A stretch of 64,000 bases of DNA from Pseudosulfitobacter pseudonitzschiae (lineage in GTDB: Bacteria; Pseudomonadota; Alphaproteobacteria; Rhodobacterales; Rhodobacteraceae). Positions 1 through 64,000 of the stretch are shown here, piece after piece. The position numbers were made by a program, and so were the translations under genes. The notes under the pieces were generated by a model. The model was not told where the DNA came from. It did no database searches and was given only the letters and a program-made list of their open reading frames with translations. The stretch's first letter is position 1. Every line of letters starts with the position of its first letter. The DNA lies in contig NZ_CP022415.1 of NCBI RefSeq assembly GCF_002222635.1, positions 682,001-746,000 of the forward strand, in the 5' to 3' direction.

Positions 1-222
1 ACCGACCTGAACGAGGTGTCTACAGCGCTCGAGGCCGAACTGGGCGAAAGCGACGCCACACGGCTGGTGTGGAAGCCCACAGTCACCACCGAGATGGATC
101 TGGAAAGCATGCAAAAACTGATGAAGCTGATTGACGCTTTGGAAGACGATGACGACGTGCAGCGCGTCACCGCCAACTTTGAAGCCTCTGACGAGGTGAT
201 GGATCAGCTGGGCGAAGAGTAA
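1..222 (+). CDS. yebC: YebC/PmpR family transcriptional regulator, C-terminal part
   Basis: The reading frame is open from the first base of the window and ends at TAA 220-222, so only about the last 73 residues are present. They match the C-terminal domain of YebC/PmpR proteins: a conserved stretch around WKPT, then the acidic run LEDDDDVQ and a terminal segment with [12 protein letters not shown]. Family members are cytosolic DNA-binding or translation-associated proteins; the precise role differs among bacteria and cannot be told here. A strong terminator follows 27 bases after the stop. The N-terminal part lies outside the window. Confidence 0.9.
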
Positions 223-509
223 CCCAAGCAACCGCCTGCCACATCTGTGCGCCGCTCCGTCGACGGGGCGGCGTTTTTGTTGCAAAACAGGCCGCGTGCA
301 ATGCTGCCCCAGCTTAGGGAAACGGCGGGCTGGCGGCGTTGGCGGCGCAAGCGGCGCATCACCGAACGCAGGGCTGTCAGACGGTCGTTGGCCGCATCGC
401 CACCGGCGCGGGCCTGAACGGCAAGTATCTTTTCCTGCGTTTCCAAAGCGCTTTCGATCATGTCGAAGTCGGATGTGGTCAGATCGAGGCTATGGATCGG
501 GGCGGACAT
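204..509 (-). CDS. small conserved-looking hypothetical protein
   Basis: A 101-residue frame on the minus strand starts at ATG 509 behind a good Shine-Dalgarno (AAGGAACACCAAG before ATG). Residues 1-60 look like a real protein: an acidic helical N-terminus ([15 protein letters not shown]) followed by a basic helix ([10 protein letters not shown]). The last 40 residues cross the yebC terminator hairpin and overlap the yebC 3' end by 19 bases, and they have no protein-like character, so the native protein may have a shorter or recently changed tail. No function can be assigned. Confidence is moderate and rests mainly on the ribosome binding site. Confidence 0.5.
250..278 (+). terminator. Rho-independent terminator of yebC
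   Basis: CGCCGC (250-255) pairs with GCGGCG (268-273), and CCG/CGG extends the stem inward to a TCGA loop. Five T residues follow directly (274-278). It lies just after the yebC stop and inside the 3' part of the converging small gene at 204-509. Confidence 0.75.
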
Positions 510-694
510 CTTGGTGTTCCTTTATTGGTCAAGTCTTGTGCATATGGTGCAAGACTCTGGCCACGCCAAGACCGGAACGCCGATTTGTAACACAAAAATG
601 ACGGGTATCACGCAGCGGTGATTGAAATCTGCGGTTTGCGCAGGAGGTGCCGTCGCACTAAACACCTGCAACGCAGAGTTCGGAAAGACATCTC

Positions 695-1291
695 ATGACA
701 TCGTTTCTACCGGGGTTTTATCTGGGGTTTTCCCTGATTTTGGCAATTGGCGCGCAGAATGCCTTTGTGCTGCGTCAGGGCTTGATGCAGGCGCATGTGT
801 TCTGGGTCTGCCTGACCTGTGCGCTGTCCGACGCGCTGCTGATCAGCGCGGGCGTGGCAGGCTTTGGTGCAATGGCCGAGGCGGTGCCATGGCTGGAAAC
901 GGTGATGCGCTGGTTCGGGGCGGCGTTCTTGTTGTGGTACGGCTGGCGGAATGCGCTCAGTGCGTGGCGCGGCGGTCAGTCACTGGACGCCGCCGACACG
1001 CGCGGCGGGTCGCTGCGCGCCACGCTTCTGGTGGTACTGGCGCTGACATGGCTGAACCCGCATGTCTATCTGGACACGCTGATGCTGCTGGGCGCGATCT
1101 CGGCGCAGTATCCGGACAAGCTGGCCTTCGGGGCAGGGGCGGTCACCGCCAGTTTCGTATTTTTCTTTTCGCTGGGCTATGGCGCACGGCGGTTGCGCCC
1201 CCTGTTTGCCAATCCACGCAGCTGGCAGGTGCTGGACGTGCTGATCGCGCTGACCATGTGGGCCATCGCGGTGAAACTGATCTTGATGTAA
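695..1291 (+). CDS. LysE/ArgO family amino-acid exporter
   Basis: This 198-residue inner-membrane protein has about six hydrophobic segments. It carries the family signature GAQNAFVLRQG at residues 19-29 in the first helix and WLNPHVYLD at 119-127 in the fourth hydrophobic region. LysE/ArgO proteins export basic amino acids such as lysine or arginine and protect against their build-up or toxic analogues; the substrate here is inferred from the family only. The length is typical. The start at ATG 695 gives a proper membrane N-terminus. A LysR-type regulator, often divergent from these genes, is not adjacent. Confidence 0.9.
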   Translation: MTSFLPGFYLGFSLILAIGAQNAFVLRQGLMQAHVFWVCLTCALSDALLISAGVAGFGAMAEAVPWLETVMRWFGAAFLLWYGWRNALSAWRGGQSLDAADTRGGSLRATLLVVLALTWLNPHVYLDTLMLLGAISAQYPDKLAFGAGAVTASFVFFFSLGYGARRLRPLFANPRSWQVLDVLIALTMWAIAVKLILM

Positions 1292-1297
1292 GGCCGC

Positions 1298-1323
1298 AGC
1301 CCGCCGTTGCGAGGGCGGCTTTG
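1298..1323 (+). terminator. possible terminator after the LysE-type gene
   Basis: AGCCCGCC (1298-1305) can pair with GGGCGGCT (1313-1320) with a bulge. It starts 7 bases after the stop codon and has only a short T stretch, so it is a weak candidate. Confidence 0.35.
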
Positions 1324-1359
1324 GCGTGATATTTCGGCGTCGTATTGCGCGGTGACGAT

Positions 1360-1911
1360 ATGGCTGGACAATTGAAACTGTATATTCTCGGGGCGTCTTG
1401 CGCTGGTGTGTCCACGCTGGGCGATCTGCTGTCGAGACAGATGGATGTGCCGCAACTGGACGTCGACGATTACTACTGGCTGCCGACCGACCCGCCCTAC
1501 ACCACCAAACGCCCGCCGGAAGAGCGCGTCCGGCTAATCAGGTCCGATCAGGCCAGAACCAATGGCTGGGTTCTGTCGGGGTCGTTTATCGGCTGGGGAG
1601 AATCCCTTGTCGATCAGGTTGATCTGATTGTGTTTGTGAAAACCCCCACAGCGGTGCGCATGCAGCGTCTGAACGCCAGAGAGTCACAGCGCCACGGCGC
1701 ACGCATCCTGCCGGGCGGTGATATGCACGCAGCACATCTGGCCTTTCGGAACTGGGCGGCGCGCTATGACGATCCGACATTTAGCGGGCGCAATCTGGCG
1801 CAACATGAAAGCTGGCTCCAGACCCAAACCGCTCCGGTGCTGCGGCTGGACGGCACACAGAATGCGAACGCACTGGTGCAATCGGTGACAAGCGCGCTTG
1901 CGTCTGCCTGA
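1360..1911 (+). CDS. adenylate-kinase-like P-loop NTPase with degenerate Walker A
   Basis: Starting at ATG 1360 (a TTG lies 15 bases upstream in frame) the protein has 183 residues. It resembles the small AAA/adenylate-kinase-like P-loop proteins: beta strand YILGAS, a P-loop at residues 11-19, a segment with LDVDDYYW at about 33-40, GWVLSGSFIGW near 68-78, and a basic stretch RMQRLNARE resembling the lid. The Walker A reads GASCAGVST, so the usual lysine is replaced by valine; several members of this family also deviate here. Such proteins may bind a nucleotide or act as small-molecule kinases, but no substrate is known. It stands alone between two transporter genes. Confidence 0.65.
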   Translation: MAGQLKLYILGASCAGVSTLGDLLSRQMDVPQLDVDDYYWLPTDPPYTTKRPPEERVRLIRSDQARTNGWVLSGSFIGWGESLVDQVDLIVFVKTPTAVRMQRLNARESQRHGARILPGGDMHAAHLAFRNWAARYDDPTFSGRNLAQHESWLQTQTAPVLRLDGTQNANALVQSVTSALASA

Positions 1912-2027
1912 CGGTCTGCGCCGCGCGCGCAAAAATCAAGCGTGCTCAACGCTCTGACCTGCCCAATTCGCCAAACACCGCGCATAGCCCCTTGCACGTC
2001 CCTGTGCGCTTCCGCATTGATACACGC

Positions 2028-2933
2028 ATGATGGATGGACAAGAACCGCGCCCCATGACGGGCATTCTGTGGATGCTGTTGACGGGGCTGTGTTTTGTCG
2101 CCGTGACAGCATTGGTCAAGTCGATGGGGCCGGGAATGCCACCCGCGCAGGCCGCGTTCTTGCGGTATTTGCTGGGCATCGCGTTTCTGATCCCGATGCT
2201 GGGCGATGTGCGCCGCGCCAATCTGACGCCGCGCCAGTGGAAGCTGTTCACCTTTCGCGGGCTGTTCCATTCGATCGGTGTGGCGCTGTGGTTCTATGCC
2301 ATGACGCGTATTCCCATCGCAGAGCTGACAGCGATCAACTATCTTGCGCCGGTCTTTGTCTCGATCGGGGCCGCGCTGTTTTTGGGCGAGCGTCTGGCGG
2401 CGCGGCGCATCTTCGCGGTGATCGTGGCGCTGGTGGGCGCGGCGGTGATCCTGCGTCCGGGCTTTCGCGAGGTCGCCAACGGTCATATCGCCATGTTGCT
2501 GGCAGCGATGGTGTTTTCGGGGTCGTATCTGCTGGCCAAGATCATGTCCGACGAGGTCAGGCCGACGGTGATCCTGTTCATGCTGACGGTGTTTGTGACC
2601 ATCGGACTGGCCCCGCTGGCCGCGCTGGACTGGGTGACGCCCACTTGGGGCCAGCTTGGGGTGCTGACCTGCGTGGCACTGTTCGCCCAAGCCGGACATT
2701 TCACCATGACACTGGCCTTTGCCGCCGCGCCGGTGACGGTGACACAGCCGATTACCTTCCTGCAACTGGTCTGGGCCACGCTCTTGGGCCTGCTGGTGTT
2801 CAACGAGCCGGTGGACATCTGGGTGGTGCTGGGCGGGGTGCTGATCCTTGCCTCGGTCACATTTATCACATGGCGCGAGGCGCAGCTGAAACGCCGCCCG
2901 ATCACACCCACGATCAACGCGACCAAGGTGTAA
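2028..2933 (+). CDS. EamA/DMT-family permease
   Basis: The protein is about 301 residues with ten predicted membrane helices in two EamA repeats, the 5+5 layout of drug/metabolite transporters. The first repeat includes FLRYLLGIAFLIPML and AELTAINYLAPVFVSIGAALFLGE, the conserved helix ending in GE; the second ends with the matching LLGLLVFNEPVDIWVVLGGVLI. The family exports metabolites or amino acids across the inner membrane; the substrate is unknown. In-frame starts occur at TTG 1992, ATG 2028, ATG 2031 and ATG 2055. None has a strong ribosome binding site, so the start is uncertain. It ends 71 bases before betI and is probably not part of the bet operon. Confidence 0.85.
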   Translation: MMDGQEPRPMTGILWMLLTGLCFVAVTALVKSMGPGMPPAQAAFLRYLLGIAFLIPMLGDVRRANLTPRQWKLFTFRGLFHSIGVALWFYAMTRIPIAELTAINYLAPVFVSIGAALFLGERLAARRIFAVIVALVGAAVILRPGFREVANGHIAMLLAAMVFSGSYLLAKIMSDEVRPTVILFMLTVFVTIGLAPLAALDWVTPTWGQLGVLTCVALFAQAGHFTMTLAFAAAPVTVTQPITFLQLVWATLLGLLVFNEPVDIWVVLGGVLILASVTFITWREAQLKRRPITPTINATKV

Positions 2934-2942
2934 TTTCCTTTA

Positions 2943-2962
2943 TTGATTGACTAGTCAGTAAA
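2943..2962. promoter_or_regulatory. putative BetI operator
   Basis: The perfect palindrome TGACTAGTCA (2948-2957) is the centre of a 20-bp imperfect inverted repeat with 8 of 10 matching half-site positions. It lies 43 bases before the betI start, where BetI repressors bind their own promoters. Confidence 0.65.
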
Positions 2963-3004
2963 AATCCCCGATCATTTGCCCCCATAGCAAGTGGGGGATA
3001 GCCC

Positions 3005-3577
3005 GTGCCCAAATTGGGAATGGAACCAATCAGACGCGCCGCCTTGGTGCAGGCCACCATAGCCGAGATCGGGGCCGCAGGGTCGCTGGATGTGACTGTG
3101 GGGCAGATTGCCCGTCGGGCCGGCATGTCCAGTGCGCTGGCGCATCACTATTTCGGCGGCAAGGATCAGATATTTCTGGCGGCCATGCGCCATATCCTGA
3201 CCGAATATGCCACAGAAGTGCGCGCAGCCCTGGCCGAAACCACCTGTCACGCGGACCGCGCCGCCGCCATCGTGCGCGGCAGCTTTGCGCAGTCGTGTTT
3301 TGCCCCCGCCACCATCAGTGCGTGGATGACATTCTACGGACGCGCCGCGTCGCACCCCGATACGCTGCAATTGCTGCATCTCTACCAGCGCCGGTTACGC
3401 TCGAACCTGACGCACGCGCTGCGCGGTGTCAGCGCCGATCCGGTGCATGATGCCGAAACCATGGCGGCCCTGATCGACGGGCTTTATTTGCGCGCGGCCC
3501 TGTCGGGCAGCGATGACCAAGACGCCTGCGCTGCCGCCTTGCGTACCCTGAACACCCTGATCGAGAGGCAGCCATGA
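3005..3577 (+). CDS. betI: BetI, choline-responsive TetR-type repressor
   Basis: This 190-residue protein starts at GTG 3005. The N-terminus has a TetR-type helix-turn-helix at about residues 31-53 (TVGQIARRAGMSS then ALAHHYFGGKDQ), with the BetI-specific RRAALVQATI opening at 10-19. The C-terminal ligand domain contains ISAWMTFYGRA, matching the region around the choline pocket in BetI. BetI represses the glycine-betaine synthesis genes until choline is present. Its stop overlaps the betC start (ATGA at 3574-3577), so the cluster begins as one transcript. A palindromic operator at 2943-2962 suggests autoregulation. Confidence 0.93.
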   Translation: MPKLGMEPIRRAALVQATIAEIGAAGSLDVTVGQIARRAGMSSALAHHYFGGKDQIFLAAMRHILTEYATEVRAALAETTCHADRAAAIVRGSFAQSCFAPATISAWMTFYGRAASHPDTLQLLHLYQRRLRSNLTHALRGVSADPVHDAETMAALIDGLYLRAALSGSDDQDACAAALRTLNTLIERQP

Positions 3578-5097
3578 CCGAGACCCCAGCTAAACAGCCC
3601 AACATTCTGATCTTTATGGTCGACCAGTTGAACGGCACGTTATTTCCCGACGGTCCCGCCGATTGGCTGCATGCGCCCAATATCAAAAAACTTGCGGCCC
3701 GCAGCACGCGGTTTCGCAGCGCTTATACCGCGTCTCCGCTGTGTGCACCCGGACGGGCGGCGTTCATGTCGGGGCAATTGCCCAGCGACACAGGCGTCTA
3801 TGACAATGCGGCCGAGTTTCAATCGTCCATCCCCACCTATGCGCATCACCTGCGCCGCGCGGGCTATCACACCTGCCTGTCGGGCAAGATGCACTTTGTC
3901 GGCCCCGATCAGCTGCACGGCTTCGAGGAGCGTCTGACCACCGACGTTTACCCGCCTGATTTCGGCTGGACACCCGATTACCGCAAACCGGGCGAACGGA
4001 TCGAATGGTGGTATCACAACATGGGGTCGGTCACGGGATCGGGCGTGGCCGAGATCACCAACCAGATGGAGTATGACGACGAGGTGGCCTATCACGCCAC
4101 CCGCAAGGTCTATGACCTTGGCCGCCGTCACGATGCACGCCCGTGGTGCCTGACCGTCAGCTTTACCCACCCGCACGATCCCTATGTCGCGCGCAAGAAA
4201 TATTGGGATCTCTACGAGGACTGCGAGCACCTGATGCCCGAAGTCGCCCCGATCCCCTATGACGAACAGGACGCCCATTCGAAACGCATCTTTGACGCCA
4301 ACGACTGGCGCAGCTTTGACATCTCGGACGAAAACGTGCGCCGCTCGCGCCGCGCCTATTTTGCCAACATCAGCTATCTGGACGACAAGATCGGCGAAGT
4401 GATGGAAGCGCTGGAAGGTACCCGTCAAGAGGCGATCATTATGTTCGTCTCGGACCACGGTGACATGCTGGGCAACCGTGGCCTGTGGTTCAAGATGTCC
4501 TTCTACGAAGGATCGTCCCGCGTGCCGATGATGATCAGCGCCCCGCAGATGGAACCGGGCCTTGTGACCGAACCCGTCAGCAATATCGACGTCTGCCCGA
4601 CGCTGTGCGATCTGGCCGGTGTCTCGATGTCCGAAGTCGCACCCTGGACCACCGGCATCAGCCTCGTGCCACAAGGGCAGGGGGCCACGCGCACCGAACC
4701 CGTCGCGATGGAATACGCCGCCGAAGCCTCCTATGCGCCGATGGTGTCGTTGCGGTCGGACAAATGGAAATACAACCGCTGCGCGCTCGACCCCGACCAG
4801 CTTTTTGATCTGGACGCCGACCCGCACGAGCTGACCAATCTGGCCGCAGACCCCGCCCATGCGACAACGCTGGAGGAGTTCCGCAAGCTGGCCGATACTC
4901 GCTGGGATCTGGACCGCTTCGACGCCGATGTGCGCAAAAGTCAGGCCCGCCGCTGGGTGGTCTACGAGGCACTGCGTCAGGGCGGATATTATCCTTGGGA
5001 TTATCAACCGCTGCAAAAAGCGTCCGAGCGCTATATGCGCAATCACATGGACCTGAATGTGGTGGAAGAAAACGCAAGATACCCGCGCGGCGAGTGA
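3574..5097 (+). CDS. betC: BetC, choline-sulfatase
   Basis: This 507-residue type I sulfatase hydrolyses choline-O-sulfate to choline and sulfate. The sulfatase signature C-A-P-G-R at residues 57-61 supplies the cysteine that becomes formylglycine, and the metal-binding residues D17-Q18 and SDHGDMLG at 293-300 are present. The C-terminal tail from about residue 440, with YEALRQGGYYPWDYQP, is typical of choline sulfatases rather than aryl sulfatases. No signal peptide is visible, so it is cytosolic. It overlaps betI by 4 bases and feeds choline to BetA and BetB encoded downstream. Length is as expected for BetC. Confidence 0.93.
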   Translation: MTETPAKQPNILIFMVDQLNGTLFPDGPADWLHAPNIKKLAARSTRFRSAYTASPLCAPGRAAFMSGQLPSDTGVYDNAAEFQSSIPTYAHHLRRAGYHTCLSGKMHFVGPDQLHGFEERLTTDVYPPDFGWTPDYRKPGERIEWWYHNMGSVTGSGVAEITNQMEYDDEVAYHATRKVYDLGRRHDARPWCLTVSFTHPHDPYVARKKYWDLYEDCEHLMPEVAPIPYDEQDAHSKRIFDANDWRSFDISDENVRRSRRAYFANISYLDDKIGEVMEALEGTRQEAIIMFVSDHGDMLGNRGLWFKMSFYEGSSRVPMMISAPQMEPGLVTEPVSNIDVCPTLCDLAGVSMSEVAPWTTGISLVPQGQGATRTEPVAMEYAAEASYAPMVSLRSDKWKYNRCALDPDQLFDLDADPHELTNLAADPAHATTLEEFRKLADTRWDLDRFDADVRKSQARRWVVYEALRQGGYYPWDYQPLQKASERYMRNHMDLNVVEENARYPRGE

Positions 5098-5184
5098 AAT
5101 CGCGGCGCAGTAGCGTGAAACGCCAAAAAAGAATAAGCTGGCGGCACGTAAACTAGGGCCAAACAGGCCAATTCGGAGGGACCA

Positions 5185-6366
5185 ATGTTAACCTATATCA
5201 TCTCATTCGGAGTTCTGCTGGCGTTCGCGCTGGTGATCTTCTGCACGATCAAGTGGTGGAACTTGCGGTTGGTGGGGCCTGACCCCGTCAACCTGTTCAC
5301 CTTTATTGCGATTCTGTTCACGTCCGGTCTGGACGTGGGGCTGATCATGTTTCCCATCGCTTTCGACTTTCCGCTGTATGCGGATGTCGCGACCGAACCG
5401 GCCTATGGGTTCACCAACCCGCTGGCGCTTGAATTCGGTTTCTGGGGCTTTCTGATCTGGTCGTTCTACTTCCTGACCGCCTTTTACTTTTGCGCGATCG
5501 AGCCACGGGTCAAGTTCTTTGACCACGGCATCGTCAAGCTGATCAACAACCTCGTCATCATCACAACCTGTGCGTTCACCGGTGCGCTGTTCCTGATCTA
5601 CATGCCCTATTACATCCCGCAGATGGGCGATGGCGAAACGGTCATTCCTGCGTTCTACGTGATCTGTTTCCTTGTGATCCTTGCCGCGTCCTATTCCTCG
5701 ACCGACATCAGATATGTGAAAATCCTGTCGGTCGGATCAACGCTGATCTTCTTTGCGCTGATCATCGGCATGTTCATCAACGCAGGCATGTCGGGTGGCC
5801 AATTTGTCGATAACGTCAGCCTTGTGGGCGGCTACTTCAGTAATATCCACAAGTTTGTGATCCCGCTGACCGAATACCACGAGTTCTATCTGTTCTGGTG
5901 GTTCGCTTGGTCGATCATGATCGGGCAGTTCACCTCGCGCTTTGTCGGCGGGCTGAAGACATGGCAACTGCTGGCATCGCTGCTGGTGTTCCCGTCGATC
6001 CCGCTGGTGATCTGGTTCTCGGTGGCCTACTTCTACCACCAGAACGCCATCGACATGACCGGACTGGTCAACTGGTCGATGACCGTTGTGGGCATCCTGT
6101 TTGTCATCAACTCGTTTGACTCGCTGATCCGGCTTTACACCGACAACCTGAACCTGACGTCGGACCGCTATGGCAAGGTGCAATATGTGCTGGGCAACGC
6201 AGCCTTGCTGTTTGTCCTGACCCTGCTGTTCCAAGGGCAGTGGTTGCAGATCCAGTGGGTCGGCACCGTTGTCATCGGGCTGTATGTCGCCTGCCTGATC
6301 TATGTGATCGGTAAACGTGACACGATTTCCGACATGACCAAAACACGGCCCCTTCCGGCCGAATAA
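5185..6366 (+). CDS. short, divergent BCCT-type transporter, probably for choline
   Basis: The 393-residue polytopic membrane protein has about ten hydrophobic segments. Its middle part carries the BCCT core pattern: [19 protein letters not shown] followed by a basic loop, [19 protein letters not shown], and then [14 protein letters not shown], which match the TM8-TM10 region of choline/betaine transporters. It lacks the long C-terminal domain of BetT and is 100 or more residues shorter than usual BCCT proteins. Position between betC and betB makes choline, choline sulfate or betaine the likely cargo (inference). A good GGAGGGACCA ribosome binding site precedes ATG 5185. Substrate and coupling ion cannot be read from the sequence. 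Confidence 0.8.
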
Positions 6367-6382
6367 CCCGAACCCAACGGTG

Positions 6383-6409
6383 GTCCGGCCTGCGTGATGC
6401 GGGCCGGAC
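6383..6409 (+). terminator. intra-operon hairpin between transporter gene and betB
   Basis: GTCCGGCC (6383-6390) and GGCCGGAC (6402-6409) form a perfect 8-bp stem with an 11-base loop, 29 bases before betB. No T run follows, so it may be an attenuator or an mRNA-stabilising hairpin rather than a full terminator. Confidence 0.5.
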
Positions 6410-6437
6410 TGCCCTTTCAATTTCAAGAGGCTCCCGA

Positions 6438-7892
6438 ATGCAAACCCAACCCGCTGCCAGTCACTTCATCAACGGTCAATACGTCGAAGATACCGGCGGA
6501 GAAGCCTTTGACGTGATCTATCCCGCCACCGGCGAGGTGATCGCGAAAATGCATTCGGCAACCCCCGACATCATCAATCAGGCACTTGACGCGGCGCGTG
6601 CAGCCCAGCCGGCATGGGCCGCCATGTCCGGCACCGAACGGGGCCGCATCCTGCGTCGTGCCGCGGACATGATCCGCGAACGCAACCACGACCTGAGCAT
6701 TCTGGAAACCTACGACACCGGCAAACCCTATCAGGAAACCTCGGTGGCCGACGCCACCAGCGGCGCCGACGCGCTGGAATATTTCGGCGGTCTGGCCGCC
6801 AGCCTGACCGGAGAGCATATTGCACTGGGCGACGGCAACTGGGTCTATACCATCCGCGAGGCGCTGGGCGTCTGCGTCGGCATCGGCGCATGGAACTATC
6901 CCACGCAAATTGCCTGCTGGAAGGGCGCCCCGGCGCTGGCCTGCGGCAATGCGATGGTGTTCAAACCGTCCGAAACCACACCGCTGTCAGCGCTGAAAAT
7001 GGCCGAGATCCTGCACGAGGCAGGCCTGCCCGCAGGGCTTTACAACGTCGTTCAGGGCTTGGGCGATGTCGGTGCCGCACTGGTCGTCGATCCGCGCGTG
7101 AACAAAGTGTCGCTGACAGGATCGGTGCCCACGGGCCGCAAGGTCTATGCCGCCGCTGCGGCTGGCATGAAACACGTCACGATGGAACTGGGCGGCAAAT
7201 CCCCCCTCGTCATCTTTGACGACGCCAATCTGGAAAACGCCGTCAGCGGCGCAATCATGGCCAATTTCTATTCTACCGGTCAGGTCTGTTCGAACGGCAC
7301 CCGCGTGTTCGTCCAGAAGGGCATCAAGGACGCCTTCCTGAAACGTCTGTCCGAGCGTTTGGACAACGCGGTGATCGGTGATCCGATGGACCCCGACACC
7401 AGCTTTGGCCCGATGGTCAGCCAGCGCCAGATCGACATCGTCGACAGCTACATCGCCAAGGGCAAAGCCGAAGGCGCACGTCTGGCCTATGGTGGCAACC
7501 GCATCGACCAGCCCGGTTTCTGGATTCAGCCCACCGTTTTTGCCGACGTCACTGACGACATGGCCATCGCCCGCGAGGAAATCTTTGGCCCCGTCATGGC
7601 GGTGCTGGACTTCGAAGACGAAGCCGAGGTGATGGCGCGGGCCAATGACACCGAATTCGGCCTTGCCGCCGGTGTGTTCACCAACGACCTGACCCGCGCC
7701 CACCGCGTCGCCGCAGGGTTCGAGGCAGGCACCTGCTATATCAACACCTACAACGATGCACCGGTCGAAGCACCCTTTGGCGGGGTCAAGGCATCGGGCG
7801 TGGGCCGCGAAAACTCCAAGGCCGCGATCGAACATTACTCTCAGGTGAAATCGGTCTTTGTGCGCATGGACGATATGGAGGCTCCCTTCTGA
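6438..7892 (+). CDS. betB: BetB, betaine-aldehyde dehydrogenase
   Basis: This 484-residue NAD(P)-dependent aldehyde dehydrogenase makes the last step to glycine betaine. Family landmarks are all in place: WNYP at 152-155, the nucleotide-binding FKPSE at 175-179, LTGSVPTGR near 227-234, the general base E250 in MELGGKSP, and the catalytic C284 in GQVCSNGTR, a context characteristic of BetB. The C-terminal [13 protein letters not shown] is also present. The protein is cytosolic and of normal length. Its TGA overlaps the betA ATG by one base, so the two enzymes are translationally coupled. Confidence 0.95.
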
Positions 7893-9538
7893 TGGACGCC
7901 GATTACATCATCGTAGGCGCGGGCAGCGCGGGTTGCGCTGTGGCCTACCGTTTGGCCGAGGCGGGCAAATCCGTGCTGGTCATCGAACACGGTGGCACCG
8001 ACGCGGGCCCTTTCATCCAGATGCCCGCAGCGCTCAGCTATCCGATGAATATGTCGATGTACGACTGGGGTTTTCAATCGCAGCCCGAACCGCACCTGAA
8101 GGGCCGCCGTCTGGCCACCCCGCGCGGCAAGGTTGTCGGCGGATCGTCCAGCATCAACGGCATGGTCTATGTGCGCGGCCACGCAATGGACTATGACCAC
8201 TGGCGCGACAGCGGCGCCGAAGGCTGGGGCTATTCCGATGTGCTGCCCTATTTTAAACGTATGGAAAGCTGGCACGCGAACGGCCACGGCGGCGATCCGG
8301 CATGGCGCGGCACCGACGGGCCGCTGCATGTGTCGCGCGGTCCGCGCAAGAACCCGCTGTTCCAGGCCTTTGTCGATGCTGGCCAGCAGGCCGGCTATCA
8401 GGTCACCGGTGATTACAACGGCGAGAAACAAGAGGGCTTTGGCCCGATGGAGCAAACCGTCTGGCGGGGCCGCCGCTGGTCTGCCGCCAACGCCTATCTG
8501 CGCCCTGCGCTGAAGCATGAAAAATGCACGCTGATGCGCGGGCTGGTCGAAAAGGTCGTGATGGAAGAGGGCCGCGCCACAGGTGTTCAACTGGCCGGTG
8601 GCAAAATCGTGCGCGCAGGTCGCGAGGTAATTATCGCCGCCTCGACGATCAACTCGCCCAAGATCCTGATGCTGTCGGGCATCGGCCCCGCTGCCCATCT
8701 GGCCGAACATGGCATCGACGTGGTGGCCGACCGCGCGGGCGTGGGCCAGAACCTGCAAGACCATCTTGAACTCTATCTGCAAGTGGCATCGTTGAAGAAA
8801 ATCACGCTCTACCGCTATTGGAACCTGTTTTCCAAGGCACGGATCGGGGCGCAATGGCTGTTCTCAAAAACCGGTCTGGGCACGTCGAACCAGTTCGAAA
8901 GCGCCGCCTTCATCCGCAGCAAGGCGGGGGTGCAGTATCCCGACATCCAATATCATTTTCTACCGATGGCGGTGCGCTATGACGGCACCGCCGCCGCCGA
9001 AGGTCACGGGTTTCAGGCGCATGTCGGTCCCATGCGGTCCGCCTCGCGCGGGGCGGTCACTTTGGCATCAAGCGATCCGGCAGATGCGCCAAATATCCTG
9101 TTCAATTATATGTCCGACCCCAAGGACTGGGAGGATTTCCGCACCTGCATCCGTCTGACCCGCGAGATTTTTGCGCAAGAGGCGTTCAAGCCCTACTTCA
9201 AACATGAAATCCAGCCGGGTGCCGACGTGCAGACCGACGACGAACTGGACGATTTTATCCGCGACGAAGTCGAAAGCGCCTATCACCCGTGCGGTACCTG
9301 CAAAATGGGCAGTCGCGACGATCCGATGGCCGTGGTCGACGCCCAAGGCCGCGTGATCGGGGTTGAGGGTTTGCGCGTGGTGGACAGTAGCATTTTCCCG
9401 CGGATCACCAATGGCAACCTGAATGGCCCGTCGATCATGACCGGCGAGAAGATGGCCGATCACATCCTCGGGCGCAGCCTGCCTGCGGTGAACGACGCGC
9501 CGTGGATTCACCCCGATTGGGAAACGCAGCAGCGTTAA
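7892..9538 (+). CDS. betA: BetA, choline dehydrogenase
   Basis: This 548-residue GMC-family flavoenzyme oxidises choline to betaine aldehyde at the inner face of the membrane. The FAD-binding GAGSAG lies at residues 9-14, the GMC signature 1 around [13 protein letters not shown] at about 80-92, signature 2 near [16 protein letters not shown] at about 252-267, and the catalytic histidine region [11 protein letters not shown] at about 463-473, followed by the asparagine in NGNLNGPS near 506. Length is normal for BetA. It is the last gene of the bet cluster; the next gene starts 54 bases on and is unrelated. Confidence 0.95.
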
Positions 9539-9592
9539 TTTTTCGGCGCGATTTTGGTTGAAGTCGGGGCGCTGCCCCGACTAATTAACCAA

Positions 9593-10267
9593 ATGTTAAG
9601 ACTTTGTACCCCGTTCGTTCTTCTGGCCTTGCCGCTTGCGGCAGCGTTGACCTCGCCGCTTGCGGCAGCCGGGGAATTTTCCGGCCCCGTGCGGGTCATT
9701 GACGCCGATACCATCGACGTGGGCACCACCCGCGTGCGCCTGCACGGTATCGACGCGCCCGAGGTGGATCAGGAATGTCTGACGGGGCAGGGCGTCGCCT
9801 ATCAATGCGGTCTTTGGGCCACCGAACAGGTCCGTGATCTGTTCCAGAACCGGCTGGCCAGATGCGCGCCGGTCGAACTGGATCGCTATGATCGCACCGT
9901 TGCACGCTGTTTTGTGGGCGATGTGGACATGGGGCAAGAGATCGTCAGCCTTTGCCTTGCCTTTGCCTATACCCGCTATTCCACCGCCTATGTGCTGGAC
10001 GAAAAAGGCGCCGCCGTAAACAATCGCGGCCTGCACGCCATGCGCGTGCAATCCCCCGGCCAATTCCGCACGCTGCGTGCCAATGGGCGCACGCCGCCCG
10101 ATCCTGCCTGCGTGATCAAGGGCAACATTTCAAAGAACGGCCGCATCTTCCACGTTCCGGGGCAAGAGTTTTACGATCGCACCGGCATCGACACCACGCG
10201 CGGCGAACGCTGGTTCTGTTCGGCGGCCCAAGCGCGCGCAGCAGGTTGGCGGCCGGCGCGGCGTTAA
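9593..10267 (+). CDS. secreted thermonuclease-family protein with C-terminal sunset-like domain
   Basis: From ATG 9593 the protein has 224 residues: a signal peptide (residues 1-26, ending near PLAAAG), then a staphylococcal-nuclease-like domain, then a C-terminal module. The nuclease residues are visible: VIDADTIDV (D37, D39, T40), R49 and E57 in VRLHGIDAPEVDQ, and R101 in YDRTVAR. The C-terminal 50 residues, with IKGNISKNGRIFHVPG and ERWFCSAAQARAAGWR, match the module commonly attached to these nucleases in Rhodobacterales. It is probably a periplasmic or exported nucleic-acid hydrolase. It converges with pccR, overlapping its stop by 4 bases. Confidence 0.85.
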   Translation: MLRLCTPFVLLALPLAAALTSPLAAAGEFSGPVRVIDADTIDVGTTRVRLHGIDAPEVDQECLTGQGVAYQCGLWATEQVRDLFQNRLARCAPVELDRYDRTVARCFVGDVDMGQEIVSLCLAFAYTRYSTAYVLDEKGAAVNNRGLHAMRVQSPGQFRTLRANGRTPPDPACVIKGNISKNGRIFHVPGQEFYDRTGIDTTRGERWFCSAAQARAAGWRPARR

Positions 10268-11664
10268 CCCACCTGATAGGGCAACACATCGCGCGTATCG
10301 GGATCAACGCGCAACTGCCGCTCCAGCGGTGGCACCGACCGCTGGTGGCACTGCTTGCGCTCGCAAATCCGGCAGGAAATCCCGATGGGCTCGAACGTAT
10401 CATCGCGCGTCAGGTCCAGCCCGTCCGCATAGACCAGCGCGCTGGCATGACTGACTTCGCACCCCAGTGCGATGGCGAACCGCCGCACCGGCGCGCCGAA
10501 CCGGCCTGCAGGTTTCGACACATCGCGTGCAAGGTTGATATAGCGCACCCCGTCCGGCGTCTCGGCCAGCTGCCGCAGGAACTGGCCCGGCTGCTCGAAC
10601 GCGCGGTGGACATTCCACAGCGGACAGGCCCCACCAAAACGTGCGAATTGCAGCCGCGTCGCTGAATGGCGTTTGGTGATGGTGCCTGCCTGATCGACAC
10701 GGACAAAGAAAAACGGAATCCCCTTGGCCCCCGGTCGCTGCATTGTGGACAGACGGTGCACCACCTGTTCGATCGACGCACCAAAGCGGCTGGCCAGAAT
10801 TTCGATGTCGTGGCGGCAGTCCTGCGCCGCTTGCAGGAACGGGCCATAAGGCATCAACGTGGCCCCCGCGTAATAGTTGGCCAGCCCGATCTTGGCTATG
10901 GCTCGTGCCTCCGAGGATTGGAACCGCGCCAGATCCAACGTCGCCTCGAGCAGTGCATTCTGACGCACCAGCGCCAGTTGCAACAGCATCTGGAAGGTCT
11001 GCGTTTCAGGCGACAGCCGCGAAGAAATCTGCAGGTTTTTTGTGTCCGCATCATAGGACCGGATCAGGTCCATATCGGTGAACTGCACAGTCACGCCCGC
11101 ATTGCCCAGCCCTGCAATCACCGCAACACGGATGTTGCCGGGGCGGCCCTCGGCGGTGGCGAAATGTTCGGCGGCGCGGTCGACGGCGTCGATGTAGTTG
11201 TCGCAATAGTGAAAGAAATCCCGCACCTCTTCCCACGGGCTCGGGCGGGCGCGGGCATCTTCGCGACCCAACGCTTCGTCAAGGGACGCCAGCCGCTCGT
11301 GGGTTTGGCGATAGCTGCGGTGCAATTCGATGAATGCATGTGCCAGCGCCGGCGCGTTCGACGCCGCCAGCCGAAGATCGGCCAGCGGTGGCATGTCGCC
11401 TGAAAACACCGGATCGGCCAGCGCTTCGCGCATGTCGGACACCAGCCGTTCGCTGTCTCCGGTGCTCAGCTCGGTCACGTCCAGCCCGAATTCTTGCGCC
11501 AGCGCCAGCACCACGGTGGTGCTGACGGGCCGGTTGTTGTTTTCCATCTGGTTGAGATAGGGCAGGGACACGCCCAGCTTGGCCGCGAAATGCTTTTGCG
11601 TCATGCCGATGCGGGTGCGCACTTCGCGCAGCTTGGCACCGGCATAGAGTTTTTGTTGAGCCAT
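10264..11664 (-). CDS. pccR: PccR-type short-chain fatty acyl-CoA regulator (XRE + IrrE-like)
   Basis: The protein is 466 residues from ATG 11664. An XRE helix-turn-helix occupies about residues 10-65 (AKLREVRTRIGMTQKHFAAK, SLPYLNQMENNNRPVS). A central ImmA/IrrE-like region follows, and the C-terminus has the cysteine-rich ISCRICERKQCHQRS typical of this family. Relatives (RamB, PrpR, PccR) sense short-chain acyl-CoA and control acetate or propionate genes; PccR of Rhodobacter controls pccB. The setting beside pccB, pccA and mcm supports that role. TTTGCAAA boxes just upstream (11674-11711) suggest autoregulation. The upstream in-frame extension to 11688 would overlap these boxes and was not chosen. 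Confidence 0.88.
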   Translation of the reverse strand: MAQQKLYAGAKLREVRTRIGMTQKHFAAKLGVSLPYLNQMENNNRPVSTTVVLALAQEFGLDVTELSTGDSERLVSDMREALADPVFSGDMPPLADLRLAASNAPALAHAFIELHRSYRQTHERLASLDEALGREDARARPSPWEEVRDFFHYCDNYIDAVDRAAEHFATAEGRPGNIRVAVIAGLGNAGVTVQFTDMDLIRSYDADTKNLQISSRLSPETQTFQMLLQLALVRQNALLEATLDLARFQSSEARAIAKIGLANYYAGATLMPYGPFLQAAQDCRHDIEILASRFGASIEQVVHRLSTMQRPGAKGIPFFFVRVDQAGTITKRHSATRLQFARFGGACPLWNVHRAFEQPGQFLRQLAETPDGVRYINLARDVSKPAGRFGAPVRRFAIALGCEVSHASALVYADGLDLTRDDTFEPIGISCRICERKQCHQRSVPPLERQLRVDPDTRDVLPYQVG

Positions 11665-11673
11665 CAGGACGCC

Positions 11674-11711
11674 TTTGCAACTTTGCACGCGCCCAGTGTT
11701 AGCTTTGCAAA
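11674..11711. promoter_or_regulatory. putative PccR boxes upstream of pccR
   Basis: TTTGCAAC (11674-11681), TTTGCACG (11682-11689) and a perfect palindromic TTTGCAAA (11704-11711) lie directly before the pccR start and after the MFS stop. The same motif occurs before pccB. Confidence 0.6.
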
Positions 11712-11712
11712 G

Positions 11713-12978
11713 TCACTCCGACAAGGCGGTCGGTTCAATTTGACGTTCACGCCAATAGACGCTGCCAATCGACATCATCGCAAGAACCGACGTGATGCTC
11801 ATCATATACAGCAACGGGAAAGCGCCCGATTCCGGTGTCAGCAACGTGCCCACCAGCCCCGACAGCAAAGCGCCCCCGCCGATCATGATCGCACCGCCCA
11901 GACCGGATGCGGTGCCCGCCAGATGGGGCCGCACCGACAACATGCCTGCCGTGGCGTTCGGGATGGCCAGACCGTTGCCCAACCCCACGAACATCATCAT
12001 GCCAAAGAACGACCACGGGCTGACAAAGCCCAAAAGGAACAACAGCAAAGAGCCTACAACCCCGAAAAAGTTCGAGATGCAACCCGCCAGAACCAGCCGG
12101 TTCACGCCATAGCGTGTGGCAAATGCACCGGTGATCGCATTGCCGGCCATATAACCGACCGCGGGTGCGCCAAACACCAGCCCCAGCATTGATGGTGACA
12201 GGTTGAACAACACCGACCCGACAAAAGGCGCGCCGCCCAGATAGGCAAAGAACGACCCCGAGCAAAGACCCGACGCCAGCGAATAGCCCCAAAATCGCGG
12301 ACTGCGCAGCAATTCAGGGTATTCGCGGAACTGCGCGCCCAGCGATTTGCCGGTGCTGGTCGCGGTTTCGCCCAGATCGGCCCAGACCACCCACAGGGTG
12401 ATCGCGCCGATGATAAAGAACGCCCAGAAATTCGCGCGCCAGCCAAAAAGCTCGTCCAGAACGCCGCCGACGGCGGGGCTGACCATCGGCACGACCGACA
12501 TGAACATTGTCACGATGCCGATCATCGACGCGCTTTCGTTCTGGTCATACAGGTCGCGGATTACCGCGCGGCTTAACACCATTGCCACGGCGACAACCGC
12601 CTGACACATGCGAAAGAACAGGAACACTTCTGCCGTGGGCGCATAGATACAGCCCAGTGTGGCCAGCAAAAACAATGACAATCCACCCAGCAGAACCGGC
12701 CTGCGCCCGATGCTGTCCGAAATCGGGCCGATCAACATCTGAAGCACCGCGCTGACCCCCAGAAACAGGGCTACCGAAAGCTGCATCAGCCTGTATTCAG
12801 TGTGGAAATACTCGGTCATGTTCGGCAGCGACGGCAGAAACATGTTCATCACCATGGCCGACATGCCCGCAAGCATAATCAGTGTAATCAGGTGAGGCGG
12901 GGTAGAGCGTTTGAAAAAACGCACGGATGGTATACGTTGCATTGGAGGAAGGTAGAGTGAGGCCTTGCCAGTGTCCAT
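11713..12978 (-). CDS. Bcr/CflA-type MFS efflux transporter
   Basis: This 421-residue inner-membrane protein has twelve predicted helices. Landmarks are the antiporter-type opening MFLPSLPNM with PSLP after helix 1, the loop 2-3 signature GPISDSIGRRPVLLGG, and RMCQAVVAVAMVLSRAVIRD in helix 4, which place it with the drug:H+ antiporter-1 (Bcr/CflA) group. It probably exports a drug or a metabolite; the substrate is unknown. Starts at 12978 and 12942 are possible and neither has a clear ribosome binding site. It is divergent from pccB, and the PccR boxes lie between the two starts, so it may belong to the propionate regulon. Confidence 0.87.
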   Translation of the reverse strand: MDTGKASLYLPPMQRIPSVRFFKRSTPPHLITLIMLAGMSAMVMNMFLPSLPNMTEYFHTEYRLMQLSVALFLGVSAVLQMLIGPISDSIGRRPVLLGGLSLFLLATLGCIYAPTAEVFLFFRMCQAVVAVAMVLSRAVIRDLYDQNESASMIGIVTMFMSVVPMVSPAVGGVLDELFGWRANFWAFFIIGAITLWVVWADLGETATSTGKSLGAQFREYPELLRSPRFWGYSLASGLCSGSFFAYLGGAPFVGSVLFNLSPSMLGLVFGAPAVGYMAGNAITGAFATRYGVNRLVLAGCISNFFGVVGSLLLFLLGFVSPWSFFGMMMFVGLGNGLAIPNATAGMLSVRPHLAGTASGLGGAIMIGGGALLSGLVGTLLTPESGAFPLLYMMSITSVLAMMSIGSVYWRERQIEPTALSE

Positions 12979-13015
12979 TGCGTTTGGCGCATAGCAGCCA
13001 TGCGTTCACGTATGT

Positions 13016-13063
13016 TTTGCAAATTTGCAATTAGCAAAGCCCGCGCGGCAAAGGATTTGCAAA
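13016..13063. promoter_or_regulatory. putative PccR boxes between MFS gene and pccB
   Basis: TTTGCAAA (13016-13023), an adjoining TTTGCAAT (13024-13031), an inverted GCAAAG (13034-13039) and a second TTTGCAAA (13056-13063) lie in the divergent promoter region 71-118 bases upstream of pccB. Confidence 0.65.
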
Positions 13064-13133
13064 TATTCCACAAGATGCTTTTGTGCGGGCCATTGGCCTG
13101 ATAGCCTGTGCCAAATCGAAACAGGGGCCTGAC

Positions 13134-14666
13134 ATGAAAGACATTCTGACCGAACTGGAAGACCGGCGCGCGGATGCGCGGCTGGGCGGCGGACAAAAAC
13201 GTATCGACGCACAGCACGCCCGTGGCAAGCTGACCGCCCGCGAGCGGATCGAACTGCTGCTGGACGAGGACAGCTTTGAAGAATTCGACATGTTCGTGGC
13301 CCACCGATGCACCGACTTCGGCATGGAAAAGCAAAAGCCCGCTGGCGACGGTGTGATCACCGGCTGGGGCACCATCAACGGGCGTATGGTCTATGTGTTC
13401 AGTCAGGACTTTACCGTATTTGGCGGCTCGCTGTCCGAAACCCACGCCCAGAAAATCTGTAAAATTCAGGACATGGCCCTCCAGAACGGCGCGCCCGTCA
13501 TTGGCATCAACGACTCGGGCGGTGCGCGCATTCAGGAAGGTGTCGCATCGCTTGCCGGTTATGCCGAAGTGTTCCAGCGCAATATCATGGCCTCGGGCGT
13601 GGTGCCGCAGATTAGCCTGATCATGGGGCCATGTGCAGGCGGTGCTGTCTATTCCCCCGCGATGACCGACTTTATCTTTATGGTGCGCGACACGTCCTAT
13701 ATGTTCGTGACCGGCCCCGATGTGGTCAAAACCGTGACCAACGAACAGGTCACCGCCGAAGAACTTGGCGGGGCCTCGACCCACACCAAAAAATCCAGCG
13801 TTGCCGATGGCGCGTTCCAGAACGACGTCGAGGCGCTGGCCGAAGTGCGCCGCCTTGTCGATTTCCTGCCGCTGAACAACCGTGAAAAACCGCCCGTGCG
13901 CCCGTTCTTTGATGAACCGGGCCGCATCGAGGCCAGCCTTGATACGCTGATCCCCGAAAACGCCAACACCCCCTACGACATGAAGGAACTGATCCACAAA
14001 GTCGCGGACGAGGGTGATTTTTTCGAGATTCAGGAAGATTTCGCCAAGAATATCATCACCGGCTTTATCCGGCTTGAAGGGCAAAGCGTGGGCGTCGTCG
14101 CCAACCAGCCGATGGTGCTGGCGGGCTGTCTGGACATCGACAGCAGCCGCAAGGCTGCGCGGTTCGTGCGGTTCTGCGATGCCTTTGAAATTCCGATCCT
14201 GACGCTGGTCGACGTGCCCGGATTTTTGCCCGGCACCGGTCAGGAATACGGCGGCGTCATCAAACACGGTGCGAAACTGCTGTTCGCCTATGGCGAGGCG
14301 ACGGTGCCCAAGGTCACCGTGATCACCCGCAAGGCCTACGGCGGTGCCTATGATGTGATGGCGTCCAAACACCTGCGCGGCGATTTCAATTATGCATGGC
14401 CCACAGCCGAGATCGCGGTGATGGGCGCCAAGGGCGCGACCGAGATCATCCACCGTGCCGATCTGGGCGACGCGAACAAGATCGCCAAACATGCCGCCGA
14501 CTATGAAGACCGGTTCGCAAATCCGTTTGTCGCCGCCGAACGCGGGTTCATCGACGAGGTGATCATGCCCCATTCGACTCGCCGCCGGATCAGCCGCGCC
14601 TTTGCTTCGCTGCGCACCAAAAAGCTGACGAATCCTTGGAAAAAACACGACAATATTCCGCTTTGA
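13134..14666 (+). CDS. pccB: PccB, propionyl-CoA carboxylase beta subunit
   Basis: The carboxyltransferase subunit has 510 residues from ATG 13134, preceded by AGGGG. It transfers CO2 from carboxybiotin on PccA to propionyl-CoA, giving methylmalonyl-CoA. The two crotonase-like halves are visible: the N-terminal half with [11 protein letters not shown] and [13 protein letters not shown] forms one oxyanion site, and the C-terminal half with [16 protein letters not shown] and [11 protein letters not shown] forms the other. The tail [14 protein letters not shown] is typical. PccA is encoded about 2.2 kb downstream, separated by small genes, the layout often seen in Rhodobacterales. The promoter region holds PccR boxes. 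Confidence 0.95.
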
Positions 14667-14720
14667 CCGTCGGGGGAACGCAGATGCACCGGTTCGCGTT
14701 GACTCCGCAAGGAGCAAGCC

Positions 14721-14981
14721 ATGACCAAGGACCACGGAAAGTCCGTCAAGGACGACGAGATCTACGAAGCGCTGCGCGAGGACGGCGCATCGAAGCAAAA
14801 GGCTGCGCGCATCGCAAATGCGCAGGCCAACAGCGACCAGCATCCCTCGCAAAAGGGGGGCAAACAGCCGCCCTACGAGGACTGGACCAAGGATGCGCTA
14901 TACGAACGCGCGCAGGAGCTGGAGATCGACGGACGCTCGGATATGTCGAAAAGCGCGCTGATCAAGGCGCTGCGCCAGTAA
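14721..14981 (+). CDS. small Rho_N-domain protein
   Basis: This 86-residue acidic/basic protein is preceded by AAGGAGCAAGCC. Residues 1-45 form a helical region with KDDEIYEALREDG and SKQKAARIANAQA; residues 52-86 (YEDWTKDALYERAQELEIDGRSDMS, then KSALIKALR) match the Rho termination factor N-terminal (SAP-like) fold, which can bind nucleic acid. Similar short proteins are common in proteobacteria and have no established function. It follows pccB by 54 bases and may be co-transcribed. Confidence 0.75.
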   Translation: MTKDHGKSVKDDEIYEALREDGASKQKAARIANAQANSDQHPSQKGGKQPPYEDWTKDALYERAQELEIDGRSDMSKSALIKALRQ

Positions 14982-14997
14982 CAAGCGGACAGGCGGC

Positions 14998-15387
14998 ATG
15001 ATGATACGTGCTGCCGTCATTGCCGCGCTGATCGCCGGAGCGGGCCCGCTGTGGGCCTTCGACGTGCCCTCGGGGCAGGCCGTCGAGCTGCAAGAGGTGT
15101 TGATTGACGACACCAGCGGCACCAGTATCCTGCGCTTTCGTTTTTTGGCGCCCGCCATTGCGCGCGATGGCGGCACGATGTCCTATGTGGACAGCGCTCG
15201 CGATATCGAAGAACTCTGCGTCCGAACCGTCATTCCCTATATTGCCGAATACGCCCTGACGCCGCAAATCGTGGTGATCTCACTGGCCGATCGCGCGGTG
15301 GAATTCGGCCAGCCCGATCCCGACGCCACACAATTCTTTGACGCCTTCCGCATCGAAGGCGACACCTGCATCTGGGAGGCTTTTTGA
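14998..15387 (+). CDS. secreted DUF6497-like protein
   Basis: The 129-residue protein starts with a signal peptide (residues 1-19, ending at PLWAF) and continues as a compact domain with LQEVLIDDTSGTSILRFRF, two cysteines (C77 and C125 region) that could form a disulfide, and a terminal CIWEAF. It resembles small periplasmic proteins of unknown function widespread in Rhodobacteraceae. It begins 17 bases after the Rho_N gene and is likely in the same transcript. Function unknown. Confidence 0.7.
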   Translation: MMIRAAVIAALIAGAGPLWAFDVPSGQAVELQEVLIDDTSGTSILRFRFLAPAIARDGGTMSYVDSARDIEELCVRTVIPYIAEYALTPQIVVISLADRAVEFGQPDPDATQFFDAFRIEGDTCIWEAF

Positions 15388-15601
15388 TGCCTGCACAATA
15401 TCTTGCGGCGCGCCCCTCACTTAGGCGGAAAATTGCGTCTTTGGAGTCACAGCGCGGCGCGATGAAGCAGCCTGCATATCTTTCACGTTTGGAATCCGCT
15501 ATGATCGCGCCAAGGAAACCCTTTGGGTCCCTTACCTCTATTGAGGCAGGGCCTGCATTTCTGTGCGGGCAACGCCTTGTGCAACAAAACAGGAGATACA
15601 G

Positions 15602-15748
15602 ATGTCGAAGAGCATCAAACTTTTGGCAATGTTCGGCTTTGTCGCTGTCGTTGCTGCCTGTGCGCGCGAGCAGCAGGCCGAAGAATTTGTCGTGGTCGAT
15701 CCCGAGCCCATCTCGGTCGAGCCAACATATACCGGCAAATACAAGTAA
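15602..15748 (+). CDS. small lipoprotein
   Basis: A 48-residue peptide starts at ATG 15602 behind AACAGGAGATACAG. A basic N-terminus, hydrophobic stretch and lipobox VAAC at residues 16-19 direct lipidation at C19; the short mature part (AREQQAEEFVVVDPEPISVE...) is acidic with a basic end. Such minimal lipoproteins are common in the Roseobacter group; function unknown. A hairpin follows 13 bases after the stop. Confidence 0.75.
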   Translation: MSKSIKLLAMFGFVAVVAACAREQQAEEFVVVDPEPISVEPTYTGKYK

Positions 15749-15760
15749 ACCCGTTTCAGG

Positions 15761-15778
15761 GCAGGCCTTTGGGCCTGC
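15761..15778 (+). terminator. hairpin after the small lipoprotein gene
   Basis: GCAGGCC (15761-15767) and GGCCTGC (15772-15778) form a perfect 7-bp stem with a four-base loop. No T run follows. Confidence 0.45.
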
Positions 15779-15811
15779 TCTGGCCCCGCAGATGGCGCAT
15801 GGGGGTGTCCC

Positions 15812-16168
15812 ATGCTGAAACACCGTGGTTTCCCCGGCCGTCTTGCCAGCACCGATTTCCAGTTCACCCTTCGGCGTGCCAATCCCAAAGGGGCCACGCC
15901 GCTGACCCGCCGCGAACGCAAGCGTGACCGCAAACCTGCGGACCGCCGTGCCGATCAGGGCTTTATGAAAGCCTTGTGGGAGCAATTCGGCGACCAGCCG
16001 TTCGAGCGGGGCAATCTGGACGCAGGCCGCCTGTCATGGCTTTTTGGCCGCGAGGTGGTGCCTGCCGTCGGTGACTTCGACCCCGAGTCTTATGACGCGC
16101 TATTGGTGATTGACGTCGCCGTCGCCCGCGCATCTTTCCCCGAAGTCTTTGGCGAGCGTTCGGCGTGA
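15812..16168 (+). CDS. conserved-looking hypothetical basic protein
   Basis: The 118-residue soluble protein has a very basic N-terminal half (PLTRRERKRDRKPADRRADQ) and a C-terminal half with KALWEQFGDQPFERGNLD and RLSWLFGREVVPAVGDFDPESYDALLVI. No known motif or membrane segment is visible. The codon usage and third-position GC fit its neighbours, which supports a real gene. It lies in the small-gene cluster between pccB and pccA. No function can be proposed. Confidence 0.6.
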   Translation: MLKHRGFPGRLASTDFQFTLRRANPKGATPLTRRERKRDRKPADRRADQGFMKALWEQFGDQPFERGNLDAGRLSWLFGREVVPAVGDFDPESYDALLVIDVAVARASFPEVFGERSA

Positions 16169-16490
16169 TTTTGCTTGCAGAATCCGGCTTCTGGCAATCA
16201 TTGGCCGACGCGCAAACGCCGCGCTTGGCGCAGGCGTGCCAGTTGTGCCAGTTTCAACCTCAGGGTGCTGCGCTCCATACCTTTGCAGCACCTGATCACC
16301 ATCTCCATACCCCTTCCCCTTACGGGCGGTATCCTGACGATAGTCAGGGGCCGCCCGCCTTTTTGGCCGCGCGCACCGCTGTTTGGCGGAAATCGGCGCA
16401 TCGGCGGGCATCACGTCTTTTTACATTGTCGGAACCGGACAATCTGTCATGCGTTGTAAAGGTACATCAGGCAGTACAAGGACAAAAAAC
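16169..16490. other. 322-base region without a convincing gene
   Basis: Between the hypothetical gene ending at 16168 and the lipoprotein start at 16491 no frame shows protein-like composition. The main structure is a hairpin with a T run at 16324-16364; the promoter of the following lipoprotein gene is presumably in 16365-16480, but no clear -35/-10 pair stands out. Confidence 0.5.
16324..16364 (+). terminator. Rho-independent terminator candidate
   Basis: GGGCGG (16324-16329) pairs with CCGCCC (16351-16356), and the inner CCTGAC/GTCAGG closes a GATA loop. TTTTT follows at 16360-16364. Confidence 0.6.
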
Positions 16491-16697
16491 ATGCCCCTCA
16501 AAGCAATCATTATCGCAGGCTTCGCTTGCGCGGGTCTGGCCGCTTGTGGCGACACCATCGGCGAACAGGCTCTGGTCGGCGGCGCCGTCGGCGCAGGTGC
16601 GGCCGCAGTCACATCGGGCAGCCTTCTCACCGGTGCGGCGGTCGGCGTTGCAGGCAACGTCGCCTATTGTCAGGCATATCCGCACAAATGTAACTGA
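16491..16697 (+). CDS. small glycine/alanine-rich lipoprotein
   Basis: From ATG 16491 (after AAGGACAAAAAAC) the protein is 68 residues. A signal sequence with lipobox LAAC near residues 16-19 is followed by a glycine/alanine-rich segment (GGAVGAGAAAV, LLTGAAVGVAG) and a terminal pair of cysteines in YCQAYPHKCN. The Gly-rich stretch resembles the glycine-zipper motif of outer-membrane lipoproteins. It ends 142 bases before pccA, with a terminator between. Function unknown. Confidence 0.72.
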   Translation: MPLKAIIIAGFACAGLAACGDTIGEQALVGGAVGAGAAAVTSGSLLTGAAVGVAGNVAYCQAYPHKCN

Positions 16698-16777
16698 TCA
16701 CCGGCCACGGGCAGGGGTGCTGCGCACCTCTGCACAGATGTCGCTGAACCGATTTGAAATTCGTACCAATGCCGCAA

Positions 16778-16805
16778 CCGCCTTGCTCACGCAGGGCGGC
16801 TTTTT
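16778..16805 (+). terminator. Rho-independent terminator 34 bases before pccA
   Basis: CCGCCTTGC (16778-16786) pairs with GCAGGGCGG (16791-16799) with one G-T pair and a TCAC loop. C and TTTTT follow (16800-16805). Confidence 0.7.
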
Positions 16806-16838
16806 GCGTTCGGCACCAACCAACTCAAGGGACCACAA

Positions 16839-18887
16839 ATGTTCAAAAAGATCCTGATCGCCAACCGCGGTGAAATCGCCTGCCGCGTCATCAAGACAGC
16901 GCGCAAGATGGGCATCCAGACGGTTGCCATCTACTCCGACGCCGACCGCAACGCGCTGCACGTGGAAATGGCCGACGAGGCTGTGCACATCGGCCCGTCG
17001 CCTGCCAACCAGTCCTATATCGTCATCGACAAGGTGATGGAGGCAGTCAAATCCTCGGGCGCACAGGCGGTCCACCCCGGCTACGGGTTCCTGTCCGAAA
17101 ATTCGAAATTCGCCGAGGCGCTGGACGCCGCCGGTGTCGCCTTTGTCGGCCCGCCCGTGGGCGCAATCGAAAAGATGGGCGACAAGATCACTTCGAAGAA
17201 AATCGCCCAAGAGGCAGGCGTCAGCACAGTTCCGGGCTATATGGGTCTGATCGACGACGCCGAACACGCGGTCAAGATCGCGACCGAGGTCGGCTATCCT
17301 GTGATGATCAAGGCCAGCGCAGGCGGCGGTGGCAAGGGCATGCGCATCGCGTGGAACGACGACGAGGCCCGCGAAGGGTTCCAGTCGTCCAAGAACGAGG
17401 CCGCCAACAGCTTTGGCGACGACCGGATTTTCATCGAAAAATTCGTGACCCAACCGCGCCACATCGAAATTCAGGTGCTGTGCGACAGCCACGGCAACGG
17501 CATCTATCTTGGCGAACGCGAATGTTCGATCCAGCGCCGCAACCAGAAGGTTGTCGAAGAGGCGCCCAGCCCCTTTCTTGACGAGGCGACCCGCCGCGCG
17601 ATGGGCGAACAGGCCGTCGCCCTTGCGCAGGCGGTGGATTACGCCAGTGCAGGCACCGTCGAATTCATCGTCGACGGCGACAAGAACTTCTACTTCCTCG
17701 AAATGAACACCCGTTTGCAGGTGGAACACCCTGTGACCGAACTGATCACCGGCGTCGATCTGGTTGAACAGATGATCCGCGTCGCCAACGGCGAGGCGCT
17801 GAGCATCACCCAGGACGACGTAAAGCTGAACGGCTGGGCCATCGAAAACCGGCTCTATGCCGAAGACCCCTATCGCGGCTTCCTGCCGTCGATCGGCCGT
17901 CTGACCCGCTATCGTCCCCCCGCCGAGGTCGCCGCAGGTCCACTGCTGACCAACGACAAATGGCAGGGCAATGCAGCATCCGGCCCCGTTGCCGTGCGCA
18001 ATGACACCGGCGTGTTCGAGGGTGGCGAGATCAGCATGTATTACGACCCGATGATCGCCAAACTGTGCACATGGGCCCCCACCCGCGCCGAGGCCATCGA
18101 GGCGATGCGCGTCGCCCTCGACAGCTTCGAGGTCGAGGGTATCGGGCACAACCTGCCGTTCCTGTCCGCCGTGATGGACCACCCGATCTTCATCAAGGGC
18201 GAGATGACCACCGCCTTTATCGCCGAGGAATATCCCGACGGGTTCGAAGGGGTCGAACTGCCCGAAACCGACCTAAAACGCATCGCCGCTGCCACCGCAG
18301 CGATGAACCGTATTAGCGAAATCCGCCGTGCGCGTGTGTCGGGCCGGATGGACAACCACGAACGCAAGGTCGGCACCGACTGGAACGTGACCCTTCAGGG
18401 CCATTCGTTCGACGTGACCATCAGCGCCGCCGACAGCGCAGGGGCCACTGTTACCTTTGACAGCGGCACCAGCCTGCGGGTGCAGGGGGATTGGACCCCC
18501 GGCGATCAGCTGGCCAAGATGACGGTGGGCGATGCGCCCCTTGTGCTGAAGGTCGGCAAGATCAGCGGCGGTTTTCGCATCCGCACCCGTGGCGCTGACC
18601 TCAAGGTGCATGTGCGCACCCCGCGTCAGGCCGAACTGGCGCGACTGATGCCCGAAAAACTGCCGCCCGACACGTCCAAACTGCTGCTGTGCCCGATGCC
18701 GGGGCTGGTGGTCAAACTGGACGTGGCCGAGGGCGATCAGGTGCAAGAGGGTCAGGCCATTTGCACCATCGAGGCGATGAAGATGGAAAACATCCTGCGC
18801 GCCGAAAAGGCGGGCATCGTGTCCAAGGTCAACGCCAGCGCGGGCGACAGCCTTGCGGTGGACGATGTCATCATGGAATTCGAATAA
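16839..18887 (+). CDS. pccA: PccA, propionyl-CoA carboxylase alpha (biotin) subunit
   Basis: The 682-residue subunit carries biotin carboxylase and biotin carrier functions. The N-terminal domain opens with KKILIANRGEIACRV; the ATP-grasp glycine-rich loop GGGGKGM is near residues 162-168; the metal and active-site region EMNTRLQVEHPVTE is near 290. The middle BT domain precedes the C-terminal biotinyl domain, where EAMKMEN places the biotinylated lysine at K648. It works with PccB to make methylmalonyl-CoA for the mutase encoded downstream. The terminator directly upstream means it needs its own promoter or read-through. Length is normal for the family. Confidence 0.95.
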   Translation: MFKKILIANRGEIACRVIKTARKMGIQTVAIYSDADRNALHVEMADEAVHIGPSPANQSYIVIDKVMEAVKSSGAQAVHPGYGFLSENSKFAEALDAAGVAFVGPPVGAIEKMGDKITSKKIAQEAGVSTVPGYMGLIDDAEHAVKIATEVGYPVMIKASAGGGGKGMRIAWNDDEAREGFQSSKNEAANSFGDDRIFIEKFVTQPRHIEIQVLCDSHGNGIYLGERECSIQRRNQKVVEEAPSPFLDEATRRAMGEQAVALAQAVDYASAGTVEFIVDGDKNFYFLEMNTRLQVEHPVTELITGVDLVEQMIRVANGEALSITQDDVKLNGWAIENRLYAEDPYRGFLPSIGRLTRYRPPAEVAAGPLLTNDKWQGNAASGPVAVRNDTGVFEGGEISMYYDPMIAKLCTWAPTRAEAIEAMRVALDSFEVEGIGHNLPFLSAVMDHPIFIKGEMTTAFIAEEYPDGFEGVELPETDLKRIAAATAAMNRISEIRRARVSGRMDNHERKVGTDWNVTLQGHSFDVTISAADSAGATVTFDSGTSLRVQGDWTPGDQLAKMTVGDAPLVLKVGKISGGFRIRTRGADLKVHVRTPRQAELARLMPEKLPPDTSKLLLCPMPGLVVKLDVAEGDQVQEGQAICTIEAMKMENILRAEKAGIVSKVNASAGDSLAVDDVIMEFE

Positions 18888-18896
18888 GCCGCGATG

Positions 18897-18931
18897 GCCC
18901 GTGTTGCGTTGCATAACGCCCGCACACGGGC
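18897..18931. terminator. hairpin between pccA and the convergent DUF4174 gene
   Basis: GCCCGTGT (18897-18904) pairs with ACACGGGC (18924-18931), and an inner GCGTT-GCAT-AACGC stem extends it. It is placed to end transcription from both converging genes, though no T run follows. Confidence 0.5.
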
Positions 18932-18940
18932 TTCGACGGG

Positions 18941-19390
18941 TCAACCTTCGGGCTGGGCCGCACCGCGCAATTCCTGCTGGCGTGTCGGTGTCTTGTCGAT
19001 GCTGCGGGTGATCTCGCGCACATCCCACGGAAATGGCTTGCGCTGCATCACGTCGCCGTCTTTGTCGATCAGCGCCATCATGTATCCGCGCGGGCGCAAT
19101 TTCTGCCGCAGTTCGGACCGTGCATCGGGGTCGGTATCCAGCAACACGACCACATCGCGTTCCAGCAAATCTTCGGCGCGGGCACGCAGCAGCGCCACCT
19201 GTTCGATGTATTTGGGGTCGGCGGGGCTGTCGGCAAAGACGACGATGGGCCGGTTAGTCCAGACAAATTGCCGCAAATCCGTTTCGGCCGCCGTGGCGAA
19301 AAGCTGTTCGGCAGCCGTCGGGGTGGTGTCTTCGGCCATGGCCGGAAATGCGCCAAGTGCGATAAAAACGAGCGGAATAAGTCTTTTCAT
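18941..19390 (-). CDS. periplasmic DUF4174 domain protein
   Basis: The 149-residue protein starts at ATG 19390 with AACAGGAGAGACC upstream. A signal peptide (residues 1-19, ending FPAMAE) leads into a thioredoxin-like fold typical of DUF4174: FVWTNRPIVVFADSPADPKYIEQ, a helix, DVVVLLDTDPDARSELRQKLR, then GYMMALIDKDGDVMQRKPFPWDVREI. The thioredoxin CxxC is absent, as usual in this family. Function unknown, probably in the periplasm. It converges with pccA across a shared hairpin. Confidence 0.85.
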   Translation of the reverse strand: MKRLIPLVFIALGAFPAMAEDTTPTAAEQLFATAAETDLRQFVWTNRPIVVFADSPADPKYIEQVALLRARAEDLLERDVVVLLDTDPDARSELRQKLRPRGYMMALIDKDGDVMQRKPFPWDVREITRSIDKTPTRQQELRGAAQPEG

Positions 19391-20462
19391 GGTCTCTCCT
19401 GTTATCCCTAAGATAAGCATTTGCGCGGCAAATTCGATGCACAAAGTGGTCAACAGCGTGATTAAATCCTCTGTAACGGGTGCGGGCGCATGATCCGCTG
19501 GCCCCTGCCTGTATTTTCTTCCGTTTTCCGGATCGGGGCGCATGTCTTGCGAAAGGACAACAGCCCGATGGACGTAATCCTGCATCTTGGCGCGCATCGC
19601 ACCGGTTCGACCAGCTTTCAGGATGCGTTGCGGCGCAATGCGGGCAGGCTCGCCGATGCCAGTGTCGGGTTCTGGGGGCCACGGCGCACGCGCGGCGGCT
19701 TGCTTTCGGGTGCGCTGCCGCAACCCGGATTTGATCCGGTGCGTGCCACCCGCCGTGCCAAGGGGCGGGTGCGGATGCAACTGGACCAGACAGCGGCCAG
19801 CGGCCTGTCGGCCCTGTTGATCAGCGACGAGAACATGATCGGCTCGGTGCGTTCGAACATACGCAACCGTACCCTCTATGCCGACATCGGCGATCGCATG
19901 GCCCGCTATGCGCAGGTCTTTGACGGGCGCATCACACGCATCGTGCTGAACATTCGCGCGCTGGATTTGTGGTGGTCCTCGGCCATTGCTTACGGCGTGT
20001 CGCGCGGCGCGCCGGTGCCGGACTATCAGGCGCTGAACCGCATCGCACAAGCGCGCCGCAGTTGGCGTGACGTGATCACCGATCTGGCCTGCGCCATGCC
20101 CCATGTCGATCTGCGCATTCTGCCTTTCGAAGTTTTCGCTGGCCGCACCGGAGCCATCCTTGACGCGGGGGCGGGCTGCACCGTCGCTTTGCCCGCGCAA
20201 GGCGACTGGCTGAACCGCTCCCCCGACGTTGCCGCCCTGCGCGACCTTCTGGCCGCGCGCGGTGGTATCGCCGCGCAGGCCGTCACTGGCTCGGGCCGCT
20301 GGACCCCTTTTACCCCCGAACACTCCGCCGCTTTGCGCGCCGCCTATGCCGACGATCTGGCATGGCTCGCGGCGGGCGCGGACGGGCTTGCATCACTGAC
20401 ACAGGATCCGGAGCGCACAAGAGCGGGACAAACCCTGCCGTGCGTCCCACAGACAGAAGGAC

Positions 20463-22613
<2,151 letters not shown>

Positions 22614-22666
22614 TGCCAACACGGGCCGCGCTGTTACAGGGCGGCCCCAAAATCAGGACCACACAG

Positions 22667-23290
22667 ATGATGCAGTTCGATCACATCGCCATCGCAGGGG
22701 CGACATTGGCCGAAGCCACAGCCTACGTCGAAGACGCGCTTGGCGTATCCATGCAGGCGGGTGGCGAACATGCGGTGTTTCACACGCACAACACGCTGCT
22801 GGGTTTGGCGGACGGCCTCTATCTGGAAGCGATTGCAATCAACCCCGATGCGCCGGTGCCGGATCGTGCGCGCTGGTTCGACCTTGACCGGTTCAGCGGC
22901 CCCGCGCGGCTGACCAACTGGATCTGTCGCTGCGATGATATGGATGCGCTGCTGGCGCAGATACCCGCGCTTGCGCCCGACGGGGCAGGGCGGCCTGTCG
23001 ATCTGCAACGCGGCGATCTACGCTGGCGCATGGCGGTGCCTGACAGCGGGGTACTGCCCTTCGACAATTGCTGGCCCGCGTTGATCCAGTGGCAGACCAG
23101 CCAGCACCCCGCACAGCGTCTTGCCGCCAGCGGTGTGCGCCTGACGCGCTTGATCGTGACGCATCCGCGGGCGGATGACCTGCGCGCGGCTTTGGCCCCG
23201 ATGCTGGACGACGCCCGCGTCGTCTTTGACGCAGGCCCCGCCGCTCTGCACGCCGAATTCGACACACCCCATGGGCCACGCACCCTATGA
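22667..23290 (+). CDS. VOC-family (glyoxalase-like) protein
   Basis: From ATG 22667 (AGGA upstream) the protein has 207 residues. It opens with QFDHIAIAGATLAEATAYVEDALGV, the usual first strand and helix of a VOC/glyoxalase fold with a metal-type histidine, and contains GLADGLYLEAIAI, the second strand with the acidic ligand. It fits the larger glyoxalase-like-domain group often annotated without known substrate. It overlaps the next acetyltransferase gene by 4 bases (ATGA). Position directly after mcm is common but not proof of a link to methylmalonyl-CoA. Confidence 0.75.
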   Translation: MMQFDHIAIAGATLAEATAYVEDALGVSMQAGGEHAVFHTHNTLLGLADGLYLEAIAINPDAPVPDRARWFDLDRFSGPARLTNWICRCDDMDALLAQIPALAPDGAGRPVDLQRGDLRWRMAVPDSGVLPFDNCWPALIQWQTSQHPAQRLAASGVRLTRLIVTHPRADDLRAALAPMLDDARVVFDAGPAALHAEFDTPHGPRTL

Positions 23291-23772
23291 TCCGCGCCGC
23301 CATCCCTGCCGATGCCCCCGCCATTGCAGCCATCTGGAACGCGGTGATCGCATTGCCGCATATCACCTTCACCACCGACACCAAAAGCGACGCTGCGGTG
23401 GCACAACTGATTGTCGAGCGCGCAGGCGCCTTTTGGGTGGCCGAGCGGGCCGGTACCGTTGCAGGCTTTGCCACCTTCGGCAGCTTTCGCGGCGGTCCGG
23501 GCTATCGGCACACGGCTGAACATTCCGTCATGCTGGGCCGCGACGCGCGGGGGCACGGCATGGGCCGTGCGCTGATGGCTGCAGTGGAATCAGGTGCCGT
23601 GGTCCGCGACGTGCATCTGCTGGTCGCAGGCATCAGCGGCGGCAATCCCGACGCCGTGGCGTTTCACGACCGCCTCGGATTTGCGCAGTCCGGCAAGATT
23701 CCGCAAGCAGGGCGCAAGGGCGGCCAGTGGTATGACCTAATCTTGATGCACAAATTGCTATTCCCGTCCTGA
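23287..23772 (+). CDS. GNAT-family N-acetyltransferase
   Basis: The 161-residue protein shows the GNAT pattern: IRAAIPADAPAIAAIWNAVI at the N-terminus, VAGFATFGSFRGGPGYRHTAEHSVML as the central strands, and the acetyl-CoA loop RDARGHGMGRALM at about residues 85-97, ending with the FHDRLGF strand-helix. The layout resembles phosphinothricin-type acetyltransferases, which act on the amino group of small molecules. Start ATG 23287 overlaps the VOC gene stop. Substrate unknown. Confidence 0.85.
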   Translation: MIRAAIPADAPAIAAIWNAVIALPHITFTTDTKSDAAVAQLIVERAGAFWVAERAGTVAGFATFGSFRGGPGYRHTAEHSVMLGRDARGHGMGRALMAAVESGAVVRDVHLLVAGISGGNPDAVAFHDRLGFAQSGKIPQAGRKGGQWYDLILMHKLLFPS

Positions 23773-23803
23773 CACCGCCGCCCGACATCTCTATGGTGCG
23801 CCC

Positions 23804-24496
23804 ATGTCGATCTGGACCCGCATAACCGAAGCGCTCAGCGCCCTGACCGCAGGCGAAGGCCTGTCGGCGGTGTTCGACCGCTTGCGCACGCCGCCCGAAC
23901 GGTCCGTGGGCTTTGCCATCGCCGTCATCGCGCTGTCGGCCAAGATGGCCAAGGCCGACGGGCAGGTGACCCGCGCCGAAGTCATGGCCTTTCGCGAGGT
24001 GTTCCACATCGCCCCCGAAGACGAAGCAGGGGCGGCGCGCGTGTTCAATCTGGCGCGGCAGGACGTTGCGGGCTTTGATGTCTACGCCCGACGCATCCAG
24101 ATCATGTTCCGCGACCAACCCGAAACGCTCTATGACCTGATGGAGGGGCTGTTTCACATAGCGATGGCCGACGGCCACTATCATGATGCCGAAGCTGCAT
24201 TTTTGGAACAGGTCGCCGATATTTTCAAATTGTCGCCCACGCGCTTCGCCGCACTCAAGGCGCGCGCGGTGCCCGATCAGGCCTGCGATCCCTATACCGT
24301 GCTGGGGGTAGAGTGTAATGCCGATCTGCCCACCGTCCGCGCGGCATGGCGCAAGCTGGTGCGCGAGAATCACCCGGACGCGCTGATCTCGCGCGGCCTG
24401 CCCGAAGAGGCGATCTGCATGGCGCAAAAACGTATGATCGAAATCAACCGCGCATGGGCAGAAATTCAGGAAACGACCACCTCCGGCGCGGCCTGA
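23804..24496 (+). CDS. DjlA-like co-chaperone (TerB + J domain)
   Basis: The 230-residue protein has a TerB-like helical domain at about residues 35-150 (IALSAKMAKADGQVTRAEV, and a repeat at GLFHIAMADGHYHDAEAAF) and a C-terminal J domain from about 165 (CDPYTVLGV...AAWRKLVRENHPD, with the HPD motif that stimulates DnaK). It lacks the N-terminal membrane anchor of enteric DjlA, so it is probably cytosolic. Its TGA overlaps the ATG of the next gene by one base. Confidence 0.85.
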   Translation: MSIWTRITEALSALTAGEGLSAVFDRLRTPPERSVGFAIAVIALSAKMAKADGQVTRAEVMAFREVFHIAPEDEAGAARVFNLARQDVAGFDVYARRIQIMFRDQPETLYDLMEGLFHIAMADGHYHDAEAAFLEQVADIFKLSPTRFAALKARAVPDQACDPYTVLGVECNADLPTVRAAWRKLVRENHPDALISRGLPEEAICMAQKRMIEINRAWAEIQETTTSGAA

Positions 24497-25524
24497 TGCG
24501 GCTGGCCACCTATAACGTCGAATGGTTCAACGCGCTGTTTGACGACGACGGCACCCCGCTGTCCGATGACGAAATGTCGGGCCGCTACCAGATCACCCGC
24601 GCGAAGCAACTCGAAGCGCTTGGCATCGTGTTCACCGCCCTTGACGCCGACGCGGTGATGATCATCGAAGCCCCCGACCACAACCGCCGCCGCGATACCG
24701 TCCGCGCGTTGGAAAACTTTGCGCAGCTGTTCGATCTGCGCGCCCGCCGTGCGGTTACCGGTTTCCTGAACGACACCCAGCAAGAGATTGCGCTGCTCTA
24801 TGATCCGGACAGGCTGTCGGCCACGCACGACCCCGTCGGCCACGACACCGGCAAAAAGGGTGCCACGGATGCGCCGCGTTTCGACAGCACCTTTCGCATT
24901 GATCTGGATGTGGATGACAAACAGGATTTGATCCGCTTCTCGAAACCGCCGCTGGAACTGGCCATGCGCAGCCACGCCACGGGGTTCGAATTTCGGGTGA
25001 TCGGCGCGCATCTGAAATCCAAAGCCCCCCACGGTGCCACCACCCGCGACGAGATCATGCGCCATTCTATAGCCAACCGCCGCAAGCAACTGGCCCAAGC
25101 GATCTGGCTGCGCGCGCGCATCACCGATCACCTTGCCGCGGGCACGCCGTTGATCGTAATGGGCGATATGAACGACGGTCCGGGACTGGACGAGTTCGAA
25201 CATCTCTTTGGCCGTTCGTCGGTCGAAATCCTGCTGGGTGGCGACGACCAGCTGCAGCTTTACGACCCCCACGCGCGTCTGGCCCTTGGCCGTCGTCTGG
25301 GCGTTATGCCCACAACCGCCCGCTTCTGGATTCGCCCCGAGAAACGCTTTTTACAGGCGCTGCTCGACTATATCATGATCTCGTCCGACCTGCGCGCCCG
25401 CGCGCCCGACTGGCGCATCTGGCACCCGCTGGACGATCCCGATTGCTGGCAGGTACCTGAATTGCGTGATGCGCTGGTCACCGCATCCGATCACTTTCCG
25501 GTCACGCTGGACATCGACATGTAA
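24496..25524 (+). CDS. endonuclease/exonuclease/phosphatase-family protein
   Basis: The 342-residue protein starts at ATG 24496. EEP-fold landmarks are ATYNVEWFNALF (first catalytic asparagine), VMIIEAPDH (metal-binding glutamate), VIGAHLKSK (histidine), VMGDMNDGPG (catalytic D and N) and the terminal SDHFPVTLDI (D-H). The family cleaves phosphodiester or phosphomonoester bonds in nucleic acids or lipids. No signal peptide is seen. It is co-directional and one base overlapping with the DjlA-like gene. Confidence 0.85.
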   Translation: MRLATYNVEWFNALFDDDGTPLSDDEMSGRYQITRAKQLEALGIVFTALDADAVMIIEAPDHNRRRDTVRALENFAQLFDLRARRAVTGFLNDTQQEIALLYDPDRLSATHDPVGHDTGKKGATDAPRFDSTFRIDLDVDDKQDLIRFSKPPLELAMRSHATGFEFRVIGAHLKSKAPHGATTRDEIMRHSIANRRKQLAQAIWLRARITDHLAAGTPLIVMGDMNDGPGLDEFEHLFGRSSVEILLGGDDQLQLYDPHARLALGRRLGVMPTTARFWIRPEKRFLQALLDYIMISSDLRARAPDWRIWHPLDDPDCWQVPELRDALVTASDHFPVTLDIDM

Positions 25525-25566
25525 CGTCCACTTTGAAATGTTACGTTTTGCCCCCATATTGGGCAC

Positions 25567-25923
25567 ATGAAACATTTGCTTATCCCCGTGACGTTGGTGG
25601 CCGCTTTGGCCACCCCGTCTTTTGCGCAGGACGATGGCGATGGCCTGTCCTTGATGGAACGCGGTGCCAGAATGTTCATGGAGGGAATCATGAAAGAAAT
25701 GGAGCCCGCCATCGACGATCTGGGTGGGCTGGTCGACGAATTCGGCCCCGCCATGCGCGGCTTTGCCCAAGAGATGGGCCCGGCATTGCGCGATCTGATG
25801 CAGCAGGTCGAAGACTGGAGCGTCTACGACGCCCCCGAAATCCTGCCCAACGGCGATATCATCATCCGCCGCAAACCCGACGCGCCGGAATACGTGCCCA
25901 AGGACGGCGAAATCGACATTTGA
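25567..25923 (+). CDS. secreted acidic helical protein of unknown function
   Basis: The 118-residue protein has a cleavable signal peptide (residues 1-21, ending PSFAQ). The mature part is helical and methionine-rich (SLMERGARMFMEGIMKEMEPAIDDLGGLVDEFGPAMRG, given here in pieces across residues 28-65), then a short strand region with EILPNGDIIIRRKP. It is likely periplasmic. Homologous-looking proteins in this group sometimes carry an ATPase label, but no P-loop is present. Its stop is 37 bases from the converging ppx stop. Confidence 0.65.
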   Translation: MKHLLIPVTLVAALATPSFAQDDGDGLSLMERGARMFMEGIMKEMEPAIDDLGGLVDEFGPAMRGFAQEMGPALRDLMQQVEDWSVYDAPEILPNGDIIIRRKPDAPEYVPKDGEIDI

Positions 25924-25959
25924 GGGCGCCACCGGCCCAGCAGTTTCAACCCGGCGGCC

Positions 25960-27546
25960 TTATCCGCGCGGCGTGCGCCTACGGGTCTTCACCGTCAGAT
26001 CGGCACCCATACTGCTTGCCAGCGATTCCAGCCGCGCCTCTGCGACCTCGCCATAAAGCGGCAGAACGGCGGGCGACAGGTGCAGTTCCAGCTGCTTTTT
26101 CTTAGGATACCAGCGAAATTCACCGCGATCGGCGTCCTTTTGCATCCAGAACATCGCGCCGAACCGCATCGCCTTGCCCAAAATCTCGGCGTCCAGACAG
26201 GTCTTTTCGTCCAGCACGTCATACAGGTTCTCGAACGGCGTGCCTTCGCGTTTGTTGGAATAGCGGTGCAACAGGGCCAGCCCCAGAAAAATCCGTTCTG
26301 AATGCTTCAGCCCGCCAAGGTTGGCCCGTGTGGCGTTGTCGAAACAGACTTCGGCGCGGTAATCGGGGTGGGCGCGCCAACTGACGTCGTGCAGCAGGCA
26401 GGCCGCCTTGATCAGCCGTTTGCGCTGGACTGGCGCGGATTTGAACAGCGGCATTATGAATTCGTACAGCGTCCGGCCAAAACCGGGCAGGCGGGAATCC
26501 TTGGCCTCGGCAAAGCGGCAGGCCTCGATCAGCGGATCACGGTCGCGCAGGCGCTGGGGCATCTGTTCATACAGCAGCCCCTCGCGGATACCATAGGACG
26601 ACACCGCAATATCCTTGGGCTTGAATGTGCGCACCAGCCGCGACAGCACTTCCGCGGCTAGCGGCACCAACCCCATCCGTTGCGCCGAGATGCCGCATTT
26701 GTTGCGCAGATCTTCGGGGTCGCTTTCCGCGATAAAGTTCACGGTCTTGGCCACGCCTGCGGGCGTCATGCGGTATTCGTGCAGCACATGCAGCGGATAA
26801 TTGCGCCGGTACATATCAATGCGCGCAATCGCCCGCCACGACCCGCCGACCAGAAACAGCCGGTCGCGCTGGATGCCCATTGCCTCTTGCAACTGGTCCA
26901 TTACTGCGGCGATATGATCGCGGCGGCCCTTTTTGCCGCCCTTGACGTCCACCAGCTTCAGCGGACCCAGTTGCGATGTCTCGCGTCGGCCCACGCGCCC
27001 GCCGGAAATCTCGGCCAGTTCCATCGACGACCCGCCAATGTCACAGACCAGACCATAGGCACCGGGCCAGCCCAAAAGCACCCCCTGCGCCGACAAACGC
27101 GCCTCTTCGCGCCCGTCGATGACCCAGATGCGCAATCCGGTTTCGCGCAGCACATCGGCGCAAAACTCCGCACCGTCTGAGGCATCGCGCACCGCCGCCG
27201 TGGCCACCAGCGTCAGTTCGGGCAGATCCATACCGTCGGCCAGATGTTTGAACCGGATCAGCGCCGCCAGCGCACGCTTGCGCCCCGCAGGGTTCAACGT
27301 GCCGCTTTCGCTCAGACCCGCGCCCAGCGCACACATGATCTTTTCGTTGTAGAAATAGGCAGGGCTTCGGGCAGCACCATCAAACACCACCAGCCGGACC
27401 GAGTTCGATCCGATGTCGACCACGCCCACACGCGACAGCGCTCGCGCGCCGGGATCCTGGAACAGCGGACGCCCGAACGGCCCCCAGTCATGTTTGCCCA
27501 CAGAATCGGTTGCCAGCGCAGTCGAAGGCTCGGTCTGATCGGTCAT
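25960..27546 (-). CDS. ppx: Ppx/GppA exopolyphosphatase
   Basis: The 528-residue cytosolic enzyme removes terminal phosphate from polyphosphate. The actin-like ASKHA fold is marked by VGVVDIGSNSVRLVVFD (phosphate-1 loop), TAAVRDASDG, GLVCDIGGSSMELAEI (phosphate-2 loop) and VSSYGIREGLLYEQM. The C-terminal helical region has LLHDVSWRAHPDYR, an HD-like element found in the longer Ppx proteins. It lies downstream of ppk on the same strand with 75 bases between the genes, so synthesis and breakdown of polyphosphate are encoded together. Confidence 0.93.
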   Translation of the reverse strand: MTDQTEPSTALATDSVGKHDWGPFGRPLFQDPGARALSRVGVVDIGSNSVRLVVFDGAARSPAYFYNEKIMCALGAGLSESGTLNPAGRKRALAALIRFKHLADGMDLPELTLVATAAVRDASDGAEFCADVLRETGLRIWVIDGREEARLSAQGVLLGWPGAYGLVCDIGGSSMELAEISGGRVGRRETSQLGPLKLVDVKGGKKGRRDHIAAVMDQLQEAMGIQRDRLFLVGGSWRAIARIDMYRRNYPLHVLHEYRMTPAGVAKTVNFIAESDPEDLRNKCGISAQRMGLVPLAAEVLSRLVRTFKPKDIAVSSYGIREGLLYEQMPQRLRDRDPLIEACRFAEAKDSRLPGFGRTLYEFIMPLFKSAPVQRKRLIKAACLLHDVSWRAHPDYRAEVCFDNATRANLGGLKHSERIFLGLALLHRYSNKREGTPFENLYDVLDEKTCLDAEILGKAMRFGAMFWMQKDADRGEFRWYPKKKQLELHLSPAVLPLYGEVAEARLESLASSMGADLTVKTRRRTPRG

Positions 27547-27621
27547 TAGATTCCCTATGGCCCGCCGCAGTGTCGTTGCCGAACATGACCCACAGGGGTC
27601 GCGGGGTCAATCAGTCCCCCG

Positions 27622-29790
27622 TCAATCTTCGGTGTGGGTCAGCTGCGGCACATCCGACGCGCCCGCTGATCCGCGGCCCGAAAGTGACGGGTTTTCCATG
27701 AAGAACCGGTGGCAGTTAAAGGCAAAATCGCCTTCGGGCACCTCGGGGCGCACGAATTTGCCATCGGGCGCCATCACCCAGCTTTGCGCCACATCCGCAA
27801 GATTTGCGGCCATGACCTGACTGGTGATCTGCGATTTGACCGTGGGGTTTTCAATCTCGACCAAGGTTTCCACGCGGCGGTTCAGGTTGCGGCCCATCCA
27901 GTCGGCGGACGAGATGAACACCCGCGCTTTCTTGTGGGGCAGACCTTTGCCATTGCCAAAACAGACGATCCGCGAATGTTCCAGAAACCGTCCGATGATG
28001 GATTTGACGCGGATGTTCTCGCTTAGCCCCGCCACGCCGGGGCGCAGGCCACAGATGCCACGGATCACAAGGCTGATTTTCACGCCCGCCTGCGACGCCG
28101 CATAAAGCGCATCAATCACCTCAGAGTCGATCAAAGCGTTCATCTTGGCCCAGATTTCCGCAGGCCGTCCGGCAGCGGCATGTTCGGCCTCGTTGGCGAT
28201 CATTTCCAGCAGGCGCGGTTTCAGCGTAGTGGGTGAAATGGCAAGGTTGTCCAGTTCTTCCGGCTCGGCATAGCCCGACAGGAAATTGAACACTTTGGTG
28301 GCATCGCGGCCCAGCTTCGGGTCGCAGGTGAACAGCGACAGATCGGTGTAAATCTTGGCCGTGATCGGGTGATAGTTGCCGGTGCCATAGTGTGTATAGG
28401 TCACCAGCTCGTCGCCCTCGCGGCGGACCACGGTGCTGATTTTGGCATGTGTTTTCAGGTCGATAAAGCCGTAAACCACATGCGCGCCCGCGCGTTCTAG
28501 CCGCCGCGACTGGTGGATATTGGCCGCCTCGTCAAAACGCGCCTTCAATTCGACCAGTGCTGTGACCGATTTGCCGTCTTCGGCGGCCTCGCACAGCGCC
28601 TCGACGATGGGCGAGCGTTTCGAGGTCCGGTAAAGCGTCTGTTTGATCGCAACCACATTGGGGTCGCGCGCCGCTTGTTGCAGGAACCGGATGACCATTT
28701 CAAAGGTCTCGTAGGGGTGGTGCAGCAGCATGTCCTTTTGACGGATCGCGGCGAACATATCGCCCTCGAAATCCGTCACCCGTTCGGGCACGCGCGGGGT
28801 AAATGTGGGCCACAACAGGTCGGGACGGCTGTCCAGCACCAGCTTGCCTAGATCGGCAAGACCAATCATGCCGTCAATCTCGATCACTTCGGAATGCATG
28901 ACGTTCAACTCGCGCATGATCACCGATTTCAGCCGCTCCGGCGCACCCGCCGAATGCAGCATCCGCACCACTTCGCCCCGCCGGCGACGTTTCAGCGCCA
29001 CTTCGAACTCGCGGACCAGATCTTCGGCCTCGTCCTCGACCTCAAGATCGCTGTCACGCAGCACCTGAAATTCGAAATGCGCCGTCAACCGGTATCCGGG
29101 GAACAGCGTGCCGATCTGTTCGACCAGCAATTCTTCCAGCGGCAGGAACCGCGTGCCTTGGCCGGGCAGGCTGACAAAACGGTCGATCTGCCCGGGGATC
29201 GGCAGCAGCGCCTGCAACGGGCGTTTGTCCGATTTGCGTTCCAGTTGCAGCGCCAGCGCATAGCCGGTGTTGGGAATGAACGGAAACGGATGCGCAGGAT
29301 CAATCGCCAGCGGCGACAGAACGGCGAAAACATGGTTCAGGAAATAATCAGCCAGAAATGTCTTGTCTTGGGGCGTCAACTCTTCGCGGGCCAGCACATC
29401 GATGCCTTCGGCCTCCATTTCGGCCAGCAGGTCCGACAGCACCCGTTGTTGCGACAGCATCAGCGCGCGGGCGTCTTCGTTGATCAGCACCAGTTGCTCG
29501 GACGGGGTCAGCCCGTCAGCGGCGGGCGTGGTGTTGCCTGCAATCGCCAGCTCGCGCAGACCCGCAACGCGGACGGTGTAAAACTCGTCCAGATTGCCCG
29601 CGCTGATCGACAGGAACCGCAACCGTTCCAGCAGCGGAACACGCGGGTTCTCGGCCTCTTCCAGCACGCGCCAGTTAAAGGCAAGCCAGCTCAGCTCGCG
29701 GTTAACAAAACGCCCCGGTCCCGACATATCGAGACCGTCCAGCGCCTGCGGCTCGGGGAACGGGTGTGTGAGAAAATCTGCCTGTGACAT
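27622..29790 (-). CDS. ppk: Ppk1, polyphosphate kinase
   Basis: The 722-residue enzyme makes polyphosphate from ATP. Landmarks are the N-terminal FVNRELSWLAFNWRVLEEA, the head domain, and the two PLD-like catalytic domains with YTHYGTGNYHP (near residue 466, containing the phosphorylated histidine) and RVFISSADWMGRNLNRRVE near the C-terminus. The length is typical. The upstream 120 bases are AT-richer and hold the promoter, but no clear PHO box was found by eye. Forms a unit with ppx. Confidence 0.95.
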   Translation of the reverse strand: MSQADFLTHPFPEPQALDGLDMSGPGRFVNRELSWLAFNWRVLEEAENPRVPLLERLRFLSISAGNLDEFYTVRVAGLRELAIAGNTTPAADGLTPSEQLVLINEDARALMLSQQRVLSDLLAEMEAEGIDVLAREELTPQDKTFLADYFLNHVFAVLSPLAIDPAHPFPFIPNTGYALALQLERKSDKRPLQALLPIPGQIDRFVSLPGQGTRFLPLEELLVEQIGTLFPGYRLTAHFEFQVLRDSDLEVEDEAEDLVREFEVALKRRRRGEVVRMLHSAGAPERLKSVIMRELNVMHSEVIEIDGMIGLADLGKLVLDSRPDLLWPTFTPRVPERVTDFEGDMFAAIRQKDMLLHHPYETFEMVIRFLQQAARDPNVVAIKQTLYRTSKRSPIVEALCEAAEDGKSVTALVELKARFDEAANIHQSRRLERAGAHVVYGFIDLKTHAKISTVVRREGDELVTYTHYGTGNYHPITAKIYTDLSLFTCDPKLGRDATKVFNFLSGYAEPEELDNLAISPTTLKPRLLEMIANEAEHAAAGRPAEIWAKMNALIDSEVIDALYAASQAGVKISLVIRGICGLRPGVAGLSENIRVKSIIGRFLEHSRIVCFGNGKGLPHKKARVFISSADWMGRNLNRRVETLVEIENPTVKSQITSQVMAANLADVAQSWVMAPDGKFVRPEVPEGDFAFNCHRFFMENPSLSGRGSAGASDVPQLTHTED

Positions 29791-29913
29791 GGCGTGCTGA
29801 TAAACCGAATTTGTAACGAGGGAGTAACAAACATCGCGCGTTTTCGCATGAAATGTCCAGCTTTAAGCCCTTGAAACCACATTAAGATGGCGGATCGGCG
29901 CTTGTGCGCGCTA

Positions 29914-30588
29914 TTACCCCGTCTCGCGTCCCAAAACCTTGGCCGCCAGCGCACGGGTCAGCGGCTTTTGCGCGCTCAGCGATTCTGCGTCCAGTGCCGC
30001 CACCATTTGCCGTGCGGCATCAAAAGACCGTTCCATATGCAGCGTCAGATAGGGGATGACATCAACGCGCGGCTTTAGCTGGCGGTCGGCAAACAGTTTG
30101 GCCAGCACCGCCGTCAGCAGCGCATCGTCGGGCAACTCAAGGATCGCGGCAGGGGTGCCGCCCACGCGGCTTTGCAGATCGGGCAGGCTCAGCCCCCAAT
30201 ACACCGGCGCGCCGCGTCCCGTCATCAACAGCGGCTGGCGGTTGGCCAGCACCAGGTTGTGCAGGTGGAACAATGCGGTCATCGCCTCGGGGTCGTTCGC
30301 AATCTGCGGCACATCCTCAACCGCGATGGCCCCGCCCGCCAGATCGGGTATATCCGCATCCGCCAGATCGCGTGCTGCGACGATCTGTGCGCCGGTCAGA
30401 CCGGCCCACACATGGGTCAGGTGCGTCTTGCCCGATCCGGGTGGGCCGGTCAGAACCAGCTTGCCCTCGGGCCAGTTGGTCCATGTCTCGATCAGGCTGA
30501 CCGCCACCGCATTGCCGGGCGACACCATAAAGTCGTCACGCCCCAGTGCGGTGCGCACCGGCAAATCAAAGCTCAGTTGTTGTGGCAT
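29914..30588 (-). CDS. hdaA: HdaA, regulatory inactivator of DnaA
   Basis: The 224-residue DnaA-like AAA+ protein stimulates ATP hydrolysis by DnaA bound to the replication clamp. At the N-terminus QQLSFDLP carries the clamp-binding motif (Q-L-S-F-D-L). The Walker A is TGPPGSGKTHL at about residues 47-57; Walker B-like AIAVEDV follows near 89-95; sensor and arginine-finger region LPDLQSRVGG near 135-144. The DNA-binding domain of DnaA is missing, as in Hda. It is followed 3 bases upstream by the AI-2E gene (minus strand order AI-2E then hdaA), so the two are co-transcribed. Confidence 0.9.
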   Translation of the reverse strand: MPQQLSFDLPVRTALGRDDFMVSPGNAVAVSLIETWTNWPEGKLVLTGPPGSGKTHLTHVWAGLTGAQIVAARDLADADIPDLAGGAIAVEDVPQIANDPEAMTALFHLHNLVLANRQPLLMTGRGAPVYWGLSLPDLQSRVGGTPAAILELPDDALLTAVLAKLFADRQLKPRVDVIPYLTLHMERSFDAARQMVAALDAESLSAQKPLTRALAAKVLGRETG

Positions 30589-30591
30589 GGC

Positions 30592-31698
30592 TTAGTCCGG
30601 ATCGCGCTGGTCAGCGACAACATCGCCTTCCGTCGTCTTGTGGTGGTCGGACAGCCCGCGATACAGCATGCCTTGCTGGTACTGCGTGACCGCAAACCGT
30701 GTCACCACCCCCAATGCCGCCGCCACAGGCACCGCCACCAGCATCCCCACAAAGCCGAACAGCGTGCCAAAGACCGACAACGCAAGGATCAGCCACACAG
30801 GGTGCAGTCCCACTGAATTGCCCACCAGCTTGGGCGTCAGAAAATTGCCTTCGACCACCTGACCGACGACAAAAATACCCGCCACCAGACCCAGCGACAC
30901 CCAGTCGCCCCAGAACTGGAACAGCCCCAGCCCGATGGCCAGCGCGCCGCCGATCAGCGCCCCCAGATAGGGGATAAACGTGACCAGACCGGCGACAAAG
31001 CCAACCACCAGCCCGAATTGCAGCCCCACCAGCATCAGCGCAATCGCGTAATAGGTGCCAAGGATCAGACAAACGGTGCCCATCCCGCGAATAAACGATG
31101 CCAGCGTATTGTCGATCTGGCCTGCCAGCCTGCGGATCGTCGGCGCGTGGTCGCGCGGCAGCAATTCGTCCACCCGCGCCACCATATTGTCCCAGTCCAG
31201 CAGCAAATAGACCGACACAACCGGCACGATTACAAACAATATCGCAAGGTTCAGCAGCGATGCGGCACTGCTCAACGCCGTGGTCACCAGTTCGCCGCCG
31301 CGTTCCTGCACCGTGGTTGCAATGCTGTCCAGCGACTGGCGCAGCGTGCTGTCGGTGTCCAGCAGCGACGGGAACCGTTCGGTCAGGAAGGTGCCGAAAT
31401 TCTTGGCCAGTTCGGGGGCGGTGTTGAACAGTTGCACCGACTGGTTGACCAGCGTCGGCACCACCAGCAGCGCCATCAGCACGAACAGCAGCACCGCCAC
31501 CAGTGTGATGATCACCGTGGCCAGCACCCGACTGGCTCCCAGCCGCTCCAGCCTGTCGGCCACCGGATCAAGGAAATAGGCAATCGCCCCCCCCAACAGG
31601 AAGGGCACCAGAACGTCGCCAAGCGTCCAAAGCAGGACGAAAAAAATCACGGCGACAATGCCCCAGTATTTCAGCTGATCGCGAACGGGCAAACCCAT
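30592..31698 (-). CDS. AI-2E/PerM-family membrane exporter
   Basis: From ATG 31698, chosen because AGGAG lies 6 bases upstream (a further ATG at 31713 would place that site inside the gene), the protein has 368 residues and about eight helices. It has the family pattern: N-terminal FLLGGAIAYFLDPVADRLE, a long periplasmic middle, and the C-terminal FIPYLGALIGG and LTPKLVGNSVGLHPVWLILAL segments. Members have been linked to export of AI-2 or to Na+/H+ transport; the substrate here is unknown. Co-transcribed with hdaA. Confidence 0.88.
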   Translation of the reverse strand: MGLPVRDQLKYWGIVAVIFFVLLWTLGDVLVPFLLGGAIAYFLDPVADRLERLGASRVLATVIITLVAVLLFVLMALLVVPTLVNQSVQLFNTAPELAKNFGTFLTERFPSLLDTDSTLRQSLDSIATTVQERGGELVTTALSSAASLLNLAILFVIVPVVSVYLLLDWDNMVARVDELLPRDHAPTIRRLAGQIDNTLASFIRGMGTVCLILGTYYAIALMLVGLQFGLVVGFVAGLVTFIPYLGALIGGALAIGLGLFQFWGDWVSLGLVAGIFVVGQVVEGNFLTPKLVGNSVGLHPVWLILALSVFGTLFGFVGMLVAVPVAAALGVVTRFAVTQYQQGMLYRGLSDHHKTTEGDVVADQRDPD

Positions 31699-31774
31699 GT
31701 GATGCTCCTGCACAAGTTGGCATTACACATCGCCTATGGGGCGGCCGGATTCAAGGGGCAGGGTATCCGACCGC

Positions 31775-33136
31775 TTAATGCAGGCGCACGCCCTGCGCGC
31801 GCAGAACGTCCTGCACCGCTGCGATGTCCACCGCATCCAGCGCCACATTCCGCGCCACCGCATGTGCCGCCGCCACGCCCGCACCTTGGCCGGCCACAGC
31901 ACAGCACGCCATGTTGCGGGTGGCCGCATGGGCGATCCTGTCGCCGCCAATCGCACGCCCCGTCACCAATAGCCCGCGGACGCCTTTGGGCAACATGCAC
32001 CGATAGGGGATGTGCATATAGCGCCCCGTGGTCGGCAGGATCAGCACGCCGTATCCGTCGATAAACTCGGGGTATATGCCGATACTGTCGTCAAATCGCG
32101 CCTCATGGCGCACATCGTTTTCCGTCATGTTGTAAACCGCGTCGATCTTGCGGGTGTCGCGAATGCCGATGGTCATGCCAAAGTTGCGCAGCCGCGCCGC
32201 ATCGCAGCCGGGGGTATAGGCGCGCAAAACGTCAATCGCCACCATCGCCTGCGCGCGGCCCTCGATCTCGAAGCGCGTCATGCTGTCGGGGTCGGTGCCG
32301 TCGCAACCCGCCAGATGGACAAGGTTCATATAGGTCATCTCGCCGCTGTCATGCACAGCCCCCCAAGTGCCCCCGATGGTGTTCAGATGCGCTGGGATCA
32401 GCCCCTCTTTGATCGCGCGCTCGAACGGTTTGCCAAGAAAGGGCGAATACATATCATCCTCCTTGCCGTCCGTCTCCACCACCCATTCGCCGGTCGACCA
32501 GTCCTTATAGGTCTGCGGATCGGATTTGACCCCCGCCAGAAACGCCGCCTTATCCACGCCCGCGATGTGGAACATCACGCTGGCCGCCTGCATTTCCTCG
32601 ACGGGCGTTTTCACCGTCACTGCTCCTGCACGGTGCGCCACATCTGCGTCGCCCGTGGCGTCGACCACGACCCGCGCGGTGATCGCCTCGCGGCCCGCCT
32701 TTGATTCCACGATCACGCCGGTGATCCGGTCTCCGTCCATGATCGGGGCGACAAACTGGCGGTGCAGCATGGGCGTAATCCCTGCCTCTTCGACCATCCG
32801 GTCCGCCACCAGCTTGAACCCTTCGCTGTCCAACTCATAGCTCAGCGACTGGCTTTCCGGCGTCGCAGCCCCCATCGCCTTGGCGCGGTCCTCGAACTCG
32901 GTGCCCAAGCCCCCCGCCTCGATGGTGGCCTCGTGGCGATACCACGCGAACCCTTCGACGCCGACAGCCGTGATATTGCCGCCAAAACAGCCAAAGCGGT
33001 CCAGCAACGCCACCCGTGCCCCCGCCCGTGCCGCCGCAATCGCCGCCGCCAGCCCTCCGGGGCCCGAGCCGATCACCAGCACCTCGGTGTCATGGATCAC
33101 AGGCGTTTCGCGGGCGGGCTCAAAGATCGTATTCAT
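31775..33136 (-). CDS. FAD-dependent oxidoreductase
   Basis: From ATG 33136 (CAGGAGCCTGCGCC upstream) the protein has 453 residues. The dinucleotide-binding motif VLVIGSGPGGLAAAIAAARAG occurs at about residues 19-39 (quoted in part), followed by LLDRFGCFGGNIT, the usual pattern of the FAD_oxidored group. VVDATGDADVA at about 157-167 is the second FAD contact, and the C-terminal GRAIGGDRIAHAATR matches the last FAD-binding segment. The substrate is not known. No signal peptide is seen. Divergent from pepT. Confidence 0.85.
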   Translation of the reverse strand: MNTIFEPARETPVIHDTEVLVIGSGPGGLAAAIAAARAGARVALLDRFGCFGGNITAVGVEGFAWYRHEATIEAGGLGTEFEDRAKAMGAATPESQSLSYELDSEGFKLVADRMVEEAGITPMLHRQFVAPIMDGDRITGVIVESKAGREAITARVVVDATGDADVAHRAGAVTVKTPVEEMQAASVMFHIAGVDKAAFLAGVKSDPQTYKDWSTGEWVVETDGKEDDMYSPFLGKPFERAIKEGLIPAHLNTIGGTWGAVHDSGEMTYMNLVHLAGCDGTDPDSMTRFEIEGRAQAMVAIDVLRAYTPGCDAARLRNFGMTIGIRDTRKIDAVYNMTENDVRHEARFDDSIGIYPEFIDGYGVLILPTTGRYMHIPYRCMLPKGVRGLLVTGRAIGGDRIAHAATRNMACCAVAGQGAGVAAAHAVARNVALDAVDIAAVQDVLRAQGVRLH

Positions 33137-33255
33137 GGCGCAGGCTCCTGTTACAGACCTGTTACATTGCGCCCCTGCCACACGGCGTCAATGCCTTGAC
33201 ACGCCCGCACGCCCGATCCCACATGCAGCCCAACGCCCACACGCAGGAGAGCCCG

Positions 33256-34512
33256 ATGCGCACCGATTTTGACGCCGAACTGGAAGACCGCCTTGTCCGC
33301 TATGCCGCGATCGACAGCCAAAGCGACAGCCACAGCCCGACCGTGCCCAGCACCGCGATCCAGCTGGATATGTCGCACCTGCTGATGGACGAACTGAGGG
33401 CGATGGGCGCATCCGACGTCACGCTAAGCGCCGACAGTGTCGTGCTGGCCACCCTCCCCGCCACCGCAGGGGTCAATGCGCCCGTGATGGGCTGGCTGGC
33501 CCACGTTGACACTGCCCCGCAGTTCAACGCGTCGGGCGTGAAACCCGTGGTGCATCGTGGCTACAACGGCGGCGACATCACCTTTGCCGACGCCCCCGAC
33601 CTGCGCCTGTCGCCCGCCGATTACCCGTATCTGGCGGAAAAACACGGCGAAGACATCATCACCGCCAGCGGCACCACCTTGCTGGGTGCCGATGACAAGG
33701 CAGGCGTGGCCGTGGTGATGACCGCCGCGCGGCACCTGCTGGAAAACCCTGACATCGCCCACGGCACCATCCGTCTGGCCTTTGTCCCCGACGAGGAAAT
33801 CGGGCGCGGCGTGACGCCGAACCTGCCTGCGGACCTTGCCGCCGACTTCGCCTATACCTTCGACGGCTCGATGCCGGGCGATGTAGAATACGAAAGTTTC
33901 TCCGCCGACGCGGGCGTGGTGAAGATCACCGGCGTGTCGATCCACCCCGGCTGGGCCAAGGACGAACTGGTCAACGCCTTGCATCTGGGCGCCAAGGTGC
34001 TGATGACACTGCCCCATGTCACCATGACGCCGGAAACCACCGAAGGCCGTGACGGTTTTATCCACGCGGTGTCGATGACTGGCAGCGCGGCCGAGGTCGA
34101 AATTCACTTTATCCTGCGCGACTTCGAAATGGCGGGCCTCGAGGCCAAGGGCGATCTGCTGCGTCAGGTTTGCGAAACCGTCGCCGCTACCGAGCCGCGC
34201 GCGCAAATCACCTGCGACATCACCCACCAGTACCGCAACATGCGCTATTGGCTGGAAAAGGACATGACGCCGGTGGACATGGCCACCGCCGCCGTCCGCA
34301 AGGCGGGGATGGAGCCGGTCTCGGGCGCGATCCGCGGCGGCACCGACGGCTCGCGGCTAACCGAATTCGGCACCCCGTGCCCCAATATCTTTTGCGGCAT
34401 GCAAAACGTGCACGGCCCGCTGGAATGGGTGTCGGTACAGGACATGGCCCGCGCCACACAGGTCGCTCTGAACCTTGCCGCCAGCGTGGCCGAGCTGGAC
34501 CCGCCTGCGTAA
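33256..34512 (+). CDS. pepT: PepT, tripeptide aminopeptidase
   Basis: The 418-residue M20-family peptidase removes N-terminal residues from tripeptides in the cytosol. The start is ATG 33256 with CAGGAGAGCCCG upstream. Metal ligands are visible in WLAHVDTAP (H and D), TLLGADDKAGVAV (bridging D), PDEEIGRG (catalytic and metal E-E), FTFDGS-type DGS at about residue 210, and the final metal histidine in NIFCGMQNVHGPLEW. The dimerisation domain lies between about 215 and 330. Length is normal for PepT. Confidence 0.93.
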   Translation: MRTDFDAELEDRLVRYAAIDSQSDSHSPTVPSTAIQLDMSHLLMDELRAMGASDVTLSADSVVLATLPATAGVNAPVMGWLAHVDTAPQFNASGVKPVVHRGYNGGDITFADAPDLRLSPADYPYLAEKHGEDIITASGTTLLGADDKAGVAVVMTAARHLLENPDIAHGTIRLAFVPDEEIGRGVTPNLPADLAADFAYTFDGSMPGDVEYESFSADAGVVKITGVSIHPGWAKDELVNALHLGAKVLMTLPHVTMTPETTEGRDGFIHAVSMTGSAAEVEIHFILRDFEMAGLEAKGDLLRQVCETVAATEPRAQITCDITHQYRNMRYWLEKDMTPVDMATAAVRKAGMEPVSGAIRGGTDGSRLTEFGTPCPNIFCGMQNVHGPLEWVSVQDMARATQVALNLAASVAELDPPA

Positions 34513-34784
34513 GGGTTGGGGGATGTCAGTCCTTGCCCTGAACGACATCGCCAAACGAGGGCAACGCCCGCCCACGGAGCGGTCGGGCGCTGCCCGGCGG
34601 CACTGCGTGCCTTGATCCCGGGCGGGGAGGGCGACAGTTGAGGGCGCGTCGGCATCTGGTATTTGGTTTGTGGGCGATAGACCCGCTCACGATGCCCCCC
34701 GCAACGCCCTCCCACCGCTTTCGCAATTGCGACGCCGCCGCCAATGCCCTAATCAGGCCGAAACCCCGTTCCAAGGAGGCCATG

Positions 34785-36122
34785 ATGCGCCTGAGCCGTT
34801 ATTTTCTGCCCGTTCTCAAGGAAAACCCAAGCGAGGCGCAGATCGTCAGCCACCGGCTGATGCTGCGTGCGGGCATGATCAAACAAGCCAGCGCAGGCAT
34901 CTATTCGTGGCTGCCGCTGGGCTTCAAGGTGCTGCGCAAGATCGAGAATATCGTGCACGAGGAACAGGCCCGCGCCGGTCACATGCCGATGCTGATGCCG
35001 ACGATCCAATCCGCCGAACTGTGGCGTGAAAGCGGCCGTTACGACGCCTACGGCGCGGAAATGCTGCGCTTCAAGGATCGGCACGACCGCGACATGCTGT
35101 TCACGCCCACCGCCGAGGAACTGATCACCGACATCTTCCGCGCCAACGTCAGCAGCTATAAAGACCTGCCGCTGACCATGTACCAGATCCAGTGGAAATT
35201 CCGCGACGAAATCCGCCCGCGTTTCGGCGTGATGCGGGGCCGCGAATTCCTGATGAAAGACGGCTACAACTTCGACCTGACCAAAGAAGACGCGCTGCAC
35301 GCCTACAACCGCCACCTCGTGACCTACCTGCGCACCTACGAACGCATGGGCCTGCAAGCGATCCCGATGCGCGCCGACAGTGGCCCCATCGGCGGCGACG
35401 ACACGCATGAATTCCTCGTGCTGGCCGAAACCGGTGAATCCGAGGTGTTCTATGACAGCGCCGTGACCGACCTCAAATTCGGCGACCGCGAGATCGACTA
35501 TGACAGCGTCGAAGACTGCGCCGCCGTGATGGAAGAATTCACCGACAAATACGCCCGCACCGACGAAACCCACGACGCGGCCCTGTTCGAACAGGTTCCC
35601 GAAGACCGCCGCCGCGTGGCGCGCGGCATCGAAGTGGGTCAGATCTTCTACTTCGGCACCAAATATTCCGAACCTCTGGGCGCGGTGGTCCAGGGCCCCG
35701 ACGGCAAACAGGTGCCGGTGCACATGGGCAGCCACGGCATCGGCGTCAGCCGCCTGCTGGGTGCCATCATCGAGGCGAACCACGACGAAAACGGCATCAT
35801 CTGGCCCGAGGGCGTGACCCCCTTCCACGTCGGTATCGTGAACCTGCGTCAGGGCGACGAAGCTACCGATGGTGCCTGCGAAGCGCTCTACAAGGCGTTG
35901 AAAGCCAAGGGTTTTGATCCGCTCTATGACGACCGCGACGAACGGGCAGGCGGCAAATTCGCCGCTATGGACCTGATCGGCCTGCCGTGGCGCATCACCG
36001 TCGGCCCGCGCGGGCTGAAAAACGGTGTGGTCGAACTGACCTCGCGCCGCACCGGCGAAAGCGTGGAACTGACAGCCGAGGCCGCCGTGGACCGCATCGC
36101 GGAGATTTACGCGGGCATTTAA
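34785..36122 (+). CDS. proS: ProS, prolyl-tRNA synthetase
   Basis: The 445-residue class II synthetase charges tRNA-Pro. AAGGAGG (34773-34779) fits best with ATG 34785 (the ATG at 34782 is too close). Motif 1 is near [18 protein letters not shown], motif 2 around [23 protein letters not shown] (in pieces), and motif 3 at [16 protein letters not shown]. The C-terminal anticodon domain starts near residue 350. It is the short alphaproteobacterial type that lacks the editing insertion. About 270 bases upstream hold no gene. Confidence 0.95.
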
Positions 36123-36172
36123 GAGGGCACAGTCATGCGCACGATCCTGACCCACAGCCAAGGCACCGGACC

Positions 36173-36661
36173 ATGATCGTGCGCACGCTCACCTTGGTGG
36201 CGGCCCTGACCGCAGGGGCCGCCACCTCGCAATTCCCAGAGTTTTCGCAGCAATACGCCCAGCGTCTGGGCGGCGCTGTCGATGCACTGGCCGAGGTCGT
36301 GGCCGACTTCGACGCCTCCGCCCAAGCCGAGGGGCTGACCCGCGTGGCAGCCCTGAACCAGATGCAAGGCACCCCGTTCATCGACCGCCGCCGCGCCGAC
36401 ATGATCCGCACCTTTGCCCGCTATGACAAACTGCGCGCCGATCTGGCCGCGCTGGACACCGCGGGCCCCTTCATGCGTGCCTATCATGCCACGCGCATGA
36501 CCGACCCCGAAGTGGCCCGCGCCGCATGGGCCGCCTTTCAACCCGCGCTGCCGCTGACCTTTGCGGGCGGCATTTTTGCGGGGGTCGGGTTCATCACCAT
36601 GCTGCTTGCCATCGGCATATTGCGGCTGCTGCTGCCCACGCGCCGCCGTCGCACCGCTTGA
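36173..36661 (+). CDS. DUF2937-like membrane protein
   Basis: The 162-residue protein has a hydrophobic N-terminus (VRTLTLVAALTAGAATSQFPEF) and a C-terminal membrane segment (LPLTFAGGIFAGVGFITMLLAIGILRLLLP) followed by basic residues. The middle is helical with GGAVDALAEVVADFDASAQAEG and LNQMQGTPFIDRRRADM. This two-helix layout fits the DUF2937 family, whose function is unknown. It sits between proS and lolC and is likely co-transcribed with lolCD. Start ATG 36173 is the first plausible one; an earlier ATG at 36135 is out of frame. Confidence 0.75.
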   Translation: MIVRTLTLVAALTAGAATSQFPEFSQQYAQRLGGAVDALAEVVADFDASAQAEGLTRVAALNQMQGTPFIDRRRADMIRTFARYDKLRADLAALDTAGPFMRAYHATRMTDPEVARAAWAAFQPALPLTFAGGIFAGVGFITMLLAIGILRLLLPTRRRRTA

Positions 36662-36712
36662 CCCCGCAGCCCAAACAACCCAACGTGCGCCGCACCTGAG
36701 CAGGAGCCTTAG

Positions 36713-37999
36713 ATGGCCAATTCCACCCCTCCCTTTGCCCCTTTCGAATGGATGATCGCCTGGCGCTACCTGCGCGCGCGCCGTGCCGAAGGCGGGGTTT
36801 CCGTGATGACATGGATCAGCCTGATCGGCATCACCCTCGCGGTCTTCGCCCTGATCGCCACGCTGGCCGTGCGCTCGGGCTTTCGCGCGGAATTCGTCGA
36901 TACGATCCTCGGCGCCAATGCCCACGTGACCGTCTATAACCTTGGCGTCACGTCGGAAACCGGCCAGATCGACCGTACCATTCCCGACTATACCGAAATG
37001 GCCGCGCGTCTGGCCGCCGTGCCGGGTGTCACCCGCGCCGCACCCTTGGTGCGCGGTCAGGTCATGGCAAACCTGAAACAGGGCAACGCAGGGGTCGAGG
37101 TGTTCGGCATCGAACTGGCCGATCTCAAGGGCCTGCCGCGCATCGCCGACCCCACCACCGGCCTTGGCGACATCAACCGCTTTGACGCGGGCATCGCCAT
37201 CGGCTCGGGCGTGGCACGCGAACTGGGCGCAACCGTGGGCGACAGGATCAAGCTGATCTCGCCCAATGGCGTCAAAACCGCCTTTGGCACCAGCCCGCGC
37301 GTCAACGCCTACGAGGTCGTCTATGTCTTTTCCGCAGGCCGCTATGACATCGACCGCACGCGCGTGTATCTGCCCCTGACCGAAGCCCAGAGTTTCTTCA
37401 ACCGCGAGGGCGTGGCCACCGAAATCGAGGTGATGGTCGAAAACCCCGAACAGGTCGACGAAATGACCCAAGCCCTGCAAACCGCCGCAGGTGAACGCGC
37501 CCAGACATGGACGTGGCGCGACGCCTCGGGCGGCTTTCTGCGCGCGCTCGAAGTCGAGGACAACGTGATGTTCATCATCCTGTCGATCCTTGTGCTGATT
37601 GCCGCAATGAACATCGTGTCGGGGCTGATTATGCTGGTCAAAAACAAAGGCCGCGACATCGGCATCCTGCGCACCATCGGCCTGACCGAAGGATCGATCC
37701 TGCGGGTGTTCTTCATCTGCGGCGCCTTTACCGGCCTGATCGGCACGGCCTTGGGCGTGATCCTTGGCTGCCTCTTCGCGCTTTATATCGACCCGATCTT
37801 TTCCTTTGTGAACGTGGTGATGGGCGGCGGCGTCTGGGATCCGTCCATTCGTGGCATCTATGCACTGCCCGCCCAGCTCCAGCTTGCCGATGTGCTCAAG
37901 GCGGTCGGCCTGTCGCTGGGCCTATCGTTCATCGTCACCATATTCCCCGCCCGCCGTGCGGCGCGGATGAACCCCGTCGAGGCTCTGCGTTATGAGTGA
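36713..37999 (+). CDS. lolC: LolC/E-type permease of the lipoprotein-releasing ABC transporter
   Basis: The 428-residue inner-membrane subunit has one N-terminal helix ([23 protein letters not shown]), a large periplasmic domain with residues 50-270, and three C-terminal helices with [25 protein letters not shown], the coupling loop to LolD. Together with LolD it extracts outer-membrane lipoproteins and passes them to LolA. Alphaproteobacteria use a single LolC/E-type permease, in line with one gene here. Its end overlaps lolD by 8 bases. Ribosome binding site GCAGGAGCC precedes ATG 36713. Confidence 0.92.
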
Positions 38000-38672
38000 T
38001 CCCGTCCTGTGCCTGTATGGGCTGCACAAAACCTATAACAAGGGCCTTCCGGGCGAGGTGCAAGTGCTGCGCGGCGTCGATCTGACAGTAAACGCTGGCG
38101 AAGTTGTCGCCCTTGTCGCCCCCTCGGGCGCGGGCAAATCCACGATGCTGCACATCGCGGGGCTGCTGGACGTGCCCGACACCGGCACCGTCAGTCTTGC
38201 AGGACAGGACATGACCGGCCTCAGCGACCGCAAGCGCACCGCCGCACGGCGCAGCGACATCGGATTCATCTACCAGTTCCACCACCTGCTGCCCGAGTTT
38301 TCGGCGCTGGAAAATATCGTGCTGCCGCAACTGGCCGCAGGCATCGCACGCAGCACTGCCGAGGCCCGCGCCCGCGATCTGCTGGACCGCGTCGGCATCG
38401 CCGCCCGCGCCGGTCACCGCCCCGCAGCCCTTTCGGGCGGCGAACAGCAACGTGTCGCATTTTGCCGCGCACTGGCCAACAAACCGCGTCTGTTGCTGGC
38501 GGATGAACCCACTGGCAACCTTGACCCCGCAACCTCGGATCAGGTCTTTGGCGCGCTGATGGAACTGGTGCGCGGCACCGGCCTCTCGGCGCTGATCGCC
38601 ACGCATAACATGGAACTGGCCGCGCGCATGGACCGCGTGCTGCGGATGGACGCGGGCCAGCTTTCTATCTGA
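37992..38672 (+). CDS. lolD: LolD, ATPase of the lipoprotein-releasing ABC transporter
   Basis: The 226-residue cytosolic ATPase has Walker [10 protein letters not shown] at about residues 44-52, the LolD/MacB-type Q-loop region [18 protein letters not shown], signature [16 protein letters not shown] near 140-155, Walker [13 protein letters not shown] and the switch histidine in IATHN. It overlaps lolC and powers lipoprotein release toward the outer membrane. Length is normal. Confidence 0.94.
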
Positions 38673-38767
38673 CGTCCGGATATGGAAACTTTCTGTTTTC
38701 ATACGTGCACTGGTGCGCGACGGGCCATATTGGGCTATGGTATCGGCACAACGACCGGATAAGCCGC

Positions 38768-39340
38768 ATGAGAGACCACGCTTCGGACAGGCGCGCAGGC
38801 GCATCAGACCGTATCACCATCAGCGGCTTTGACGCGGCCGAGGACGTTCTGCTGGTCACGGTCGAGCCGGGCGTCGATGCGGCAATCCGGGGTCAAAAGA
38901 TCACCCGTGCGGGCCTGATCGTCCGCTTTTCCACCGGTACTTCTGTGCTGCTCGAAGGGGTGCGCAAGCAGATCAGCGAAGACTCGGTAACCTTTGTGGA
39001 AGAAGGCACGCCCCAGATCGAAGAACCCGCACCATCGGGCGAGGTTCTCTATTACGGCAGCTACACCTCGGGCGACGGGGATGCACACAGCTATATGGGA
39101 ATGCGCAGCGCCGACCATATCACCGGCAACGTCGTCCTCAGCGGCTTCACCCAAGGCACCGATAGCATCGCAATCGAATCCGACGCACCCCAGCATCTGG
39201 TCGTCACCGCCCAGACCCCCACGGATCAGGGTCTGTTGATCACCCTGTCCAACGGTGTGACGATCACGCTGCAAGGGGTCGCATCCCCGATCGAGGCCCG
39301 CGACGTGGTCTTTGTCCCCGCAGGAACGCATCTGCCCTAG
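38768..39340 (+). CDS. protein with two copies of an RTX-associated-like domain
   Basis: From ATG 38768 the protein has 190 residues and consists of two tandem copies of one module. Copy 1 (about residues 13-75) runs ITISGFDAAEDVLLVTV...GLIVRFSTGTSVLLEGV...SVTFV and copy 2 (about 115-180) runs VVLSGFTQGTDSIAIE...GLLITLSNGVTITLQGV...DVVFV. The pattern resembles the beta segment that follows calcium-binding RTX repeats in secreted proteins, but no GGxGxD repeats are present. It may be a stand-alone or remnant module. Its TAG stop is part of a 14-bp palindrome into which the IS110 element inserted. Function unknown. Confidence 0.6.
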   Translation: MRDHASDRRAGASDRITISGFDAAEDVLLVTVEPGVDAAIRGQKITRAGLIVRFSTGTSVLLEGVRKQISEDSVTFVEEGTPQIEEPAPSGEVLYYGSYTSGDGDAHSYMGMRSADHITGNVVLSGFTQGTDSIAIESDAPQHLVVTAQTPTDQGLLITLSNGVTITLQGVASPIEARDVVFVPAGTHLP

Positions 39341-39387
39341 AGCGTTTCGGATGAAACCCGAAACGCTTGTCTTATGATTTTCTCTGT

Positions 39388-39572
39388 CTCCATGCGAAGA
39401 TGGAGCCTCTGCCGGCCAGGCCATTTATGGCGGGCAGAGGCGGTGTGTGGATCGTGAAACGCTTGGTCTTGCAGGACCGTTCTAAAGTATGATCACACGC
39501 CGTCTTCGACTGGGGCCTGAACGAATACGCAGTGGCTGCAAAGCTCTGCATGACAAGCATAGGACAGCGAAG
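39388..39572 (+). ncRNA. candidate bridge RNA of the IS110 element
   Basis: The non-coding left end can fold into three parts. First, a stem CCTCTGCC/GGCAGAGG (39406-39413 with 39433-39440). Second, an internal loop enclosed by GGTGTGTGGATC and GATCACACGCC and capped by GGTC/GACC: its left side GAAACGCT (39456-39463) equals the left target flank (39360-39367), and its right side TCTAAAG (39481-39487) is nearly complementary to CTCTAGG (40521-40527). Third, a loop with ACGAATAC (39521-39528), close to the right IS end ACGGATAC, and GACAAG (39552-39557), complementary to the left IS end CTTGTC (39366-39371). These match the target and donor guides of bridge RNAs. The exact RNA ends are unknown. 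Confidence 0.7.
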
Positions 39573-40508
39573 ATGAACCACGATACCATCGGAATAGATA
39601 TTTCCAAAGACAAACTCGACGTGCATCGACTGCTCGACGGGAGGTTTGCACAATTCCCAAACACCAAACCCGGCTTCAAGGCTTTGCAAAAGTGGGTTGG
39701 CGCGATTTTGCCTGCCTGCGTGGTTTACGAACCCACCGGGGCCTATCATGGTGCGTTTGAGGCGGCACTTGCGGATCACTTACCGCTGGTGAAAGTGAAC
39801 CCGAAGCACGCGCGCCGCTTCGCCGAAAGCCGTGGTGCGGGTGCAAAGACAGACCGTGCGGATGCCCGTTCCTTGGCACAGATGGGCGCGGCACATGGTC
39901 TGGCCCCGGATACGCCTGCGGCCAAAGATCGCCCTGTTCTCAGGGAGTTGCAATCCGCCCGTACCGCATTGGTGAAGGACAAGGTGCGACTGCGAAACCA
40001 ATTGGACAAGCAAGGCCATGCCCTGACGCGCAAGCTCTCAAGCCGACGATTGAGGCTGGTGGAGGCGCAGATTGCAGAGCTGGATCAGGCCATCCGCGCC
40101 CAGATCGAAACCTGCCCTGTCCGCAAGCGAGCCCTCACGCTCATGGAAAGTATCAAGGGCATCGGTGCAGTGGCCGCGACCACGATCCTCATTGAACTTC
40201 CCGAAATAGGTTCATTGCGCAAAAAGGCCGTTGCGGCGATTGCAGGTGTCGCGCCCATAACGCGACAATCAGGTCGCTGGCGCGGCCAGGCCTTCATCCA
40301 AGGAGGCCGCAAACCTTTGCGCGATGCACTCTACATGCCCGCGCTCGTCGCGATCCGTTTCAATCCCGATCTCAAAGCGCAGTACGACAAAATGAAAGCT
40401 GCTGGAAAACCCCCTAAGGTCGCCATCATCGCCGTCATGCGAAAGCTCCTGATCCTCGCAAACACTCTGGTCAGAGAGGATCGGGAGTGGTCTGAAATCA
40501 AAGCTTGA
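39573..40508 (+). CDS. IS110-family recombinase (DEDD transposase)
   Basis: The 311-residue recombinase starts at ATG 39573 behind AGGACAGCGAAG. The RuvC-like DEDD residues are visible at D9 (IGIDISKDKLDV), E53 (VYEPTGAYH), D94 and D97 (KTDRADARSLA). The C-terminal Tnp domain has the helix-hairpin-helix SIKGIGAVAATTIL and a serine in TRQSGRWRG that fits the catalytic serine of the family. Short length and upstream non-coding region place it in the IS110 rather than the IS1111 group. The frame is intact, so the element may be active. Confidence 0.92.
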   Translation: MNHDTIGIDISKDKLDVHRLLDGRFAQFPNTKPGFKALQKWVGAILPACVVYEPTGAYHGAFEAALADHLPLVKVNPKHARRFAESRGAGAKTDRADARSLAQMGAAHGLAPDTPAAKDRPVLRELQSARTALVKDKVRLRNQLDKQGHALTRKLSSRRLRLVEAQIAELDQAIRAQIETCPVRKRALTLMESIKGIGAVAATTILIELPEIGSLRKKAVAAIAGVAPITRQSGRWRGQAFIQGGRKPLRDALYMPALVAIRFNPDLKAQYDKMKAAGKPPKVAIIAVMRKLLILANTLVREDREWSEIKA

Positions 40509-40545
40509 TCAAGACGGATACTCTAGGCGGCGCTTTCATGCGGCT

Positions 40546-41229
40546 TCAGTCACAGATGCCCTTCAACTCGACCCCGTCCCAAGGCATCCGTACATCGCTC
40601 TGGCGCCGCTCCGGCAGGGGCGCCACCGGCATCACCTGTGCAATCAACGTATGCAGCCGCTTGGTGCGCGGCGCTGTGGGGGCCAGCGCACGGCAGCACA
40701 CGAATTCCTCGACAATCGACCCCTGCTGCTCAAAGCCATAATCCGAAAACTGCGGATCACGGTCGAGATCGAACAAATAGGGATCGGCCCCGCGCTCGTG
40801 TTCCGACGCGGCTTTCAGTGGCGAATACCCCGTGGTCCTGCGGTTCTGCCACTGCCAGACATGGGTCAACTCGTGGCTCAGCAGCATCGCCGCGATCAGT
40901 CCGATCCGGTCGGGGTATTCGGGCAGATAGTCGTCCAGATACCAGTCCTTGTCGAACAGCACATGGTTGAACAGCGCCACGGCGGCAGGCTTGGCAGTGA
41001 CAATCTCGGTTTCGGGCGGCGGCAGTATGCGCTCGCGGCAGGTGGTGCGGGGCCGCGCCTTGCGCTTGAACGTCACCGCACGCGTTGGCGCACCGTCCAC
41101 CAGCCGCACCTTGGTCGTGTCCAGCCCGCTGCCGTGGATGGTGTTGGAAAACGCCACCTCCGCAGAGGTCATGGGCCGCCCGCAGGCGGTCAACAGCAGC
41201 AACAGGGCAATCAAGGGGCGTGTCCACAT
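40546..41229 (-). CDS. lipoprotein with HExxH zinc-peptidase motif
   Basis: The 227-residue protein has a lipoprotein signal peptide (lipobox LTAC near residues 13-16). The middle contains LLSHELTHVWQWQ at about residues 116-128, a classic HExxH zinc-binding motif, followed 20-odd residues later by SEHERGADPYLF, whose glutamate could be the third ligand. Four or more cysteines occur (TTCRER, VCCRA, GICD). It could be a periplasmic metallopeptidase related to proteins with DUF4157-like HExxH domains, but no family is certain. The gene ends 24 bases after the IS110 right end. Confidence 0.7.
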   Translation of the reverse strand: MWTRPLIALLLLLTACGRPMTSAEVAFSNTIHGSGLDTTKVRLVDGAPTRAVTFKRKARPRTTCRERILPPPETEIVTAKPAAVALFNHVLFDKDWYLDDYLPEYPDRIGLIAAMLLSHELTHVWQWQNRRTTGYSPLKAASEHERGADPYLFDLDRDPQFSDYGFEQQGSIVEEFVCCRALAPTAPRTKRLHTLIAQVMPVAPLPERRQSDVRMPWDGVELKGICD

Positions 41230-41286
41230 GCCCCGACTAAGGCGGCAATCGCAGCCACGGGCAAGTGGATAATGCCGCCCCGCCGG

Positions 41287-41787
41287 TTACTTTTTCTTGA
41301 CGAACTGCGTCAGGATCACAATGCGCTGGCCCTCGACGCGGCCTTCGATGTGGTCGGGGTTGTCCAGCACCAGCGAAATGCCCCGTACCGGCGTGCCGCG
41401 CTTGGCGGTAAAGCCCGCGCCCTTCACCGGTAGATCCTTGATCAGCACCACATTGTCGCCCACGGCCAGCGGCACGCCGTTGGCATCGCGGTGGCCGGTG
41501 TCGGCGGGCACATCGTGCGCCCACGCCAGCGTGTCATCGTCCAGATAGAGCATATCCAGCGCATCCCGCGCCCAGTCGGTGTCCAGCTTTTTCAGGACGC
41601 GATAGGCCAGAACCTGCACCGCTGCATTTTCGGACCACATGGTCGAAGACAGGGCGCGAAAGTGGTCGGCCTGCGGCGCGTCCAGTTGTTCCGCGCATGT
41701 GGCGCAGATCGCCACGCTGCCCTTGGGGCCGCCGGGAACGGGCGTGTCGATCAGCGGGGCGTCGGTGTCACACAGGGGGCAGGGCAT
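41287..41787 (-). CDS. PhnA/YjdM-like zinc-ribbon protein
   Basis: The 166-residue protein begins with a zinc ribbon (CPLCDTDAPL and ICATCAEQL at about residues 3-31), has a variable helical middle, and ends with the PhnA domain: GVPLAVGDNVVLIKDLPVKGAGFTAKRGTPV followed by the strand IEGRVEGQRIVILTQFVKK (cited in pieces). The family name comes from a phosphonate operon, but the protein is not a phosphonoacetate hydrolase; its function is unclear. No phn genes are nearby. Confidence 0.85.
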   Translation of the reverse strand: MPCPLCDTDAPLIDTPVPGGPKGSVAICATCAEQLDAPQADHFRALSSTMWSENAAVQVLAYRVLKKLDTDWARDALDMLYLDDDTLAWAHDVPADTGHRDANGVPLAVGDNVVLIKDLPVKGAGFTAKRGTPVRGISLVLDNPDHIEGRVEGQRIVILTQFVKKK

Positions 41788-41896
41788 GGAAATCTCCTCT
41801 TTGCGCCTGCTGTGCCACGGATCGCGGGGCAGGGACAGGGGAATGGGGGCGCGGCTGGAAAAAAAGATGATGGATCAAGTATCTGCACAGCCCGTG

Positions 41897-42307
41897 TCAG
41901 CCTGAGGGCTTGGCAAAGGTCGCCGTAGCCAGCGCAATATCCTTGCCCGAGGGATGCGCCGTCAGCGTGCAGCGCGCAAAAATCGTGCCTTTTCCGGCGC
42001 GTGTGACCTCGGCCCGCGCGGTGATGCTGTCACCGCTGCCGGGGCGCAGAAACTGCGTGTCCAGCGTGACAGTCGACACAGGGATCATCGCGCCCGCATG
42101 GCCCATGCACGCCAGCACCATCGCCGTATCGGCCAGCGTCGCCATGACCTGCCCCGACACAATCCCGCCCGCCCGCGCAATATCAGCGGTGATCGGAATG
42201 ACCAGCGCACAATGATCCACGTCGATCGAGGCCACACGCGGCTGCAAGGCCAGTACCCAAGGGGCAAACATGGTGTCGAGAACATCTTGGGCAGCGGTGG
42301 GGGTCAT
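41897..42307 (-). CDS. PaaI-type hotdog thioesterase
   Basis: The 136-residue protein has the hotdog-fold pattern of PaaI/acyl-CoA thioesterases: ALVIPITADIARAGGIVSGQVMATLADTAMVLAC (central helix with the catalytic acidic residue in LADTAM), then VTLDTQFLRPGSGDSITARAEVTRAGKG and a final strand with ALATATFAKP. It likely hydrolyses small acyl-CoA thioesters in the cytosol. Substrate unknown. Confidence 0.85.
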   Translation of the reverse strand: MTPTAAQDVLDTMFAPWVLALQPRVASIDVDHCALVIPITADIARAGGIVSGQVMATLADTAMVLACMGHAGAMIPVSTVTLDTQFLRPGSGDSITARAEVTRAGKGTIFARCTLTAHPSGKDIALATATFAKPSG

Positions 42308-42694
42308 GTGCAGTGTCCTGTTTGGGGTTTGGTCAGCTTACACAGCAGACTGCTGGAAATGCACGCTATTGCAACCCGTCAGTATCACCCCGTCAGAAAC
42401 GCCCCGTGTTTTCGCCGCGCCTCAGCGTGCGCCGCGCGCGCGTAAGCCGACAGCATGACGCGCAGCATCGTGCGAGAGGCAGATCGCCCTTACCAACCTA
42501 TCAAATAGTGCCCCAGCGGAAACGCCCCGCGTTTTCGCCGCGCCCGACCGCCCCCATGGGCGGGCGCGTCTGCGACGCCCCCGAGGCTGTCGCCTTCTTT
42601 CGCCTCAATAGGCACACCGGACCTTTTGCAAGACGGCTCCAGACCTGCGGTCAGGCGCTGGTGTTACTGAAATGCAGCGCCGACAGATTGCGCC
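42308..42694. repeat. 387-base gene-free region with a REP-like direct repeat
   Basis: No convincing gene is seen here. Two imperfect copies of a 34-35-bp unit occur at 42388-42422 and 42511-42544. Each contains the small inverted repeat AAACGC-CCC-GCGTTT (one G-T pair in the first copy) and ends TTTTCGCCGCGCC. They may be extragenic palindromic units or terminator remnants downstream of parE. Confidence 0.55.
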
Positions 42695-44650
42695 TCAAAC
42701 ATCCAGCTCCACCACAAACCGCGCGTTTTCCTGAATGTACTCGAACCGCAGCTCCGGCTTCTTGCCCATCAGCCGCTCCACCAGATCGCCGGTCTGGCCC
42801 GGTTCGTCCTCGTCGATGGTCACGCGGATCAGCTTGCGGGTGGCGGGGTTCATCGTGGTGTCTTTCAGGTCTTTCGCGTCCATTTCGCCCAGACCCTTGA
42901 ACCGCGATACGTCGATCTTGCCACTGCCGCCCAGACCCTTTTCCAGCCACATATCCCGCTCGGCCTCGTCCAGACAATAGGCGCGCCGCGAACCTTGGGT
43001 CAGACGGTACAGCGGCGGACAGGCCAGATACAGATGGCCTGCGTCAATCATCGGCCGCATCTGGGTGAAAAAGAACGTCATCAGCAGTGCGGCAATGTGT
43101 GCCCCGTCCACATCCGCGTCGGTCATGATGATGACCTTGTCATAGCGCAGGTCATCGACGTTGAATTTCGCCCCCAAAGACACGCCAAGCGCCTGCGACA
43201 GATCGGAAATCTCGGCATTCGACCCCAACTTTGCCGAGGCCGCCCCCAGCACGTTCAGAATTTTGCCGCGCAACGGCAGCAAGGCCTGCGTCTTGCGGTC
43301 CCGTGCCATCTTGGCCGATCCGCCCGCGCTGTCGCCCTCGACGATAAACAGTTCCGTCCCCTCGCGCGACTTCGACGAACAATCCGTCAGCTTGCCGGGC
43401 AGGCGCAGCTTTTGCGTCGCCGTCTTGCGCGAGGTTTCTTTTTCCTGACGCCGCCGCAGCCGCTCTTCGGCGCGCAGCACGAGGAAATCCAGAATGGCCC
43501 CCGCCGATTTCGTATCCGCCGCCAGCCAGTTGTCAAAATGGTCGCGCACCGAGTTTTCCACCATCCGCTGCGCTTCGACCGTGGCCAGCCGGTCCTTGGT
43601 CTGGCCCACGAATTCGGGGTCGCGGATAAAACACGACACCAGCGCACCGGCCCCCGTCATCAGATCCTCGCGGGTGATGGTGGTGGCCTTGCGGTTGTTC
43701 ACCAACTCGCCATAGGCCTTGATCCCCTTGAGAATCGCAGCCCAGAAACCGGCCTCATGGGTGCCACCCTCGGGCGTGGGGACCGTGTTGCAATACGACT
43801 GGATGAACCCGTCGCGGGCGGGCGTCCAGTTGATCGCCCATTCCACCTTGCCCGGCACTTTGAATTTTTCGAACGATACCGATCCGGCAAAGGGCGTCTC
43901 GGCATAGGTGGTCGCACCGCCCATCGCCTCTTTCAGATAATCAGCCAGACCGCCCGGAAAGTGGAACTTCGCCTCTTTCGGGGTCTCGCCATCGTCGATC
44001 TCGGTCTTCCAGCGGATTTCAACACCCGAGAACAGATAGGCCTTGGAGCGCGCCATCTTGAACAGACGCGCAGGCTTCAGTTGCAATGCGCCAAAGATGT
44101 CGGGGTCGGGGTGAAAGGTCACCGCCGTGCCACGCCGGTTCGGTGCCGCGCCGATCCTCTCCAGCTTGCCTTGGGGCAGGCCGCGCGAAAACTCCATTGC
44201 ATAGAGTTCCTTGTTGCGCGCCACTTCGACCCGCAGATGGTCCGACAGCGCGTTCACCACAGACGACCCGACCCCGTGCAAACCGCCCGAGGTTTCATAG
44301 CTGTCACCGGAAAACTTGCCGCCCGCGTTCAGCGTGCAAAAGATGATCTCGAGCGCCGATTTCGTAGGGTCTTTGGGATGCGGCCCCGTGGGAATCCCGC
44401 GCCCGTTGTCGCGCACCGACACATGGCCGTTCTCGTGCAGTTCGACCTCGATCCACGTGGCGTGCCCCGCCACCGCCTCGTCCATCGAGTTGTCTATGAT
44501 CTCGGCCACCATATGGTGCAACGCCCTGTCGTCCTTGCCGCCGATATACATGCCGGGGCGCAGGCGGACGTGTTCCATATCCTCCAGCACCTGGATCGAG
44601 GAGGCATCATAATCCGAAGCGGGTTCGGACCCGGACAGAAGGTCAGTCAT
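42695..44650 (-). CDS. parE: ParE, DNA topoisomerase IV subunit B
   Basis: The 651-residue ATPase subunit of topoisomerase IV. The GHKL ATPase motifs are EIIDNSMDEAVAG, VSVRDNGRGIPTG and GGLHGVGSSVVNAL in the first 130 residues; the transducer domain follows; the TOPRIM domain has LFIVEGDSAGGSA near 430 and IIMTDADVDGAHI near 510. The C-terminus ends with the conserved ARFVVELDV. It acts with ParC (not in this window) to separate replicated chromosomes. The sequence fits ParE rather than GyrB because the GyrB C-terminal insert is missing and the length is about 650. Confidence 0.93.
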   Translation of the reverse strand: MTDLLSGSEPASDYDASSIQVLEDMEHVRLRPGMYIGGKDDRALHHMVAEIIDNSMDEAVAGHATWIEVELHENGHVSVRDNGRGIPTGPHPKDPTKSALEIIFCTLNAGGKFSGDSYETSGGLHGVGSSVVNALSDHLRVEVARNKELYAMEFSRGLPQGKLERIGAAPNRRGTAVTFHPDPDIFGALQLKPARLFKMARSKAYLFSGVEIRWKTEIDDGETPKEAKFHFPGGLADYLKEAMGGATTYAETPFAGSVSFEKFKVPGKVEWAINWTPARDGFIQSYCNTVPTPEGGTHEAGFWAAILKGIKAYGELVNNRKATTITREDLMTGAGALVSCFIRDPEFVGQTKDRLATVEAQRMVENSVRDHFDNWLAADTKSAGAILDFLVLRAEERLRRRQEKETSRKTATQKLRLPGKLTDCSSKSREGTELFIVEGDSAGGSAKMARDRKTQALLPLRGKILNVLGAASAKLGSNAEISDLSQALGVSLGAKFNVDDLRYDKVIIMTDADVDGAHIAALLMTFFFTQMRPMIDAGHLYLACPPLYRLTQGSRRAYCLDEAERDMWLEKGLGGSGKIDVSRFKGLGEMDAKDLKDTTMNPATRKLIRVTIDEDEPGQTGDLVERLMGKKPELRFEYIQENARFVVELDV

Positions 44651-44765
44651 ATGGGCTGCTCACTTTTTTATACTTGGCCCGGATTATGGCAGAGCAACAC
44701 CGATGGCGAAAGGGGGGATAGGCGCACGCGGGCATACCATCAGCATCGCCCGTCACCGCCGCCCT

Positions 44766-45170
44766 CTAGACCGGAAAATTCTCGTCCTCGTCCGTCCCGT
44801 CGTCCTCTCCGGCAAGCCACGCTTCCGCATCATCGCCCTGCGCCAGCGCAAAGCTTTTGATTTCGATCGACGGGATCACCCGGCCTTCGATCTCTGCCGT
44901 GGTGCGCAGCCAGGCCACATCCGACAACACTGCGCACCGGTCAAAGCGCATGATCGCCGCCATCATCCGTGGCATCCGCACCAGTTCGGCCATCATCGCC
45001 CCCACCGTCGGCATCTCGAAGTCCTCGACCAGAAAACACATCTGCCCGTGACTGACGCCCTCGGACGCCGCGATCATCCGATCCAGCGCGCCTCCCATCA
45101 TTTCTGCATCAAGAGGCCCCGAAAGCACGATATCGACACGGTTGGCCGAAGGTTTGGAAACAGTCATCAT
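44766..45170 (-). CDS. SpoIIAA-like (STAS-fold) protein
   Basis: From ATG 45170, chosen because AGAAGGATTTTCAAA precedes it, the protein has 134 residues. It shows the SpoIIAA-like pattern: NRVDIVLSGPLDAEMM as the first strand, CFLVEDFEMPTVGAMMAEL as the central strand and helix, RCAVLSDVAWLRTTAEIEG, and IKSFALAQGDDAEAWLAGE near the C-terminus. These proteins may bind lipids or act as regulators; the role is unknown. The acidic tail GTDEDENFPV is unusual. Confidence 0.75.
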   Translation of the reverse strand: MMTVSKPSANRVDIVLSGPLDAEMMGGALDRMIAASEGVSHGQMCFLVEDFEMPTVGAMMAELVRMPRMMAAIMRFDRCAVLSDVAWLRTTAEIEGRVIPSIEIKSFALAQGDDAEAWLAGEDDGTDEDENFPV

Positions 45171-45543
45171 TTTGAAAATCCTTCTCTTCAAGTCACAATG
45201 ATAGACGATTTTCACCCCGACCGTGTTGATGCAGGTCAAATGTCGGCATCACTTTGCCAAAGCAGGGCGAACCGGCTCTGGGGAACGGTCGGGCAGTGTC
45301 GGGGAGCACCCTAAGTCAGAAGAGGCCTATCCGACAACCACCCACCGTCCCGTGGTCGGGCGCCGCCCTGCGTGGCGGGGGTAGCGACAGGTTCCAAGCA
45401 GGCTCTGGTAGCTGCATCCGGCACGCGCGGCGTGCAGTGGATGTTCGCTCTTGTCGGCACGGATGTCGGCAAGGTGCCGCCGAAAGCCCTTCAACATTGG
45501 TTTAGCTAACACCAACCCGTGTATATAATGGGAAATTCAATGG
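45171..45543. other. gene-free region upstream of the sulfotransferase gene
   Basis: No frame here looks coding. Base composition shifts from GC-rich (45290-45500) to AT-rich (after 45480), which marks a likely junction of acquired DNA. A promoter candidate and a tandem repeat lie at its right end. Confidence 0.45.
45501..45529 (+). promoter_or_regulatory. promoter candidate with consensus -10
   Basis: TATAAT (45524-45529) is a perfect -10 box. A weak -35-like TTTAGC (45501-45506) is spaced by 17 bases. It faces the sulfotransferase gene. Confidence 0.4.
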
Positions 45544-45583
45544 TTCTGGAAACGATCAGATTGTTCTGGAAACGATCAGATTG
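45544..45583. repeat. perfect 20-bp tandem duplication
   Basis: TTCTGGAAACGATCAGATTG occurs twice without spacer (45544-45563 and 45564-45583), just before the sulfotransferase coding region. Confidence 0.9.
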
Positions 45584-45607
45584 ACCTGTCCGCCTCAACA
45601 CTTGCTT

Positions 45608-46285
45608 ATGGTTAGCCGAATGTTTGTCCCACGTAGTTTGTTTGAAAGAATCATCCCCAATTCGGGCCTCAAGATGCTTTTTATCCACACGCCAAAGTGC
45701 GGCGGAAGCATGGTCGGGCACGCATTCGGTCGCCATTTCAGGCGGTGCGTGTCTGTTAGACACGCCAAACTAAAAGGACATTTGACATGGGTAGAGTATC
45801 GCGATCGGCTTTTGGAAATCGGCCAGCCAATTTCCGATTTCAAGACTTTTAGTGTGGTTCGGAATCCGTTTGAATGGCATTTTTCCTGGTTTAATTATCT
45901 ACAGCATCAAAAACCTCATCGAACGGGATACTACATTGAGCACGAGATGTTTCAAAGCTTCAGCTTTTCTGACTATGTCTCATGGTTGGATGACGCCGAG
46001 GCACCTCGTACTCCCCGACACGACATGGGAAAGCAACTCGCTGATTGGGTGTGCGATGAAAACGGCGAAGTGGTAATAACCGAGATACTACGCCAAGAAC
46101 GCCTATCTAGCGACCTCACCGCTTTAAAAGACCGGTACAGATTGAAAATCAACGTGCCCAAAACGCAAGTCAACGCATTTAGCAGAGGGAAGGATTTCAG
46201 AAGCTATTATTCAGACAATGACATTTCAGCTATCGCCAAGCGCCATCAACGGGATTTAGAGTTGTTCGGTTACGCATTTGAATGA
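45608..46285 (+). CDS. sulfotransferase family 2-type protein, probably acquired
   Basis: From ATG 45608 the protein has 225 residues (a TTG at 45581 and an ATG at 45620 are alternatives). LFIHTPKCGGSMVGHAF is the PAPS-binding loop of membrane-type sulfotransferases, and FSVVRNPFEWHFSWFNY is the 3'-phosphate-binding segment with the R-x-P pattern. Such enzymes often sulfate polysaccharides or other glycans. Base composition is clearly lower in GC than its neighbours and codons are AT-ended, so horizontal acquisition is likely. It has no evident operon partner. Confidence 0.82.
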   Translation: MVSRMFVPRSLFERIIPNSGLKMLFIHTPKCGGSMVGHAFGRHFRRCVSVRHAKLKGHLTWVEYRDRLLEIGQPISDFKTFSVVRNPFEWHFSWFNYLQHQKPHRTGYYIEHEMFQSFSFSDYVSWLDDAEAPRTPRHDMGKQLADWVCDENGEVVITEILRQERLSSDLTALKDRYRLKINVPKTQVNAFSRGKDFRSYYSDNDISAIAKRHQRDLELFGYAFE

Positions 46286-46388
46286 GGATGAACAGTCAGC
46301 GCAAAATCCTTCCCACTCAAACCCGTAATTCCGGCAAGGTGCAGCACCCTTCGAATGGGTCTGCGCACCGCCGTTTGCTGCTGTCCCC

Positions 46389-46940
46389 TCACCGGAACGC
46401 AGGCCCGTGCGCCCAAACGGTCAGCGAATGGCGCACGCCGCTTGCCACCGGTGTCACCTGATGCAGGGTAAAGCTGGGAAACACGCTGACGCAGCCCTGC
46501 GTCCGGTTCGCCGTCAGCACCTGTGCGCCGGGCATAAACTCCAGATCACCGCCCTCATAGGCGTCGTCGGGGCTCAGTTGCAGCACCAGCGTCAGTTTGC
46601 GTTTGGCCGATACGGGGCCGCCGCCGATGTCGGAATGCCACGCAAAGTGGCCCGCGTCCTGCGCCGTATAGATCGCCACCTGCGGGCTTTCCTCAAAGGC
46701 GGTCAGGTCAAAGCAGAAATGGTTCAGGTTGCTGCGCCGCACAAGGTCGATCAGCCGGTCCATCACCCAGCCCATGCCATCCACATCGTCGATCCAGACC
46801 AGTTCGGCGGTGCGCAGGGCGTGGTCCTTGTTGCGCCCCACCAACAGCGCCTCGTTCGTGGGCGCCCCTGCAATCGCGGCGATGATCGCCTCGCATTCGC
46901 CCACGCTAAAGGCGTCGGGCACCACATGCACTGACAACAT
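46389..46940 (-). CDS. 2OG-Fe(II) oxygenase (PKHD-hydroxylase-like)
   Basis: From ATG 46940 the protein has 183 residues. The iron ligands are visible in FAWHSDIGGG (H-x-D) and in SFTLHQVTPV (distal H), with R in SGVRHSL for 2-oxoglutarate binding. KRKLTLVLQLSPDDAYEGGDLEF is the usual strand pair of the double-stranded beta helix. It resembles YbiX-type PKHD hydroxylases. The target is unknown. An in-frame extension to 47024 exists but has a cysteine-rich, unlikely sequence. Confidence 0.82.
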   Translation of the reverse strand: MLSVHVVPDAFSVGECEAIIAAIAGAPTNEALLVGRNKDHALRTAELVWIDDVDGMGWVMDRLIDLVRRSNLNHFCFDLTAFEESPQVAIYTAQDAGHFAWHSDIGGGPVSAKRKLTLVLQLSPDDAYEGGDLEFMPGAQVLTANRTQGCVSVFPSFTLHQVTPVASGVRHSLTVWAHGPAFR

Positions 46941-47114
46941 TCCAATATCCGTTTCACACAAAACAACACGCGTCCTGTACGCGCCACGCGGCACAGGCCC
47001 GCAGCCCGAACACCGGTCGCGCAACCTAGCATCCTGTTGCGGTCCGGTGTGCAGAAAATGTCGAGGGTGCGATCTGTCACCGGCGGAAAACCGCAGGTCA
47101 CAAGCGGACAGGTT

Positions 47115-47417
47115 TCAGTTCTTGCGCAGATAGGCCCAAGAAACAAAGCCCGTCATGCCGCGCGCCTGCTGCAACGCCACTTTGCACCAGCGGGTGCCGC
47201 CGGTTTCGATGCATTTATAAACATAAACACCGGTCCCGTTCGGCAGGCCCAAAATCACCTTATAGCCGGTGCCGGGGCCGGCGCGCATTTTCAGCATGTC
47301 ATCCACCTCGACCCGCGCCACCACGTAGCGGCCGGAAAATCCCGCCAGCGCGGGGGTGGCGATGGACAGGGCGCCGATGGCCCCCGCGACACATGCTGTG
47401 ATGATGGCTTTGCGCAT
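47115..47417 (-). CDS. periplasmic SH3-domain protein
   Basis: From ATG 47417 (ACAGGAGAAAACG upstream) the protein has 100 residues: a signal peptide (residues 1-25, ending PALAG), then one bacterial SH3 domain with VDDMLKMRAGPGTGYKVILGLPNGTGV and WCKVAL...GFVSWAYLRKN. It probably binds cell-wall or protein ligands in the periplasm. It stands alone between two oppositely spaced genes. Confidence 0.85.
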   Translation of the reverse strand: MRKAIITACVAGAIGALSIATPALAGFSGRYVVARVEVDDMLKMRAGPGTGYKVILGLPNGTGVYVYKCIETGGTRWCKVALQQARGMTGFVSWAYLRKN

Positions 47418-47485
47418 CGTTTTCTCCTGTTGCTGCCTCACCCACCTTGTAGGCTGCGGGGCAGGGCGCAGGCAACCAAAAGCCC

Positions 47486-48367
47486 TCAGGTCCGGTCCAG
47501 CCAGTCGCGCACCACATCCGCAATTTCCTGCGGCTTCTGGTGAAACAGCCAGTGGTCGGCATCCGCGATTTCAACCCGCGTCAGATCGGCGGCAAAATCT
47601 TCCAGCCCCTCGGTCGCGGCGGGCAACAGCGCAATATCCCCCGCCCCCCATATCAGCAGATGCGGGCAGCGCACCTGCAACCGCTCTACTGGCAGCGCGC
47701 GCAAATCGGTCACCGGCTTGCCGGGATCCGCCACCACCAAGGGCGAGGCGCGATACCAGTTGATCATCCCGCGCAACCGCCCCGGACGGCCCCATGCCTC
47801 CTTATAGCGCGCCAGCACGTCGCCTTGCAGCCACGACATATCCATCTTGGCCGAAAACAGCGCCAGCAGCTTTTCGAAATCATTGGCCGCCAGCTTGTCC
47901 TCGGACCCTTCGGCCCGCAGGTAGTTGATGTATTGCGACGCCTCGGATTGCGCGCCGCCCTTTGCCATCTCGCGCTGGAACGGGGCCGGGTGGACGCCAT
48001 TGGCGATGATCAGCCGCGACACCAGTTCGGGGTGCATGAACGCCAGCGCATAGGCCACGCCCGCGCCCCAGTCATGCCCCAGCACCGTCACGGGCCCGTC
48101 GTCGCCGATCAGCGCCACCATGTCCGACACCAGTTTCGACGCGGTATATTCCCCAACATCGGCAGGCGCCCAACTGCGCCCGTATCCGCGCTGGTCGGGG
48201 GCGATCACATGGAACCGGTCCGCCAGCAACGGCGCAAAATCTTCCCACGCGCCGCCATATTCGGGGAACCCGTGCAGCAGCAACAGGCGGGGCAGGGCAG
48301 GGTCGCCCCATGTGCGGACATAAAACGGCTGCCCGTTCAGATCGTGCATCCCTGCCTGCATTGTCAT
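47486..48367 (-). CDS. alpha/beta hydrolase, epoxide-hydrolase-like
   Basis: From ATG 48367, which overlaps the upstream gene stop by 4 bases, the protein has 293 residues. The alpha/beta fold is marked by LLLLHGFPEYGGAW (oxyanion HGFP), VIAPDQRGYGRS and the nucleophile elbow LGHDWGAGVAY, where aspartate takes the place of serine as in epoxide hydrolases and haloalkane dehalogenases. The final histidine is in DADHWLFHQKP. Substrate unknown; it is co-transcribed with the following hydrolase. Confidence 0.87.
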   Translation of the reverse strand: MTMQAGMHDLNGQPFYVRTWGDPALPRLLLLHGFPEYGGAWEDFAPLLADRFHVIAPDQRGYGRSWAPADVGEYTASKLVSDMVALIGDDGPVTVLGHDWGAGVAYALAFMHPELVSRLIIANGVHPAPFQREMAKGGAQSEASQYINYLRAEGSEDKLAANDFEKLLALFSAKMDMSWLQGDVLARYKEAWGRPGRLRGMINWYRASPLVVADPGKPVTDLRALPVERLQVRCPHLLIWGAGDIALLPAATEGLEDFAADLTRVEIADADHWLFHQKPQEIADVVRDWLDRT

Positions 48368-49656
48368 TCGCCCTTGGCTTTGGTCTCGAACCGCAAACCG
48401 GCTGCGGTGCGTGGCGCAAATCCGTTCCAATAGCTGTGGTCGTCCGTCGGCTTGCCCGCATCATCCAGCGCCACAACCCCGTCGCCCGACACCGGCGTCA
48501 GATCGAAAAAGGTGGCCTTGTCCACTTCGCCCTTCAGATGCACATCCATAAAAGCGGTGGCGAAATGCTGGGCGATGTTGTTCATCCGGTTGGTATCCCA
48601 GACCGCGTCGGCATAATGGGCAAAGGGCGCATAGCCCAAGCCCTCATCCATCGCCCAGCTTTCCTTGGGCGCGGGCATCGGGGCGGCAGCATTGTGGTTG
48701 GCATCGTCGAAGGTCAGCAGATGCCGGTCGGTGCCCACCGTGCCGTCAAAGATTCCGCGGATCGCATCATAGACCGACACATCGTCCACCCCGCCCGCCA
48801 TCAGCAGCAGCGGCTTGCGAAAGCCCGCTAGCCCCTCGGCGTCCCAGAACCCCGCGTTGTTGCCCCACGGGCCAATGGCGATGACCGCCTTGACCCGCTC
48901 GTCGATCAGCGCCTCGTGGGTCTCGGACCCTGCCAGATGCGCCGCCAACAACCCGTTGGGCGTGCCCCAGCTGTATTCGGTCGATGCCTGCGTGACACCC
49001 GCCCCGCCAAAGATCATCGCGCCGTACCCGCCCATCGAATAGCCGATCACGCCCACGGTTTCGCCGTCGATGATCGCCCCCAGCGGGCCGTCCAGCGCGG
49101 CCATCTGCTCGATGACAAAGCGTTGGTCGACGGGCCGGTTCAACAGGGTCGAACCAAAGGCGCCCTGATCGGAATAGGTGCTGTCGGTGTGGTCGATGGA
49201 CACGGTGACGTAGCCCTTCGAGGCGAGGTTTTCGCCCAGATGGCTCATCAGGAACCTGTTGCCGGGATAGCCGTGGCTGATCACGATCAGCGGAAACTGC
49301 GCATCCGCCGCAGGGGCCGCATCGCGCGCCGCACGGCCCGTCAGTGTCGCCTGCCGTGTCCCGTCGCGCAGCGTGGTGGTGTATTCGCCCCCCGCTTCGG
49401 TGCCATCCGCCGCCGGATACCAGACCTCGACCGTTAACGGGCGGTCGTATTCGGGCGCATTGTCTGCGGTGGTGTTCAGAATATCAACCTGACCCGCATG
49501 GCTGAATTCCAGCGTTTGCACCCCGATCACATAATCACCATAAGGTGCGAGCTCGGGCGCATCGGGGCGGATCTGGTCAATCGGATTGGCATACAGCATT
49601 CCCGCAGCGCCAATGCCAACAAGGCCGAGTGTAACGGATTTCAGTGTGGTGGTCAT
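48364..49656 (-). CDS. exported alpha/beta hydrolase (PAF-acetylhydrolase/dienelactone-hydrolase-like)
   Basis: From ATG 49656 (AGAGAGAGGGAGCCTGTC upstream) the protein has 430 residues with an N-terminal hydrophobic segment (TLGLVGIGAAGMLYA) that acts as signal peptide or anchor. RPLTVEVWYPA and FPLIVISHGYPGNRF are typical of PAF-acetylhydrolase-like enzymes; the nucleophile elbow is GVIGYSMGGYGAMIF, and the histidine is probably in FDDANHNAAAP. It probably hydrolyses esters in the periplasm. It overlaps the epoxide-hydrolase-like gene. Confidence 0.83.
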   Translation of the reverse strand: MTTTLKSVTLGLVGIGAAGMLYANPIDQIRPDAPELAPYGDYVIGVQTLEFSHAGQVDILNTTADNAPEYDRPLTVEVWYPAADGTEAGGEYTTTLRDGTRQATLTGRAARDAAPAADAQFPLIVISHGYPGNRFLMSHLGENLASKGYVTVSIDHTDSTYSDQGAFGSTLLNRPVDQRFVIEQMAALDGPLGAIIDGETVGVIGYSMGGYGAMIFGGAGVTQASTEYSWGTPNGLLAAHLAGSETHEALIDERVKAVIAIGPWGNNAGFWDAEGLAGFRKPLLLMAGGVDDVSVYDAIRGIFDGTVGTDRHLLTFDDANHNAAAPMPAPKESWAMDEGLGYAPFAHYADAVWDTNRMNNIAQHFATAFMDVHLKGEVDKATFFDLTPVSGDGVVALDDAGKPTDDHSYWNGFAPRTAAGLRFETKAKGE

Positions 49657-50102
49657 GACAGGCTCCCTCTCTCTGTTTGGTCCGGTCCCGCAGGTGGCCA
49701 CAACCGGCCTTCGGGTCTGCTGCGTCCACCCCCGGCGCACGCTCCGGCACTGTGACACAGCCCCCGCAACGATCAACCCGTAACCTTACGGCGGGCGGGC
49801 ACATGCCAGCCGTCCCTGCGCGATCACATCGGGGAAAACTGTCTGGGATAGCGTTTCCACCGTGATACGGCATCAAATTTCCCGAGCCTCAAAATTGTAT
49901 TTTCCGGTTGGTCGCCGGACCACCTCCGTAAATGCTCTGCGGCAATCAGGCGGGGCGGTTCATTTCGATCAGCTCGGTGCAATGGATTCCCGTGTCTGCA
50001 ATTCTTGCTTCGCAAACGGTTTCAAGGCAGGCTTTTTCAGAAACAAGACCCGTTATTTACGATGATCTTTGCTTCGGAAAGATTGGAAGGAGAAATAATT
50101 TT
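49657..50102. other. 446-base gene-free region between divergent genes
   Basis: No convincing gene or strong hairpin was found. It should contain the promoters of the hydrolase pair (minus) and of the lipase (plus). AT content rises after about 49,850. AAGGAG at 50087-50092 is the ribosome binding site of the lipase. Confidence 0.5.
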
Positions 50103-51167
50103 GTGAAGAATTCCCGTTTTTTGTGGGCACACCGGGTGTCCCGCCGCTTTTCGCTCAAGATTGTATTTTCAATTGCGCTAATGTCTGTCCCGCTGGCCGG
50201 TTGCGGGGCCTTGGTGACACCTGTCGCCTATCACGTCCACAAGGACCGCATCGGCAAACCCGTCACCGGACAGGACCCTTTTATTCAGGACGTTGCCTCG
50301 CGCTTCGGCTTCATGGCGCTTTTGTCGGAGATGGTCTATTATCGCAGCACACGCGGACGCGACAGCGCGCATTGTGAAAACCCCGCCGCCCGCGACGGCC
50401 TGTTGCAACTACCTGTCGTGGGCAAAAACGGTGTCACCGGACGCTGGGAACGCGCCGCAAATCAGGGCGATGTCAGCTTTTGCCTTGATGACAAAAGCGG
50501 GGTTTTCTACGAAACCCTGTTTTTCAGAACACCCGCCGGGCAGGTCAAAGAGGCCGTGATCGTTTTCAGAGGCACCGAAGGCCCGAGCCTGCGCGACTGG
50601 ACCGCCAACCTGTCGTCGGCAACCGGGGTGGAACCCCGACAATACAGGGTCGCGCTGGATGCGCTCGACAAGGTGTTCAAGGAACTGGCGAAACCCGAGT
50701 ATCAGGGCATCGCGATCTACACTGCGGGGCACTCCCTTGGCGGTGGTCTGGCGCAGCAGGCAGGGTTCCGCTTTGCCCAAGTCGACGCGGTCTACGCTTT
50801 CAACAGCTCGCCCGTGACAAACTGGTCATGGATGGCACTTAACGACGAGATCACACAGGACTGGCCGGTGATCTACCGCCTGTCGCACACAGGCGAAGCC
50901 TTGGGCGGTCTGCGCTCTGTCGCCACCTCTATGACGTCAACGCGTTTCAACAGGTACGACATTGGCATCCAGTTGCAGGAAAAATCACTGGTCGCAGGCC
51001 ACGCGATCAATGTCATGGCCTGCGGCTTTGCCAGAATCATCGCACAGGCAGAGATTTCCGAAAATGCGCATTACTATCCGCTGGGGTACGCCCGCCGCCT
51101 GATTGATCACGATCCGATGTGTGCCGCGTTCAGAAAAGACGACAAGTCCGGCGTACAGATTCCGTGA
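50103..51167 (+). CDS. class 3 lipase-like lipoprotein
   Basis: GTG 50103, placed 10 bases after AAGGAG, gives a 354-residue protein with a lipoprotein signal peptide (SLKIVFSIALMSVPLAGC, lipobox LAGC near residue 33). The lipase class 3 pattern follows: EAVIVFRGTEG for the oxyanion region and IYTAGHSLGGGLAQQA with the catalytic serine, then AFNSSPVTNW. It would act at the cell envelope on lipids or esters. The frame extends further upstream to 49932, but that part lacks a signal or ribosome binding site. Confidence 0.8.
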   Translation: MKNSRFLWAHRVSRRFSLKIVFSIALMSVPLAGCGALVTPVAYHVHKDRIGKPVTGQDPFIQDVASRFGFMALLSEMVYYRSTRGRDSAHCENPAARDGLLQLPVVGKNGVTGRWERAANQGDVSFCLDDKSGVFYETLFFRTPAGQVKEAVIVFRGTEGPSLRDWTANLSSATGVEPRQYRVALDALDKVFKELAKPEYQGIAIYTAGHSLGGGLAQQAGFRFAQVDAVYAFNSSPVTNWSWMALNDEITQDWPVIYRLSHTGEALGGLRSVATSMTSTRFNRYDIGIQLQEKSLVAGHAINVMACGFARIIAQAEISENAHYYPLGYARRLIDHDPMCAAFRKDDKSGVQIP

Positions 51168-51277
51168 ACGCCGGACCGGTGCGCGGCGGCAGATGAAACG
51201 CGCCAAAGCCTCCTGTCACCGACAGCTTTGCACAACGCCTCTTTTAAAGGCAGCGGTCTGCGACTAAAGGATTGCGC

Positions 51278-52669
51278 ATGACCTCCTTGACCCAACCCAC
51301 CCGGTCGCCGTCTGCGCCGCGTATGACATACCCCGGCCACGCCCGCGCCATGCTGGTGCTGGGCCTGCCGCTGATCGGCGGGCATATCGGCCAGATGGCC
51401 ATTGGCGTGACCGACACGGTGATGCTGGGCTGGTACGGCGTCGAGGCGCTGGCCGCCGTCACGCTGGCCTCGACCTATTTCTTCCTGCTGTTCCTGATGG
51501 GCAGCGGCTTTGCCTGGGCCGTGATGCCGATGGTGGCCTCCTATGACGCCGAAGGTGATCAAGTGTCGCTGCGCCGCGCCACCCGCATGGGGCTGTGGCT
51601 GTCGGTGGGGTTTGGCATCGCGGTGCTGCCGCTGATGATCTGGGCCGAACCGGTCTTGCTGATGCTGGGCCAGACCGAACAGGTGGCGCGCGACGGAGGA
51701 CTTTATCTGGGCATCGCGGGCTGGGGCATGGTGCCTGCATTGCTGGTCATGGTGATGAAATCCTATCTGGCCGCACTCGAGCGCACGCAGATCGTGCTGT
51801 GGATCACCCTTGCCGCAGGTGTCGTCAACGCACTGGCCAACTATGCGCTGATTTTCGGCAACTGGGGTGCGCCCGAACTGGGCGTGCGCGGGGCGGCCAT
51901 CGCGTCGATCTCGACCCAGATTGTCAGCCTTGTCGGCGTGATCGTCTATGCCCTGCGCGCGCTGCCCGAACACCAGATATTTGTGCGCCTCTGGCGGCCC
52001 GACTGGCACATGCTCGTGCGGGTGTTCCGACTGGGCCTGCCCATCGGCATCACCAGCCTGTCCGAAGCAGGGCTCTTTGCCGCCTCTGCCGTGATGATGG
52101 GCTGGCTGGGCACCGTGCCGCTGGCCGCGCATGGCATCGCGGTGCAGATGGCCGGACTGACCTTCATGGTGCACCTCGGCCTGTCCAATGTCGCCACCAT
52201 CCGCGCCGGCAACGCGCAGGGCCGCCGCGACGCGCCGCATCTGGCACGCGGCGCGCGCACCGCATTTGTGCTGTCGCTTTGCATGGCGCTGCTGACGACG
52301 GCGGTGTTCCTGCTCTGGCCCGAAATGCTGATCTCGGCCTTTATCCAGAGCGACGAACCCGCCCGCGACCAGATCATGGCCATCGGCGTCGGTCTGTTGG
52401 CTGTGGCGGCGCTGTTCCAGCTTGTCGACGGGGTGCAGGTGATCGCACTGGGCCTGCTGCGCGGGCTACAGGATACATCGATGCCGATGGTGCTGGCGGC
52501 GGTCAGCTATTGGGGGGTGGGACTGCCCACGGCCTATCTCTTCGGCTTTGTCTTCGATTTGGGCGGGGTCGGCGTGTGGTTCGGCCTTGTGGTCGGGCTG
52601 GGCGGGGCTGCGGTGACGCTGGCATGGCGCTTCTGGCGGGTCAGCTTCCCCGCGATGCAGACGTCCTAG
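51278..52669 (+). CDS. MATE-family efflux transporter
   Basis: From ATG 51278 (AAAGGATTGCGC upstream) the protein has 463 residues and twelve predicted helices in two six-helix halves. The first half opens with AMLVLGLPLIGGHIGQMAIGVTDTVMLGWYG (given across residues 23-53) and the second with RVFRLGLPIGITSLSEAGLFAAS, the matching start of the repeat. It resembles NorM-type sodium- or proton-driven exporters of cationic drugs. Its stop overlaps that of the convergent gene. Confidence 0.92.
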   Translation: MTSLTQPTRSPSAPRMTYPGHARAMLVLGLPLIGGHIGQMAIGVTDTVMLGWYGVEALAAVTLASTYFFLLFLMGSGFAWAVMPMVASYDAEGDQVSLRRATRMGLWLSVGFGIAVLPLMIWAEPVLLMLGQTEQVARDGGLYLGIAGWGMVPALLVMVMKSYLAALERTQIVLWITLAAGVVNALANYALIFGNWGAPELGVRGAAIASISTQIVSLVGVIVYALRALPEHQIFVRLWRPDWHMLVRVFRLGLPIGITSLSEAGLFAASAVMMGWLGTVPLAAHGIAVQMAGLTFMVHLGLSNVATIRAGNAQGRRDAPHLARGARTAFVLSLCMALLTTAVFLLWPEMLISAFIQSDEPARDQIMAIGVGLLAVAALFQLVDGVQVIALGLLRGLQDTSMPMVLAAVSYWGVGLPTAYLFGFVFDLGGVGVWFGLVVGLGGAAVTLAWRFWRVSFPAMQTS

Positions 52670-53067
52670 CCGTTCATCAACCGATCGGCCTTTTTGCGGA
52701 CCAGCACGCTGCGCAGATCGTGCATCGCCAGCAGCAGCGCATCGGTCACATCTTCCAACTGGTCATCGGTGGCCCTGGACTGTGCCCAATGTGTGGTCAG
52801 GTTCAAATAGTCCACCGCGCGGTGGATATCGTCAATGTCGCGCGCCGCCAGCAGCGCCTGCCGCGAGGCCATCCACGACTGGATTTCGGCCATATCCTCG
52901 GGGCTTAGCGTGCGGTCGCCATGCGGTTTGACCTCGCCGTTGCGGATGTTGATGACAGCGATCTGGTCCATCTCGATCCGGCGCTGCCGGTTCTCGGTGT
53001 CGATGCGAAATACGGCTGCCCCGTTTTCCCGAACTCTGAAATAATAGTCGGGTAACTCGCCTGCCAT
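52666..53067 (-). CDS. conserved-looking hypothetical protein
   Basis: The 133-residue soluble protein begins GELPDYYFRVRENGAAVFRID and has a helical second half with LSPEDMAEIQSWMASRQALLAARDIDDIHRAVDYLNLT. No motif or membrane segment points to a function. Composition and codon use fit the surrounding genes, and relatives of this type occur in Rhodobacteraceae. It overlaps the MATE stop by 4 bases in convergent arrangement. Confidence 0.68.
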   Translation of the reverse strand: MAGELPDYYFRVRENGAAVFRIDTENRQRRIEMDQIAVINIRNGEVKPHGDRTLSPEDMAEIQSWMASRQALLAARDIDDIHRAVDYLNLTTHWAQSRATDDQLEDVTDALLLAMHDLRSVLVRKKADRLMNG

Positions 53068-53228
53068 GCCGCCATCCTTGATCGTTCGGGTGTCTTACGC
53101 TTTGCGTTTAACAGCAACGGGTTGTCAGGCAAAGAAGTTTTCCCGACGACTGGCGGCAGATCAATCCTTGGGAACAGGGGGCAGCTTTCACGGTCGCGTA
53201 GGCGTCAGGTGTCTGCTTTGAGCCCGGA

Positions 53229-53465
53229 TTACCGTTTAGGTTTGCTCGGATGCCCTGCATTGTAGAGGCCTACTCCAAGAGCCAGCACAGCGAGTAAGAA
53301 CCATACGACCCCTGATTGCTCTAAATATACGACACCCGCGTCATCGTCAAAGCACCGGCCTAGTTCATTGAAACAATTGCGCCATTTGAAATACCTGACG
53401 TAGTACAAATACCCAAAAGCGAGTGCGAGCCCGAGAGAAACCAAGGAAGAGATCTTTCTAATCAT
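53229..53465 (-). CDS. small two-helix membrane protein
   Basis: The 78-residue protein has two hydrophobic segments (SLVSLGLALAFGYLYYV at 7-23 and VVWFLLAVLALGVGLYNAG at 53-71) joined by a loop with two cysteines (NCFNELGRCFDDD). The GC content is lower than that of nearby genes. No ribosome binding site is outstanding. Function unknown. It lies next to the IS30 right end and could be part of acquired DNA. Confidence 0.55.
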   Translation of the reverse strand: MIRKISSLVSLGLALAFGYLYYVRYFKWRNCFNELGRCFDDDAGVVYLEQSGVVWFLLAVLALGVGLYNAGHPSKPKR

Positions 53466-54063
53466 CTACTAGCCCCTTGTATCACCGCCGAAAGTTTAGT
53501 GCTGCGGCATTCAACTTCAACGACCGCTTTCTCCTGCGATTTCAACGGGTCGCTGCAACACAGGCTTCAAATTTCTCTGCTGGTCTCTGGTATTGCAAGG
53601 TCTTTCTCGGCCGCTCGTTGAGTTGTCGTGCGACAGCGCTGAGTTTGGCTTGGCTAAAGCCCGATATATCAATGCCCTTCGGGAAGTATTGGCGTAGAAG
53701 ACTGTTGGTGTTTTCGTTGCTGCCTCTTTGCCACGGCGATTGCGGGTCGCAAAAGTAAACGTCGATCTTGGTCGTCATGGTGAACTTCAAATGGTCTGTC
53801 ATCTCCGACCTGCGGTCCCAAGTGAGCGAGCGATACAGTTCCTTGGGCAGCTTGCGCGGCTGTTTGATGAGGGCCGTGATGACGCTTTGGGTGTCCTTGT
53901 TCTGCACCTTCGCCAGCATCACAAATCGAGAGTGGCGCTCGACCAGAGTGGCGATGTAACTGTAGTTGGACCCGACAATGAGATCACCTTCCCATGTGTG
54001 GATGCCCGCTTTGATGCAAGAAATATTATCAACGGTTTGAACATGTGATCGGGTACGGTCATG

Positions 54064-54205
54064 TGTCAGGCCTCAGATTGCGGCGTTTCACATGCCGCGG
54101 GCCGGTATGGCGATGCGAAGGTCAGGTCCATATCAATGACACGAGCGCTAAGCTCTCTGGGAAGGCCTGGTTTTCCTAACCTCGATCTAGTCGATCATTT
54201 GTCCT
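54064..54205 (-). ncRNA. candidate seekRNA/bridge RNA of element A
   Basis: This non-coding segment downstream of the recombinase aligns with 60111-60250 of element B. In RNA sense it reads AAAACCAGG, a variable 10-mer (54156-54165), a GAGC/GCTC hairpin, a variable 7-mer (54135-54141), then GATATGGACCTGA, and later a GCGGC/GCCGC hairpin. The 10-mer CCTTCCCAGA is complementary to CTGGGAAGG on the recombinase-sense strand of the right-hand target; the 7-mer region GTGTCATTG copies the left target GGGTCACTG at 7 of 9 positions. RNA ends are unknown. Confidence 0.7.
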
Positions 54206-54250
54206 TACTGTCTCAATGTCCTTCTCACATCATACCGAGCGATGCAGCCT

Positions 54251-55276
54251 TTAGGCTACCGCGATCGGATCTCGATAATCTTCGTGTTTCGTCATCATCG
54301 CCCAAATGATGCGCGCCGTTTTGTTGGCGAGCGCGATGGCTACCAGCATGCGAGGCTTACGCTCTAACATTTGCTCAAGCCATGAGCCTTTGGGTGGACC
54401 ATTTTTAATCGCCCATCTGATCCGTGTCATGGCCCCAATTATCAGCAGTCGCCGAATGTCGCGCTGCCCCATCTTTGATGTTCGCCCTAACACTTGGCGC
54501 CCACCTGTCGATTTCTGAACCGGGACCAGACCAAGCCATGCCGCAAAATCCCGGCCGCGTTTGAAGCCTTCCAACGGCGGAGAGAATGCCTTGATCGCCA
54601 TTGCACTCACAGGACCAATACCGGGCGCGGTCTGTAGTCGAATCGTCTCTGGGTCGGACTTCGATTCCTCTTTTAGACGCCGCTCTATCGTAACGACTTT
54701 GTCGGTGAGCACATTAAGCTGATCCAGATGGACACGGCTGAGTTCAATAACGATTGAAGGCAGGTCACAATCCGGGCTTTCTATCTGTTCTGCTAGTTTC
54801 TTCACAAAGTTCCGACCGGGAGGGGCGATGATGCCATACTCCATCAAATGGCCGCGTAGCGCATTGATGATGGAGTTACGTTGCCGAACAAACAAATCCC
54901 GTGTCTTGAAGATCATCGAACGGGATTGCTGTTCAGCTGATTTAACAGGCACAAACCGCATGGTCGGTCGGACTGCCGCTTCGGCAATAGCCTCTGCATC
55001 ATTGGCGTCATTCTTCTGACGCTTGACGAATGGCTTCACGTAGATCGGCGGGATCAGACGAACATCGTGGCCCAGCTTCAGGATCTCGCGACCCCAATAA
55101 TGCGAAGAGGCACAAGCCTCCATCGCTACCACGCAAGGCTGCTGCTCACTTAAAAACTTCAAAAATTGCCCCCGCGACAGCTTCTTGCGGAACACAGGTT
55201 CGCCGACAGCCGTCGCGCCGTGCGCTTGGAAAACGGACTTTGCCAAGTCGACGCCGATCATTGTAACTTCATTCAT
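54251..55276 (-). CDS. IS110-family recombinase of element A
   Basis: The 341-residue recombinase starts at ATG 55276. DEDD residues are D10 (MIGVDLAKSVF), E53 (AMEACASSHYW), D90 and D93 (QKNDANDAEA). The C-terminal domain has TAPGIGPVSAMAIKAF and the serine-containing VPVQKSTGGRQVLGRTSK, then RRLLIIGAMTRIRWA. The frame is intact. Sequence similarity to the recombinase of element B is plain throughout, so the two elements are related but distinct. Confidence 0.93.
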   Translation of the reverse strand: MNEVTMIGVDLAKSVFQAHGATAVGEPVFRKKLSRGQFLKFLSEQQPCVVAMEACASSHYWGREILKLGHDVRLIPPIYVKPFVKRQKNDANDAEAIAEAAVRPTMRFVPVKSAEQQSRSMIFKTRDLFVRQRNSIINALRGHLMEYGIIAPPGRNFVKKLAEQIESPDCDLPSIVIELSRVHLDQLNVLTDKVVTIERRLKEESKSDPETIRLQTAPGIGPVSAMAIKAFSPPLEGFKRGRDFAAWLGLVPVQKSTGGRQVLGRTSKMGQRDIRRLLIIGAMTRIRWAIKNGPPKGSWLEQMLERKPRMLVAIALANKTARIIWAMMTKHEDYRDPIAVA

Positions 55277-56250
55277 GGTTGCCTCCAGTTTGGTGCTTTC
55301 AACATCACCACTATGGCACAGTTTGATGCCGGTTCCGGGGTGGGGCATCCACACCATCAGTGACCCGGTACGGCCCTATCCTCGACCTCTGGCGGGCGTT
55401 CACTGATCGGAACGGCATCCTTGATCTTGCGCAGCTTGAGCCCCTTTTGGGTGGCATGGCGAGACCGTCTAATCGCACGAGGACTGCGCAGACAGTCCTG
55501 TAATTCCTTCTTCAAAACCCCTCGGGTTTGAACATAAAGGCTACGATATATCGTCTCATGGGACACGCGGTTTTGCTCTTCATTCGGATGTTTGCGCTTC
55601 AGCCACCCTGCGATCTGCTGCGGTGACCATTTCCGGCGCAGCTTGCGCGCAATCAATTGGCATAAAGGGTCGTTGAACGAGAGCTTACACAATTTGGGTC
55701 GCATTGCGCAGTCCCAGGCACGCTGGTCTGAGCTGGCCGCGCGATAGGCCTGACGCCCACCGTTCCTGCGAACCTCCCGGCTGATTGTCGAAGGCGCGCG
55801 CTTTAGTCCTTGCGCGATTGCACGAAGCGACAGCCTTGCGACAAGCCCACGAGAAATCTCCTCCCGTTCAATCAGGCTCAAAGCACATCGCGACCGCGAA
55901 CGCTGCAGTGGCCGAATGCCACCAAACTGCGCCAAATGAGGGAAGATCGAAGACGAAGCACGATTGAAGTGACGCCCAATCGAACTCATAGAGTCACCGC
56001 GTTGCCACCGCTCCCACATCTCAGACCTCTGTTTGGCCGTATAAAACGTCCGAGTACGGTACTTCATGCTGAACACTCCATCTTTGATAAAAGACTAAAG
56101 TGTTGCCACGACCCATTGAAGCCGCGGAGCATGAGCCAATCAAAAGCAGGACCAAGACGTGAGAATGTCGGAAAACTATAAGGTAGCTATGAATAGGATC
56201 CAGGATTGGAGAGCATACTTGAGCCGTTGTGACACTCTCGCAGCGCCGAG

Positions 56251-57069
56251 GGTAGTGTCGCAAGGTTTCCGCCGCGCCGAAGGTAGCTCTACTCGCGGGC
56301 ACACTTATCCAGCGAGTGCTGCGAACTGCGCGAAGCTGGACTGCGCTGACTGGTTAAATTGGCCTTTCCGGATCATATGCGCGACTTCGATGTCGGCGAG
56401 AGTAGTCGAAGCTGAACTCAGCGATTTGAACGGTTGCATCGGCCGGGTGAGTTTCTTTATGAACCGATGATCCTGCTCAATGATATTGTTGAGATATTTC
56501 GTCCGCAGAACAGTGATCAACCAACACCAACCGCACATTACGAGCAGGCAGTTCATGTTAAACAGACCAACCGTGTTCGATCCACTTTTATCGATCACGA
56601 CCTTGTCCGGCCAGCCGTTATTGCCGACGGCTTTAATGAAAAACGCGGTCGCTGAGGCTTCGTCACGGTGCTCCGACAACATGAAATCAAGGTTTTTCCC
56701 ATTCTTGTCGATCGCACGAAATAGATAGGTCCATTGGCCTTTACATGTGTTTCGTCCATCCGCCACGAACAACCCATTGGTGTTTTTCGACGTTGCGCTT
56801 CAGCGGCGATAATGCCCGCATACTTCTCGACCCAGTGGTTGAGCGTTGCATGATCCAAATCAACGCCGCGTTCTGCCATGATCTCTTCGAGGTCGCGATA
56901 CGAGACGGGAAAGCGAACGTAGAAATACATGGCGTATAGGATCACGGATTTCGGGTACTGCGCTTTTGAAACTGATCAACTCTTCAATCCTGAATTAGTC
57001 TCGGGAACGTGTGGGGTCTGGCTCGACACGACCGGCAACGCAACTGAAATCTGAAACTTTGCGAGCTAC
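56251..57069 (-). mobile_element. IS6-family element 1
   Basis: The 819-bp element has imperfect terminal repeats: GGTAGTGTCGCAAGGTTTC at 56251-56269 and, on the other strand, GGTAGCTCGCAAAGTTTC at 57052-57069. It holds one frameshifted transposase gene. Its right end cuts a cupin gene. No 8-bp target duplication is evident, so flanking DNA was probably rearranged. Confidence 0.75.
56305..57000 (-). pseudogene. frameshifted IS6-family transposase
   Basis: The first frame (to about 56750) carries YPKSVILYAMYFYVRFPVSYRDLEEIMAERGVDL (across pieces) and WRMDETHVK with the first DDE aspartate. The second frame continues GQWTYLFRAIDKNGKNLDFMLSEHRDEASA, VVIDKSG and YLNNIIEQDHRFIKKLTRPM with the last glutamate. 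The switch fits a one-base loss in the run of A after CATGT near 56750. The N-terminus also lacks a clean start (an in-frame TGA lies upstream of the first SFK-like codons), so the gene is dead. Confidence 0.85.
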
Positions 57070-57372
57070 CATCCAGCAAGCCAGGCCCGAGATTGCCAAC
57101 TTGTGCGGCACGCCGGCCGGCCCGATCAGGATCTACCCAGCCTCGACCTCGATCGTGGTGTCGCCAATGGTGAACAACGCCCGGCCCGACCGGATGATGA
57201 AAATCTCGTCGTAGGGATGGGAATGCAGGCGCGGACCTTTGCCGATCTCTTCGGCCGAATAGAACAGGATGGTGACGCCGGTGCCAACGTCCTTGCCCTC
57301 AAAATGTCCGTACCAGAGCCGGTCGTGCTGTGCCCAGTCGGAACGGTTAAGGATCACAGGGGCGCGGGTCAT
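57070..57372 (-). pseudogene. cupin-domain protein, nonsense mutation and IS6 truncation
   Basis: From ATG 57372 the frame gives a cupin: WYGHFEGKDVGTGVTILFYS, HSHPYDEIFIIRSGRALFTIG (metal-type histidines) and TTIEVEAG. A TAG at 57133-57135 stands where relatives have glutamine; beyond it the same frame continues ILIGPAGVPHKLAISGLA, a typical cupin end, up to the IS6 boundary at 57069. The gene is therefore stopped early and cut by the IS. It belongs to the tautomerase gene cluster (starts 2 bases after the tautomerase stop). Confidence 0.8.
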
Positions 57373-57373
57373 G

Positions 57374-57772
57374 TCACTGGCTTTCCGTTTGCGGGGCATA
57401 CTGTGCCTCGCCATTGCCGAAGGACCAGTTTTCCTTCGAAACTTCGACCAAGCTGATCAAAACATCCTCGGGCCGGACGCCCGGCTCGGCAGCCAGGCGG
57501 CTGGCAATGACCGCGAAAAGCGCCTTTTTCTGCGCGAGAGTCCGCGTGTTGTTGGCAGTAATCTGGATCTGGACGAGATCGTCCGATCTGTGAATGCCAA
57601 GATAGTCAGCGCCGAAATCGAACTGGTCCCGGTCATGCTCGGAAACCGTCATGAACCGGTCATCGGCGGGGACGTCGAAGGTCTCGCGCATTGCCAGATA
57701 GACCTGCTCCATCAAGGCCCGTTGGTACTGGTGCGTCTTGCCTTTCAGCAAAGAGATACGGGTCAAAGGCAT
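57374..57772 (-). CDS. tautomerase-family protein
   Basis: The 132-residue protein should start at ATG 57772: this makes proline residue 2, which becomes the catalytic Pro1 after methionine removal, and puts AAGGAG 7 bases upstream. An ATG at 57778 is too close to AAGGAG. The tautomerase pattern is PLTRISLLKGKTHQYQRALMEQVYLAM and YLGIHRSDDLVQIQITAN, as in the longer (about 130-residue) 4-oxalocrotonate tautomerase relatives. The substrate is unknown. It lies between the EamA permease and the broken cupin gene. Confidence 0.87.
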   Translation of the reverse strand: MPLTRISLLKGKTHQYQRALMEQVYLAMRETFDVPADDRFMTVSEHDRDQFDFGADYLGIHRSDDLVQIQITANNTRTLAQKKALFAVIASRLAAEPGVRPEDVLISLVEVSKENWSFGNGEAQYAPQTESQ

Positions 57773-57843
57773 GGTCATTCTCCTTTGAGGTTTGAGAGGT
57801 GTTGGTCGTCATGGAAACGGTGCAATTGGCTGCCGATCAGGCG

Positions 57844-58776
57844 CTATTTTCTGGTAACAGAACGAGGCTTCGCCGCGCGATACTGAAATATTGCCAGACC
57901 CAGACCGATCAGCAATGCCGTCAGCACAAACCCATCCGGCAGCTTTTCGCCAAGGGCGAGCACCGCAACCGGACTGCCGACGATGGCAGCGACCGAGCCG
58001 ATCTGGCTGAGGTAGACAGGCCCGGCGATCTGTTGCAGCCGGAACATGGCGGCGTATTGTGCTACGAAGGTTGCAATTGCGATCATCAGGACCAATAACA
58101 TCGGCGCGTGCAGCACCGTGGCCAATCCGGCTGCCCCTTCAAGATAGAGGCCGAAAGGCAGCGTCACCACACCGCCGCAGATCAGCATGGCACCGGCCAG
58201 CTCGCGCGGGCTGGCACCCTTCGGCCAGAAGCGAGTGCGAAACACGTTCCCGGCGGCCAGAACAACCGGCATCGCCGAGGCGACCAGGATCGCACCGGTG
58301 TCGGAGGGTGCGCCAATGCCCTTGTTAACCGCCAGCAGAACGCCACCCGCCAGGCCGGTCAGCAGCCCGCTGACTCGCAGAAGGTCGAAGCGTTCAATCC
58401 GCAATACCAGTGACAGAAGCCATGTCAGCATCGGTGGAAAGGCCAGCGCCAACGCAATGAAGGCAGCGCCCACCTTGTGAACGGTGAGATAGCCAAGGGC
58501 GCTGCCGAGCGCCATGAGGGCGCCGGCGCCGAGGCTGTAAAGCAGGAGGTGAACAACACCGGCCTGGCCGACCCTGATCCCGCGGCTCATCAGTGTCAGG
58601 ATCAAGCCGGAGCCACCCATGGCCAAGGCAAGATAGGTCAGCATCGGCGCCTGCAACCCGGCGGCGACTTTTGACAGAAGGACAGAGATCGCGAGCAAGG
58701 ACCCGACGATCAACAGCAAGGTCAAGGGGGTGGCGGTGAGAGGGCGGTGGGGGATCGTTGGTGTAGCAAGCAACAT
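57844..58776 (-). CDS. EamA/DMT-family permease
   Basis: The protein is about 310 residues from ATG 58776 (ATG 58782 is an alternative) and has ten predicted helices in two EamA repeats, with LTYLALAMGGSGLILTLM in the first half and QIGSVAAIVGSPVAVLALGEKLPDGFVL at the end of the second. It is probably a metabolite exporter. The leader AGGAGAATGACC before ATG is the same as before the tautomerase gene. It follows marR by 99 bases on the same strand. Confidence 0.85.
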   Translation of the reverse strand: MLLATPTIPHRPLTATPLTLLLIVGSLLAISVLLSKVAAGLQAPMLTYLALAMGGSGLILTLMSRGIRVGQAGVVHLLLYSLGAGALMALGSALGYLTVHKVGAAFIALALAFPPMLTWLLSLVLRIERFDLLRVSGLLTGLAGGVLLAVNKGIGAPSDTGAILVASAMPVVLAAGNVFRTRFWPKGASPRELAGAMLICGGVVTLPFGLYLEGAAGLATVLHAPMLLVLMIAIATFVAQYAAMFRLQQIAGPVYLSQIGSVAAIVGSPVAVLALGEKLPDGFVLTALLIGLGLAIFQYRAAKPRSVTRK

Positions 58777-58875
58777 GGTCATTCTCCTGGCTTGAGGGCA
58801 AGACTTCACCGTCCGCAGCGGCGATCGCTACGCAGGACAGCAAGTCAGAGGGTGAAGTTGAGTACGGTGCTCGTC

Positions 58876-59421
58876 TCAGGGAGGCGGATCAGAGTTCTTG
58901 TCAAATGTCGGGGTCGCAAAGCCCAGTTTTCGCAGCAGGTCGGCCAGCGCGCGGCGTTCTTCGGCGGTGAGCGCCGCAAGCCAGCTGGCCTCCATCTGCA
59001 TGTCGTCGTTGAAGGCCTGACTTGTGCGGTGCTGCCCCTCATCGGTGAGCGCCACGATCAGACTGCGGCCATCGTCAGGCGAGGGTTCGCGCCGGATCAA
59101 TCCGGCCGCCTCCAGCCTTTTGAGGCGATGCGTCAGCCCGCCCGATGAGAGCATCAACGAGGTGTAAAGGGCTGTTGGCGAGAGCTTGTAGGGCGGTCCA
59201 CTGCGCTGCAGAGTCGCCAGAACGTCAAACTCGCCACGGTCGAGTCCATGCCGGGCAAACAGCGCCTCCATATGCGGGCCGACCCGGGTTGCAATTCGAT
59301 GGATGCGGCCAAAGATCGCCATGCCTGCGGTGTCAATGTCCGGCGACTCCTTGGCGCGCTGTGCGATGAAGTGGTCGACATCATCCGTCCGGTCGGGGGT
59401 TTGAGGCTCTTTCGATGTCAC
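58876..59421 (-). CDS. MarR-family transcriptional regulator
   Basis: GTG 59421 with GGAG 6 bases upstream gives a 181-residue protein. The winged helix spans about residues 55-125 (FDVLATLQRSGPPYKLSPTALYTSLMLSSGGLTHRLKRLEAAGL) and the wing has RREPSPDDGRSLIVALTDEG, all typical of MarR. A 12-bp perfect inverted repeat ends 9 bases before the GTG, so autorepression is likely; the same promoter would also drive the permease, tautomerase and cupin genes behind it. The ligand is unknown. Confidence 0.88.
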   Translation of the reverse strand: MTSKEPQTPDRTDDVDHFIAQRAKESPDIDTAGMAIFGRIHRIATRVGPHMEALFARHGLDRGEFDVLATLQRSGPPYKLSPTALYTSLMLSSGGLTHRLKRLEAAGLIRREPSPDDGRSLIVALTDEGQHRTSQAFNDDMQMEASWLAALTAEERRALADLLRKLGFATPTFDKNSDPPP

Positions 59422-59429
59422 GCGATTCT

Positions 59430-59459
59430 CCAAACTATCTTAACACAAAGATAGTTTGG
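59430..59459. promoter_or_regulatory. MarR operator, perfect inverted repeat
   Basis: CCAAACTATCTT (59430-59441) and AAGATAGTTTGG (59448-59459) are exact complements separated by AACACA. The repeat touches the Shine-Dalgarno of the marR gene. Confidence 0.75.
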
Positions 59460-60110
59460 GTATACCTTCCCGTCAAGACAAATTACAAATCCGGCGCAAC
59501 ATATCATCGGGCATCGTCAAGTTGCGGGGTATCTCAATAGCGGGTCCGTGGGCGCATGGCCAAACCCAAGCAATCTGGGGCCTTTTCAGGCCATCGCTTT
59601 CCTCCTGAGATCATCGCATACGCCGTCTGGGCTTATCACCGGTTCCCCATGAGTTTGCGTGATGTTGAGGACTTGCTCGCTGCACGCGGTGTTGTGGTCA
59701 GCTAAGAGACCATCCGCGCTTGGGCTGCCAAATTTGGATCACAATATGCTAGGGTGATCCGCCGAGACCGCCCAAAGTGGCGGACAAATGGCACCTGGAC
59801 GAAGTTGCCCTTGCAATGAACGGGCAGAAGTATTGGCTGTGGCGCGCTGTTGATAGCAATGGCGATGTGCTGGACACCCTCGTTCAGTCTCGGCGCAATA
59901 AACAGGCCGCAAATCGGTTCTTTTCGCAAACTGTTCAAGGCGTTTGGCCAACCACATGTTGTTGTCACGGACAAACTTCGGAGCTACGGGGGCGCCCTGA
60001 AAAACCTCGCTCCGGGAATAGAGCACTGCAGCCACAAGGGTTCTGTGGTTGCCGTCCTTGATGCAAGATGTTTTTCAGACCTCTTGAGTTGGTGATCGAG
60101 TGCGTGCTTC

Positions 60111-60250
60111 TGTCAGGCCTTCGAGTGCGGCATTTCCAGAAGCCGCTGGCCGGGATGGTGATCTGCGGATCAGGTCCATATCTCAACAACGAGCTTCGAC
60201 GCTCATTCCCTTATCCTGGTTTTCCCGATCCAGATCTGTTCGATCATTCT
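60111..60250 (-). ncRNA. candidate seekRNA/bridge RNA of element B
   Basis: Same layout as in element A: AAAACCAGG, variable 10-mer (60205-60214), GAGC/GCTC hairpin, variable 7-mer (60183-60189), GATATGGACCTGA, then a GCGGC/GCCGC hairpin and GGCCTGACA. On the plus strand ATCTCAACAA at 60180-60189 equals the right-hand flank 61431-61440 at all 10 positions; the RNA-sense 10-mer ATAAGGGAAT matches ACAAGGG (60034-60040) at 6 of 7 positions. These are the two sides of the insertion site. Confidence 0.72.
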
Positions 60251-60318
60251 GCCCATTCAGGTCTTTGACTCCTTACACCTCCTTTACCGACGTCAATCGG
60301 CCCTGCGCTACACCGTGG

Positions 60319-61347
60319 TCATGTAGCGACCGCCTGCGTCGGATCCCGATAATTTTCCTTCTTCGTTTGCATGGCCCATAGGGCCCGGGCCATCTTGTTG
60401 GCCAGCGCAATTGCGACCAGCATCTTCGGCTTGCGCGCGAGCATACGTTCCAGCCAAGATCCTTTGGGTATGGATTTGCGACCTAACTGGCTCAAGCGTG
60501 ACATCGCTCCGATAATCAGAAGCCTTCTGATGTCAGATTGGCCCGCCTTTGACATTCGCCCCAGACGGGGTTTGCCGCCTGATGAATGCTGTCGTGGCAC
60601 GAGGCCCAGCCAGGCCGCAAAGTCGCGGCCCCGGGTGAATGTCTCCAGTGGTGGAGCAAATGCCTCGATGGCAAGGGCGCTTAAAGGGCCAACGCCCGGC
60701 ATCGTCTGAAGTCGTTTGGCCGTGTCCGTCTCAGTGGACAAGGCTTTGATCCGTTTCAACTTGGCGTCGATCCGGACAGTGGTCTCTTCAATCAGTTCGA
60801 AAAGGTCTCGACACTCCTGGCGGACCAGGTCTGGAAGATCGCAATTCGGGTCCTCAAGGATCTCATTCCCGCGGCTCAAATTCCCTATGCCCTGCGGGAT
60901 TGTATGCCCGAACTCATAGAGGATTGATCGCAGACCATTTACCAACTCAGTCCGTTGGTTCACCAAACGCTCCCGGTTCCGGAACAGGATCGCACGGGCC
61001 TGTTGGCTCTCAGACTTGGCAGGAACAAACCTCATCTCCGGACGCTGCGCCGCGACGACGATAGCTTCTGCGTCCGCGGCATCGTTTTTCTGGCGCTTCA
61101 CAAATGGTTTCACATATTGCGGCGCGATCAGTTTCACCTCGTGACCAAGTCGGGCCAGCTCGCGCGCCCAGTAGCTGGCACTGCCACACGCCTCCATGAC
61201 GATGACCGCGGGTGGTTGCGCCGAAAGAACCTCCCGAAACTGTGAGCGGGACAACTTCTTACGAAACTTCAACTGCCCAGTCATGCTTGCCCCGTGAAGC
61301 TGGAAAACGTTCTTTGCCAGGTCCACTCCGATCATTGTATCTTTCAT
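60319..61347 (-). CDS. IS110-family recombinase of element B
   Basis: The 342-residue recombinase starts at ATG 61347. DEDD residues are D9 (MIGVDLAKNVF), E52 (VMEACGSASYW), D89 and D92 (QKNDAADAEA). The Tnp domain has TMPGVGPLSALAIEAF and VPRQHSSGGKPRLGRMSK with candidate catalytic serine. The frame is intact. It is clearly similar to the recombinase of element A along its whole length. Confidence 0.93.
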   Translation of the reverse strand: MKDTMIGVDLAKNVFQLHGASMTGQLKFRKKLSRSQFREVLSAQPPAVIVMEACGSASYWARELARLGHEVKLIAPQYVKPFVKRQKNDAADAEAIVVAAQRPEMRFVPAKSESQQARAILFRNRERLVNQRTELVNGLRSILYEFGHTIPQGIGNLSRGNEILEDPNCDLPDLVRQECRDLFELIEETTVRIDAKLKRIKALSTETDTAKRLQTMPGVGPLSALAIEAFAPPLETFTRGRDFAAWLGLVPRQHSSGGKPRLGRMSKAGQSDIRRLLIIGAMSRLSQLGRKSIPKGSWLERMLARKPKMLVAIALANKMARALWAMQTKKENYRDPTQAVAT

Positions 61348-61659
61348 TTGCCGTCCTTTCCGTTTCATGATGTCGAACACCACGACCTTGGCACATTGCG
61401 ATGCCGTTTGGGGAGGACGGCAACCACCCCATCTCAACAATTGATCCGAAGGATCACACAGGCCGACCCGACGGCGAGAAAAGATCATGGGAAGATTCAA
61501 ACCATCTTCCGTCCACGCCGCTATACACTTTCAGCCGTTGTCTATCGCAGACTAGAGCCGATGCCCCTCCGCGAGCTCTTTGGCTTGGCTGCCTGAAATC
61601 GAAGCCTCACAAGAAAATCGCGTGCGATGCAAACACCTTACGCAACCGTCCCCCATGTT

Positions 61660-62982
61660 TCACTTCAGTCTATTCGCCGCCTGTTCTGGCAGCCAAGTCA
61701 CAAGGTCTGGGAAAAGGACGAATAGAATTAGAACGACAACCTGGATCAGAAAGAATGGGATCACCCCGCGATAGACTTGTCCGATACCAATCCCTTCCGG
61801 CAGCACCCCCTTTAGATAGAACAGGGTGTAGCCGAATGGCGGTGTGATATAGGCCATCTGCGCTGTGACCATGAACAACACACCGAACCAGAGAGGGTCG
61901 AAGCCAAGCGTTTTGATGATTGGTACGAAGACCGGTACGCACAGCAGAATGATCCCGATCTCGTCCAAGAACAGGCCAAGGAAAATCAACACCAGCAACA
62001 TGGCCAGCAGCACGGCATATCGTGACGCTTCCAGGCCCTCGACGAAATTCAGCACACTGTCCGCGCCGCCCGTCGCCACAAACACCGAGATGAACGCCTT
62101 GGCGCCCAGCGTGATCCAAAGGATCATTGCCGTGACACGAAGCGTGTCCGTGGCAGCGGCGTTCAGGTTCGACAGCCGCAAACGTCCCGAAAAAAGTGCG
62201 GATCCCAATGCACCCAACACACCTACGGCAGCGGCTTCGGTTGGCGTGGCTATTCCTGCATAGATCGAACCCAGAACCGAGATGATGACGAGCGCGGGCA
62301 ATACAAGATGCCGCAACGACGCCAGCTTTTGCGCAAGCGGAATGATGGTGCCGCCCTGCGGCTTGGGGGCTAATTCGGGGTTCAACATGACGCGCACCCA
62401 GATATAGGCGCAATAGCCGAACGCAAGGATCAGACCGGGTAAAACCCCTGCAATGAACATCTGACCGATCGAGATTTGGGCCGTGATCGCATAGACAATC
62501 GTCACCACTGAGGGCGGGATCAATATGCCCAAGGTGCCCCCGGCACAAATCGCACCCAATGCCAGCGGTGGATGATACCCCCGCGACAGCATTGATGGTA
62601 ACGCCAGGATGCCCATCGCCGCCACTGCGGCACCGACGACACCCGTCATGGCGGCCATGATCGTACAGATGACCACTGTGCCAATCGCCAAGCCGCCGGA
62701 CAAGCCGCCGAACCATGTCTCCATCGCCGCGTACAGATCGTCGATGATCTGAGATTTCTGCAAGATTGCAGCCATCAGCACATAAAGCGGAATCGCCATC
62801 AAGGCCTCAGAGGTCATCGTCTCGAAAGTGTTGAGCACGGTAACGATCAGCGCACTGGGACCCCAAAGTGTAGCTGTCGCCAAAAACGCGATGGCACCCA
62901 GAACAAAAGCCAGCCCGGCACCGCTTAACATCAACACTATGAGAGCGGAAAACATCCCGACCAGAACAAGACTGCTTTCCAT
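61660..62982 (-). CDS. TRAP transporter large permease (DctM type)
   Basis: From ATG 62982 the protein has 440 residues and about twelve helices. DctM landmarks are IPLYVLMAAILQKS, GVVGAAVAAMGILALPSML, GTLGILIPPSVVTIVYA and ITPPFGYTLFYLKG. It forms the main translocation pathway of a sodium-driven carboxylate (or similar) importer. The start overlaps the small permease stop (TGATG). Substrate class cannot be told from this subunit alone. The gene ends about 60 bases from the IS6 remnant. Confidence 0.92.
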   Translation of the reverse strand: MESSLVLVGMFSALIVLMLSGAGLAFVLGAIAFLATATLWGPSALIVTVLNTFETMTSEALMAIPLYVLMAAILQKSQIIDDLYAAMETWFGGLSGGLAIGTVVICTIMAAMTGVVGAAVAAMGILALPSMLSRGYHPPLALGAICAGGTLGILIPPSVVTIVYAITAQISIGQMFIAGVLPGLILAFGYCAYIWVRVMLNPELAPKPQGGTIIPLAQKLASLRHLVLPALVIISVLGSIYAGIATPTEAAAVGVLGALGSALFSGRLRLSNLNAAATDTLRVTAMILWITLGAKAFISVFVATGGADSVLNFVEGLEASRYAVLLAMLLVLIFLGLFLDEIGIILLCVPVFVPIIKTLGFDPLWFGVLFMVTAQMAYITPPFGYTLFYLKGVLPEGIGIGQVYRGVIPFFLIQVVVLILFVLFPDLVTWLPEQAANRLK

Positions 62983-63470
62983 CACGCGACACGCCCTTTG
63001 AGAGCAAAGACAACTTCCGCAAGCGATTGCAGAACAAGCAAAAGCGCTGCCAGTGGCAGCACCGTCTTGGCAGGCCAGATAATCGGGTTCCACGCCGAGT
63101 AGCTGGTTTCACCATATTCGTAGGCCTGCCACGCAAGCGGCAAGCTGAAGCGCAGCAATATCAAGCCAAAAATCAACGCCAGCAGGGCCGCGAGAACGGC
63201 AAGAACGACGCGCAGCTTGCCCTGCGCAGTTGCGGAGAGGATATCGACGGCGACGTGCCCGCCCGTGTGCAGCAGATACGGTCCGCCCATCAGAAAGAAG
63301 GGGCCAAACAGCAAAGTTGCAAGCTCTGGCCCCCAACTGGTCGGAGCGTGAAACGAGTAACGCGAGATCACTTCGAACAGCATGAGCGCAGCAATGACGT
63401 AAACGAGCCATTTGGTGGCCTCGAACGTCCAGCGATTGACTGTAGTGATTGCCTGTGCGGCACGTAACAT
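62982..63470 (-). CDS. TRAP transporter small permease (DctQ type)
   Basis: From ATG 63470 (GGGGAGGTGTCA upstream) the protein has 162 residues with four predicted helices: LVYVIAALMLFEVISRY, the LLFGPFFLMGGPYLLHTGGHVAVDIL region with the conserved H-V-x-V-D, VVLAVLAALLALIFGLILL, and the last helix near AKTVLPLAALLLVLQ. It supports the large permease and is translationally coupled to it. A hairpin separates it from the dctP gene. Confidence 0.9.
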   Translation of the reverse strand: MLRAAQAITTVNRWTFEATKWLVYVIAALMLFEVISRYSFHAPTSWGPELATLLFGPFFLMGGPYLLHTGGHVAVDILSATAQGKLRVVLAVLAALLALIFGLILLRFSLPLAWQAYEYGETSYSAWNPIIWPAKTVLPLAALLLVLQSLAEVVFALKGRVA

Positions 63471-63492
63471 TGACACCTCCCCTTTGTCGCAA

Positions 63493-63525
63493 AACCGGCC
63501 CACTGCACTGCTGCACGGGCCGGTT
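63493..63525 (-). terminator. hairpin between dctP and dctQ
   Basis: AACCGGCCC and GGGCCGGTT (63493-63501, 63517-63525) are perfect complements with a 15-base loop. On the minus strand TTTT follows, so it can end part of the transcripts after dctP. Confidence 0.55.
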
Positions 63526-63546
63526 ATCGTGTGTTGTCCGGTCTGG

Positions 63547-64000
63547 TCAGAGAAGTCGAAGATCCGCCATCAGCTGTTTTTGGCTCTGCATCATTTCAGT
63601 GGCCAATGCATCTCCGTTGGTCGCCTTTTCCCACGACGCGATTGCCTTGCTGCGTGATTGTGCAACATCTTCAGGGTCGAAACTGATAATCTCGACGCCG
63701 GCCTCTTCGAATTTGGCCAGATATTCCGCGTTGTCCACGATGATATTCTGACGCAACGCGCCGGACACTTCACGTGCGGCGACTGCAAGCGCTGCGCGTT
63801 GCTGATCGTCCAGCTGTCCATACGCGGCGGTATTGGCCACATAGCATGTCGCGGTGGATGGCTGATGAATGCCTGGCAGGATCAGGTACTTGGCAACCTC
63901 GTGAAGACCCTCTTCGTAGTTGGCTTTGATGTCGCCCCGGTCCGCCAAATCGACCAGCCCTTTGTCCAGGGCGGAATAGACCTCGGATGTTGGCAACGGT
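63547..64000 (-). CDS. TRAP transporter substrate-binding protein (DctP type), C-terminal part
   Basis: The frame is open to the end of the window and the N-terminus is missing. About 150 residues remain: LPTSEVYSALDKGLVDLADRG (the conserved segment before the last lobe), the VAKYLILPGIHQPSTATCYVANTAAY region, and a long C-terminal helix pair. DctP proteins are periplasmic and deliver the ligand to DctQM. The ligand-binding arginine region lies outside the window, so the substrate cannot be judged. Confidence 0.88.
   Translation of the reverse strand, partial: PLPTSEVYSALDKGLVDLADRGDIKANYEEGLHEVAKYLILPGIHQPSTATCYVANTAAYGQLDDQQRAALAVAAREVSGALRQNIIVDNAEYLAKFEEAGVEIISFDPEDVAQSRSKAIASWEKATNGDALATEMMQSQKQLMADLRLL

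What the first reader, a model, noticed from the sequence alone, without database searches (positions are those of the whole stretch)
39388..39572. A readable bridge RNA: all four guide segments can be assigned in the IS110 element
In the non-coding left end, an internal loop carries GAAACGCT (39456-39463), identical to the left target flank, and TCTAAAG (39481-39487), complementary to the right target CTCTAGG at 5 of 7 positions plus one wobble. A second loop carries ACGAATAC (39521-39528), 7 of 8 like the right IS end, and GACAAG (39552-39557), the exact complement of the left IS end CTTGTC. Order (5' stem, target loop, donor loop, then recombinase) is as reported for the IS621 bridge RNA. 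This gives a naturally programmed, apparently intact system in a marine alphaproteobacterium.
Basis: partly seen in the sequence, partly recalled or inferred. Interest (0 to 1): 0.88.

Follow-up and report, generated by a model that had tools for sequence, protein, structure and literature searches.

The report
IS110 element with legible bridge RNA
A small jumping gene in a marine bacterium carries a guide RNA whose letters name both the place where it landed and its own two ends, exactly as in the recently discovered bridge-RNA system; it is a clear but ordinary natural member of that known system.

Summary
All four segments lie at the stated coordinates, between the left end and the recombinase of a 1,155-bp IS110-group element (39366-40520). 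The reading as a bridge RNA is supported. Relatives show compensatory pairing in the stems, and both target-loop guides track each copy's own flanks: left guide in 79 pairs, z 15.3; right guide in 38 pairs, z 13.8. With similar guides removed, none of 20,000 shuffles reaches the observed value. One identical element at eight sites keeps the guide-specified core. The recombinase is intact, with the DEDD and Ser residues. The joined ends would form a promoter (TTGATC-17-TATGAT) conserved in the family. Two same-genus genomes have the flanking genes side by side without the element.

Two corrections apply. The right target guide of this copy fits its site poorly (3 of 5 bases beyond the CT core), and its left donor guide has one mismatch at a nearly invariant position.

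Mechanism, loop order, circle promoter, natural reprogramming and REP targets were all published for IS110/IS1111 elements by 2024. This is a new member of a known kind. Activity was not tested.

The parts
39366..40520 (+). IS110-group insertion sequence, 1,155 bp with one CT core (second CT copy at 40521-40522)
   Evidence: conserved left end CTTGTCTTATG and right end ACGGATACT in relatives; absent at the same gene pair in G1031 and G1028
39336..39367 (.). left part of the target hairpin: CCTAGAGCGTTTCGG, loop, CCGAAACG, core CT
   Evidence: sequence; rejoined site folds at -30.3 kcal/mol
40521..40527 (.). right core CT and right target CTAGG, the rest of the hairpin arm
   Evidence: sequence; fold of rejoined site
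39373..39378 (+). TATGAT, -10 box that pairs with the right-end -35 box only in the circle
   Evidence: 17-nt spacing to TTGATC in the reconstructed junction; TTGA at this spacing in 33 of 38 elements
40505..40510 (+). TTGATC, -35 box in the right end; overlaps the recombinase stop codon
39385..39566 (+). predicted bridge RNA, about 180 nt (start inferred from the -10 box, end inferred)
   Evidence: covariance model match 39440-39561, 105.8 bits; fold; covariation of stems. The transcript itself is inferred
39388..39440 (+). 5' stem-loops of the bridge RNA (CTCCAT/ATGGAG and CCTCTGCC/GGCAGAGG)
   Evidence: positions and fold
39442..39501 (+). target-binding loop and its stem (39442-39453 with 39491-39501; apical GGTC/GACC)
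   Evidence: consensus structure with double changes
39456..39463 (+). left target guide GAAACGCT
   Evidence: 8 of 8 with the left flank; guide-flank tracking in 79 pairs
39481..39487 (+). right target guide TCTAAAG (perhaps extending from 39479)
   Evidence: 5 of 7 with the right flank including core, 3 of 5 beyond it; tracking in 38 pairs
39521..39528 (+). left donor guide ACGAATAC
   Evidence: 7 of 8 with the right IS end; relatives carry ACGGATAC in both guide and end
39552..39557 (+). right donor guide GACAAG
   Evidence: exact complement of the left end CTTGTC; nearly invariant pair in relatives, double change in L045
39573..40508 (+). recombinase, 311 aa, DEDD (D9, E53, D94, D97) and S233
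   Evidence: PF01548 and PF02371; alignment to ISCro4, IS621 also matched; residues

Best explanation
This is an IS110-group insertion sequence with a bridge RNA in its left end. The element leaves as a circle whose joined ends create a sigma-70 promoter; this transcribes the bridge RNA and then the recombinase. The target loop pairs with the left target (bottom strand) and the right target (top strand) around a CT core, and the donor loop pairs with the joined ends. The recombinase (DEDD plus Ser) then exchanges strands at CT. This copy landed in the 3' arm of an intergenic hairpin, GAAACG-CT-CTAGG, which its guides read perfectly on the left and roughly on the right. Shown here: anatomy, conserved fold, guide-to-flank tracking over many copies, intact recombinase, absence of the element in relatives. 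Inferred by homology: transcription, circle formation, pairing in the complex and catalysis.
For: Guide-to-flank tracking z 15.3 and 13.8, robust to removal of similar guides; eight sites of one element share the guided core; covarying stems; fold z -5.6; recombinase families and solved relatives; conserved junction promoter; flanking genes adjacent without the element in two congeneric genomes; double changes of donor guide and end in L007 and L045.
Against: No transcript, circle or activity data. This copy's right target guide pairs at only 3 of 5 positions beyond the core, and its left donor guide has a mismatch at a nearly invariant position. A few relatives fit poorly, for example L110, L120 and L141 on the right; some of these may be misplaced ends. 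An exact empty copy of the hairpin was not found.
Confidence: 0.95

Rival explanations
1. The element is a bridge-RNA IS, but this copy is decaying: drift in the right target guide and left donor guide has made it weak or immobile.
For: Right guide 3 of 5 beyond the core; left donor guide ACGAATAC where relatives have ACGGATAC; only one full copy in the genome.
Against: Open reading frame, catalytic residues, both ends, promoter boxes and stems are intact; the left guide is perfect.
Confidence: 0.3
2. The recombinase chooses the site by protein-DNA contacts, and the left-end RNA is only a structured leader of the recombinase mRNA; matches to the flanks are chance or remnants of the site.
For: The RNA is directly upstream of the gene; such leaders exist in general.
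Against: Guides and flanks vary together over dozens of unrelated sites and the loop segments lie well inside the element, so they are not copied from the flanks.
Confidence: 0.02
3. The segment is a known small RNA, sX15, read on the opposite strand.
For: One sub-threshold Rfam match on the minus strand, 27.5 bits, E 0.039.
Against: Gathering score is 55; no sX15 match in 15 loci that carry relatives of this RNA.
Confidence: 0.01

Closest known systems
IS621 bridge RNA and recombinase (Durrant et al. 2024, PMC11208160; Hiraizumi et al. 2024, PMC11208158; PDB 8wt6-8wt9)
   Same: Bridge RNA in a long left end upstream of the recombinase; target loop then donor loop; left guide like the top strand, right guide complementary to it; CT core; promoter formed by the joined ends; targets in palindromic REP units; DEDD-Ser recombinase (PDB match E 6e-26).
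   Different: Distant in sequence; different guides, stems and ends (CTTGTCTTATG and ACGGATA); about five right-target bases beyond the core are read.
ISCro4 (PDB 9t56)
   Same: Closest solved recombinase by sequence (E 5e-27).
   Different: Aligned only by protein sequence here; its RNA was not compared.
seekRNA of IS1111 and IS110 elements (Siddiquee et al. 2024, PMC11187229)
   Same: Non-coding RNA with a segment for each target strand; circle with promoter; natural reprogramming between relatives.
   Different: IS1111 members have the RNA downstream of the gene, sub-terminal inverted repeats and the reverse order of guides.

Membership tests
IS110 group (bridge-RNA insertion sequences) | DEDD recombinase with Tnp20 domain and conserved Ser | tested here: met
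   PF01548 and PF02371 above cut-off; IS621 and ISCro4 matches; D9, E53, D94, D97, S233
IS110 group (bridge-RNA insertion sequences) | Long non-coding left end holding the RNA, short right end | tested here: met
   207 bp before the gene, 12 bp after the stop codon
IS110 group (bridge-RNA insertion sequences) | Conserved RNA fold with target loop then donor loop | tested here: met
IS110 group (bridge-RNA insertion sequences) | Target guides covary with insertion sites | tested here: met
IS110 group (bridge-RNA insertion sequences) | Donor guides match the element's own ends | tested here: met
   6 of 6 and 7 of 8 in this copy; nearly invariant in relatives
IS110 group (bridge-RNA insertion sequences) | Promoter formed by the circle junction | tested here: met
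   sequence only: TTGATC-17-TATGAT, 33 of 38 elements
IS110 group (bridge-RNA insertion sequences) | RNA is transcribed, binds the recombinase and directs recombination | not testable with these tools
   needs RNA-seq and recombination assays
IS1111 group | RNA downstream of the recombinase | tested here: not met
   RNA is upstream; right end is 12 bp
Rfam sX15 | Match above the gathering score | tested here: not met
   27.5 bits against 55; not recurrent in relatives

The most novel reading that the evidence does not exclude
Bridge RNAs of this family that have lost their recombinase (L002 in the same genome; two derivatives with the same internal deletion, L088 and L089, in a related genome) may still be used in trans, so that a recombinase elsewhere in the cell moves them or is redirected by their guides.
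Probability: 0.1. Interest if true: 0.5.

Novelty: new member of a known kind. Interest (0 to 1): 0.27.

Why it matters
It is an independent check, in an alphaproteobacterial lineage, that the published bridge-RNA code can be read straight from genome sequence: left and right guides predict the flanks of dozens of unrelated insertions. The family offers a compact natural set of recombinases of about 310 aa with legible guides and sites, and shows that about five bases to the right of the core are read. It does not change the accepted mechanism.

Tried and rejected
Rfam: the only match was sX15 on the opposite strand; rejected as chance because it does not recur in relatives. No sX15-bearing genome was reached for a direct comparison. 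The idea that the target is an abundant repeat in this genome was not borne out: CCGAAACGCTCTAG occurs once, as the other arm of the same hairpin, and GAAACGCTYTA occurs 11 times against 2 for the reversed control, mostly without an obvious hairpin on reading the contexts. An exact empty hairpin was sought; the relatives with adjacent flanking genes have a different spacer there. L088 and L089 as a self-moving mini-element were left as a lead, because L089 has lost its left part and the two right flanks resemble each other. Literature searches found the general mechanism papers but none on this family.

Full report
WHAT IS THERE. The window carries one complete element of this IS110 family. 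Its left end, CTTGTCTTATG, starts at 39366 and its right end, ACGGATA, stops at 40520; CT stands at both junctions (39366-39367 and 40521-40522). The recombinase runs from 39573 to 40508, 311 aa. The longer frame from 39489 listed by the ORF tool is probably not the protein start, since relatives align from 39573 and an AGGA stretch at 39561-39564 sits before it. It matches PF01548 and PF02371 and the solved recombinases ISCro4 (9t56) and IS621 (8wt6), with D9, E53, D94, D97 and S233 at the places expected for the catalytic residues. The genome holds no second full copy of this element, but 34 places match the DEDD IS110 domain model.

THE FOUR SEGMENTS. GAAACGCT at 39456-39463 equals the left flank with core. 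TCTAAAG at 39481-39487 pairs with the right flank CTCTAGG at 5 of 7 plus a wobble, but two of these are the CT core, so only 3 of the 5 bases beyond the core pair. ACGAATAC at 39521-39528 is 7 of 8 like the right end. GACAAG at 39552-39557 is the exact complement of the left end. The strand folds far better than shuffles, z -5.6. The target-loop stem GGTGTGTGGATC/GATCACACGCC lies at 39442-39453 with 39491-39501 and its apical stem is GGTC/GACC.

COMPARATIVE TEST OF THE FOLD. Relatives were gathered by protein and then by a covariance model of the RNA. The model rings in 40 of 395 genomes drawn from the family and in 14 of 385 drawn from the class, this genome included in both. On the model alignment 94.2% of cells are standard pairs, 134 cells changed on both sides against 47.6 in shuffles, and slid controls pair at 28 to 52%. 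That alignment was fitted to the model and so leans towards it; the first, unfitted alignment also shows 16 of 29 pairs with a double change.

COMPARATIVE TEST OF THE GUIDES. IS ends were located by the donor motifs only (TTGTCTTA and ACGGATACT), so the flanks were taken without looking at the target guides. Left guide against own left flank: 79 pairs, mean 4.59 of 7 matches against 2.56 when flanks are shuffled, z 15.3, none of 5,000 shuffles as high. Right guide against own right flank: 38 pairs, 4.66 of 7 against 2.21, z 13.8, none of 5,000. Agreement on the right is 0.89, 0.89, 0.89, 0.76 and 0.58 for the first five bases beyond CT, then falls. Two registers of the left guide were allowed, for own and shuffled pairs alike. 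After keeping only guides that differ from each other at three or more positions: left n=36, z 10.4; right n=12, z 8.5; 0 of 20,000 shuffles; on the right the own target is never beaten by another (12 of 12), on the left in 18 of 36. Examples of full agreement are L111 and L007 on the right, and L119, L025 and L084 on the left. One identical element in genome G240 has eight distinct left flanks, all ending GG-CT and seven GGG-CT, with guide CTTTGGG-CT.

DONOR SIDE. The donor guides are almost invariant, as are the ends: GACAAG with CTTGTC in 35 of 52 tabulated loci. Two lineages changed both partners: L007 (AGGGATAC in both guide and right end) and L045 (GAGAAG with TTTCTC). These are few events, but in the expected direction.

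PROMOTER. Joining right end to left end gives TTGATC-17 nt-TATGAT; the -35 box contains the recombinase stop codon. TTGA lies at the same spacing in 33 of 38 reconstructed junctions. In the integrated state only a weaker match exists (ATGAAA-16-TATGAT). A promoter made by the circle is known for these elements (PMC11187229; PMC11208160).

THE SITE. The rejoined flanks form a long hairpin, CCTAGAGCGTTTCGG with CCGAAACGCTCTAGG, folding at -30.3 kcal/mol. It lies between two frames that point at each other (38705-39340 + and 40546-41229 -), neither with a Pfam match. In congeneric genomes G1031 and G1028 the flanking genes align across the junction with no element; the short spacer there differs, so an exact empty copy of the hairpin was not seen. 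Insertion into intergenic palindromes parallels the REP targets of IS621 (PMC11208160).

The right guide of this copy asks for CT-TTAGAAC while the site is CT-CTAGGCG. The nearest full-length relative, L007, has the same right guide and a perfect right flank, and L026 and L061 keep the guide. So the window copy appears to carry an inherited right guide in a second-best site (inference). The left donor guide departs from the otherwise near-invariant ACGGATAC. Whether this copy still moves is open.

NOVELTY. Bridge RNA, loop order, guide logic, circle promoter, REP targets and natural reprogramming are published (PMC11208160; PMC11208158; PMC11187229). No paper on this alphaproteobacterial family was found in the held library, which lacks most subscription journals. 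This is a well-supported new member of a known kind.

Noticed in passing
L002:1464-1673 (G000:C1, about 2827396-2827605): A second bridge RNA of this family in the same genome, with left end but no recombinase; another IS110-family gene lies about 1 kb downstream. Its left guide (TTCAGGG-CT) differs from the window's and agrees with its own left flank (TGGG-CT) next to the core.
   Followed up: partly
L088:535-867 and L089 (G355:C13, about 63.7 kb and 77.5 kb): Two short derivatives with the same internal deletion: bridge RNA loops, a C-terminal recombinase remnant and a right end, with different right flanks (CTCGATTC and CTTGATGC; guide asks for CTTGATTAC). L089 lacks the left end. Possibly a non-autonomous element.
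   Followed up: partly
window 54836-55258 (-) and 60913-61332 (-): Two further IS110-family recombinase domains in the window, among 34 in the genome: an unusually heavy load of this family.
   Followed up: no
L070:1500-1520 (G000:C1:1463721): An unoccupied site, CCC-GAAACG-CT-TTAG-GG, that fits the window element's guides better than the site it occupies.
   Followed up: no
window 39551-39427 (-): Sub-threshold, full-length match to Rfam sX15 on the opposite strand; it does not recur in relatives and is probably chance.
   Followed up: yes
L021-L025, L028, L029, L034, L036 (Rhizobiales): In the Rhizobiales members the left guide sits one base nearer the apical stem than in the window's group, a register shift within one family.
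   Followed up: partly

What the first reader, a model, noticed from the sequence alone, without database searches (positions are those of the whole stretch)
60111..60250. Element B carries the homologous RNA with different guides that match its own, different target
Plus-strand ATCTCAACAA (60180-60189) equals the flank at 61431-61440 in all 10 positions, and RNA-sense ATAAGGG matches ACAAGGG at 60034-60040 in 6 of 7. The positions are the same as the guides of element A, but the sequences differ as the targets differ. Two independent cases in one window make chance unlikely.
Basis: partly seen in the sequence, partly recalled or inferred. Interest (0 to 1): 0.82.

Follow-up and report, generated by a model that had tools for sequence, protein, structure and literature searches.

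The report
RNA-guided jumping element aims at another
The stretch is the guide-RNA gene of a bacterial jumping element: its guides match the place where the element sits (a gene of another jumping element), and relatives aimed at other places carry other guides, as in the seekRNA/bridge-RNA systems described in 2024.

Summary
The finding is real and its interpretation holds, but the kind of system is known. Element B (window 60042-61434, minus strand) is a 1393-bp IS1111-type member of the IS110 family. Its downstream non-coding region encodes a seekRNA/bridge RNA. The one mismatch in the 7-mer is a U.G wobble. In 105 distinct insertions, each RNA pairs with its own flanks at fixed positions far better than with shuffled flanks (T 433 of 630 pairs against 163; B 445 against 166). 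Relatives with up to 93% identical transposases carry different guides, each matching its own site. B interrupts IS6-family transposase genes; one uninterrupted copy in the same genome equals the joined flanks of a sister copy at 300 of 300 bases. A interrupts IS30 transposase genes. The RNA also carries a 7-nt copy of the element's right end plus core, varying with it in 74 of 81 guide sets: a donor guide. New member of a known kind.

The parts
60042..61434 (-). Element B, complete IS1111-type insertion sequence, 1393 bp (7-bp left extension AGATGGG at 61428-61434, 3-bp right extension AGA at 60042-60044)
   Evidence: Comparison of three copies; empty site of sister copy L002
60319..61347 (-). 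DEDD transposase/recombinase (P0001, 342 aa)
   Evidence: Pfam PF01548 and PF02371; sequence matches to ISCro4 and IS621 chains in the PDB
61415..61427 (.). Left subterminal inverted repeat, 13 bp (GTGGTTGCCGTCC in element sense)
60045..60057 (.). Right subterminal inverted repeat, 13 bp
60095..60245 (-). seekRNA/bridge-RNA gene of element B
   Evidence: Covariance model R1, 151.9 bits, E 3.6e-34; 11 of 25 pairs with compensatory change
60208..60214 (-). Target guide T (AUAAGGG), pairs with the right flank on the element-sense strand
60180..60189 (-). Target guide B: UUGUUG (matches left flank) + core AG + AU (equals left end bases 3-4)
60107..60113 (-). Donor guide ACAGAAG = right-end ACAGA + core AG
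   Evidence: Covariation scan; 74 of 81 guide sets carry their own version
60034..60041 (.). Right flank of B (target half read by guide T); IS6-family transposase codons, lacking 2 bp against expectation
61435..61440 (.). Left flank of B (target half read by guide B)
53995..55359 (-). Element A, IS1111-type insertion sequence, 1365 bp, inserted in an IS30-family transposase gene
54048..54196 (-). seekRNA/bridge-RNA gene of element A
   Evidence: Model R1, 140.5 bits, E 1.7e-31
54158..54165 (-). Element A target guide T (CCUUCCCA)
54132..54140 (-). Element A target guide B (GUCAU + core UG + AU)
54060..54066 (-). Element A donor guide (ACACAUG = right-end ACACA + core TG)

Best explanation
The region 60095-60245 (minus strand) is transcribed as a structured guide RNA (seekRNA/bridge RNA) of an IS1111-type insertion sequence. 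The RNA binds the DEDD recombinase made by the same element. One internal loop holds two short guides, about 7-8 nt complementary to the element-sense strand right of the insertion point and 5 nt plus a 2-nt core complementary to the other strand left of it; together they pick the target. A second segment (donor guide) copies the element's right end plus core and probably recognises the joined ends of the circular form. Recombination at the shared core dinucleotide inserts the element without target duplication. In element B the guides are set for the HKG-LNN codons of IS6-family transposase genes; in element A for the HWEGD/HWEAD codons of IS30-family transposase genes. Shown here: conserved structure, guide-flank and donor-guide covariation, family membership, empty site. 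Inferred from published work on relatives: transcription, RNA processing, protein binding, circle formation, chemistry.
For: Transposase domains; sequence matches to IS621 and ISCro4 chains; subterminal repeats with 7/3-bp extensions; RNA downstream of tnp with top-strand guide 5' of bottom-strand guide, as Siddiquee et al. report (PMC11187229); own-flank pairing far above permutations; wobble pairs outnumber A.C mismatches 46 to 12, p 1e-4; close relatives with different guides each matching their own flanks, e.g. L093/L146, 92.6% identical; compensatory base pairs; donor-guide covariation 74 of 81 against permutation mean 25, maximum 35; empty site 300 of 300.
Against: No transcript or activity data. 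18 of 109 insertions fail the guide-match filter (one search lists them), some through damaged ends (L004), odd registers or rearranged flanks. The window copy lacks 2 bp at its right junction and the core there, and copy L003 has a guide mutation (UUGUCG for UUGUUG), so individual copies may be inactive. Permutations ignore shared ancestry. The guide match alone is not unique: in 29 of 91 elements some site inside the element has an equal or higher count of matching bases, for which the guide's own DNA is a likely but untested cause.
Confidence: 0.95

Rival explanations
1. The match is a remnant or duplication of target DNA carried inside the element, not a guide; the RNA is incidental.
For: The B-guide is literally a copy of flank plus left-end sequence.
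Against: The T-guide is the reverse complement of the other flank, both halves sit at homologous positions of a conserved structured RNA, and deviations are wobble pairs far more often than A.C.
Confidence: 0.02
2. Target choice is set by the protein; similarity of guides and flanks merely reflects shared ancestry of element and site.
For: Related elements often share targets, e.g. A with L045 and L159.
Against: Transposases 85-93% identical have unrelated targets and correspondingly unrelated guides; in L083/L145 only the left guide and only the left flank differ.
Confidence: 0.03
3. The RNA only picks the target (seekRNA in the narrow sense); the 7-mer matching the right end is a structural motif, not a donor guide.
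For: Siddiquee et al. describe only target matches in the parts read; shared ancestry could tie right-end type to RNA type.
Against: Of 23 combinations of left and right end types in 81 guide sets, the RNA changes with the right end in nearly all.
Confidence: 0.15

Closest known systems
IS1111 family with seekRNA (ISEc11, ISPa11, ISKpn4, ISPst6; Siddiquee et al. 2024, PMC11187229; parts 1-5 of 9 read)
   Same: DEDD transposase, subterminal repeats with 7/3-bp extensions, downstream non-coding region, two short guides with the top-strand one first, no target duplication, natural reprogramming
   Different: Other targets; the donor guide seen here is not described in the parts read
IS110/IS621 bridge RNA (Durrant et al. 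2024, PMC11208160, and the companion structure paper PMC11208158; passages read)
   Same: Internal loop with two target guides, shared core dinucleotide, donor-matching segment, bases after the core equal to the donor end
   Different: RNA lies in the other end of the element, guide order reversed, core here AG/TG/CG in element sense rather than CT; Durrant et al. state potential donor-binding nucleotides for many IS1111 RNAs, and here that is backed by covariation across 81 guide sets
ISEc21 (IS110 group, PMC11187229) and IS4321/IS5075 (title only, in the reference list shown)
   Same: Elements programmed against other mobile elements; ISEc21 targets codons around a catalytic D of IS3 transposases
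   Different: Here IS6 and IS30 transposase codons are hit by IS1111-type elements

Membership tests
IS1111 family | DEDD transposase with C-terminal Transposase_20 domain and GL-P----SG motif, 330-350 aa | tested here: met
   PF01548 and PF02371; 342 aa; GVDLA at 7, VIVMEA at 48, KNDAADAEA at 87, GLVPRQHSSGG at 248; the assignment of catalytic residues is recalled, the SG motif is
IS1111 family | Subterminal inverted repeats of about 11-13 bp with 7-bp left and 3-bp right extensions | tested here: met
   13-bp repeat, AGATGGG and AGA
IS1111 family | Long non-coding region downstream of tnp encoding the RNA | tested here: met
   RNA at 60095-60245, downstream of tnp on the minus strand
IS1111 family | Top-strand guide precedes bottom-strand guide in the RNA | tested here: met
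   60208-60214 is 5' of 60180-60189 on the minus strand
IS1111 family | No target duplication, one orientation at the target | tested here: met
   L002 joined flanks equal L221 at 300 of 300; three copies in the same orientation to IS6 codons. The window copy itself lacks 2 bp
IS1111 family | RNA co-purifies with and is needed by the transposase | not testable with these tools
   Needs experiment
Bridge RNA (bispecific) | Donor-binding segment covarying with the element ends | tested here: met
   Right end plus core: 74 of 81 against at most 35 in 500 permutations
Bridge RNA (bispecific) | Second donor guide for the left end | tested here: inconclusive
   Left end almost invariant, no covariation seen; conserved CCAU could pair with AUGG
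Rfam families | Match above gathering score | tested here: not met
   0 matches in the window

The most novel reading that the evidence does not exclude
In alphaproteobacteria this IS1111 clade behaves as RNA-programmed parasites of other transposons: guides are set against conserved codons of IS6, IS30, IS3, IS5, IS630 and IS1111 transposase genes and even against the guide-RNA genes of other IS1111 elements, and elements that target IS1111 transposase genes may spare their own copy by a synonymous AAG-to-AAA change that removes the AG core.
Probability: 0.3. Interest if true: 0.6.

Novelty: new member of a known kind. Interest (0 to 1): 0.4.

Why it matters
It gives a large natural set (109 insertions) that fixes the guide lengths, the core, the wobble tolerance and a donor guide for IS1111 RNAs, which bears on how such systems choose sites. 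The choice of other transposons' conserved codons as targets suggests a testable view of these elements as RNA-guided parasites of mobile DNA.

Tried and rejected
Rfam search of the window: no hit. Idea that guides put wobble-capable G or U at codon third positions to read amino acids rather than bases: not supported; G/U at 64 of 107 third positions against 115 of 229 first and second positions, with repeated copies counted. Wobble pairs are more frequent at third positions (15 of 107 against 5 of 229), which ordinary synonymous variation can explain. Idea that elements aimed at their own family's genes spare themselves: the own copy of the KRQKND site has AAA in all three K-type elements (L064; L075 and L080), but AAA is also found in 46 of 127 distinct transposases and the three are related, so it is only suggestive; a pattern search for more K-type guides in 390 genomes found none. 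Self-match count as a test of specificity: uninformative, probably because the guide gene itself scores (that cause was not tested). Orphan RNA hits in the genome: L274 lies 3' of a probable tyrosine-recombinase gene with no transposase match better than E 0.019, L275 has none better than E 0.39; treated as remnants. Rows dropped: of 202 loci held, 201 had a transposase match and 181 an RNA-profile hit, 120 passed end and motif detection, 109 distinct sites, 105 distinct guide/flank combinations in the permutation, 91 passed the match filter, 81 distinct guide sets. The filter uses Watson-Crick counts, so largely describe a set chosen for matching; the permutation does not use the filter. Literature: 8 searches of the held library; I do not claim that covariation evidence for an IS1111 donor guide is absent from print, since figures and supplements were not seen.

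Full report
What is there. Element B occupies window 60042-61434 on the minus strand (1393 bp). It encodes a 342-aa transposase with the DEDD_Tnp_IS110 and Transposase_20 domains that matches, by sequence, the ISCro4 and IS621 chains in the PDB (E 1.1e-14 and 1.8e-10). Three near-identical copies lie in the genome (L001 = window, L002, L003). Their ends agree with the IS1111 rule of Siddiquee et al. (PMC11187229): 13-bp subterminal repeats, 7-bp left and 3-bp right extensions. The joined flanks of L002 equal an uninterrupted IS6-type gene elsewhere in the genome, L221, at 300 of 300 bases and 573 of 600 over a longer stretch, so that insertion was precise and without duplication. Element A (53995-55359) is a relative with 58% identical transposase.

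The observation. The stated matches exist at the stated coordinates. But the element ends at 61434, so of the 10-base match only 6 bases are flank; the other 4 are the element's left end. Across the family the left guide covers flank positions -5 to -1 (77-83 of 91 Watson-Crick at each), then a 2-nt core and 2 bases equal to the left end; position -6 is at chance, 22 of 91. The right guide covers about 8 bases of the right flank with an offset of 0, 1 or 2 (64, 21 and 6 of 91). In B at its full-length sites the offset is 2 (L002, L003). The one mismatch in the 7-mer is a U.G pair.

Is it chance? In one search the guide registers were fixed by conserved motifs of the RNA, not by best match. In 105 distinct guide/flank combinations, Watson-Crick pairs over 6 positions per guide number 433 of 630 (right) and 445 of 630 (left), against permutation means of 163 and 166 and maxima of 200 and 202 in 2000 permutations. 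The 5-nt left guide equals the own flank exactly in 49 of 109 insertions and a foreign flank in 0.45% of pairs. Among deviations in the 91 filtered insertions, wobble pairs outnumber A.C mismatches 46 to 12 (binomial p 1e-4), as expected if RNA pairs with DNA. Permutations ignore ancestry, but close relatives answer that: L093 and L146 (92.6% identical transposases), L113 and L149 (89.9%), L083 and L145 (89.1%, only the left guide and left flank changed), L037 and L147 (85.6%, likewise) carry different guides that fit their own flanks.

The RNA. An alignment of 22 diverse members folds into a long closing stem, an internal loop carrying both target guides around a small hairpin, and a GGCC stem with a GCGGC hairpin; 11 of 25 pairs show compensatory changes. 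A covariance model from it (R1; A and B are among its 22 members) hits the window exactly twice with confidence: 60095-60245 (151.9 bits) and 54048-54196 (140.5 bits); the next hits have E 1.5 and 2.5. The genome has 19 hits, and 31 of 289 genomes drawn from the class (the window's own among them) have a match at E 1e-8 or better. Rfam has no matching family in the window.

A donor guide. An unbiased scan of RNA columns against flank and end positions recovered the two target guides and, in addition, a segment just after the GGCC stem that covaries with the right end and core. In 74 of 81 distinct guide sets the RNA there holds an exact 7-mer equal to the element's last five bases plus core; shuffled pairings give a mean of 25 and a maximum of 35 in 500 permutations. 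Right ends CACAGA, CACACA, CAAAGA, CAGAGA, CATAGA, CACAAA, CACACC and CACACG each come with their own RNA version; L143 (CATAAA) is an exception. In B it is ACAGAAG at 60107-60113, in A ACACAUG at 54060-54066. The region was found on the same data on which it was then tested, and shared ancestry inflates the count. Durrant et al. state that many IS1111 RNAs have potential donor-binding nucleotides, from predictions and six inspected elements (PMC11208160). The core dinucleotide is the same at the left end and in the right flank in 103 of 109 insertions (AG 78, TG 20, CG 4, GG 1).

The targets. B sits in IS6-family transposase genes at HKG-LNN (L002 flank: PF13610; frames). A sits in IS30-type transposase genes at HW(E)(G/A)D (L009 flank: PF00665; frames; the name IS30 is from the motif, recalled, and the neighbouring HTH_38 domain). 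Of the 81 guide sets at least 21 point at mobile elements: 16 by Pfam or BLAST and 5 by the same motif read in frame (L003, L060, L045, L159, L121). These include other IS110/IS1111 transposase genes (L064, L080, L068), the RNA gene region of other IS1111 elements (L084, L139) and the end region of another IS110-type element (L005, L116; L005 joined flanks equal uninterrupted L027 at 120 of 120). Others hit acs (L066), dctM (L152, L076), a parB-like gene (L033, below Pfam's cut-off), an mscS-like gene (L185) and tRNA-Leu (L154). The remaining sets were not resolved; flanks sent to Pfam were picked partly because they looked recognisable, so no share should be read from this. Targeting of another IS family's catalytic codons is already published for ISEc21.

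Results against a clean picture. 18 of 109 insertions fail the match filter. The window copy's right flank reads ACCC where the frame of homologous genes demands two more bases, so the core is missing there; L060 and L204 lack one base at the same junction. L003 carries a guide mutation. The codon-wobble idea failed.

Verdict. It is a new member of the IS1111 seekRNA / bridge-RNA kind. The family-wide donor-guide covariation and the range of transposon targets are the parts of most interest.

Noticed in passing
window 60041-60044 (L001), L060, L204: Right junctions of B-family insertions in IS6 genes lack 2 bp (window copy) or 1 bp (L060 and L204, same site) against the reading frame, while L002 and L003 are exact; in B the right guide is offset from the core, which might make strand exchange ragged.
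   Followed up: partly
L064, L075, L080 (KRQKND codons of their own transposase genes): Elements whose guides match GCAGA|AGAACGATG in IS1111 transposase genes have AAA instead of AAG there in their own gene, removing the AG core; AAA is also in 46 of 127 distinct transposases, so only suggestive.
   Followed up: partly
L274 (G000:C2:326347-326496): An orphan copy of the RNA without a nearby transposase lies just 3' of a probable tyrosine-recombinase gene.
   Followed up: partly
L241 (G000:C6:67900-70200): A different IS110-type element appears inserted at the corresponding place (just before NN..E) of another IS6-type transposase gene, perhaps an independent choice of the same codons.
   Followed up: no
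L019 and L013 (G000:C1 about 1407767-1410240): IS1111-type element L013 sits inside the non-coding region of another element (L019, a relative of L018), i.e. in its probable guide-RNA gene.
   Followed up: partly
hits H30, H31, H35, H36 (Sinorhizobium plasmids): IS1111-type relatives overlap or adjoin repC on four Sinorhizobium plasmid records, suggesting a repC target.
   Followed up: no
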